Below are positions 1 to 38,070 of a DNA stretch of 38,070 bases, in pieces (the stretch's first letter is position 1; each line of letters starts with the position of its first letter). Source of the stretch: Methylococcales bacterium (lineage in GTDB: Bacteria; Pseudomonadota; Gammaproteobacteria; Methylococcales; Methylomonadaceae); the NCBI GenBank assembly GCA_026398935.1, contig JAPLRW010000291.1, forward strand, positions 1 through 38,070, read 5' to 3'. The position numbers and the translations under genes are program-made. The notes beneath the pieces were generated by a model. It saw only the letters and a program-made list of their open reading frames with translations. It was not told the origin of the DNA and searched no databases.

Positions 1-1
1 A

Positions 2-58
2 TATTTGGAGTATCATTTTGAGCCGGGTTCTACTAAAGACTTTGAAGTTGAGCCTTAG
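2..58 (+). CDS. C-terminal tail of an unidentified upstream gene (partial)
   Basis: An open frame enters from the left edge and stops at TAG 56-58. Its last residues read YLEYHFEPGSTKDFEVEP. It lies in the same frame as the histidine kinase that follows, separated by this stop. Eighteen residues are too few to identify a family. A hairpin directly follows the stop, which fits the end of a gene. It could also be chance open frame. Confidence 0.3.
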   Translation, partial: YLEYHFEPGSTKDFEVEP

Positions 59-85
59 GACACGTCGTTAAGTCGACGTGTGTCC
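58..85. terminator. Hairpin at the kinase start
   Basis: The arms ACACGTCG (60-67) and CGACGTGT (74-81) are perfectly complementary around a 6-nt loop. The pairing extends outward to GGACAC/GTGTCC with a 2-nt bulge. It follows the TAG of the partial upstream frame but has no T tract. It could be a terminator, the end of a mobile element, or a regulatory hairpin. The GTG proposed for the kinase lies inside its 3' arm. Confidence 0.35.
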
Positions 86-3000
86 CGACTTTCAGTCGTT
101 AACTTAAACCCACCGTGCTTTAGCCGGTGGTTGTTTAGTGCGAATGCAACCTTGAAAAAATCGATTGATTTTGCTCAGAGGCAAATTCACGAATTGCAAC
201 AGTCCGGCAAAGCACCACCACTTTTTCGGCAGCTCGATCAAGAGCTGTATTATGCCAGTTATATACACCTGACAGGAAAGGATTCCTCGTTAATGAAGAT
301 CAGTCAAGCGGTTAAGAGTCAATTGGTTGAACATCCTTCTGCACAGCAGTTTTTTATTGAGCAAGTGGTGGCACAGGTTAATGACATTGTCGCTAAAAAC
401 AGTGCGCTATTTTTAGCATTGGACGAAACGACGCAATATGCTAAAAAACCTCTTACGCAAGAGTTTGATGAGGCATTGCACGCTTACTTTGATGCCAAGC
501 AAAAAACTGATTTTTATATTCAAAGTTTTTTATTCATCATTTCCATTCTCAGTATTATTTATGCAACCTATTTATTGGTTAAACTGAGTCGTAAAGAAAA
601 TGCGTTAAAAACGGCATTGTCGGATATTGGAAATTTGCAACACGCTTTTGATCAGCATGCCATTATCAGTTTTTCAGATGCGGAGGGTAATTTCACGCGT
701 GTCAATGAGAAATTCTGCACCCTAAGTGAGTACACTGAACAAGAGCTGATTGGAAAAAATCATTGGCTCATGCATTCCGGCGAGAACAGTGAGGCGGTTT
801 ATCTGGATATGATGGACTCGGCACGTAATGGTTTGGTTTGGCACGGCGAATTGCAAAGTAAATCGCATACAGGTAAACCCTATTGGGTTTACGCGACTAT
901 TGTGCCGTTTGTAAATGAGGCGCGGCAGCTGTATCAACTTATTTCTATTCGCACGGATATTACTTTATCTAAACGCTTAGCAGCAGAAATTACTGAATCA
1001 AAAAACTTTGTACAGAAACTCACCGATACCATGGCACAAGGTGTGTATGCGGTTGATCGTAATGGGCGGTGTACGTTTTGGAATAAGCGTGCGGAGCATT
1101 TGTTAGGCTGGACACAGCGTGAAATGATGATGCAACCGCTGGTGGATTTGATTGTCTACCAAGACAATGAGGATGCCATCATTGTTATGGATGATGCCTT
1201 TATGGACGCGAGTCAAATCAAAACCATGGAGATAAAGGTACTCCGTAAAAATGGTGGTACTTTTCCGGTTTCCGTCACGATTGCGCCACTGAATGAAAAT
1301 CGCAAAATAATTGGTTTTGTAGTGGTTTTTCAGGATATTTCGGAGACTAAAGAACAGCAACGATTATTGCATGAAGCGATGCAAGCGGCAGAATCCGCTA
1401 ATCAAACTAAAAGTGCTTTCCTCGCGAACATGAGTCATGAAATCCGCACGCCGATGAACGGTATCATTGGCATGACCGACTTGGCTTTAGATACGGAACT
1501 TACTGTAGAGCAGCGCGAGTTTTTAAGTATCGCCAAGAATTCTGCCAATGCACTGTTGACCATTATTAATGATATTTTAGATTTCTCTAAAATTGAAGCC
1601 GGTAAGTTGGAGCTGGATGCGGTTGAGTTTGATCTACATCAGGTGATGCGTGAAACCATTAAAAACTTGTCACTGCGCGCGTACCAAAAAGGTCTGGAAA
1701 TGATCCTTGATACGGCTACAGATGTCCCTAGGTATCTTATTGGTGACTCAGGGCGGCTCGGACAGATTATTATTAATTTGATCGGAAATGCTATTAAATT
1801 CACGGAACACGGCGAGATTATTCTGCGGATACGCTTGCACAGCCAGAAAGATGAGTACACCTGTTTGCAATTTGTGGTGGAAGATTCGGGGATTGGTATT
1901 CCGGAAGACAGTCAAAAAGATGTATTTAGTTCATTTTCGCAGGTAGATGCCTCGGTTTTTCGTAAATACGGCGGTACAGGGTTAGGGCTTAGTATTGCCA
2001 AGCAATTAGTAGAGCTCATGCGCGGTAAAATAGGCGTAACCAGTCAGCTTAATAAAGGCACTAGCTTTCATTTTACTGCGTGGTTTAAAGCCCCCTTGCA
2101 CGATGATGAACGTATTATGCCCTTAAGTACGCTGAGTAGTGTGCGTGTATTAGTGGTTGATGATAATGCGCGTCTGCGTAATCTGATGGGGCATACACTA
2201 ACGGGTTGGGGAATGGATGTATTGGCGGTTAAAAATGCTACTGAGGCGTTAGGCGTTCTTCGCCAGGAAAAAGGTAAAGGCCGTGCGATGCAATTGATCG
2301 TGGTCGATGAAGAGCTGCCGGATATTGATGGCTTCACGATGGTTGATCGGCTCCAGCAAGAAAACTTAAGCAGTGCGCCAATTATTATGCTGTTATCCAG
2401 TATTTATTCGGCGGGAAGATCACGTAATGGAGACGCTAAGATAGCGTGTGTCATTTCGAAGCCAGCCTCTCAGTCGGACTTACTGGATGCGGTGCATACG
2501 GTTTTCGATGGGCCTGTTGCTAATGCACTCGCTACACAAGATCTGTCACGACATGAAAAAATCTTGCAACCTTTGGATATATTATTGGCGGAAGATAACG
2601 CCATTAACCAACAATTAGCGGTACGCTTATTAGAAAAACAGGGGCATACAGTGAGTATCGCCAATAATGGTCAGGAGTGTTTGGATAAATTAGCCAAACA
2701 TGCCTATGATGTAGTGTTAATGGATTTTCAAATGCCGGTTATGGATGGCTTGGAAGCAACCCGTCGTATTCGCCAGCTGGGACTTGATATTCCTGTTATC
2801 GCGATGACCGCTAATGCTATGAAAGGTGATCGTGAACGGGCGCTTGAGTCGGGCATGAACGATTACCTCACGAAGCCTATAAAAGTAACCGAGTTATTTG
2901 AGGTTATCGGGCGGTATTTTCCTGAAGTCGACTATAAAATCATGGAGCCTTTGGATATATTATTGGCTGAAGATAATGTGATTAACCAACAATTAGCAGT

Positions 3001-3760
3001 GCGCTTATTGGAGAAGCAGGGACATACAGTAAGTCTCGCTGTTAATGGTCAAGAATGTTTGGATAAATTAGCCGAACATACCTATGATCTAGTATTAATG
3101 GATTTTCAAATGCCCATTATGGATGGCTTGGAAGCCACCCGCCGCATTCGTCAGCAAGGGCTTAATATTCCCATTATTGCGATTACAGCTAATGCACTGA
3201 AGGGTGATCGTCAACGTGCATTGGATGCCGGTATGAATGATTATCTCACCAAGCCGATCAAAGCCAATGTGTTGTTTGATGTAATTAGTCGGCACTTTGC
3301 AACGCGTAAAACAGACAGTACCGCCTCGCTGCCTGAGCCCAATAGGCTGCATCGTGATGGTGTTGCTGTCGCGAATAAAAGTCCTGTTGTGCTATCTTTG
3401 CCGGAGGAAGTTGCTACACCTATCTGTGACTGGAAGAATGCTTTGGCATTATTGGGGGGAGACAGTGAAATTCTCATTGATATGGCCAAGATGTACATCA
3501 GTAATGCCGATAGCTATGTATCCGACATTGCTCATGCACTTGAGCAACGCAATGCGTCAGAATTACCGCTCAGTTTACATACGTTAAAAGGTATTTTCGC
3601 GTTGTTCAAGGCTGGCGCTGCTGAACAGCTATTAATCACTGTTGAACACGCGGCTCAAAATGGAGAAATAGCTGTGGTGGCTAAGGCTTTACCAGACATA
3701 ACCTCGTATGCAAAAGCATTAATGGTTTTTTTGCAGGAAAAATTAGAGAGCAATCGTTAA
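80..3760 (+). CDS. Hybrid sensor histidine kinase (PAS-PAS-HisKA-HATPase-REC-REC-REC-Hpt)
   Basis: This is a 1226-aa multi-step phosphorelay kinase. In order it has a helical N-terminal region (about 1-144), one membrane helix (about 149-168), two PAS domains (about 185-300 and 310-425), and HisKA with H453 in SHEIRTPMNG. A HATPase domain follows (N570 in NAIKFTEHG, then GTGLGLSIAKQ). REC1 has D694/D695 and phospho-acceptor D743. REC2 (D882) and REC3 (D1008) are near copies. The C-terminal Hpt domain has H1167 in LHTLKG. The GTG start at 80 is weak: it lies in a hairpin, and the protein lacks the first membrane helix expected of a periplasmic sensor, so the 5' end may be truncated or wrongly placed. 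The convergent HD-GYP regulator downstream is a plausible output partner. The signal sensed is unknown. Confidence 0.9.
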   Translation: MSRLSVVNLNPPCFSRWLFSANATLKKSIDFAQRQIHELQQSGKAPPLFRQLDQELYYASYIHLTGKDSSLMKISQAVKSQLVEHPSAQQFFIEQVVAQVNDIVAKNSALFLALDETTQYAKKPLTQEFDEALHAYFDAKQKTDFYIQSFLFIISILSIIYATYLLVKLSRKENALKTALSDIGNLQHAFDQHAIISFSDAEGNFTRVNEKFCTLSEYTEQELIGKNHWLMHSGENSEAVYLDMMDSARNGLVWHGELQSKSHTGKPYWVYATIVPFVNEARQLYQLISIRTDITLSKRLAAEITESKNFVQKLTDTMAQGVYAVDRNGRCTFWNKRAEHLLGWTQREMMMQPLVDLIVYQDNEDAIIVMDDAFMDASQIKTMEIKVLRKNGGTFPVSVTIAPLNENRKIIGFVVVFQDISETKEQQRLLHEAMQAAESANQTKSAFLANMSHEIRTPMNGIIGMTDLALDTELTVEQREFLSIAKNSANALLTIINDILDFSKIEAGKLELDAVEFDLHQVMRETIKNLSLRAYQKGLEMILDTATDVPRYLIGDSGRLGQIIINLIGNAIKFTEHGEIILRIRLHSQKDEYTCLQFVVEDSGIGIPEDSQKDVFSSFSQVDASVFRKYGGTGLGLSIAKQLVELMRGKIGVTSQLNKGTSFHFTAWFKAPLHDDERIMPLSTLSSVRVLVVDDNARLRNLMGHTLTGWGMDVLAVKNATEALGVLRQEKGKGRAMQLIVVDEELPDIDGFTMVDRLQQENLSSAPIIMLLSSIYSAGRSRNGDAKIACVISKPASQSDLLDAVHTVFDGPVANALATQDLSRHEKILQPLDILLAEDNAINQQLAVRLLEKQGHTVSIANNGQECLDKLAKHAYDVVLMDFQMPVMDGLEATRRIRQLGLDIPVIAMTANAMKGDRERALESGMNDYLTKPIKVTELFEVIGRYFPEVDYKIMEPLDILLAEDNVINQQLAVRLLEKQGHTVSLAVNGQECLDKLAEHTYDLVLMDFQMPIMDGLEATRRIRQQGLNIPIIAITANALKGDRQRALDAGMNDYLTKPIKANVLFDVISRHFATRKTDSTASLPEPNRLHRDGVAVANKSPVVLSLPEEVATPICDWKNALALLGGDSEILIDMAKMYISNADSYVSDIAHALEQRNASELPLSLHTLKGIFALFKAGAAEQLLITVEHAAQNGEIAVVAKALPDITSYAKALMVFLQEKLESNR
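2570..3325 (+). repeat. 378-bp tandem duplication encoding two REC domains
   Basis: The stretch from 2570 matches the stretch from 2948 at a period of exactly 378 bp (126 codons), in frame. Both begin with CCTTTGGATATATTATTGGC, and long parts match with mostly synonymous changes (for example AACCAACAATTAGC in both). The copies encode receiver domains with phospho-acceptors D882 and D1008. The similarity fades toward 3300. Confidence 0.9.
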
Positions 3761-4076
3761 GGGTTACCTACGTTGACAATCATGCCTTAGGTAAATGAGC
3801 TAAAAAAGACAACGAAAATAGCGCAAAGTCAGTTAGAACAATTGGATTACGGTAAGAGGGTAAGGAAATATTTTGCTATCACCCGTTTTCTGGCTGAGAT
3901 TGGGCGCGGTAGCACAAGACATTCAGGTGTACAGCGTGTAAAAGCTACGTGTCATTGGACAGTGATCTTTTTATACAATGTGTCGTGTAGACTAAACGCT
4001 GGCGCGCAACTCGGCTAACATTTGAACAGACTGTCGGTAAATTTACCAGCGTGGTGCTGAAGCAGATCCTGCTGGG
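3761..4076. other. Intergenic region between convergent kinase and HD-GYP genes
   Basis: No gene is recognised in these 316 bases. A weak inverted repeat (TTACCTA 3764-3770 with TAGGTAA 3788-3794) just after the kinase stop may help termination, but it has no T tract. One plus-strand frame stays open for about 75 codons (roughly 3790-4018) without ATG, GTG or TTG at its head and with no recognisable motif. It could be a decayed gene fragment or chance. Confidence 0.4.
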
Positions 4077-5135
4077 CTACAGAGTAAAGTTCTCAATTTC
4101 ATCATCTACAAAGCGATCTTTAATGGACAAGACGCTATCCCAGTCTTTTAGAAAAGCAGTTACACATTCAGGTTTAAAATGCTGTCCAGAACCTTCTTTA
4201 AGAAAATCAATGGCGGATGCTATGCTCCAGGGTTTTTTGTAAGGGCGCTCCGATGTTAACGCATCAAAGACATCCGCAACAGCAATAATTTGGCCGTAGA
4301 TAGGTGTTTTGTCACCCGTCAGCGCTCTCGGATAGCCGGAGCCATCATATTTTTCGTGGTGAGTCAGCGCGATAAGTGCGCCGAGTTGCATGAGTTTAGA
4401 TGAGCTGCCATTTAAAATATTATACCCAAACTGCGCATGTTCTTTCATGATTTCAAATTCAGTCACATCGAGTTTTCCCGGTTTGAGTAGAATGGAATCT
4501 GGAATACCCACTTTACCGATGTCATGCATGGGTGCTGCTTCTAATATCATATTTTGCAAAGGGATTGACATACCCATTTGGTTCGCAATGTGTTTTGAAT
4601 AATGCGCCATGCGCCGGATATGACCGCCCGTTTCCGGGTCTCGGTATTCGGCAGCTTTTGATAATCGAAAAATAATTTCTTGCTCTCGATTACGAATCTC
4701 ACGGGTTGCCTTTTGCACTTCTTCGGCCAGCCAAGTGGCTTTGTCGGCCAGTTTACGCTGGCTGTTGTGCAGGGCTAGCAGATTTCGTACCCGAATCATA
4801 AATTCCGTTTTATCGATGGGTTTGTTGAGAAAGTCGGTTGCGCCTGATTCTAGTGTTTCATAACGCACATTGCTGTTATCGTTAGCGGTTACCATGAGAA
4901 TGGGGGTATTGGCCTTTTCAGGCATAGCACGAATTCTTTTGATAAATTCGATCCCATTTAAATCGGGCATCATAAAATCAACAATGATAAGCTCCGGATC
5001 ATTGGCTAAACACCACTCTAATCCTTCGAGAGGATGTAGAAAACTGACCGGTTCGTAATGCTCTAGCCTTTTAACTAAGTGCCATAAAAGGGTAAGATTA
5101 ATTTGCGTATCATCGATTAATGCTATACTTTTCAT
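4077..5135 (-). CDS. Response regulator with HD-GYP domain (RpfG-like cyclic di-GMP phosphodiesterase)
   Basis: This 352-aa cytoplasmic protein has an N-terminal receiver domain (acidic pair D8/D9, phospho-acceptor D53 in VDFMMPDLNG, lysine in NKPID). A short helical linker rich in charged residues (about 125-165) leads to an HD-GYP domain. The metal-binding HD pair is H204/D205 in MHDIGKVGIPD, and the signature continues with HHEKYDGSGYP. The family usually hydrolyses cyclic di-GMP to GMP. All key motifs look intact, so the enzyme is probably active and controlled by phosphorylation. It is convergent with the hybrid kinase, whose Hpt domain is the obvious candidate donor; that pairing is inferred from position only. 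Confidence 0.93.
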   Translation of the reverse strand: MKSIALIDDTQINLTLLWHLVKRLEHYEPVSFLHPLEGLEWCLANDPELIIVDFMMPDLNGIEFIKRIRAMPEKANTPILMVTANDNSNVRYETLESGATDFLNKPIDKTEFMIRVRNLLALHNSQRKLADKATWLAEEVQKATREIRNREQEIIFRLSKAAEYRDPETGGHIRRMAHYSKHIANQMGMSIPLQNMILEAAPMHDIGKVGIPDSILLKPGKLDVTEFEIMKEHAQFGYNILNGSSSKLMQLGALIALTHHEKYDGSGYPRALTGDKTPIYGQIIAVADVFDALTSERPYKKPWSIASAIDFLKEGSGQHFKPECVTAFLKDWDSVLSIKDRFVDDEIENFTL

Positions 5136-5278
5136 GGCTATATTGGTTAATACGGTAAGATTTTAGTGGGGGGGGATGCCGGAGTTCAGCATAAAGAACC
5201 CATAAAGGGTAAAATAATTATAGCGTTATTTAGAATTTTCGGTGCTTTTTTGTATTATCACTTATAACACGTCAACAC

Positions 5279-6106
5279 ATGAACATAAAAAATATAGGTT
5301 TTATCGGTGCAGGTAATATGGCAACCAGCTTAATCAGTGGTCTTATTGCTAGTGGTCATTCTTCGCAACATATTTGGATTGCGGATGTTAATCAGGGCAG
5401 TCTACAGGCGTTAGCGGACAGTTTACAGGTAAATATTGCCAGCAGTAATACGGCACTGGTTGATGCTGTGGATGTGGTGGTGTTGGCTGTAAAGCCACAG
5501 GTATTGGGCGTTGTTGCGCGCGAAGTGGCGGGTGCCATTCAGCACAATAACGCATTGGTTGTTTCCATCGCTGCCGGCATTACTCAAAAAAGCCTTGGGC
5601 AGTGGCTGGGTGATGGTGTTGCCATTGTGCGCTGTATGCCCAATACGCCAGCATTGGTTTTAACCGGTGCAACGGCGTTACATGCCAACACTAACGTGAG
5701 TAATGTGCAACGGGATTTAGCTGAGAATATTTTACGGGCAGTGGGTTTGGCGTTATGGGTTGAACACGAATCTGAGCTTGATGCGGTAACGGCGATTTCA
5801 GGCAGTGGCCCTGCGTATTATTTTTTACTCATGGAAGCCATGGAAAAAACTGCGCTAGAGTTAGGCTTAAACGAAGCACAGGCGCGCTTGTTAATTCAGC
5901 AAACGGCCTTGGGTGCAGCCAAAATAGCACTGGAATCCAATGAATCTCCCGAGCAGTTACGTCGGCGGGTTACTTCTCCTGGCGGCACAACCGCAGCGGC
6001 TTTAGATTGCTTCGAACAGGGCGGCTTTACACAACTGGTGACACATGCGTTACATGCGGCGCGTGATCGCTCGGTTGCTATGTCAATAGAATTGGGAGCA
6101 TTGTAA
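5279..6106 (+). CDS. proC: Pyrroline-5-carboxylate reductase
   Basis: This 275-aa enzyme catalyses the last step of proline synthesis, the NAD(P)H-dependent reduction of pyrroline-5-carboxylate. The N-terminal Rossmann motif is GFIGAGNMATSLISGL (7-22). VRCMPNTPALV and the substrate-site signature SGSGPAYYF are present, as is the C-terminal VTSPGGTTAAAL. Length matches the family (about 270). The stop TAA overlaps the ATG of the YggT gene by one base, so the two are translationally coupled; this proC-yggT pair is common in gammaproteobacteria. The ATG at 5279 has no strong ribosome-binding site, but it fits the family's N terminus. Confidence 0.97.
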   Translation: MNIKNIGFIGAGNMATSLISGLIASGHSSQHIWIADVNQGSLQALADSLQVNIASSNTALVDAVDVVVLAVKPQVLGVVAREVAGAIQHNNALVVSIAAGITQKSLGQWLGDGVAIVRCMPNTPALVLTGATALHANTNVSNVQRDLAENILRAVGLALWVEHESELDAVTAISGSGPAYYFLLMEAMEKTALELGLNEAQARLLIQQTALGAAKIALESNESPEQLRRRVTSPGGTTAAALDCFEQGGFTQLVTHALHAARDRSVAMSIELGAL

Positions 6107-6681
6107 TGGGATCTAGTTATATGTCCGAGCCGATCATTTTTTTGATTGATACACTCTTTTCACTGTATATTTTAGCGATTATCTTGCGTTTTTTATTGCA
6201 ATGGAGCGGTGCAAGTTCGTCTAATTCGATGGCGCAATTATTGATTAAAGTGACGCATCCACCGTTGAAATTATTGCGGCGTTATATCCCCTCGGTGCGT
6301 AACATTGATACCTCGGCATTGGTTTTAGCGTTAGCCTTACAAATGCTCGCAGATTTTTCCATCCTTTTCCTTAAAGGGGTTGTTGTTGGTATTGGTGCGT
6401 TAGTGGTCATCTCATTTACACAACTACTCTCGCTGGTCATTAATGTGTTTATTTTTGCCATATTTGCCAGTGCGTTACTGAGTTGGTTCAATCCCGGCGC
6501 GTTTAGTGCTGTAGCGGCATTATTGTACAGTTTGAGCGAGCCTATCTTAAAAGTGTGTCGTCAAATGTTGCCTGATTTAGGCGGCGTTGATTTTTCACCC
6601 TTGGCGGCGTTGATTATGTTGCAGTTGGCTAAAATGCTGCTGCTGCCGCCGCTGCATGAATTGGCGAGTTTGATTGGTTAA
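6106..6681 (+). CDS. yggT: YggT family integral membrane protein
   Basis: This 191-aa protein has two YGGT repeats, each with hydrophobic helices (about 6-28 and 67-95, then 100-125 and 150-187), separated by a polar stretch with HPPLKLLRRYIPSV. The proline-rich loop recurs in the second half as SEPILKVCRQMLPDLGGVDFSP, which is typical of the family. It lies in the inner membrane; YggT proteins have been linked to osmotic stress, division and membrane protein placement, but the molecular role is not settled. The start at 6106 overlaps the proC stop. ATG 6121 (MSEPIIF) is an alternative five codons in. Confidence 0.9.
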   Translation: MGSSYMSEPIIFLIDTLFSLYILAIILRFLLQWSGASSSNSMAQLLIKVTHPPLKLLRRYIPSVRNIDTSALVLALALQMLADFSILFLKGVVVGIGALVVISFTQLLSLVINVFIFAIFASALLSWFNPGAFSAVAALLYSLSEPILKVCRQMLPDLGGVDFSPLAALIMLQLAKMLLLPPLHELASLIG

Positions 6682-6750
6682 GCCGTCCTTGTTAAAATCC
6701 AATTTATAGCTAGACTTATTGTTGATTCTTTAACGTTGATTTGGTTGCTT

Positions 6751-7734
6751 ATGTTCTTAACGATACCATTTAAAAAGCTTGTCTTAGCTATAACGCTGGT
6801 TTTTGCAGCTCAACATGCTGCGGAGGCCAAGACATTCCATTGGGTTGACGACAGCGGTAAAACGCATTTTTCGGATAAAGTCCCACCTGATCAAGTTAAA
6901 TATCAACGCGAAACGCTCAATAAAAATGGGCAGGTGACGGATACGCTGAATAAAGCGAAAAGTCCTGAGGAATATGAGCAAGAGCAGCGATTGCAAGCAT
7001 TGCGTAAAGAGCAGGAGCAGCTCATATCGAAGCAAAGTGCTGAAGATCGAGTTTTACTGAGTACTTATCGTAGTGTGGATGATTTGAATTTAACGCTTAA
7101 TGGCCGGATGCAGGCGTTGGATGCACAGCGGCGGGTTGCTGAAGGCAATTTAAAGCGATTACAGCGTCAGCTGGAAGCACAGCAGAAAAAAATAGCGGAG
7201 TATGAGCGTAAAGGTGAGAAGATACCCACAGCAAGGCTTGAGGAAATTCGATCATCCGAGCAACAGATTCAGCTCGCGACGGGTGAGATCAGTAATCACG
7301 TTGATAAGAAAAATCAAATTAAAGCGGAGTTTGAACTTAATATTGAACGCTTTAAGTTTCTAACGCATGATAAAGCCGCCGCGCCTGCCGTTACGGACAA
7401 CGCTGTGCCGATTGCTGAATTGGCGGGCTTGTTTAACTGTTCGAGTCTTGTGCAGTGTGACAAAGCGTGGCAGTTGTCTAAAACATTTGTGCAACGCCAT
7501 TCAACAACCTCGGTCAGTAGCAGTACCGAGCAGTTAATCTTAAGCAATAAACCCGTTAAAGAAGATGATCTAAGTTTGTCTGTTTCCAGAATGCAGATGG
7601 CAGGGGAGCAACAAAAATTGTTTTTAGATATTCGTTGTCATCATTCTACGATGGGTGCTGAGCTCTGCGCGAGTAAAGCGGCCGCCGACATAAGGACGGC
7701 TTTTAAACCTTTTTTAGAAACGGCATTAAAGTAG
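6751..7734 (+). CDS. Exported DUF4124 domain protein with coiled coil
   Basis: The ATG at 6751 gives 327 aa beginning MFLTIPFKKLVLAITLVFAA, a clear signal peptide probably cleaved after AEA. A TTG at 6736 would add five residues. DUF4124 follows at about residues 27-60 (FHWVDDSGKTHFSDKVP, the usual W-D-G-H/Y-SD pattern). Then comes a long charged coiled coil (about 75-205, rich in Q, E, K and R). The C-terminal quarter has four cysteines that could pair in the periplasm. DUF4124 proteins are common envelope proteins of gammaproteobacteria without an assigned activity. A large inverted repeat follows the gene. Confidence 0.8.
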   Translation: MFLTIPFKKLVLAITLVFAAQHAAEAKTFHWVDDSGKTHFSDKVPPDQVKYQRETLNKNGQVTDTLNKAKSPEEYEQEQRLQALRKEQEQLISKQSAEDRVLLSTYRSVDDLNLTLNGRMQALDAQRRVAEGNLKRLQRQLEAQQKKIAEYERKGEKIPTARLEEIRSSEQQIQLATGEISNHVDKKNQIKAEFELNIERFKFLTHDKAAAPAVTDNAVPIAELAGLFNCSSLVQCDKAWQLSKTFVQRHSTTSVSSSTEQLILSNKPVKEDDLSLSVSRMQMAGEQQKLFLDIRCHHSTMGAELCASKAAADIRTAFKPFLETALK

Positions 7735-7763
7735 CACGCAGCCTGTCAATAGACGTGTAGCGT

Positions 7764-7822
7764 TTATTCGCTGGCAGGCAATCCGTTCCGTTATCAAACG
7801 GGCGGATTGCTGCCGCGAATAA
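7764..7822. terminator. Long imperfect hairpin between convergent genes
   Basis: TTATTCGC (7764-7771) pairs with GCGAATAA (7815-7822). Inside it TGGCAG pairs with TGCC plus a bulge, and GCAATCCG pairs with CGGATTGC, with an inner CCGTT/AAACGG. The total stem is about 27 bp with small bulges and a short loop. It lies between the stop of the DUF4124 gene (plus) and the stop of argB (minus), so it is well placed as a bidirectional terminator. The stem is longer than usual, so a REP-like repeat is possible. Confidence 0.6.
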
Positions 7823-7841
7823 GCCCTCTCTGTTACAACAC

Positions 7842-8741
<900 letters not shown>

Positions 8742-8800
8742 TTAGGTGTCCATTTTTAAAAGGGAAAGATACTGTGTGGGTAATATAAATTTTAACGTTA

Positions 8801-9256
8801 TTAGTGGCGTCCCGTATGACCAAAGCCACCTTCACCGCGTACACTGGCATCAAACTCGGTGACCTGTTCAAAAGCAACTTGAATGATCGGTATAAAAACC
8901 ATTTGCGCAATGCGTTCGCCAATAGCAACGGTAAATGGCGTATTGCTTCTATTCCAGCAGGAAACAAATACTTGCCCTTGGTAATCGGCATCACACAGTC
9001 CCACTAAATTACCCAATACAATACCGTGTTTATGGCCTAATCCAGAGCGAGGTAACAGCAGCGCGGCAATAGCAGGATCGGCAATGTGTATCGCTAAGCC
9101 CGTTGGAATCAGTACGGATTCACCCGGATTTAATACCAGCGGCTCGTCTAAGCAGGCGCGCAAATCCATACCCGCAGAGCCGGGGGTAGCATAGTCCGGT
9201 AAAGGGATTTCGTTACCAAGGCGCGGATCTAAAATTTTAAGTTGTACGGTTTGCAT
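8801..9256 (-). CDS. dut: dUTP diphosphatase (dUTPase)
   Basis: This 151-aa enzyme hydrolyses dUTP to dUMP and pyrophosphate, keeping uracil out of DNA and feeding dTMP synthesis. The five trimeric dUTPase motifs are visible: [35 protein letters not shown] (with the catalytic-site Asp), GERIAQMVF, and the C-terminal arm [12 protein letters not shown], which closes over the substrate. Length is standard. The ATG is one base after the coaBC stop, so the genes are coupled, the common coaBC-dut order of gammaproteobacteria. Confidence 0.97.
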
Positions 9257-9257
9257 G

Positions 9258-10445
9258 CTATTCCTTATGAAATTGTGCTGCGATTAAGTGAATCAGTTGT
9301 TCTGCCAGTTGCGCTTTGTCCATCATCGCAATCGCGTGTTGGCCATTTTTCCAGAATACCTGTAAGGCATTTTGATCAGACTCAAAGCCGCCTTGCTCGC
9401 GGCCTACCCAGTTAGCGGCAATCATATTGACCCGTTTGCGCTGCAACTTATCTAACGCATGTTTTTCCAGATCATCCGTTTCAGCGGCAAAGCCGACACT
9501 GAACGGGGCGTTAGGCAGTGCTGCAACAGCAGCTAAAATATCCTGTGTTTTTAATAAAATCAGCGTAGTTTGCTCGGCTTGTTTTTTAATCTTACTCGGC
9601 TGTCCTTCTTGTGGGGTGTAATCGGCTACCGCTGCCGCCGCAATAAAAATATCACAGTGTTGCACTTGCTGCATAACCGTCGCATACATTTGTGCCGCGG
9701 TTTCGACGTTAAGTGTATGCGCCGCCGGGGGGGCAGTTAACGCCACTGGCCCGCTGACCAAAGTAACCTCTGCTCCCGCCGCCACAGCAGCAGCGGCCAA
9801 GGCATAGCCCATTTTTCCTGAGCTACGGTTAGTAATGTAGCGGACGGGATCAATTGCTTCTCGTGTGGGGCCTGCGGTAATGAGTATTTTTTTGCCGAGC
9901 AAAATGCGCGAACACGATTCGGACATAATCTGCTGACAAATGCTTGTCGGTTCAGACATACGCCCAAAGCCGATGTCGCCGCACGCTTGCTCACCACTCT
10001 CAGGGCCAATCAAGATGACGCCATGTTGCTGTAACCGCTTAAGGTTTTGTTGTGTTACCGGTTTATGCCACATGGCTTGATTCATTGCTGGGGCGACATA
10101 TACTGGACATTCTGCGACCAGATACAGTGTGCTGAGTAAATCATCCGCCAAACCATGACTCAGCTTCGCCAGCACATTCGCCGTAGCAGGCGCTATCAAC
10201 AACACATCCGCCCAGCGTGCCAACTCAATGTGTCCCATGGCATAATCTGCTTCCGGCGTTAATAAGTCAGTCTGCACCGGATAACCCGATAATGCTTGGA
10301 AGGTTAAGGGCGTCACAAACTGTAGCGCTGCTTGTGTCATCACTATCCGTACTTCGGCATTTTGTTTGACAAGTAGCCTCACCAGTTCGGCGCATTTATA
10401 CGCCGCAATGCCGCCGCTAATCGCTAAAAGAATTCGTTTTTTAAT
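9258..10445 (-). CDS. coaBC: Bifunctional phosphopantothenoylcysteine decarboxylase/synthetase, apparent ATT start
   Basis: CoaBC joins cysteine to 4'-phosphopantothenate (CoaB) and decarboxylates the product (CoaC), two steps of coenzyme A synthesis. The FMN-binding decarboxylase half has [11 protein letters not shown] (catalytic His, residue 72 with the long start), APAMNQAMW and [13 protein letters not shown]. The synthetase half has [24 protein letters not shown] and IKKQ. The first in-frame GTG (10382) would delete the conserved flavin-binding N terminus. Upstream the frame continues as [20 protein letters not shown], matching the family start, and the only well-placed initiation site is ATT at 10445-10443 with AAGGAG at 10457-10452, 6 nt away. 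There is no ATG, GTG or TTG between the in-frame stop (10472-10470) and 10382. With ATT the protein is 395 aa, a normal length. Confidence 0.93.
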
Positions 10446-10451
10446 CGTAGG

Positions 10452-10457
10452 CTCCTT
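10452..10457 (-). promoter_or_regulatory. Strong ribosome-binding site AAGGAG of coaBC
   Basis: AAGGAG on the minus strand lies 6 nt before the ATT at 10445. It is one of the best Shine-Dalgarno matches in the window, and it decides the start in favour of ATT over the internal GTG at 10382, which has no comparable site. Confidence 0.75.
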
Positions 10458-10558
10458 TTCGTTTACTAATCACTGTTTTACTGCCAGTATATCTAAAATC
10501 TGTCATTCATAAAGTCAAAAATGCAGCGTAAGGGATGCGTCTTACAGAAACGTTTAAT

Positions 10559-10580
10559 GGGTATTTAATCCTAAATACCC
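10559..10580. promoter_or_regulatory. Perfect hairpin in the radC leader
   Basis: GGGTATTTA (10559-10567) and TAAATACCC (10572-10580) form a perfect 9-bp stem with a 4-nt loop. It ends 14 bases before the GGAG of radC. There is no T tract on either strand, so a simple terminator is unlikely. It could be an operator or an mRNA element in the coaBC/radC divergent region. Confidence 0.45.
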
Positions 10581-10603
10581 CCGTTGAAAGGGATGGAGCT
10601 AAA

Positions 10604-11278
10604 ATGGGTATTAATGATTGGCCAGCTGATGAACGTCCACGGGAGAAATTATTACAAAGAGGGCCCGCCGCTTTAACCAACGCCGAACTTTTGGCGATTT
10701 TTTTACGCACAGGTACGCCCGGTAAATCAGCGGTTGATTTAGCGCGCGAACTATTAACCACCTTTGGCTCTTTACGCGCATTATTGAATGCGGATCGAGG
10801 TCGGTTTTGCCAAGGCTTAGGGCTGGGCGATGCTAAATACGCACAATTACAGGCGGTGCTGGAAATGGCGCGGCGGCATTTTGCCGAAATCCTGCAAAAA
10901 GGCGATGCTCTAACCAGCCCAGAAATAACCCGCGCATATTTGAGCGCACAATTGCGCGGCTATCACTTTGAAGTCTTTGCCTGTTTATTCTTGGATAATC
11001 AGCATCGGGTTATTCAATTAGAAGAACTGTTTCGCGGCACGATTGACAGCGCCAGCGTGTACCCGCGCGAAGTCATTAAACGCGCCTTACACCACAACGC
11101 GGCGGCAGTCATTTTTGCACACAATCATCCCTCTGGTATTAATGAACCCAGTCCGGCAGATCAACACATTACCGATAAATTAAAACAAGCCTTAGCATTA
11201 TTGGATATTCGCGTCTTGGATCATTTTATCGTAGGGGAGGGTGAGCCGTATTCTTTTGCAGAACATGGCTTGTTGTAA
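10604..11278 (+). CDS. radC: RadC family JAB/JAMM-domain protein
   Basis: With the start at ATG 10604 (GGAG at 10595-10598, 5 nt spacing) the protein is 224 aa, close to E. coli RadC. The upstream ATG at 10535 would add 23 residues that are not family-like and span a hairpin. The N-terminal helix-hairpin-helix part is [20 protein letters not shown]. The C-terminal JAMM metal site is HNHPSG with H173, H175 and D186 (EPSPAD). RadC was named for a supposed DNA-repair role that was later withdrawn in E. coli; the biochemical function is uncertain. The gene is divergent from coaBC, as in many gammaproteobacteria. Confidence 0.95.
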
Positions 11279-11383
11279 TGATGAATAGTTATTTTGTCCG
11301 TTCGGTAATGCATCGCTACCTCATGTTTCCTTTATTTGTAAAAATAGGGGTTAAGCTGAGATTTAACAGAATGATCATGCGTT

Positions 11384-13480
11384 GTGCCCAATAGCAATAG
11401 CAATAGCGGTGCAACAGTTTGGAAAACAGAAAACCACTGGATAGGTATGTTAAATAGTCATTACAAAAACAGTCTTATGCGATCAGGCTTTGCGCTTAGG
11501 GAGGCGTATGTCGCCATATTGCCTTACCTGATTATTAATTCGTTAGTGACTATGTTGTTTGAGCTGCTGCGTTACGCTGAATGGGCAACGCAATACGGTC
11601 AGGCTAAGGTAGTATTAATGATTTTACAAGACAGTTTCCCGATACTTTTAGTTATTTCAATCGCTTATCAGTTGGCAAAGCTATACCGACTTGACCGGAT
11701 GCTTACCATTACCTTAGCGGTCACGCTTTTTCTCACTGTGGTCGCGATAAACAAATTATTACAGGGTATTAGCGATACGGATAATGGTCAGGCTTCGATA
11801 GCGGTATTGGTTATTCCTATAGCCGCTACAGCGTTACTGCGTATTTTACTTAACATTAAATGGTTAGTGCCCAAAGTTTATGCCACCTTGGATAATCATG
11901 TGATGACCGCCAATCAATATATAGTGCCCTTTATTTTCAGCTATGTGCTGATTTTGGGGGGGTGGTATGGTTTGCAGCTGCCTTGTTCAATGTTGCTGGC
12001 AGGCGGCAGTGCTTTGATAGAGCAACTTCAGCTTACGTCCAATAGTTTATTATTGGTTAGAACGTTTTGGGCGCATTGTTTTTGGTTAATTGGCGTACAT
12101 GGCGAAAATACGTTCGATTTATTGCTTAATAATCAATCTCTAAATAATGATATTTTCCCTGGTCTAACGGCGAAAATGTTTTTCGATCTATTTGTTTTTG
12201 GCGGTGCGGGTAGTAGTTGGGCGCTTGCTATTGCGATAGTGTGGCTGGCTAAGGATCGACATGCCTCCGCAGTTGTCAGAACCGGGTTGCCGTTTTTGGT
12301 GTTTAACATCAATGAAATTATTATCTACGGCTTACCCATTGTATTTAATCGGCAATTGGCGATAGCGTTTGTTATGGTTCCGCTGGTTAATTTGGCACTG
12401 GCCTATAGCGCTTTGTCTTTTGGTATCGTTAAGCTCGGTGCAATCAATGGTTCTTTAGCATGGACTACGCCCATTTTTTTAAATGCCTATTTTTTGGTCG
12501 CAGACAGTAAGTGGCTTATTGCTTTGCAAGGTGGCTTATTAGCGTTGGATGTCGCACTTTATTACCCTTTTGTGAAACGCTTTCTCATGTCGCAATCCAG
12601 TTCGGAGTCGTTACATGTACTAGAAACAAAGTTGGAAATTTCCACGCATATCGAGTCCAAAAGAGGACTTAATTTTCAAAAAGCGCAAACACATATTGTT
12701 GAGTCCCATGTCGAAACAAATAAAGTTATCGAGTTAATTACCGAAAACGAATTGCAGGTATTTTATCAACCGAAAGTGTGCGTTTCCGATCTAAGTTGTC
12801 ATCATTTTGAGTCGCTATTACGGCTAAAAATGCGTGATGGGCGGGTTGTCGGTCCCTATTTTCTTGATGTTATAGAAATGGCAGGATTGGCTCCCGTCAT
12901 CGATTTGTGGGTAAGTAAGCAAGTGGCTAAGGATATCCGCAAATGGTCGATGACGCAGCCAGTAAAAGTCAGTATTAATTTGCATCCAGATACTTTAGGG
13001 GATACGGCTGTATTGCTGCAAATTGTAGCGTATCTACAAGGATTGCCCATACAGTTTGAAATTCTTGAAAAGGCTGTCATCTCCAGCGCCGGAAATGGCA
13101 AAAATATCCAATTATTAAATGAATTGGGTTTTGAATTAGCCATTGATGATTTTGGTACGGGGTATTCCAGTGTTGAAAGTTTATTTCAGCAGCCGATTAA
13201 AGTGATTAAGTTAGATAAATTTCTGGCGGATCAATTAATGCTCGATAAAGGCGTGATCGTTTATCGGCATCTTTGTGCCATGTTGAAGGATTTAGGCTTT
13301 ATTCTTGTTGCAGAAGGCATAGAAACCAAGCAGCAATTGGACATAGTTACCTCGGCGGGCGTGGATTATGTACAAGGCTTTTACTTTTCCCAAGCGCTGT
13401 CCTTAGACCAGGCCAGAAACTTTGAGGTAAAACACGTTCTTGACAATGTGAACGCAGGCTATTCTCTGAATAGCGTTTAA
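11384..13480 (+). CDS. PTS EIIC-like membrane domain fused to EAL cyclic di-GMP phosphodiesterase domain
   Basis: The protein has 698 aa from GTG 11384; ATG 11447 is an alternative start nearer the hydrophobic domain. Residues about 25-400 form a polytopic domain like the lactose/cellobiose-type PTS EIIC, with FWLIGVHGENTFDLLL and NEIIIYGLPIVFN (E311). Residues about 445-685 form an EAL domain. The EAL motif itself reads ESL (E476), followed by the SINLHP asparagine, FEILEKA, IDDFGTGYSS (D588/D589), the KLDKFL lysine, AEGIET (E644) and VQGFYFSQ. The metal and catalytic residues look preserved, so hydrolysis of cyclic di-GMP to pGpG is likely. No EIIA or EIIB is nearby, so the EIIC part probably senses a sugar rather than importing it. 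Confidence 0.88.
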   Translation: MPNSNSNSGATVWKTENHWIGMLNSHYKNSLMRSGFALREAYVAILPYLIINSLVTMLFELLRYAEWATQYGQAKVVLMILQDSFPILLVISIAYQLAKLYRLDRMLTITLAVTLFLTVVAINKLLQGISDTDNGQASIAVLVIPIAATALLRILLNIKWLVPKVYATLDNHVMTANQYIVPFIFSYVLILGGWYGLQLPCSMLLAGGSALIEQLQLTSNSLLLVRTFWAHCFWLIGVHGENTFDLLLNNQSLNNDIFPGLTAKMFFDLFVFGGAGSSWALAIAIVWLAKDRHASAVVRTGLPFLVFNINEIIIYGLPIVFNRQLAIAFVMVPLVNLALAYSALSFGIVKLGAINGSLAWTTPIFLNAYFLVADSKWLIALQGGLLALDVALYYPFVKRFLMSQSSSESLHVLETKLEISTHIESKRGLNFQKAQTHIVESHVETNKVIELITENELQVFYQPKVCVSDLSCHHFESLLRLKMRDGRVVGPYFLDVIEMAGLAPVIDLWVSKQVAKDIRKWSMTQPVKVSINLHPDTLGDTAVLLQIVAYLQGLPIQFEILEKAVISSAGNGKNIQLLNELGFELAIDDFGTGYSSVESLFQQPIKVIKLDKFLADQLMLDKGVIVYRHLCAMLKDLGFILVAEGIETKQQLDIVTSAGVDYVQGFYFSQALSLDQARNFEVKHVLDNVNAGYSLNSV

Positions 13481-13517
13481 AAACAACGGTGGCAGGCTAA
13501 AGCACTGAAGGCCGCGC

Positions 13518-13549
13518 ATGGTTCGACAAATTCACCACGAACGGCGTGT
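13518..13549. repeat. Short dispersed-repeat-like element with GGTTCGAC and CGAACGG
   Basis: GGTTCGAC (13520-13527) and CACGAACGG form a partial inverted repeat (GTTCG/CGAAC) in the gap between the EIIC-EAL gene and purC. The core GTGGTTCGACTTG recurs on the other side of purC at 14564-14576. From memory, motifs of this kind are abundant intergenic repeats in many proteobacteria. With two partial copies here the call is tentative. Confidence 0.35.
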
Positions 13550-13584
13550 GTTTATTGGATCGGTCAACAGCGGCCGCGGGTATC

Positions 13585-14478
13585 TTAATCTTGGATCAGG
13601 CGTGTTTCTGCTTCGCGGTATTTTGCGGCGCAATACTCCGCGACTTCAGCGGGTAATTTAGGGCCGGGTGAGGTTTTATTCCAGTCCAGCGTTTCCAGAT
13701 AATCCCGTACATATTGTTTGTCAAAACTGGGCGGACTGATACCTACCTGATACTGATCAGCGGGCCAAAACCGTGAGGAATCAGGCGTCAACGCTTCGTC
13801 AATTAAGATTAATGCGCCGTGCTCATCTACACCGAATTCGAATTTCGTATCCGCAATGATAATGCCCCGTTGTTTGGCGTAGGCGGCGGCTTCCGTGTAC
13901 AGCTTAATGCTTACGTCGCGTACTTGTTCAGCAAGATCTTGACCCAATAGGTCACAGGTTTGCGCGAACGAAATATTTTCATCGTGTGCGGCAACGTCGG
14001 CTTTGGTTGACGGCGTGAAAATGGCTTCGGGGAGTTGTTCGGCTTGTTGTAAACCTGTTGGTAAGGTAATGCCGCACACCGCACCGGTTTTTTGATAATC
14101 TTTCCAGCCGGAACCAATCAGATAACCGCGTACAATGGCTTCAACGGGTAACGGGCGGCATTTTTTAACGATAATGGCGCGGCCTTCAATTTGTGCGCGT
14201 TCGGCGGCGTCGGGTATGATTTGCGCTAAAGGAATATCCAGCAGGTGGTTGGGGATAATGGCCTGCATTTTGTGAAACCAAAAATTAGACACACGCGTCA
14301 GTACCAGACCTTTGCCCGGAATGGCATCCGGTAAAATGACGTCAAAAGCCGATAGACGGTCGGTGGTCACAATTAACAAGGTTTGCTCATCAATATCATA
14401 CATATCACGGACTTTACCGCGTGCGCGCAGGGTTAAACTGGGTAGTGATGATTCGTAAAGAACAGCCGGAGCAGACAT
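13585..14478 (-). CDS. purC: Phosphoribosylaminoimidazole-succinocarboxamide synthase
   Basis: SAICAR synthetase joins aspartate to CAIR using ATP, in de novo purine synthesis. The ATG at 14478 (GAGG 5 nt upstream) gives 297 aa starting [11 protein letters not shown]. An upstream ATG at 14544 adds 22 residues without family support. Motifs are [65 protein letters not shown] and [13 protein letters not shown]. It belongs to the longer (about 300 aa) SAICAR synthase type rather than the 237-aa E. coli type. It is separated from the exported-protein gene upstream by a hairpin-containing gap. Confidence 0.97.
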
Positions 14479-14610
14479 AATGCCTCGTGGGTAATGAAAG
14501 AAAGTGTGCCGTAATTTTAACACTTTATTACCCGTGCGTAGCATTGAATGACAGGGTGAACGCGTGGTTCGACTTGCTTATTACGTATAGCGAAATAGGC
14601 TTGGGGATGC

Positions 14611-14651
14611 TATCGAAAACGGAACATGGGTTAGGCGTTCTGTTTTCGATA
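14611..14651. terminator. 15-bp inverted repeat between the exported-protein gene and purC
   Basis: TATCGAAAACGGAAC (14611-14625) and GTTCTGTTTTCGATA (14637-14651) pair over 15 positions with one mismatch around an 11-nt loop. It lies 11 bases after the stop of the minus-strand gene ending at 14662. It could be that gene's terminator, although no T tract follows, or a small mobile-element remnant. Confidence 0.5.
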
Positions 14652-14661
14652 ATCGATGGTG

Positions 14662-15600
14662 TTAAAAATTGGCGGCTATTGCCTGATCGAGATAGGGTTG
14701 CGCTGATCCAAGGGTGCGAATGATTTGATCGGAATAACTATAGGCATAAACGCTATTATCTTTAATGCCGTAGCATTTTTTTGCCTCAGCATAACAGCGG
14801 TAGAGTAAGCCATCGAGATTCGTACAGGCTTGTCCTGCGTTATTGCATTGATAAGCGGCATTGTTGGATAGCGTGAGTGATGCCGTTCCGTTTCTCAGTG
14901 TCGGAAGTATAGTAAACGGCGGTGCGGCGGATACCGACATATAGGTCGCTTCTGCCCAGTTAAGTATACGGTCAGCTTGCGTCACAGGACTGGTTAGCAC
15001 TGAGAAGCTGACGCCATCTTGTGCATCAATGCTGGCGCTCCCGGTTTTATCCAGCGCCAGTGCCCGTAGATTGTGTGATGTAGATACGTCAAGCGTGCGT
15101 GTGCTTAAATTATTAAGGGTTGCTTCGGTACCGTTAGGATCGCTGCTAACATTTAGCGCCTGCCAACTGATAGTTGATGCAGCAACGGCATCGAAGCTAA
15201 CTGCGTGATTCACTAAAAATTGATCTTTCAGGTTAAGTTTTCCATAGGCGAAGGTGTTGGTTAATAATGCTTTGCCCTGACTGTTTCGCAGGCCGCTACT
15301 GCGCAGTGTTACGGCGGTTAATGTCTGTCCTTTTAGTGCTTCTATTTTGAATTCAATGCCCTGTGATTTAAAGCCGACGGGTGTTTGGGGTGACACAGCT
15401 TCGGCACGGTAAGTCGTTGCAGGCGGTGAGAAAATTAAAATATCATCTTGTACCGTTGGCTTTACGCCGCCGAAAGCGGTTAATGCGCTATCATCAATGA
15501 TGAAGCGAACATTCTTGCCGGTTAAGGTCACAGGTGCTGCCCAAAGGGATGTGGTTGTGACGATAAGCAAGGTAGTGCTTAGGTAAAGGCTTGGTTTCAT
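14662..15600 (-). CDS. Exported protein of unknown function, co-transcribed with superoxide dismutase
   Basis: I do not recognise the family. The 312-aa product starts with a clean signal peptide (MKPSLYLSTTLLIVTTTSLW, cleavage near WAA). The body is rich in T, S, N and A with alternating beta-type patterns and no cysteines. A C-terminal block then carries four cysteines in AAYQCNNAGQACTNL and LYRCYAEAKKCYG (about 252-275), probably two disulfides. The last 40 residues are aromatic-rich. The ATG is 3 nt after the superoxide dismutase stop, so both are made from one mRNA and both are exported. A structural or surface role is a guess. Confidence 0.8.
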   Translation of the reverse strand: MKPSLYLSTTLLIVTTTSLWAAPVTLTGKNVRFIIDDSALTAFGGVKPTVQDDILIFSPPATTYRAEAVSPQTPVGFKSQGIEFKIEALKGQTLTAVTLRSSGLRNSQGKALLTNTFAYGKLNLKDQFLVNHAVSFDAVAASTISWQALNVSSDPNGTEATLNNLSTRTLDVSTSHNLRALALDKTGSASIDAQDGVSFSVLTSPVTQADRILNWAEATYMSVSAAPPFTILPTLRNGTASLTLSNNAAYQCNNAGQACTNLDGLLYRCYAEAKKCYGIKDNSVYAYSYSDQIIRTLGSAQPYLDQAIAANF

Positions 15601-15603
15601 GGC

Positions 15604-16308
15604 TTAAGCTCCTAAACGAACCGCCGCTGCATTCCAGTTGAGTAGTTTATCAACGACGGCTTGTACGTGGGTTTTACGCACATTTTGGTAATCTAGGTAA
15701 TAAGCATGCTCCCAGACATCAATAGTCAATAAAGGTTTTAAACCGAACATTTTTGGGTTGTCGGCATTGCTGGTAGAGAGTATTTCAAGCTTGCCGTTGT
15801 TGTCCACCAGCCATGCCCAGCCACCACCAAATTGCGCAACAGCAATATCAACCAGTTTTGTTTTCATTGTCGGGTAATCGCCAAAGGCTGCTTCAATTTT
15901 GCTCAGTAATAGGCCGCTTGGTTTTGCTGTATCGCCTCCTTTAGGCATCATGCTTTCCCAATAAAACTGATGATTTAACGCTTGTGCAGAATTATTAAAT
16001 AGGCCAGCTAACGCTTTTTGGTTCGCGGTAGCTAGCATGATTTGCTCCAGTGTCATATCTGCGTAAGCAGCATTGGCTGGTAGTGCGAGAGCGGTATTAA
16101 GATTGGTGATATAGCCTAGATGATGTTTGCCATAATGAAAGCCCATTGTTTGTTGGCTAATCACTGGCGCTAAAGCAGTATCCGCATAAGGTAATGGCGC
16201 TAAAACCAGGGGTGTTGCTGCCTTGGAAATGTTTGGGAAGCCAATAGCAACAGAGGCGGCGGCAACGCCAGCGACAGTTAAGAAGTTTCTACGCGTCATT
16301 TCAGTCAT
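15604..16308 (-). CDS. sodB: Superoxide dismutase, Fe type, with Tat signal
   Basis: This enzyme dismutates superoxide to oxygen and peroxide. The ATG at 16308 has AAGGA 7 nt upstream and gives 234 aa; a TTG at 16332 would only add eight residues. Residues 1-36 are a twin-arginine signal (MTRRNFLTVAGVAAASVAIG, RR at 6-7), so it is exported folded with its metal. The metal ligands lie in GFHYGKHHLGY, NHQFYW and DVWEHAYYLDY. FNNSAQALNH has the glutamine that iron enzymes use at the position where manganese enzymes have glycine, so iron is the more likely metal. Most SodB proteins are cytoplasmic, so a Tat-exported form is notable. Confidence 0.93.
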   Translation of the reverse strand: MTEMTRRNFLTVAGVAAASVAIGFPNISKAATPLVLAPLPYADTALAPVISQQTMGFHYGKHHLGYITNLNTALALPANAAYADMTLEQIMLATANQKALAGLFNNSAQALNHQFYWESMMPKGGDTAKPSGLLLSKIEAAFGDYPTMKTKLVDIAVAQFGGGWAWLVDNNGKLEILSTSNADNPKMFGLKPLLTIDVWEHAYYLDYQNVRKTHVQAVVDKLLNWNAAAVRLGA

Positions 16309-16496
16309 GGGTATATCCTTAGGGGTGGTCAAATTTACAAGGCTTGAGGCTATCCGCGCTTAGAAAAGCGAAATAGCCAGCAGTAGGTTTTTTGGTATAA
16401 CATGCGTAGTAACGCAATATTTACGCCATAGTCTTGCGTTGCCATTAGCGCTGGATTGTAACCATAGAAAAGCGGAAGGCATTTAAAAAATATGGT

Positions 16497-16521
16497 ATAT
16501 CACGCATTAATAGCGTGATAT
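16497..16521. promoter_or_regulatory. Palindrome ATATCACGC-7nt-GCGTGATAT
   Basis: This is a perfect 9-bp inverted repeat with a 7-nt spacer, extended weakly outward by G-C and G-T pairs (16493-16525). There is no T tract. The half-site length and spacing suit a dimeric regulator binding site between sodB and gltA, or a hairpin in the sodB leader. Confidence 0.4.
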
Positions 16522-16544
16522 GCCGCATTAACTTACGCAAAGAA

Positions 16545-16674
16545 TTAAGCGAAAGAACGTGGTAAATGGCAATTGAGTGTAGGCGGTATACTGTCATCGT
16601 GAGCCATAATATTTAGTTCACGCATCTATTCTGCGACAGTGTACAATCAGCCTACGGCGGAAAAATTCGCTTAA
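16545..16674. repeat. Nested inverted-repeat element (possible structured RNA or MITE remnant)
   Basis: Four nested complementary pairs lie in register. TTAAGCGAA (16545-16553) pairs with TTCGCTTAA (16666-16674). GTAGGC (16579-16584) pairs with GCCTAC (16650-16655). GTATACTGTC (16586-16595) pairs with GACAGTGTAC (16635-16644; one mismatch). CGTGA (16598-16602) pairs with TCACG (16618-16622). Together they fold into one long branched hairpin of 130 nt upstream of gltA. Confidence 0.5.
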
Positions 16675-16807
16675 AAACGTTAACAAAAACTCGCACACTG
16701 CATGGTCATTTATCATGTATCGATGGTTAAAATCTACGTCGCTTACCTAATGTCTAGCAACGCTATTTAGCGCCATGTTTACGTGCGGCACAACGGAGCA
16801 ACTCGGC

Positions 16808-18109
16808 ATGTCTAAACCAACTCATATCACCTTAATTAATCCCGATACGCAAGCACCTTGTGAGCTGCCGCTGTTAAGCGGAAGCTTGGGGCCTGATGTT
16901 ATTGATATTCGTGCTTTGTATAAAGAAACTGGTTTATTTACTTATGATCCCGGTTTTACCTCGACGGCGAGCTGCTCATCATCGATTACTTATATTGATG
17001 GCGATGCGGGTATTTTGTTATACCGTGGCTATCCTATTGAACAATTAGCCGAGAAATGTGACTTTCTGGAAGTGTGTTATCTGCTGATGCACGGCGATCT
17101 GCCGAATGCCAGAGCCTTAAAAGATTTGATTAAATGTACCACCGAGCATTCCATGGTACATGATCAGCTGACTAACTTTTTTAAAGGCTTTCGTCGTGAT
17201 GCGCACCCTATGGCGATTATGGTGGCTGTTGTTGGCGCGTTATCGGCGTTTTACCATGACGCGATTGACATTAAGCGTGCGGATCATCGTAATATCTGTG
17301 CGATTCGCTTAATTGCTAAAATGCCAACCATCGTAGCGATGTGTTACAAATACAGTATTGGTATGCCGTTTATGTACCCTAGGAATAAATTGGGGTATGT
17401 TGAAAATTTTATGCATATGCTGCTGGGTTCGCCGTGTGAAGAGTATCAGCCTAATCCAGTATTGGTAAGGGCTTTGGATAGAATTTTGATCTTGCATGCC
17501 GATCATGAACAGAATGCGTCAACATCAACGGTTCGGTTAGCTGGCTCCAGTGGCGCAAACCCTTACGCCTGTGTAACAGCGGGAATTGCCTGTTTATGGG
17601 GCGCAGCTCACGGCGGCGCTAACGAAGCGGTGTTGAAGATGTTGGAGGAAATCGGTGATGTTGCACAGATAGAGCGCTATATCGCCAAGGCCAAAGATAA
17701 AAATGATCCTTTCAGGCTTATGGGCTTTGGGCATCGGGTTTATAAGCATTACGATCCGCGTGCAACATTGATGCGTGAAACCTGCCATGAAGTCTTAACT
17801 GAGCTAGGTTTGCATGACGACCCGCTGTTTAAATTGGCTTTGGAGCTAGAGCGGATTGCGCTGGAAGATGACTACTTTATTACTAAAAAACTGTATCCGA
17901 ATGTTGATTTTTATTCTGGTATTGTCTTGCGTGCATTAGGTATTCCCTCGTCCATGTTTACCGCTATTTTTGCCATGGCAAGATCAATTGGTTGGATTGC
18001 ACAATGGGATGAAATGATTAGCGACCCTGAGCAGAAAATTGGTCGCCCTAGACAGCTCTACACTGGCCCCAGTCAACGGGATGTTACCTCGATTGCTACA
18101 CGTAGTTAA
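16808..18109 (+). CDS. gltA: Citrate synthase (type II)
   Basis: This enzyme condenses acetyl-CoA and oxaloacetate to citrate, the entry step of the TCA cycle. The start at ATG 16808 ([13 protein letters not shown] 9 nt upstream) gives 433 aa. The ATG at 16775 adds 11 unlikely residues including two cysteines. The catalytic triad is H268 ([11 protein letters not shown]), H309 ([14 protein letters not shown]) and D367 (NVDFYSGI). The N-terminal beta-sheet domain and [12 protein letters not shown] are typical of the gram-negative hexameric, NADH-sensitive enzymes. It stands alone, with rep 57 bases downstream. Confidence 0.97.
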
Positions 18110-18166
18110 GCCAGGCTATTTAACCTTTGTCGCTTAAAATAATAATGCCCGACTATTTTTTCACGT

Positions 18167-20170
18167 ATGTCCAAGCTTAACCCGCAACAGCTTGCTGCTG
18201 TTAAAACCATCGATCACCCGTTGTTAGTCCTTGCTGGTGCGGGGAGTGGCAAGACGCGGGTGATTACCGAAAAAATCGCCTATCTAGTGCAACAGGGTAC
18301 GCCCGCAAAATATATTGCAGCGGTAACCTTTACCAATAAAGCCGCGCGCGAAATGAAACGCCGCGTTTCCAAGTTATTAGATGCCAAGCAAGGTAGCGGT
18401 TTAAGGGTGTCTACCTTTCATTCTCTGGGCTTGGATATTCTGCGTAAAGAACACAAAAGCTTAGGCTATAAAGCCAATCTAACCTTGTTTGACGAGCAGG
18501 ATAAAGCCACCTTACTGCGCAGCTTGATCAATCACAGTGATCAAGCGCTGGATATTGATAAAGTCGATCAGTACGCAGCCTTAATTGGGCAGTGGAAAAA
18601 TGCCTTTATAACCCCTGAGCAGGCATTAGCGCAAAGTGATACTGACGCGTATCCCAGTGCGGTGTTATACCGCGACTATGGGCGTAATCTCAAAGCGTAC
18701 AATGCAGTAGATTTTGATGACCTGATTTTATTGCCTGTGTTACTTTTACAGCAACACCCAGACATTTTACAAAAATGGCAAAATAAAATCCGTTACCTGT
18801 TGGTGGATGAGTATCAAGATACCAATTTAACGCAATACCAACTGGTCAAATTATTGGCGGGCAATCTGGGGCGCTTCACCGTCGTAGGGGATGACGATCA
18901 ATCCATTTATGCCTGGCGCGGTGCGCAACCTGAAAACTTAATGCAACTGCAAAAAGATTACAGTCGCCTGGAAGTCATTAAGCTGGAGCAAAATTACCGT
19001 TCGACCGGGCGTATTTTAAAAGTTGCTAACCAGCTAATTGCTAACAACCCGCATGCGTTTGAAAAACGCCTGTGGAGCGAGTTGGGGTATGGCGAGCCAT
19101 TACGGGTTTTAAGCCATAAAGATGATTTGATTGAATCGCAACAAATTGTTTCTGAAATCATTCATCATAAATTCAAGCAGGGCGGAAACTATCAGGATTA
19201 CGCCATTCTTTATCGCGGCAATCACCAGTCACGGCTATTCGAACGCAGTTTACGTGAAAATAATATCCCCTATTTCATCAGTGGTGGAACCTCGTTTTTT
19301 GCCTATGCAGAAATCAAAGACATGCTGGCGTACTTACGGCTATTCGTTAATCGTGATGACGATGCCGCTTTTTTACGCATTATTAATACCCCGCGCCGTG
19401 AAATTGGCCCTACTACGCTGGAAAAGCTCGGTGAATACGCCAACGAGCGCCGCATTAGCTTATTTTCCGCCAGTTCTGAGCTGGGGTTAGGGCAAAAGCT
19501 GGGTGAAAAAGCGCAGTATCGTCTGGAAAAATTTTGTAACTGGGTGAATGAAACGGCGCATAACCTGCAAAACGGCGATACCTTTGCGGTTATCCATGGC
19601 TTTATTCACCAGATTGGCTACGAACAATGGCTGAAAGAAAACAGCAAAACCGATGCGACCGCCGAACGGCGGATAAAAAATGTTAATGAATTAATTGAAT
19701 GGTTAAAACGTATCGCCAAAAGTGACGAAGGGGCAGACAAATCCTTGGCGGAGATCGTCGCCAAAATCATGTTGATGGATATTTTGGAACGCAATGAGGA
19801 GCAGGAAGTCGCCGATCAAGTTAGTTTAATGACCTTACACGCCGCTAAAGGGCTAGAGTTCCCGTATGTGTTCTTAATTGGGCTGGAAGAAAATATTCTG
19901 CCGCACCAAAACAGCATTGAAACCGGGAATATTGAGGAAGAACGCCGCTTGGCGTATGTTGGTATTACGCGCGCCCAGCGTACCCTGACCTTTAGTTATT
20001 GCACGCACCGCAAACGTTATGGTGAAATCAGTGAATGTGAACCCAGTCGTTTTTTAAGCGAGCTACCTGCAGAAGATTTGGAGTGGGTGGCTAAAAAGAA
20101 GCTAGATCCTGAGGAACAAAAACAACGTGGTAAAGCCAGTTTGGCACATTTAAAAACAATGTTATCGTAA
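18167..20170 (+). CDS. rep: ATP-dependent DNA helicase Rep
   Basis: This is a superfamily 1A 3'-5' DNA helicase that helps replication forks past protein roadblocks. It has 667 aa, against about 673 in E. coli. Motifs in order are Q-motif LNPQQLAAV, Walker A AGAGSGKT (K29), motif Ia VTFTNKAAREMK, motif II DEYQDTN (D214/E215), motif III GDDDQSIYAWRGA, motif IV LEQNYRS, motif V LMTLHAAKGLEFPYVF and motif VI GITRAQRTL. ISTFH-like STFHSLGLDIL, ILYRGNHQSRLFE and the C-terminal EPSRFLSELP place it with Rep rather than UvrD. The tRNA-Arg gene follows 38 bases later. Confidence 0.97.
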   Translation: MSKLNPQQLAAVKTIDHPLLVLAGAGSGKTRVITEKIAYLVQQGTPAKYIAAVTFTNKAAREMKRRVSKLLDAKQGSGLRVSTFHSLGLDILRKEHKSLGYKANLTLFDEQDKATLLRSLINHSDQALDIDKVDQYAALIGQWKNAFITPEQALAQSDTDAYPSAVLYRDYGRNLKAYNAVDFDDLILLPVLLLQQHPDILQKWQNKIRYLLVDEYQDTNLTQYQLVKLLAGNLGRFTVVGDDDQSIYAWRGAQPENLMQLQKDYSRLEVIKLEQNYRSTGRILKVANQLIANNPHAFEKRLWSELGYGEPLRVLSHKDDLIESQQIVSEIIHHKFKQGGNYQDYAILYRGNHQSRLFERSLRENNIPYFISGGTSFFAYAEIKDMLAYLRLFVNRDDDAAFLRIINTPRREIGPTTLEKLGEYANERRISLFSASSELGLGQKLGEKAQYRLEKFCNWVNETAHNLQNGDTFAVIHGFIHQIGYEQWLKENSKTDATAERRIKNVNELIEWLKRIAKSDEGADKSLAEIVAKIMLMDILERNEEQEVADQVSLMTLHAAKGLEFPYVFLIGLEENILPHQNSIETGNIEEERRLAYVGITRAQRTLTFSYCTHRKRYGEISECEPSRFLSELPAEDLEWVAKKKLDPEEQKQRGKASLAHLKTMLS

Positions 20171-20208
20171 TTTTTATCATGATCGGTTAGAATGCATAGC
20201 TGAAATGC

Positions 20209-20285
20209 GCGCCCGTAGCTCAGATGGATAGAGTACAGCCCTCCGAAGGCTGGGGTCGGACGTTCGAATCGTCTCGGGCGCACCA
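20209..20285 (+). tRNA. tRNA-Arg (anticodon CCG)
   Basis: The gene is 77 nt including an encoded CCA. The acceptor arms GCGCCCG and CGGGCGC pair fully. The D arm holds GCTC/GAGT. The anticodon stem CAGCC/GGCTG frames the loop CTCCGAA, giving anticodon CCG (codon CGG). The T arm is GACGTTCGAATCGTC. tRNA 3' ends are common integration sites, and an accessory-like region begins soon after. Confidence 0.97.
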
Positions 20286-20357
20286 TAAATTAAAAACCAA
20301 TCCCCTCTATTTTCCTCTAACAGCGACTGCTTAAGCACGCGTTAATGACCTTGGCAG

Positions 20358-20525
20358 ATGATTATCTTAAATATAGACCCGTCCGGACTCTATTGTCACA
20401 GTGAATTTTTGGGGCGTAAAGTCAGCGATATTGAGCAATTTGACTGGAGCACTATTGATTTAGAAGCCGTGGTCAACCGTACGGTATATCCGTTATCAAA
20501 GACGCAGTCAGGCCGTTTGGATTGA
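20358..20525 (+). CDS. Small open frame, 55 codons, unknown
   Basis: ATG 20358 to TGA 20525 encodes MIILNIDPSGLYCHSEFLGR and a further 35 residues ending in SGRLD. It is acidic in the middle (VSDIEQFDWSTIDLE) and has no ribosome-binding site better than GGCAG. I do not recognise it. It could be a real small gene, the start of a truncated gene, or chance. Confidence 0.25.
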   Translation: MIILNIDPSGLYCHSEFLGRKVSDIEQFDWSTIDLEAVVNRTVYPLSKTQSGRLD

Positions 20526-20576
20526 CCTAAAGTCGGCAGGCTTCAGAAAACAGCGTATTTTGGGCGGCATAGTCCG

Positions 20577-20699
20577 AGTGGGCGGTTTTTTGCCTTTATA
20601 ACCTAAAGGGCGCAGTGCCCTTGGGTACACGGTATATAACACCAAGCGCCGAGCTTATTAATTGGTGTGCAGAAAAGCGTTGCACACCCTACACGGCTG
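20577..20699 (+). repeat. Flanking direct repeat, copy 1
   Basis: This copy contains a GGGCGG-T-tract-GCCTTTAT block, CCCTTGGGT, GTATATAAC and GCCGAGCTTAT, then a palindrome GGTGTGC (20664-20670)/GCACACC (20682-20688), then CTACACGGCTG. The same blocks in the same order and orientation recur at 22327-22448. The palindromic core resembles intergenic repeats of the CTACACGG/TGTGCAACGC kind. It lies downstream of the Panacea-domain gene. Confidence 0.85.
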
Positions 20700-20766
20700 A
20701 ATCCTTATAGTGAGGCTTACAGCGTATTCGTGATTTTGCGTGTTAATACGGGAAACTTTACCCAAC

Positions 20767-21240
20767 CTATAATGTAGCACTTTTCCTTTTATATTCTTTT
20801 GCTAGTGACTGTAGATTTAAAGTGGAATATCTTTCTTGTGATTTAACAGGATATGTTGAGTACACATAATCAATAAAATCATTAAAATACAGTGGCTTAG
20901 TTTTTTCTATTACAATATCCAGAATTCCACATTCTTCAGTTGAGAGATTGATTTCATTTTTGTCCCCATGAAAAGATATAACATGCTTAGTTGCGCCGTA
21001 TCCATTTTGTTCAATTTTTAATGAGAAATTTTGAGTATTATGAATGGAGGCAACAACATCGTCCACATATGGACCATAGTGATTAAAAATCCACTCAATA
21101 TCAGTCATTGGTTTTCCATAAACAAGCGATGAAAACCAATCAGCGAGATATACAAGCTTCGTCAACCTAGCTTTCGATAATTCTGATTTATGTGGATACT
21201 GTGAACACAAGTAAGCCACTATGTTTTGTAACTTATTCAT
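20767..21240 (-). CDS. Panacea (DUF4065/SocA-like) domain protein, probable antitoxin
   Basis: This 157-aa cytoplasmic protein carries the Panacea/DUF4065 signature LSKARLTKLVYLADWFSSLVYGKPMTDIEW followed by FNHYGPYVDDV at residues about 21-62; the quoted block is split around K28. The usual order K-L-x-YLADW, then W-x-(x)-GP, is kept. Such domains occur in SocA and in the PanA antitoxins that neutralise very diverse toxins encoded next door. The ATG overlaps the TGA of the upstream GAF gene by 4 nt, so expression is coupled. Base composition is AT-richer than the surrounding housekeeping genes. The antitoxin role is inferred from the family and the pairing. Confidence 0.8.
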   Translation of the reverse strand: MNKLQNIVAYLCSQYPHKSELSKARLTKLVYLADWFSSLVYGKPMTDIEWIFNHYGPYVDDVVASIHNTQNFSLKIEQNGYGATKHVISFHGDKNEINLSTEECGILDIVIEKTKPLYFNDFIDYVYSTYPVKSQERYSTLNLQSLAKEYKRKSATL

Positions 21241-22223
21241 ATACCCTTGTTCCCCATAGTTTTTAAAATATCATCTTCTACTGATTTGTTTTTAATATCA
21301 CTTTTGACGGTAACTTCCCTGTCAAGTTTCAAGCTCTCACGCACAAATTTTGAAAGCTGCCCTTGAGCATTCCTACAATACTCACTTATTTTACTGTCCC
21401 TATTATTTATTAAGAACTCAGGTTCAGTACTTTCAAAAACGATTACACCGATATGAACATCTGCATCTACGATTGCTAAAGCAACGTATCTACAGCTTTT
21501 CATTGTTAATGAATTGATTTTATCTTCTTCATAGGCATATGTTTTAATGAGATAACCTGTATATTCTTGACCATTTTTTGAGTCAGGGCAATCTTTCTCA
21601 ACATGCAACCCGTGTTGCCACGCTTTCCCAATAACACCCTGGGTTAATGGGAACTTCTGCCTATGGATTTTAGCGTATTTAGGGTTTATTGAGTAACGAG
21701 CCAACAAAAAGAAAGCATCGTCAAATTCATAATAGATTGTAGCCCTTTCTGTACTGTTAAGCTTTAAATTCTTAAGAGCTGATTTAAGCCAAATAGTTAC
21801 AAGTTCTTTGTTTAATTTATTTGTTTCTGATTTTTGATCCTGCAATTCTTCTTGTGTACTGTTAAGAGCCTCCCGCAACCCAGTTACTGATTTGTTTAGT
21901 TCGTTATTTGCTAAAGCCAATTCATTGTTTTGCAATTGTTGCCTATTTTGATCGAAATATGTTCCAAGACCGCCGAAAAAAAGAAAAATTCCGCCGTAAA
22001 TTAAGGTGGCAATTGGATTTAATAATATGAATTTAAAAGAAGGCCAAAATCCAGCCACATTTTCAAGTTCTGTGAAAAATAGGAATGACCCCGCGTAAGC
22101 ACTTCCAACAGAAAGAGCTATTGCTCCAAGTGTGGCTGAAACAATATATAAAGCCTTGCTAATTATTTCACCTGCATTTTTAAATAAATCTGATTCGCCA
22201 GTAAATCCACATTTTTTAATCAA
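21237..22223 (-). CDS. Membrane-anchored coiled-coil GAF-domain protein, partner of the Panacea protein
   Basis: The protein has 328 aa from TTG 22223; no ATG or GTG fits upstream before the in-frame stop. It has two membrane helices (about 24-50 and 65-90), a coiled coil rich in N, E, L and Q (about 91-145), and a GAF-like domain (about 150-300: RATIYYEFDDAFFLLARYS, LTQGVIGKAWQHG, YVALAIVDADVHIGVIVFES). The charged tail lacks a catalytic output domain. It is the first gene of a pair with the Panacea-domain gene (4-nt overlap) and could be a membrane-acting toxin or a sensor of a defence module. A stand-alone signalling protein is the other reading. Confidence 0.7.
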   Translation of the reverse strand: MIKKCGFTGESDLFKNAGEIISKALYIVSATLGAIALSVGSAYAGSFLFFTELENVAGFWPSFKFILLNPIATLIYGGIFLFFGGLGTYFDQNRQQLQNNELALANNELNKSVTGLREALNSTQEELQDQKSETNKLNKELVTIWLKSALKNLKLNSTERATIYYEFDDAFFLLARYSINPKYAKIHRQKFPLTQGVIGKAWQHGLHVEKDCPDSKNGQEYTGYLIKTYAYEEDKINSLTMKSCRYVALAIVDADVHIGVIVFESTEPEFLINNRDSKISEYCRNAQGQLSKFVRESLKLDREVTVKSDIKNKSVEDDILKTMGNKGI

Positions 22224-22271
22224 GATACGCCGCCATATTTTTATTATTGGTAATCAATTATGCGGGTAAGT

Positions 22272-22300
22272 ATTGTATTTTTCCATCATCTCTACTCCAA
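22272..22300 (-). promoter_or_regulatory. Candidate promoter of the GAF/Panacea cassette
   Basis: On the minus strand TTGGAG (22300-22295) and TACAAT (22277-22272) are separated by 17 nt. The -10 matches five of six consensus bases and the -35 three of six. It lies 49 bases before the TTG start at 22223, inside the repeat-bounded segment, so the cassette would carry its own promoter. Confidence 0.35.
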
Positions 22301-22326
22301 TACATGAAATATATTCAGTCAGATAG

Positions 22327-22448
22327 GGTGGGCGGGTTTTTTTGCCTTTATCCCCTTGGGTGCACCGTATATAACCACACGCCGAGCTTATCAACTGGTG
22401 TGCCCGTGGGCATAAATGCAGAAAAGCGTTGCACACCCTACACGGCTG
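22327..22448 (+). repeat. Flanking direct repeat, copy 2
   Basis: Same orientation and block order as the copy at 20577-20699: GGGCGG-T-tract-GCCTTTAT, CCTTGGGT, CGTATATAAC, GCCGAGCTTAT, CTGGTGTGC, TGCAGAAAAGCGTTGCACAC and CTACACGGCTG. This copy has about 16 extra bases (CCGTGGGCATAAATGC) in the palindrome loop and lacks about 15 bases in the 5' part. The two copies bracket the GAF/Panacea genes exactly. Confidence 0.85.
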
Positions 22449-22505
22449 CATGGCTGTGTACATCCGTTTTCACCAGCAAAGTGACGCCAGCATCACGTCA
22501 TAAAT

Positions 22506-23153
22506 TTAAGCAGGTGATTTGTTTTTACGGTGTCGATAGAGTAAATAAGCCACGCCAATGCTGAACAATAAGCCGATGGTGAGTAAAAAGAGCATTTGCG
22601 TAGACAGGTCAAACAGTTTTTTGCCGACATGGAAGGGGACGTGTAATTGGTCATCTTCCGATAAGGCTTCTTCGCCACCGATAATAAGAATCAGGGCATA
22701 GTCGCCAATTTTGTCGATAGTCGCTTGGGCGGTTACTACGCCTTGCGGATAGAGTTGCGCCGGAACTTCAACGAGGGTACGCAGTTCTTTGGCATCAGCG
22801 GCTTGCGGCGCTTGGCTAGCGCTGCTATCGATTTCTACAATACGAATGCCTATCGGCGTTTTTCTAACATCCCTATCAATTAAGTCGGCGCTAAAAAAAG
22901 TTTTACCGGGGCTGGGAATCTCTTGGCAGTAAGGTCTTAATAACGCTTCACGGTCATTTTTTTGTTCTGCGGAGGGTTGCAGGTACGCACTAAAATGCAC
23001 GGCGTAAAAATCATTAGCGACTAAGCAACCTACGCTGTTAACGTCTTCAAGTTGCGGTTTTTTGGCATCCTGGTTATTGTTACAGCCCGTCATAAAAAAC
23101 AAGCATAACAGTATGTTTAAGCTATAGCTAAGCAGTAAGGTAGGGTTTTTCAT
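22506..23153 (-). CDS. Lipoprotein with C-terminal membrane helix, in the copper cluster
   Basis: This 215-aa protein starts at ATG 23153 with GGAG 7 nt upstream. It has a lipoprotein-type signal (lipobox MTGC, C24). A soluble periplasmic region follows, with three more cysteines, a proline/alanine linker and a beta-rich stretch (about 115-170). A C-terminal helix (about 182-205, LFLLTIGLLFSIGVAYLLY) ends in a basic tail RHRKNK. I do not recognise the family. The position next to copC and the Asp-box lipoprotein on the same strand suggests a shared copper or envelope role. Confidence 0.72.
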   Translation of the reverse strand: MKNPTLLLSYSLNILLCLFFMTGCNNNQDAKKPQLEDVNSVGCLVANDFYAVHFSAYLQPSAEQKNDREALLRPYCQEIPSPGKTFFSADLIDRDVRKTPIGIRIVEIDSSASQAPQAADAKELRTLVEVPAQLYPQGVVTAQATIDKIGDYALILIIGGEEALSEDDQLHVPFHVGKKLFDLSTQMLFLLTIGLLFSIGVAYLLYRHRKNKSPA

Positions 23154-23202
23154 CGTGGCACTCCGTTAAAGGTAAGGATGCGGCTAAAACAGGAAAGGGT
23201 CT

Positions 23203-23580
23203 TTAAGGCGCTTTAACGGTAAATTGAAATTTACCGGTCACAATGTGACCGTCAATGGATACGACACGGTAGCGGGTGGTGTAAGTTCCGGCGGCTAAGG
23301 GTTGTAAGGTGGCGTAAAGGTGTGCTGGCTCAAAGGTTTCTTGTTGCACATCTTTGTTGTCAACACGTTTTCCCGCACTGTCAATGACGGCCAGTGCTTT
23401 AAATTCGCTGCCGACTTTATCATCGAACCAGACGTCAATTTTTGTCGGGCTGACCGTTACAACACTGTCTTTCGCGGGTTCTGATTTGACGAGAATGGCA
23501 TGGGCAACGGCGCTGGAGGGTAGTGCCAGGTTAAATAGCGCGGCAAATAAAGCAAATCGAGTAGTCAGTTTAATGATCAT
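23203..23580 (-). CDS. copC: CopC-type periplasmic copper-binding protein
   Basis: The start at ATG 23580 gives 125 aa; an upstream ATG at 23697 adds 39 residues that are not signal-like. The signal peptide ends SSAVA, so the mature protein begins with histidine (H27, AHAILVKSEPAKDS), the N-terminal His that binds Cu(II) in CopC. The second conserved site is SIDGHIVTGKFQF. The beta-barrel pattern PTKIDVWFDDKV and LAAGTYTTRYRVVS fits the family. It probably buffers or delivers periplasmic copper. No copD follows here; its neighbours are two lipoproteins. Confidence 0.93.
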   Translation of the reverse strand: MIIKLTTRFALFAALFNLALPSSAVAHAILVKSEPAKDSVVTVSPTKIDVWFDDKVGSEFKALAVIDSAGKRVDNKDVQQETFEPAHLYATLQPLAAGTYTTRYRVVSIDGHIVTGKFQFTVKAP

Positions 23581-23762
23581 GTTACAGGGGATGATAAGGT
23601 TGGGGTAATTGTCCGCTAGCGCGATGCGTATAGTATATCGCTGATGCGGGCATCGGTAACAGAAACTTGTGTGGGTTTTGGGATGCACCGCTAACATCCT
23701 TCCAAGGGATATTAGCGGTAGGTGCTTTCTAATACAGGTGGCATAAACGGCTATAGAGGGTG

Positions 23763-25025
23763 TTATTTGAAAAAAGCCAAGGCCAGTTGGCTGGCATTTT
23801 TACTGGTTTTTTCCGTCCACAGTGATAAGAAACCAAACGCGGTGTTAATAATGCGTGGATGGGAGGCGAGCCGATTTATTGGCGATAATGGCGTGGCAGA
23901 AGACCACGATGCACCATCATTCTGCGATTGCGCCATGACAATGCCTGTACCGTCCGGGCGCATTTCATCCCACACGGCAATAAGCTGCGCGTCTGCGTTA
24001 GCGGCAATGTCACTGTGCATGGCTTTGTTACCTAGGCGAAACGGTGCAGTCCACGATGTACCGTTGTCAGTAGAGCGCAGATAGTAAAGGCCTTGCCGGC
24101 TGTCTGCTCCCGTCCAGACTAGGCTGTGCAAGCTGGCGTCAGCTGTATCCGCTTGCGCTAACGCGCCGCCAATGTGTGGGCAGCCGTTAAATGTCCAGTG
24201 GAATGCACCGACCGTGCTGGCGGGTTGCCATGCGTTGCCGTGGTCTTTTGATTGTATTAACGCCATGTCGCGCGGTTCCATATCGCGATACAGCACTTTT
24301 AATTCATCACGCGGCGACATCAGCAAGGTATTCCAGCAACACGAACAGGTTGATGTGTCCAGTGTGCGACTAGGTTCCCAGTGTTGTCCGGTTTGGTTTG
24401 ATTGGGCATAGCGCAGGCTTTGGTAGCCATTTTCTTCAGGATCTTCCAGCCAAATTGCGTGAAAAATGCCTTGTCGGTCAGCGGCTAGGTCGATATGTGA
24501 TTGATCGCCTTGGTTATTGGCGGCTGGGTTTGTGCCGGATGCCCATGTTGCACCACCATCCAAAGAATAGGCGCTGACAATGGGCCCCATGTTGGGGAGT
24601 TCACCTTGCGCTTGCCACAGTGCCAGTATTTTTTGATCAGTCACCGCTAGTTGAATATCATTGCCACGGGACGCGATAGGCATTGGCGCAGTTGTGGTGA
24701 CATCGCTGGGTAATGTCCAGTGTTGCCCGCCATCATCGGAGTGTAAATAGCGCACTCGGATTTGCTCAGGATTTTCTTTAAGCGTTCCTGCAACCAAAAG
24801 ATGAGTGACGCCTTGGTTTAGGTACACATCAAATGACGCAATGCTTTGTAAGCCGGTGTTTACGACTGGAAAGCTTGGCGCGTTGTGTGTGCTGGCAGGC
24901 GGTATTAAAAACGACTCGGTAGCGCAGCCATTGAGCATCAGCACTAAGCCTGTTAGCAGTGCTTTTTGCAAACACGCACCGACGGCTTGCTTAAATAGAG
25001 TCTTATCAAGAAATGTACGGTACAT
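23763..25025 (-). CDS. Sialidase-fold (Asp-box repeat) lipoprotein with CSCC motif
   Basis: This 420-aa protein starts at ATG 25025 (GAAGG 6 nt upstream). It has a lipobox LNGC (C34). The body is a six-bladed propeller type with at least five Asp boxes (SDDGGQHW, SLDGGATW, SKDHGNAW, STDNGTSW, SQNDGASW). Classical sialidases have an arginine triad and a FRIP motif that I do not see, so enzymatic sialidase activity is doubtful. A cysteine cluster CSCCW plus FNGCPHIGG in mid-sequence could bind metal. It lies upstream of copC on the same strand, which supports a copper-related role by context only. Confidence 0.82.
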   Translation of the reverse strand: MYRTFLDKTLFKQAVGACLQKALLTGLVLMLNGCATESFLIPPASTHNAPSFPVVNTGLQSIASFDVYLNQGVTHLLVAGTLKENPEQIRVRYLHSDDGGQHWTLPSDVTTTAPMPIASRGNDIQLAVTDQKILALWQAQGELPNMGPIVSAYSLDGGATWASGTNPAANNQGDQSHIDLAADRQGIFHAIWLEDPEENGYQSLRYAQSNQTGQHWEPSRTLDTSTCSCCWNTLLMSPRDELKVLYRDMEPRDMALIQSKDHGNAWQPASTVGAFHWTFNGCPHIGGALAQADTADASLHSLVWTGADSRQGLYYLRSTDNGTSWTAPFRLGNKAMHSDIAANADAQLIAVWDEMRPDGTGIVMAQSQNDGASWSSATPLSPINRLASHPRIINTAFGFLSLWTEKTSKNASQLALAFFK

Positions 25026-25064
25026 GGTAAACCTTCGGATGATGTTTTTTACTGTATAAACGGA

Positions 25065-25916
25065 TTAATGCAATGTTTGTTCATCGACGGTAATTCTGTC
25101 AATATCGACCTTATCAAAGGTGTAATGGTGTCCGCAAAATTCACAATGTACTTCGATGTTACCGCGTTCGGCTAAGATAGTATCAAGTTCCGTACGCCCC
25201 ATTGACGACAAGGTTTGCTCTATTTTTTGTGCAGAACACTGGCAGGCAAAGCTAACGGTTTCCGGCTCGAAAATAGTCACTTTATCTTCATTAAATAAGC
25301 GATAGAGAATCTCTTCGCATGAGAGTTCCATTAATTCTTTTTCAGTGACGGTATTGGCCAGTATTTCAATGCGCGCCCAGTCTTCTTTGTACGTGCCTTG
25401 ACTGGGTAGTTCCTGCAACAGAAAACCAACAGCATGGGTTTGATTGGCAAATAACCACAGCCGTGTTTGTAATTGTTCCGATTGCACAAAATACGTTTGC
25501 AGTGCTTCAGCGAAATTATTACCCTCTAGCGGCACGATGCCCTGATAAGGTTCAGCGGTTTCAGATTCGATGGTTAAGACCATAAATCCCGTGCCAAATA
25601 ATTCGGTTAATGAACCGGGCTTAACGTTATCGTTGCCCCGCACTAAGCCACGAATATTACGGTCATTCGTGCATTGAGCCACCAGCGTTTTTAAATCGCC
25701 ATCGCCTTGTGCTTGCAATATTAACGAACCGCTGAATTTAATGGTGGCTGACATGAGTACCACTGCGGCGAGCGCTTCGCCTAATTGTTGCTGCACACAG
25801 CTATTACCTTGCTGATGTTCCTTTGCTGCTTGCCAGCTGTGCTCCAAGCGCACCCATTCGCCACGTACGCCTAATGCTTCAAATATAAAACGGCGTAAAA
25901 TATCGTTTTGTTTCAT
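25065..25916 (-). CDS. hslO: Hsp33 redox-regulated chaperone
   Basis: This 283-aa cytoplasmic holdase is switched on by oxidative unfolding. The zinc-binding cysteines are in CQC (C225, C227) and CEFC (C258, C261), the canonical CXC-X(~30)-CXXC. The N-terminal chaperone domain shows GQ-type QGDGDLKTLVAQC and IQGIVPL-like YQGIVPLEGNNFAEAL. The ATG at 25916 follows AGG at good spacing. Hypochlorite or peroxide oxidises the cysteines, releases zinc and exposes the client-binding surface. The neighbouring msrA fits the same oxidative-damage theme. Confidence 0.96.
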   Translation of the reverse strand: MKQNDILRRFIFEALGVRGEWVRLEHSWQAAKEHQQGNSCVQQQLGEALAAVVLMSATIKFSGSLILQAQGDGDLKTLVAQCTNDRNIRGLVRGNDNVKPGSLTELFGTGFMVLTIESETAEPYQGIVPLEGNNFAEALQTYFVQSEQLQTRLWLFANQTHAVGFLLQELPSQGTYKEDWARIEILANTVTEKELMELSCEEILYRLFNEDKVTIFEPETVSFACQCSAQKIEQTLSSMGRTELDTILAERGNIEVHCEFCGHHYTFDKVDIDRITVDEQTLH

Positions 25917-25951
25917 GATAACCTGCTGGGTAAAAGTTAGACGGTATGTAA

Positions 25952-26066
25952 TTATTCAGTCCCCCCTCTTAGAAAAAGAGGGGTTGGGGGAGATTTATTA
26001 GATGAAATCCCCCTCGATCCCCCTTTTTACCCTAGAGGGCACACATTAAAGGGGGGCGGTGAATAA
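25952..26066. mobile_element. MITE-like palindromic element, 115 bp
   Basis: The ends are TTATTCA (25952-25958) and TGAATAA (26060-26066), continued inward by C-rich and G-rich arms (CCCCCC and GGGGGG). Inside lies a second hairpin CCCCTCTT/AAGAGGGG. The element has no coding capacity and fills the gap between hslO and msrA. The C-run/G-run build is typical of small non-autonomous elements that spread in intergenic regions. No target duplication is certain. Confidence 0.6.
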
Positions 26067-26096
26067 GTACGACGGTATTAATCAGATCAGTTTATC

Positions 26097-26792
26097 ATGA
26101 GCGCACTGCAATTCATGAGAAGCCTATCATCCTCTTTAAAATCAATCATGCGTATGTTCTCTAAATCAATTAAAACACTGTTACCAACGCCAGAACAAGC
26201 CTTGCCGGGTCGTGCCGTTAGCATGCCGCTGAGTAATCGTCACTTTGTTAATGGGCAGCCTTTACAGCCGCCTTTTGCAGTACACTTAGAAGAGCTTATT
26301 TTAGCGATGGGCTGTTTTTGGGGGGCGGAAAGAAAGCTGTGGCAGCTGCCGGGTGTGGTGAGTACTGCCGTTGGGTATATTGGCGGTTACACGCCTAATC
26401 CGAGCTATGATGAAGTATGCACTGGTTTAACCGGGCATACGGAGGCGGTGTTAGTGGTGTTTGATCCTGAGGAAATAGCGCTTGAACAACTGTTAAAAGT
26501 CTTTTGGGAAGCGCATAACCCTACGCAAGGTATGCAACAAGGCAATGATGTTGGCACACAATACCGTTCCGGTCTTTATACCTTTACTCAGCAACAACAG
26601 CTATTGGCGGAGGCGACCAGACAGCATTATCAACAACAATTACAGCCAGCGGGTTTTCCGGACATTACCACGGAAATAGAGCCCGTCGAGGTGTTTTATT
26701 ATGCCGAGGAATACCATCAGCAGTATCTCGCTAAAAATCCCGCGGGCTATTGTGGTTTGCGTGGTTGCTCAATTCAGTTTGATAAACTTTAA
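26097..26792 (+). CDS. msrA: Peptide methionine sulfoxide reductase A
   Basis: This enzyme reduces methionine-S-sulfoxide in proteins. It has 231 aa from ATG 26097; ATG 26154 ([11 protein letters not shown]) matches the usual N terminus better and would give 212 aa, but neither has a clear ribosome-binding site. Catalytic C73 lies in the MGCFWGAE motif. [23 protein letters not shown] and GTQYRSGLY follow. The C-terminal resolving cysteines are in GYCGLRGCS (C219, C224). The last 24 bases overlap the convergent exported methyltransferase-like gene. Confidence 0.95.
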
Positions 26793-27578
26793 GGTCATAC
26801 GGTCACTTTCGCCAATCGTAAGGTATTTTTCACGATCTTTTTTGCCCTGTCTTAAGGTGGGCGGCAGTGACCAGACACCGTCAGGATAATCTTTGGTATC
26901 ATTGGGATTGGCATTAACGTCTGATTTAGCCAGAAATTCAAAACCCGCTTTCATCGCGATAGCAATCACGTCATCTTCATGGACGTAACCGGCTTTTGCC
27001 AACGGGTCAGGCGGCATGCTCATGCTGCTACGATGCTCGACAACGCCTAATAGCCCACCGGGTTTAAGTGCTTTATACATCGCTTTGAAAACCGCCAGTG
27101 CTTGATCTTGCGCTATCCAGTTATGCACATTCCTAAAAGTGAGTACTCGATCCATTGAGCCTTCTGGTGCGATAGCTAACGCATCTGGCGGTTGCAATGT
27201 TGTCACCGTTACTTTGTTGTAATAGCTTGGTTGAGCCGCTAATTTAGCATTAAACGCATGGGCGCTTTTTTGAAAATGGGGCGTTTTTGCATCAACAGCA
27301 AAATTTGCGACTGTCAAACTGCCTTTTTCTTTTAGATATGGCGCTAAAATTTCGGTATACCACCCCTCTGCGCCGGGCCAAATTTCCAAGACAGAGTCTG
27401 TTTCTTTAATGTCAAAGAAGGTTAAGGTTTCCAATGGATGGCGATAATGATCGCGGGCTTTATGTGCTTTAGACCGTTGCGAGCCGTCAAGTATCTTTTG
27501 TAAATCAGATACCTTATCAGCAGCATTAACGTTGGTAAGGCTTAGCGCGAGATATACGCTTAAAACTATTTTTTTCAT
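26769..27578 (-). CDS. Exported class I methyltransferase-like protein (COG4798 type)
   Basis: The ATG at 27578 (GGAG 8 nt upstream) gives 269 aa starting [20 protein letters not shown], a signal peptide. The mature part has a Rossmann methyltransferase fold: [19 protein letters not shown] in motif [14 protein letters not shown], and [15 protein letters not shown] in the post-II strand. The residue pattern matches predicted periplasmic methyltransferases. The periplasm is not known to hold S-adenosylmethionine, so the actual ligand is unclear. The gene follows dsbB by 4 nt and is probably co-transcribed. It ends inside the 3' end of msrA. Confidence 0.85.
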
Positions 27579-27582
27579 GCGC

Positions 27583-28113
27583 CTATCTCCAGTCAACAGT
27601 GTCTGAATGGGGTTTAGTATTCCATATTTGTAATAGGCTTAAGCTTGCCAGTGTTAAAAAAGCCATCAGTGTCCACTCAGGAATGCTTAAGCCGAGTAGT
27701 GTCCAATCAACTTTGGCGCAATCGCCCGAACCGCTCAGCATTAATTTAATCGTGTCGGCAAGTGGGAAATTGTCAAAAACATAATCCAGTCCAGGGCCGC
27801 ACTCAGGTACTTCATTAGCCGGTAAATGTTGAATCCAGATGTGCCGAATCGAAATGGCTGCTCCACCTAATGCGGTAGCCATACCGAGCAGTGCATATAG
27901 TTTAACGCCCGCCTCCGTCGGATTATGTAGCGCAGCGATTAAAAATACCATGCCTGTCGCAAAAATAGCGATGCGTTGTGATATGCATAACGGGCAGGGT
28001 TCAAGGTTTTCGACTAACTGCAGATACGCTCCGCCGCCCAATAAGCTCATGCAGATGATAAAGCCGGCTAAAAACCAGAGGCGGGGAGTGAGTTTTTTTA
28101 ACTGTTCAAACAT
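27583..28113 (-). CDS. dsbB: Disulfide bond formation protein B
   Basis: This 176-aa inner-membrane protein reoxidises DsbA and passes electrons to quinone. Four membrane helices are visible (about 13-33, 46-62, 71-89 and 148-166). The quinone-side pair is C40-P-L-C43 (EPCPLC), and the periplasmic-loop pair is C105 and C132, matching E. coli C41/C44 and C104/C130. R47 follows the first pair as in E. coli R48. It heads the pair dsbB-exported methyltransferase. The start has only a weak ribosome-binding site. Confidence 0.96.
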   Translation of the reverse strand: MFEQLKKLTPRLWFLAGFIICMSLLGGGAYLQLVENLEPCPLCISQRIAIFATGMVFLIAALHNPTEAGVKLYALLGMATALGGAAISIRHIWIQHLPANEVPECGPGLDYVFDNFPLADTIKLMLSGSGDCAKVDWTLLGLSIPEWTLMAFLTLASLSLLQIWNTKPHSDTVDWR

Positions 28114-28633
28114 AACGTATGCTCTTTTTTAAGTGATCAAATGGCTCGGTATCGTGTGAAGTATGACCAAAATAGTATGATCCTTCTGTGTTTTTAAACG
28201 ACTGAAAGGCGCTATTTCGCTAATGATACGTCGTTAATTTTCTGTCCGCAATACCTAACGGTAGCCGATTATAATCGACATTTGGTTTTAACTCACGGAC
28301 GAATGCAGTGCAGAGCAATGTACCTAAAAACTATCGACACGCAATTATGGGTGGACTGTGTGAAAAGCAAAGCCATGATAATGCCTCGGTTTTATAAGGG
28401 CTGCCGTGCTTATCAGTCACGATCATTATTGCGTATTATCTGATGGAGGCAGAGTGTTTTTGCAATGATTAAGCGCAGGTTAAGGTGTTTAGCTTACGAT
28501 CCGAGTAATGTCGGCGGGAAATTCATTGATTGCATCGTCGAATCGCGGCATTATTTGCTTTTTGAAACACGGTGATATGATGATTAAATATTACTCGTGT
28601 GTCTACTGTCAACGCTTAACCAAGAGGTATTTA
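28114..28633. other. Intergenic region upstream of the DUF6600-type gene
   Basis: About 520 bases without a recognisable gene. A TATAAT (28270-28275) sits in the palindrome GATTATAATC but has no good -35 on the plus strand. An open frame from ATG 28508 runs into the DUF6600-type gene, but its first 42 residues do not look like a protein start and the signal peptide begins at 28634. Nothing else is identified. Confidence 0.5.
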
Positions 28634-29455
28634 ATGAAAAGACTTATGCGTGAATTTCGGTTCTTATTGTTCTGTATCTTGGTGAGCAGTGCATTCTTAT
28701 CCAACAAGTTTGCTGTTGCTGACGTTTCAATGCAGTTGTTTTATCAAGAATTAGCGCCCTATGGTCGCTGGTTTAATCATCCGGTTTATGGTCGAGTTTG
28801 GAGGCCAAATGGCGTATCCAGAAATTGGCGTCCTTATACGGATGGGCGTTGGATTAATACCGAGCGCTATGGATGGTATTGGCAATCAGATTGGGATTGG
28901 GGCTGGGCACCTTTTCATTATGGTCGCTGGGCGTTTGATGAATTTAGCAGTTGGATTTGGATTCCTGGAACCGTTTGGGCGCCTGCATGGGTCTCTTGGC
29001 AATACAATGAGGGTTATTCTGCATGGGCGCCTTTACCGCCCGAAATTTATTGGCAACCCAATTTGGGCTTATCGTTTAGTTATTATAGCGTCAACAGAAT
29101 TCCTGCCAGTTCTTGGATAGTTGTCCCACAGCGGCATTTTATGCATCAGCATGTTAGTCGCTATGTCCTGCCTACCAACCAAAATAAAGCTTATATTAAT
29201 AATATTAATAACACCTATAATAATATTGCGGTTAATAACCAGCGCATTGTTAATGCAGGCATACCCGTCTCACAATTGGAAAGAGATCAGCATTTACGTG
29301 TGCAGACGATTTCGCAATGGAGACGATGGGACGCGCTGAAGCGTTGCGTGAACGTGAATTGGCCGAGAAGAGTATGCGTGAAACTCGATGGACAGACAAT
29401 ACCTTATCGCCCATTTATAAGGGTTCCGGTGTGTCTGGCGCGTCAACTACTTTGA
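28634..29455 (+). CDS. Tryptophan-rich exported DUF6600-type protein, N-terminal part (probably frameshifted)
   Basis: The ATG at 28634 has AGAGG upstream and gives a signal peptide (FLLFCILVSSAFLSNKFAVA). The following part is rich in W, Y and G with repeated patterns: APYGRWFNHPVYGRVWRP, YGWYWQSDWDWGWAPFHYGR and WIWIPGTVWAPAWVSW. This is the DUF6600 pattern of secreted proteins with unknown function. At about 29312 the frame seems to shift: the remaining 47 codons (WRRWDALKRCVNVNWPRR) look like out-of-frame sequence, while the sensible continuation is in the overlapping frame from 29317. The function is unknown; an envelope or surface role is likely. Confidence 0.75.
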   Translation: MKRLMREFRFLLFCILVSSAFLSNKFAVADVSMQLFYQELAPYGRWFNHPVYGRVWRPNGVSRNWRPYTDGRWINTERYGWYWQSDWDWGWAPFHYGRWAFDEFSSWIWIPGTVWAPAWVSWQYNEGYSAWAPLPPEIYWQPNLGLSFSYYSVNRIPASSWIVVPQRHFMHQHVSRYVLPTNQNKAYINNINNTYNNIAVNNQRIVNAGIPVSQLERDQHLRVQTISQWRRWDALKRCVNVNWPRRVCVKLDGQTIPYRPFIRVPVCLARQLL

Positions 29456-30447
29456 TGGGGATGCCAGAAATGCTGATACCGCCACGGAATTCGGCGCAAC
29501 AAATGGGGTCGCCACAACAGGCAGTGCAGCAACCATTAGCGTTGCAACGGCGACCAATGGATACCCAACAGCGATTAGATATGCCTTCACAGGTCGAGCG
29601 GCAATCACAAATGGACAGTCAGCGTCAGGCAGAAATGCGGCAACAGGTGCAACAGCAAGCGATCCAACAGCAGCAAGCACAACAACAGGCATCTCAGCAG
29701 CAACAAGCAGAACAACAGCGTCAAGCCGAGTTGCAGCAGCGGCAGACAGAAATGCAACAGCAGCAACAAGCAGAACAACAGCGTCAAATTGAGTCGCAGC
29801 AGCGTCAGGCAGAAATGCAGCAACAGGTACAGCAGCAAGCGATTCAGCAACAACAATTCGCTCAAGAGCCACAACCAGTTGAGCATCTACGTCAATCTGG
29901 ATTGCAACAACGCCAAGTAGAAATGCAGCAGCAGGTGCAACAGCAGGCCGTCCAGCAGCAGCAACAAGTCGAGCAACAGCGTCAAGCAGAACAGCAACAA
30001 CGTCAGGCAGAAATGCAGCAGCAAGCACAACAGCAGGCTGTCCAACAGCAGCAACAAGTCGAGCAACAGCGTCAAGCAGAACGGCAACAACGTCAGACAG
30101 AAATGCAGCAGCAGGCGCAACAACAGGCCGTTCAACAGCAGCAACAAGCCGAGCAGCAGCGTCAAGCAGAACAGCAACAACGCCAAGCAGAAATGCAGCA
30201 GCAGGCGCAACAACAGGCCGTCCAACAGCAGCAACAAGCCGAGCAACAGCGTCAAGCAGAACAGCAACAACGTCAGGCAGAAATGCAGCAGCAACAAGTC
30301 GAGCAACAACGCCAGGCAGAAATGCAGCAGCAAGCACAACAACAGGCGATCCAACAGCAGCAACAGCGTCAAGCGCAACAATCGCAATCACAAGAGTCTG
30401 AAGAGAAACGGCGATTAAGAGAGCCAGCTGGGCAAGGTCAGATGTAG
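29317..30447 (+). CDS. Glutamine-rich coiled-coil repeat tail of the DUF6600-type protein
   Basis: The frame opens before ATG 29317 (previous stop 29251-29253) and encodes METMGRAEALRERELAEKSM, then a serine/proline linker, then about 270 residues of Q, A, E and R repeats. The repeat unit is 30 aa (RQAEMQQQAQQQAVQQQQQA and relatives). It lacks a signal peptide and a ribosome-binding site, and it continues the DUF6600 protein in the -1 frame, so one original gene of about 600 aa is likely. A real second gene is less likely. A sequencing error in this region is also possible. Confidence 0.6.
   Translation: METMGRAEALRERELAEKSMRETRWTDNTLSPIYKGSGVSGASTTLMGMPEMLIPPRNSAQQMGSPQQAVQQPLALQRRPMDTQQRLDMPSQVERQSQMDSQRQAEMRQQVQQQAIQQQQAQQQASQQQQAEQQRQAELQQRQTEMQQQQQAEQQRQIESQQRQAEMQQQVQQQAIQQQQFAQEPQPVEHLRQSGLQQRQVEMQQQVQQQAVQQQQQVEQQRQAEQQQRQAEMQQQAQQQAVQQQQQVEQQRQAERQQRQTEMQQQAQQQAVQQQQQAEQQRQAEQQQRQAEMQQQAQQQAVQQQQQAEQQRQAEQQQRQAEMQQQQVEQQRQAEMQQQAQQQAIQQQQQRQAQQSQSQESEEKRRLREPAGQGQM
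29911..30300 (+). repeat. 90-bp coding tandem repeat
   Basis: Units begin at 29911, 30001, 30091, 30181 and 30271, each starting CGYCARRYAGAAATGCAGCA (first bases CG-C/T-CA), at an exact period of 90 bp or 30 codons. The copies differ at a few silent and replacement sites. Shorter related CAG/CAA-rich units continue on both sides (about 29640-30380). Confidence 0.9.
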
Positions 30448-30506
30448 TATTAAATGCCGATTGAGCGTTGCAATTTTTTGGCGGTACAGGTAGCGCTCAG
30501 GGAGGC

Positions 30507-31859
30507 TTATTGTTTATCTAGCCATTTTCGACTCTGGAGTAAACGGTGTATCCATCGCCATAGCCTTAGCGCTATTGGCTTAAGTACACGCTTAATTTGT
30601 GGTGCATAGCGTATTACGTACGTCACCAAACGGATTATTTGCTGTAACAATATTAGCCCGACTTGCTGGCTGGTTTGCCTAAAACGATAAGCGCTGGCTT
30701 GTAACGCGGCAACATTAACGGCTTTGTCTTGAAGTCTGCCACTGCGGAATAGCCACAACAGCAAGCCCGTTACATATAAAATAAACAAGCTTAAACCCGC
30801 TAAAAACCAGATAAATCGCCCTTTCTCGCCCAGTGCTTCGCCGGTATGAATTGGCCAAATCCAAGTGGACAGCGTTTCACCACTGGAAAAGTTGCCGGGA
30901 TCGCGAATGGCTTTAATCTGTCCGCTCCAGTGATCCACCCAGACTGTCGTAAAGGGGTGGTGCTGGTTGATTTCACTGGCTTGGCGAAAATTAATGCGAT
31001 AAACGCCCGTGTCGCCAACTGGCGTAACAATTCGCCGCAGTTCTGCTTTTGGAAACGCTGAGCGTGCAACAAATACAGCGCCAGCTAAGGTCGTGGGATG
31101 ATCCGTAGGATCGGCGGTGCTAATGATTACGCGGCCAGTCTCCCCGTGTCCCATGCCCGATGAGCCTGTTAGCGTTTCTAAAATGTCTGGATAACTCAAG
31201 CTAAAACCGGTAAGCGCCAGTACCAATAACGCTCCGGCGCTTAATACGCCTATGCTGCGATGTACATCAAATACCAAGGCTCGCTGTCCGGCACGTACCC
31301 GAATGTTGAATGTTGACAGCAGTCCTCTAAAGCCCGGCCGCCACAGAAAAATACCTGAGCCAACGGAGGCACTCAGTAACACGCCCAGTATGCCTACCGC
31401 ATTCCAGCCTAACTTACCCCATTGAAGCTGGGTATGCAGATCCAGTATCCATGTGCTTAGCGTTTGTCCCCAAAAGCGATTGGCAACGACTTCTGCCGTA
31501 TAGGGATTAATAGATACCATTAGCGGCGCATGAAATTCAAAAAACGTTTCTTGTGGTTTATCGTACCAAGCGGTGATCATGCCAGTAGGCGTGTGAGGCA
31601 TTTCGAGCGTCCATGCGCCATGACGCTGCGGATGGGCATTTTTGACGGCCGCAATAATTCGGTCCAGTGATTGCAGTTTGTCCTGTGGTGCAGTAATAAC
31701 CAGTTGTGGATTGAGTAAGCTATCCAGTTCTTCGCGGTAAATACTGAGGCTGCCGCTTAAGCCCATTAGCGCGAAAAATAAGCCTGCGCTGAGTGCTAGA
31801 TAGAGATGGATTTTGAGCCAAGTGGCACGTAGGAATAGGCGTTGCACAGCAATTTTCAT
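30507..31859 (-). CDS. PepSY-associated transmembrane protein
   Basis: This 450-aa inner-membrane protein has an N-terminal helix (about 17-40, KIHLYLALSAGLFFALMGLSGSL), a large periplasmic PepSY-like loop, paired helices (about 150-175 and 205-225), a second periplasmic loop, and a helix at 345-370. The patterns WIWPIHTGEALGEKGRFIWF and DLHTQLQWGKLGWN are the conserved His-containing helices of the family, which may bind haem or metal. PepSY-TM proteins often accompany TonB-dependent siderophore receptors, but none is adjacent. The C-terminal 70 residues are a basic amphipathic extension. Substrate unknown. Confidence 0.85.
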   Translation of the reverse strand: MKIAVQRLFLRATWLKIHLYLALSAGLFFALMGLSGSLSIYREELDSLLNPQLVITAPQDKLQSLDRIIAAVKNAHPQRHGAWTLEMPHTPTGMITAWYDKPQETFFEFHAPLMVSINPYTAEVVANRFWGQTLSTWILDLHTQLQWGKLGWNAVGILGVLLSASVGSGIFLWRPGFRGLLSTFNIRVRAGQRALVFDVHRSIGVLSAGALLVLALTGFSLSYPDILETLTGSSGMGHGETGRVIISTADPTDHPTTLAGAVFVARSAFPKAELRRIVTPVGDTGVYRINFRQASEINQHHPFTTVWVDHWSGQIKAIRDPGNFSSGETLSTWIWPIHTGEALGEKGRFIWFLAGLSLFILYVTGLLLWLFRSGRLQDKAVNVAALQASAYRFRQTSQQVGLILLQQIIRLVTYVIRYAPQIKRVLKPIALRLWRWIHRLLQSRKWLDKQ

Positions 31860-32088
31860 GACACTTTATTGGATAGGAATAAATCGGCATTATCCCATAG
31901 CCGCCCAGTGTTGTCGCTTGAGAGCGGTAAGAGGTTTGTCCGTGATGGTTTTTGATGATTAAAAGGCCGGTTCGCCACTATCCATACTTAAATAAAACAG
32001 AATAGTCTTTGAAATTGTTATAAAATTGCGGCTTTTGAATACACGAACCATTATTAATGGCAATGTTTTATAAGCAAAAGGCTTAAAT

Positions 32089-32541
32089 ATGCGCTGTCCA
32101 TTTTGTGCAGATCAAGATACACGGGTTATCGATTCGCGTTTAAGTAATGAAGGTGATCAGGTGCGGCGTCGGCGTGAATGTAACGCCTGCAAAGAGCGTT
32201 TTACGACCTATGAATTTGCCGAAATTGGCTTGCCACCAGTTATTAAGCGTAACGGTGTGCGTGAAGCGTTTAATGAAGCAAAGCTACGCGGCGGTATGCA
32301 GCGAGCACTTGAAAAACGTCCGGTGAGTAATGATGATATTGAAGCGGCTATCAGCCGCATTAAAAAATCACTCATGGCGCGAGGCGGGCGTGAAATTCAA
32401 GCAGATGAGTTGGGCGAGTGGGTGATGAAAGAGCTAAGTTTGTTGGATCATGTTGCTTATGTTCGATTCGCCTCGGTGTATCGTAGTTTTCAAGATGTCA
32501 GTGAATTTACTGATATGATCAATAACTTACCCAAAGAATAG
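32089..32541 (+). CDS. nrdR: Transcriptional repressor NrdR
   Basis: This 150-aa repressor controls ribonucleotide reductase genes in response to ATP/dATP. The zinc ribbon uses C3, C6, C31 and C34 (MRCPFC and RECNAC), and the ATP-cone domain covers about residues 49-139. Length is standard. It is the first gene of the riboflavin/nusB/thiL operon and lies 7 bases before ribD, the usual nrdR-ribD order of gammaproteobacteria. Confidence 0.97.
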
Positions 32542-32548
32542 GTTTCCG

Positions 32549-33637
32549 TTGCAACAAGATGCGATTTTTATGGCGCGCGCTATACAGTTGGCGCACTTAG
32601 GCCGCTATACCACCGATCCTAATCCGCGCGTTGGCTGTGTATTGGTTAAAGATGCGCAGATTATTGCCGAAGGCTGGCATGCCAGAGCAGGGCAGGGGCA
32701 TGCTGAAGTGGTTGCGTTACAGCAAATCGAAACCGCGCAGGGCGCAACGGCGTATGTGACGTTGGAGCCGTGTAGTCATTTTGGTAAAACTCCGCCGTGT
32801 TGCGATGCACTGATTGCGGCAGGTGTTGTGCGTGTTGTGGTGGCGATGCAAGATCCTAATCCATTGGTGGCGGGTGCTGGATTAAAAAAACTGCAGGCCG
32901 CTGGTATCACTGTCGATGTTGGGTTAATGCAGCGTGACGCTGAGCAGCTTAATCGTGGTTTTATTAAGCGGATGCGTACGGGTTTACCGTTTGTCTGCAC
33001 TAAATTAGCGATGAGCCTGGATGGGCGTACAGCGATGGCGTCTGGTGAAAGCAAATGGATTACTTCCAGTCAGGCGCGCGAAGATGTTCAGCGATTAAGA
33101 GCGGCAAGTTCTGCTATCTTGACAGGAATTAATACCGTACTGAGCGATGATCCAGCGCTGAATGCGCGCGTTGATTTCCCCGTAACGCAGCCCGTTCGAG
33201 TGGTGTTGGATTCTCGGCTGGCTATGCCCGTGCATGCGAAGATGGCAGCCTTGCCGGGGCGTAGCCTTATTTTAACGGGTTCTATTGATCAGGTTAAAAT
33301 TAAAGCATTGCAGGCGGTGGGCTTTGAGGTACACACGCTTCCGTTGAAAAATGCGCGTTTAGATTTAACCGCAGTGTTGGTTTTTTTAGGGCAGCAACAG
33401 ATCAATGACGTATTGGTTGAAGCAGGCGCTACGCTAAATGGCGCGTTGCTGGCAGAAGGTTTGCTTGATGAAGGGGTGGTGTATATGGCGCCTTCCATCA
33501 TGGGTGACGCTGGGCGCGGTTTGTTTTCCATGCCACAGCTACAGCGCATGCTGGATAAAAAAAATGTGCAATGGCAGGATGTACGGCGCGTAGGCGCTGA
33601 TCTGCGTTTAACAATCACCTTTCAGAGATCTTCTTAA
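32549..33637 (+). CDS. ribD: Bifunctional riboflavin deaminase/reductase RibD
   Basis: RibD deaminates the pyrimidine intermediate and then reduces its ribosyl side chain, two steps of riboflavin synthesis. The deaminase domain has GHAEVVAL and PCSHFGKTPPC (zinc ligands). The reductase domain has KLAMSLDGRTAMASGESKWI and DDPALNAR, then VLVEAGATLNGALL. The TTG at 32549 gives 362 aa and aligns with the family's N terminus (MQQDAIFMARAIQLA); ATG 32570 would drop seven residues. It lies 7 bases after nrdR, and ribE follows with no gap. Confidence 0.96.
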   Translation: MQQDAIFMARAIQLAHLGRYTTDPNPRVGCVLVKDAQIIAEGWHARAGQGHAEVVALQQIETAQGATAYVTLEPCSHFGKTPPCCDALIAAGVVRVVVAMQDPNPLVAGAGLKKLQAAGITVDVGLMQRDAEQLNRGFIKRMRTGLPFVCTKLAMSLDGRTAMASGESKWITSSQAREDVQRLRAASSAILTGINTVLSDDPALNARVDFPVTQPVRVVLDSRLAMPVHAKMAALPGRSLILTGSIDQVKIKALQAVGFEVHTLPLKNARLDLTAVLVFLGQQQINDVLVEAGATLNGALLAEGLLDEGVVYMAPSIMGDAGRGLFSMPQLQRMLDKKNVQWQDVRRVGADLRLTITFQRSS

Positions 33638-34291
33638 ATGTTTACCGGAATTATTTTAGCCGTTGGTCATATTAGCGCCATTGAAAAACGCGGTGGTGAT
33701 GCGCGCTTAACCATTGACACAGGTCAGTTGGGATTAACGGATGCTGCATTAGGCGATAGTATTGCCGTAAATGGCGTGTGTTTAACTGCGGTAGCACTGA
33801 GTAAGCAACAGTTTAGTGCCGATGTTTCTAATGAAACGTTGTCGCGAACAACCTTGGTGACGTCTGCCGTGGGTACGGCGGTTAATTTAGAGCTGGCGTT
33901 GACGCCCAGTACGCGTATGGGGGGGCATATTGTCAGTGGACACGTTGATGGTATTGGTTCTGTAGTCTCTATAGCCGCTGATGGTCGTTCTTATAGGTTA
34001 AGTATTAAAGCGCCAGATGCCTTAGCGAAATACATTGCGGAAAAAGGCTCGATTTGTATTGATGGCATTAGTTTAACGGTAAATGCTGTCGATGGGGCGG
34101 TATTCAGTGTCAATATTGTCCCGCATACCTGGCAGAATACAACCTTAGGTCAAACGCGAGCGGGTGCCAAGGTTAATTTGGAAGTCGATTTGCTGGCGCG
34201 TTATATGGAGCGGTTAATGTTGGGCGATAGCTCTGCAAAACCGGCAAGTGGTATTACAACGGCGTTGTTGCAAAAAAGTGGTTTTTTATGA
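33638..34291 (+). CDS. ribE: Riboflavin synthase, alpha subunit
   Basis: This enzyme dismutates two 6,7-dimethyl-8-ribityllumazine molecules to riboflavin. The 217-aa protein consists of two similar barrels: the N-terminal [10 protein letters not shown] and VNGVCLTAV with [13 protein letters not shown], then [13 protein letters not shown], and the C-terminal [13 protein letters not shown] with [11 protein letters not shown]. The start is directly after the ribD stop, and the TGA overlaps the ATG of the next gene by 4 nt. Confidence 0.97.
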
Positions 34292-35412
34292 ACATGAACA
34301 GTATTGAAGAAATTGTCGCCGATTTACGCCTAGGTAAAATGGTCATTATTATGGATGATGAAGACCGTGAAAATGAGGGTGATTTGGTGATGGCGGCCAG
34401 TGCGACTCGGCCTGAAGACATTAATTTTATGGCGCGTTATGGGCGTGGTTTGATTTGCTTAACCTTGACCCATGAGCGCTGTAAACAATTGCGCTTACCG
34501 TTGATGGTTAATGAAAATAAAACCGCGCACTCCACTAATTTCACTGTGTCTATTGAGGCCGCTACGGGCGTAACGACGGGTATTTCTGCCGCCGATCGGG
34601 CGCGTACCATTCAGGTGGCAGTCGCAGCGGATGCTCAGTCGGATGATTTGGTTCAGCCAGGGCATATTTTTCCTTTAATGGCGCAATCCGGTGGTGTGTT
34701 AAATCGTGCCGGGCATACGGAAGCGGGTTGTGATTTAGCGCGATTAGCCGGTATGGAGCCAGCAGCCGTTATTGTTGAGATTCTTAATGAAGACGGCACA
34801 ATGGCTAGGCGTCCTGATTTGGAAGTGTTTGCTCAAACGCATAATCTTAAAATTGGCACTATTGCTGATTTGATTCATTACCGTATTGAGCATGAAAACA
34901 CCTTGGAGCGCATCAGTGAATGTGCGTATCCAACAGAATACGGTGATTTCAGGTTGTATGTTTATCAGGATCGGCATGATAATAATCTGCATCTTGCGTT
35001 AGTTATGGGGGATGTTGCGACGGATGCGCCCGTATTAGTTAGAGTGCATTCCCGGAATATGCTGGATGATTTATTGCTGTCTAAGCGCACCGATTGTACG
35101 GTTCCCGTACGTGATGCCATGGCAAAAATTGCGGCGGAAGGACGTGGCGTTTTGGTATTGATTCGGCAGAATGAGACCAATAAAGCCTTAGCGGAATTAA
35201 TCCATCACTATCAATTGCAAGATAATGGTATTAACAGTACGGCCACCACGGTCAGTGCGGCGGATTGGCGTACGACGGGCACGGGATCGCGTATATTGGC
35301 TGATTTGGGTGTGCATAAGTTAAAGGTGATGGGGGTACAGAAAAAATACATTGGCTTATCGGGTTTTGATTTGGAAGTGATCGATTATATCGATAAAAAT
35401 GAGCCCAGCTAA
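34288..35412 (+). CDS. ribB: 3,4-dihydroxy-2-butanone 4-phosphate synthase with degenerate cyclohydrolase II domain (RibBX-like)
   Basis: The N-terminal half (about 1-200) is RibB: it makes the four-carbon precursor from ribulose 5-phosphate. Its signatures are [36 protein letters not shown] and [12 protein letters not shown]. The C-terminal half (about 205-370) aligns with GTP cyclohydrolase II, but where active RibA has a Cys-x10-Cys-x-Cys zinc site (GDVFGSxRCDCG) this protein reads [18 protein letters not shown], with a single cysteine and no zinc site. The usual [11 protein letters not shown] tail is retained. This fits the RibBX proteins of proteobacteria, in which the second half is not catalytic. 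A separate ribA is therefore expected elsewhere. Confidence 0.94.
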
Positions 35413-35450
35413 TTGCCTGCTACAAAATTAATAACTAGAGAGCAACGAAC

Positions 35451-35927
35451 ATGTCAACACTGATAACGTATGAAGGAAATTTAACCGTACAGGGCGCGAA
35501 GTTTTGTATTGTCGCGTCACGGTTTAACAGTTTTATTGTCGAACAATTGGAATCTGGCGCTATTGATGCGTTAGTTCGTCATGGGGCTGCGCGTTCGAAC
35601 ATTGAAGTCGTTCGAGCGCCGGGCGCGTTTGAATTGCCCATGGTGGTGCAGCGTGTGGCCGCGTCTAAAAAATACGATGCGATTATTGCCATTGGTGCCG
35701 TTATTCGTGGTGGTACGCCGCATTTTGAATATGTGGCAGGCGAATGCGTGAAGGGTTTGGCGCAAGTGTCTTTGCAGTATGATATTCCCGTGAGCTTTGG
35801 GGTATTGACGGTGGATTCTATTGAGCAAGCCATTGAGCGAGCGGGTACTAAAGCAGGAAACAAAGGCGCAGAGGCGGCGATGTCGGCGATTGAAATGGTT
35901 AATTTATTTAAGAATCTGGAAGGATAA
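35451..35927 (+). CDS. ribH: 6,7-dimethyl-8-ribityllumazine synthase
   Basis: RibH condenses the pyrimidine with the four-carbon phosphate to form lumazine. The 158-aa protein has [49 protein letters not shown] (with the catalytic His) and [25 protein letters not shown]. Length suits the icosahedral or pentameric forms. It lies 38 bases after ribB, and its TAA overlaps the nusB ATG by one base. Confidence 0.97.
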
Positions 35928-36373
35928 TGAGTCTAGCGCGTACTAATGCTCGAAAATGTGCCGTACAGGCGTTATACCAATGGCAAATGACTGGGCATAA
36001 TCTGAATGATATTGAACAGCATTTTTTAGAGGACGAGCGCTTCAAAGGCGTACAGCGCGCGTATTTTGATGAGATTTTTCGCGGCGTTCCGAAGCAGTTA
36101 GATATTATCGACCAAGCGCTCAGTGAATTTGTCGATCGCCCGGTGAATAAAATTGATCCGGTAGAGCGGGCTATTTTAAGAATTGGTGTGTATGAGTTGA
36201 TTAATCGTTTGGATATACCCTATCGTGTTGTTATCAATGAAGGGGTTGATTTGGCTAAGCATTTTGGTGCGGATGGCAGTCATAAATACGTGAATGGTAT
36301 TTTGGACAAGGTTGCTCAGCAAAAAAGAGCCGCTGAAATTGCCGCTAAATTGCAAAAATCGCAAGATAAATAA
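35927..36373 (+). CDS. nusB: Transcription antitermination factor NusB
   Basis: This 148-aa RNA-binding protein works with NusE/S10 at boxA to prevent termination in rRNA operons. The all-helical fold is shown by ARKCAVQALYQWQMTG, DRPVNKIDPVERAILRIG, YELINRLDIPYRVVINEGV and DLAKHFGADGSHKYVNGILD. The coupled ribH-nusB-thiL order is standard. Confidence 0.97.
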   Translation: MSLARTNARKCAVQALYQWQMTGHNLNDIEQHFLEDERFKGVQRAYFDEIFRGVPKQLDIIDQALSEFVDRPVNKIDPVERAILRIGVYELINRLDIPYRVVINEGVDLAKHFGADGSHKYVNGILDKVAQQKRAAEIAAKLQKSQDK

Positions 36374-36378
36374 TCGCC

Positions 36379-37317
36379 ATGGCTGTTTCTGAGTTCGGAC
36401 TGATTAATCGGTATTTTAAGCAGCAAGCCGTGCATAATTCGACGACGCAATTAGGGATTGGCGATGATTGTGCGTTGCTGAGTATTCCAGAAGGTTTCGA
36501 GCTGGTGGTTACCACCGACACCATGGTAGAGAATGTGCATTTTCTGGCGGGCGCAAATCCAGAATGGTTAGGGCATAAGTTGCTTGCCGTTAACTTAAGT
36601 GATCTGGCGAGTATGGGTGCAAAGCCGTTATCTGTTTTGCTGGCGCTGGCCTTGCCGACGGTCGATGAGGATTGGTTGCGTGGCTTTGCACAAGGTTTTT
36701 TGAGCTTGGCGCAATATCATGCGGTTGATCTAATTGGCGGCGATACAACCGCAGGCGCTTTAACCTTGACGGTGCAAGCGTTAGGGTTGGTGCCTGCTGG
36801 GTTGGCAATGAAACGTTCTACGGCGAAAATAGGCGATTTGATCTGCATGACAGGTTGCTTGGGGGATGCAGGCTTAGGCTTGAAAATTGCGCAAGGGAAG
36901 TATGGCTGTGCGGACAGTGACGCGGCGTTAAATCGACTGCATCGGCCTGAGCCGCAAATTGCTGTTGGGCTGGTATTGCGTGAATTTGCAACAGCCTGTA
37001 TCGATATTTCGGATGGCTTGGTGGCGGACTTGGGGCATATCACTGAGCAAAGTGGGGTCGGTGCTTGTTTGGATTGGGAGCGCTTGCCGTTATCCTCTGC
37101 CGTTAAACAATACATTACCGCTACTGGCGATTGGCAGATGCCTTTATGTGCAGGTGATGACTATGAATTATGCTTTACCATCAATCCAGCTGACCTAAAA
37201 TCGTTACCTGCTACGTGTACTCAAATTGGGGTAATCGATCAGGGTGACGGCGTACGTATTACGCAATCCGGCACAACACAGCGACTAACAAAACAAGGCT
37301 ATGAGCATTTTTCTTAA
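36379..37317 (+). CDS. thiL: Thiamine-monophosphate kinase
   Basis: ThiL phosphorylates thiamine monophosphate to thiamine diphosphate, the last step of cofactor synthesis. The 312-aa protein has GIGDDCALL, TTDTMVENVHF, LAVNLSDLASMGAKP, IGGDTTAG and CIDISDGLVADLGHI, the Mg-ATP binding set of the PurM-like family. It starts 5 bases after nusB and overlaps pgpA by 17 bases, so the last steps of this operon are translationally coupled. Confidence 0.97.
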   Translation: MAVSEFGLINRYFKQQAVHNSTTQLGIGDDCALLSIPEGFELVVTTDTMVENVHFLAGANPEWLGHKLLAVNLSDLASMGAKPLSVLLALALPTVDEDWLRGFAQGFLSLAQYHAVDLIGGDTTAGALTLTVQALGLVPAGLAMKRSTAKIGDLICMTGCLGDAGLGLKIAQGKYGCADSDAALNRLHRPEPQIAVGLVLREFATACIDISDGLVADLGHITEQSGVGACLDWERLPLSSAVKQYITATGDWQMPLCAGDDYELCFTINPADLKSLPATCTQIGVIDQGDGVRITQSGTTQRLTKQGYEHFS

Positions 37318-37798
37318 TACGTCCATCGGACGGCATCAACTGACGCCGCGCCAAATCCTGTCTGATCCGGTGTTATTTTTAGCGTTCGGATTCGGGTCTG
37401 GCCTAGCTAAAAAAGCCCCTGGAACATTTGGTACGCTGTCTGCCATACCCCTTTATCTGTTATTGACATACGTCAGTCAGCCGCTGTATTGGGGTTTAAC
37501 GGTATTGGTATCGTTATTCGGCATTTGGCTGTGCGGGGTGGCAGCCGAAAAGCTAGGTGAGCATGATTTTGGTGGCATCGTTTGGGATGAAATTGCCGGG
37601 CTTTTGATTACACTGGCGTTTGTTCCCTTTTCGTGGCAAGCACTGCTTGCTGGTTTTGTCTTATTTCGGTTGTTTGATATTGTTAAACCTTGGCCCATTC
37701 GCTGGATAGACCAAAAAGTGGCGGGCGGATTCGGCATTATGCTGGACGATATTATCGCTGGACTGTTTGCGGCTGGCGTTTTGTCGTTTTGGTTTTAG
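37301..37798 (+). CDS. pgpA: Phosphatidylglycerophosphatase A
   Basis: PgpA dephosphorylates phosphatidylglycerophosphate to phosphatidylglycerol in the inner membrane. The 165-aa protein has GSGLAKKAPGTFGTL, GGIVWDEIAG and LFRLFDIVKPWPIRW, then GGFGIMLDDIIAG, all signature blocks, and several hydrophobic helices. The ATG at 37301 lies within the 3' end of thiL. It closes the nrdR-rib-nusB-thiL operon. Confidence 0.96.
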   Translation: MSIFLNTSIGRHQLTPRQILSDPVLFLAFGFGSGLAKKAPGTFGTLSAIPLYLLLTYVSQPLYWGLTVLVSLFGIWLCGVAAEKLGEHDFGGIVWDEIAGLLITLAFVPFSWQALLAGFVLFRLFDIVKPWPIRWIDQKVAGGFGIMLDDIIAGLFAAGVLSFWF

Positions 37799-37891
37799 AT
37801 GATTATGCGTTTTTTTGCGGCTTAAAATTTTTTCCAATAGTGGGAATTCGACTGCGTACGACGTGTATTAAGGAATTAAAAAATAAACAGC

Positions 37892-37919
37892 TTGCTTAAA
37901 TTTATAAAAGCTTTATAAT
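37892..37919 (+). promoter_or_regulatory. Promoter of the initiator tRNA
   Basis: A perfect -10 TATAAT (37914-37919) and a -35 TTGCTT (37892-37897) are 16 nt apart and lie 13 bases before the tRNA 5' end. This is the clearest sigma-70 promoter I see in the window. Confidence 0.7.
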
Positions 37920-37932
37920 AACTTAAATCAAT

Positions 37933-38009
<77 letters not shown>

Positions 38010-38014
38010 TATTT

Positions 38015-38043
38015 AAAAAAGACCCCTTTATGGGGTTTTTTTG
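38015..38043 (+). terminator. Intrinsic terminator after the initiator tRNA
   Basis: ACCCC (38022-38026) and GGGGT (38032-38036) form a short GC stem with loop TTTAT, preceded by an A run and followed by a T run. It is a standard rho-independent terminator, and the A/T flanks could make it work in both directions. Confidence 0.88.
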
Positions 38044-38070
38044 TTTTCTAAGCTTTTAGAAATATCAGGG

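Follow-up and report, generated by a model that had tools for sequence, protein, structure and literature searches.

Probable AUU start codon of the coenzyme A synthesis gene coaBC in the methanotroph family Methylomonadaceae

The window (the whole stretch of DNA analysed, 38,070 nt) carries on its minus strand the gene coaBC (9258..10445), encoding the bifunctional phosphopantothenoylcysteine decarboxylase/phosphopantothenate-cysteine ligase. It is an essential gene of coenzyme A synthesis and belongs to core metabolism. Read from an ATT codon at 10443..10445, its product comprises 395 aa. Translated from five codons above the ATT, the frame matched the TIGR00521 (coaBC) profile at 479 bits (cut-off 219.7), with residues 7-393 covering profile positions 3-391 of 392. 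It also matched the Pfam Flavoprotein domain, starting at the first profile position, and the DFP domain. The TIGR00521 and Flavoprotein matches both begin upstream of the first in-frame canonical start, a GTG at 10380..10382 (minus strand), and their extents therefore place the start of the conserved protein upstream of this GTG, either on the ATT or immediately downstream of it, in agreement with the original prediction of a conserved N terminus in this position. coaBC was present in a single copy in the genome. Directly downstream lies dut (8801..9256, minus strand), which has an ATG start and was used as a control gene. The upstream neighbour radC (10535..11278, plus strand; taken from the open reading frame list and named from its own sequence) is divergent, and hence there is no same-strand upstream gene for translational coupling to coaBC.

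On the minus strand, the region ahead of the gene reads TGA(10472-10470) TTA GTA AAC GAA AAG GAG CCT ACG ATT(10445-10443), in which the in-frame TGA (10470..10472) forms the upper limit for any coaBC start. From the ATT onwards, the frame continues as ATT AAA AAA CGA ATT CTT TTA GCG ATT AGC GGC GGC ATT, and codons 4-15 encode residues that are near-invariant across relatives. The sequence confirmed the earlier claim that no ATG, GTG or TTG separates the in-frame stop from the flavin-binding N terminus; none occurs from the stop through codon +20. The Shine-Dalgarno sequence AAGGAG, read from the sequence at 10452..10457 (minus strand), precedes the ATT by 6 nt, so that the codon stands exactly where it had been described and where the N terminus of the protein family should begin.

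To place the ATT in a comparative context, coaBC sequences were gathered at the levels of genus, family and order and aligned in register on the xGGIxxYK motif, with codon 0 defined as the codon aligned with the window ATT at 10445-10443. The family set comprised 146 distinct coaBC starts from Methylomonadaceae, with 29 genera sampled; many of the loci carry the name of a member of this family (Methylobacter, Methylomonas, Methylovulum, Crenothrix and Methyloprofundus). Under a strict definition, requiring that no canonical start occurs from the stop to codon +2, 34 of the 146 sequences carried ATT (30) or ATC (4) at codon 0, which bears out the conservation in related genomes that the original prediction had proposed to check. 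Two more had the ATT one codon earlier (L024 and L201), and in 19 all canonical codons lay further than seven codons upstream. Under a wider definition that left codon 0 unconditioned, 55/146 sequences were devoid of canonical starts across codons -7 to +2; codon 0 was ATT or ATC in 53 of these and the ATT lay one codon earlier in the other 2. Genes with only AUU or AUC available were found in at least 13 of the 29 genera and included those of the isolates Methylobacter tundripaludum SV96 (L035), M. luteus (L060) and Methylomonas SURF-2 (L085, with ATC). The nearest relative, at 77 % identity, had the same ATT and no canonical start in 28 open upstream codons. In other members the in-frame stop lay very near codon 0, at codon -2 (L168, which reads TAG AAG ATT), -3 (L122) or -4 (L172, L185 and L199), leaving hardly any room for another start.

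The remaining family members displayed canonical alternatives close by, namely ATG at codon -2, TTG at +1, GTG at -4 and ATG at 0. The position of the coaBC start thus wanders within the family (L005, L007, L011, L014, L009, L202, L213 and others). ATG occupied codon 0 exactly in two species (L202 and L213), these being the only 2 such cases among 146. The TTG at -4 seen in 14 relatives overlaps the GG of the Shine-Dalgarno sequence, and a further GG or GAG upstream was present in only 1 of the 14; AUU may therefore be the start in those relatives too. A separate variation was noted at codon 9, before GGIAAYK, where serine (AGC/AGT) alternates with cysteine (TGC) in the flavin-binding loop across the family loci.

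Shine-Dalgarno spacing and protein conservation provided independent marks of the start. Among the 53 relatives with ATT or ATC at codon 0 and no usable canonical start, 85 % had G at position -10 and 75 % had G at position -9. Across all 55, GG occurred within -12 to -7 of codon 0 in 49, whilst GG or GAG within -20 to -13 occurred in 1. The motif in relatives was often just GG, unlike the AAGGAG of the window. Amino acid conservation began at codon 0: codons -9 to -1 each exceeded 2.5 bits of entropy, and from +1 the value was at most 1.25 bits. The third base of codon 0 was not better kept than that of nearby isoleucine codons (ATT in 48/53, compared with 46/53 at codon 12), and so provides no additional evidence that the start codon as such is under selection. 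Together, the position of the ATT, the Shine-Dalgarno spacing and the occurrence in two species of ATG at this very position support a coaBC start at ATT, as first proposed, and we consider it very probable from these comparisons that coaBC translation begins at an AUU codon positioned by its Shine-Dalgarno sequence.

Other explanations for the apparent start were weighed against the same data. Although the assembly is a 304-contig draft, a sequencing or assembly error at 10445-10443 has a negligible chance of being correct and is refuted for the family, as the identical ATT occurs in the nearest relative and many other genomes, isolates included. Translation from the GTG at 10382, the first canonical start and the one that an ORF finder gives, would yield 374 aa; it lies too far inside coaBC, because the conserved GGIAAYK flavin-binding segment would be lost with the rest of the near-invariant ILL(A/G)(V/I)SGGIAAYK, and both the Shine-Dalgarno sequence and the domain start sit at the ATT instead, making this start extremely improbable. 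It is also very unlikely that a leader peptide (GTG ATT AGT ... GAT TAA) ending on the ATT drives termination-reinitiation at the AUU. The TAA of this frame does overlap the coaBC ATT in the window, and a stop in the corresponding frame was found in 88 of 146 relatives; however, only 9 of those 88 had a canonical start in that frame within 30 nt, the stop is explained by the common coding sequence ATTAA(C/A/T), and in most relatives the apparent promoter leaves a short leader (see below). A small chance attaches to a different non-canonical codon just upstream, at -1 or -2, such as the ACG of the window or the ATT of relatives. ATT was also present at codon -2 in 14/53 and at -1 in 15/53 relatives, and some relatives had ATG at codon -2. 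Against this, codons -1 and -2 of the window are ACG and CCT, codon 0 agrees with the Shine-Dalgarno spacing and is where conservation sets in, and in L168 a stop occupies -2 and AAG occupies -1.

Screening of the leader itself gave few features. An Rfam scan of the coaBC start region returned no match, the leaders of the window and of three relatives, when folded, were not more stable than shuffled sequences, and a sigma-70 consensus scan of the window's coaBC leader found none. Most Methylomonadaceae loci (e.g. L035 and L060) displayed a conserved extended -10-like motif, TGnCATAAT, approximately 37 nt upstream of codon 0, which would make the coaBC leader only some 25 nt long. The window has TATACT further upstream in place of this motif.

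Genes of other lineages and other genes of the same loci served as controls. coaBC had a canonical start, mostly at codon -4, in each of the 15 sequences from sister families within the order and in each of the 23 outgroup sequences from other gammaproteobacteria. Within the same loci as coaBC, canonical starts were present in 75/75 dut and 17/17 argB sequences. For Shine-Dalgarno spacing, dut gave no useful comparison. radC apparently lacked canonical starts in 14 loci, which looks like a cut-off effect, as its conserved N terminus lies further in and most of these loci show an ATG just inside the aligned stretch. In a tree of 102 CoaBC proteins, the AUU-only sequences were scattered through the family and included the early-branching clade of the window (L001 and L002); this tree was built quickly and many of its forks have weak support, and it therefore gives no firm number of start-codon changes. 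The simplest reading is that AUU was ancestral in Methylomonadaceae and has repeatedly given way to canonical starts at a distance of one to four codons. On the evidence of these alignments, ATT is a family-wide trait that has repeatedly been swapped for canonical starts at neighbouring codons. As many relatives have moved to canonical starts, AUU is not indispensable in coaBC.

Two further genes of this genome were relevant to the use of such codons. infC (L233) has an ATC start, as do the other Methylococcales loci in which it could be read (L236-L262), and the last GG of its GGAGG lies at -10/-9 of the ATC, the same spacing as in the coaBC relatives. The N terminus of pcnB (ILNFFKK) falls on an ATT both in this genome (L234) and in relatives (L265-L281), and in L281 no canonical start occurs between the stop and the conserved region; pcnB thus apparently starts at ATT in this genome. 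With coaBC, infC (ATC) and pcnB (ATT), the organism seems to use AUU or AUC starts in three genes, of which coaBC is likely the third.

IF3 rejects any codon in the P site that is not AUG, GUG or UUG. infC encodes IF3 itself, and its AUU or AUC start gives an autoregulatory feedback loop. Applied to coaBC, this would mean that output is low and dependent on IF3, because IF3 rejects codons such as AUU. The first residue of an AUU-started CoaBC would still be formyl-methionine; the codon would hold CoaBC production at a low rate that follows the amount of IF3, as in infC. By this analogy the rate of production would be low and set by the strength of the Shine-Dalgarno sequence together with IF3, such that the coenzyme A pathway could be limited at the initiation of coaBC translation. 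Direct repression of coaBC by IF3 is, by analogy with infC, the most likely mechanism. Whether AUU has been retained in coaBC for the sake of IF3-dependent control is a proposition to which we give almost even chances. The original prediction had allowed both for regulation of coaBC in the manner of infC and for simple weak initiation, and both are consistent with the evidence.

It is a serious possibility, though one that we would place somewhat short of even, that the AUU start has no regulatory role: a weak start would then simply be tolerated, with drift maintaining it and the Shine-Dalgarno sequence or the promoter making up for its weakness. The frequent turnover within the family to ATG at -2, TTG at +1, GTG at -4 and ATG at 0 favours it, as does the behaviour of the third base of codon 0, which resembles that of any isoleucine codon, and the failure of our scans to reveal any Rfam element or conserved RNA structure at the coaBC start. 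Conversely, a change from ATT to ATG requires a single substitution, yet AUU/AUC-only coaBC persists across genera, and the rarity of ATG at codon 0 likewise argues against mere tolerance.

A weak start codon such as the AUU of coaBC has parallels in known systems. IF3 represses non-canonical starts in infC itself and, as shown experimentally, in Streptomyces sigR with GTC (PMC5472188). Conserved AUU and AUA starts reduce protein yield in Staphylococcus aureus (PMC13009471), and Escherichia coli pcnB expression is limited by its AUU start (Binns & Masters 2002, as cited in PMC13009471). infC resembles coaBC in having an AUU-type start after a Shine-Dalgarno sequence in the same genome, kept across genera, but encodes the factor that provides its feedback, whereas coaBC is only a putative target of IF3. 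E. coli pcnB, as described in that citation, is likewise a housekeeping gene with an AUU start, and its counterpart in the present genome also has ATT; it is however a different gene in a different pathway. Like coaBC, sigR has a non-canonical start kept across a taxon and missed by start prediction limited to ATG, GTG and TTG; it differs in its GTC codon, in encoding a stress sigma factor and in having been demonstrated experimentally, whilst coaBC is known from sequence comparison. The S. aureus genes ccpN (AUA) and cvfC1 (AUU) are also conserved weak starts that were found recently, ccpN acting in metabolic control, but they possess an extended Shine-Dalgarno sequence where the coaBC relatives often have a short one. 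The open-access literature searched yielded no account of coaBC starting at a non-canonical codon.

To our knowledge very few bacterial genes start at AUU, and coaBC would add a new pathway to those with AUU-type starts, as an essential gene of core metabolism in which the codon has been kept across a methanotroph family. Start prediction limited to ATG, GTG and TTG must misplace the coaBC start in these genomes. The gene also offers a natural comparative series, with AUU, AUC and AUG at one codon and starts shifted by one to four codons, that allows one to ask why bacteria retain inefficient starts. It is possible, although we hold this tentatively, that coaBC of Methylomonadaceae forms with infC and pcnB a small set of genes with AUU or AUC starts, and that translation initiation at its AUU couples coenzyme A synthesis to IF3. 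If this coupling is real, coenzyme A synthesis in these methanotrophs would follow the level and activity of IF3, and thereby ribosome supply and growth.
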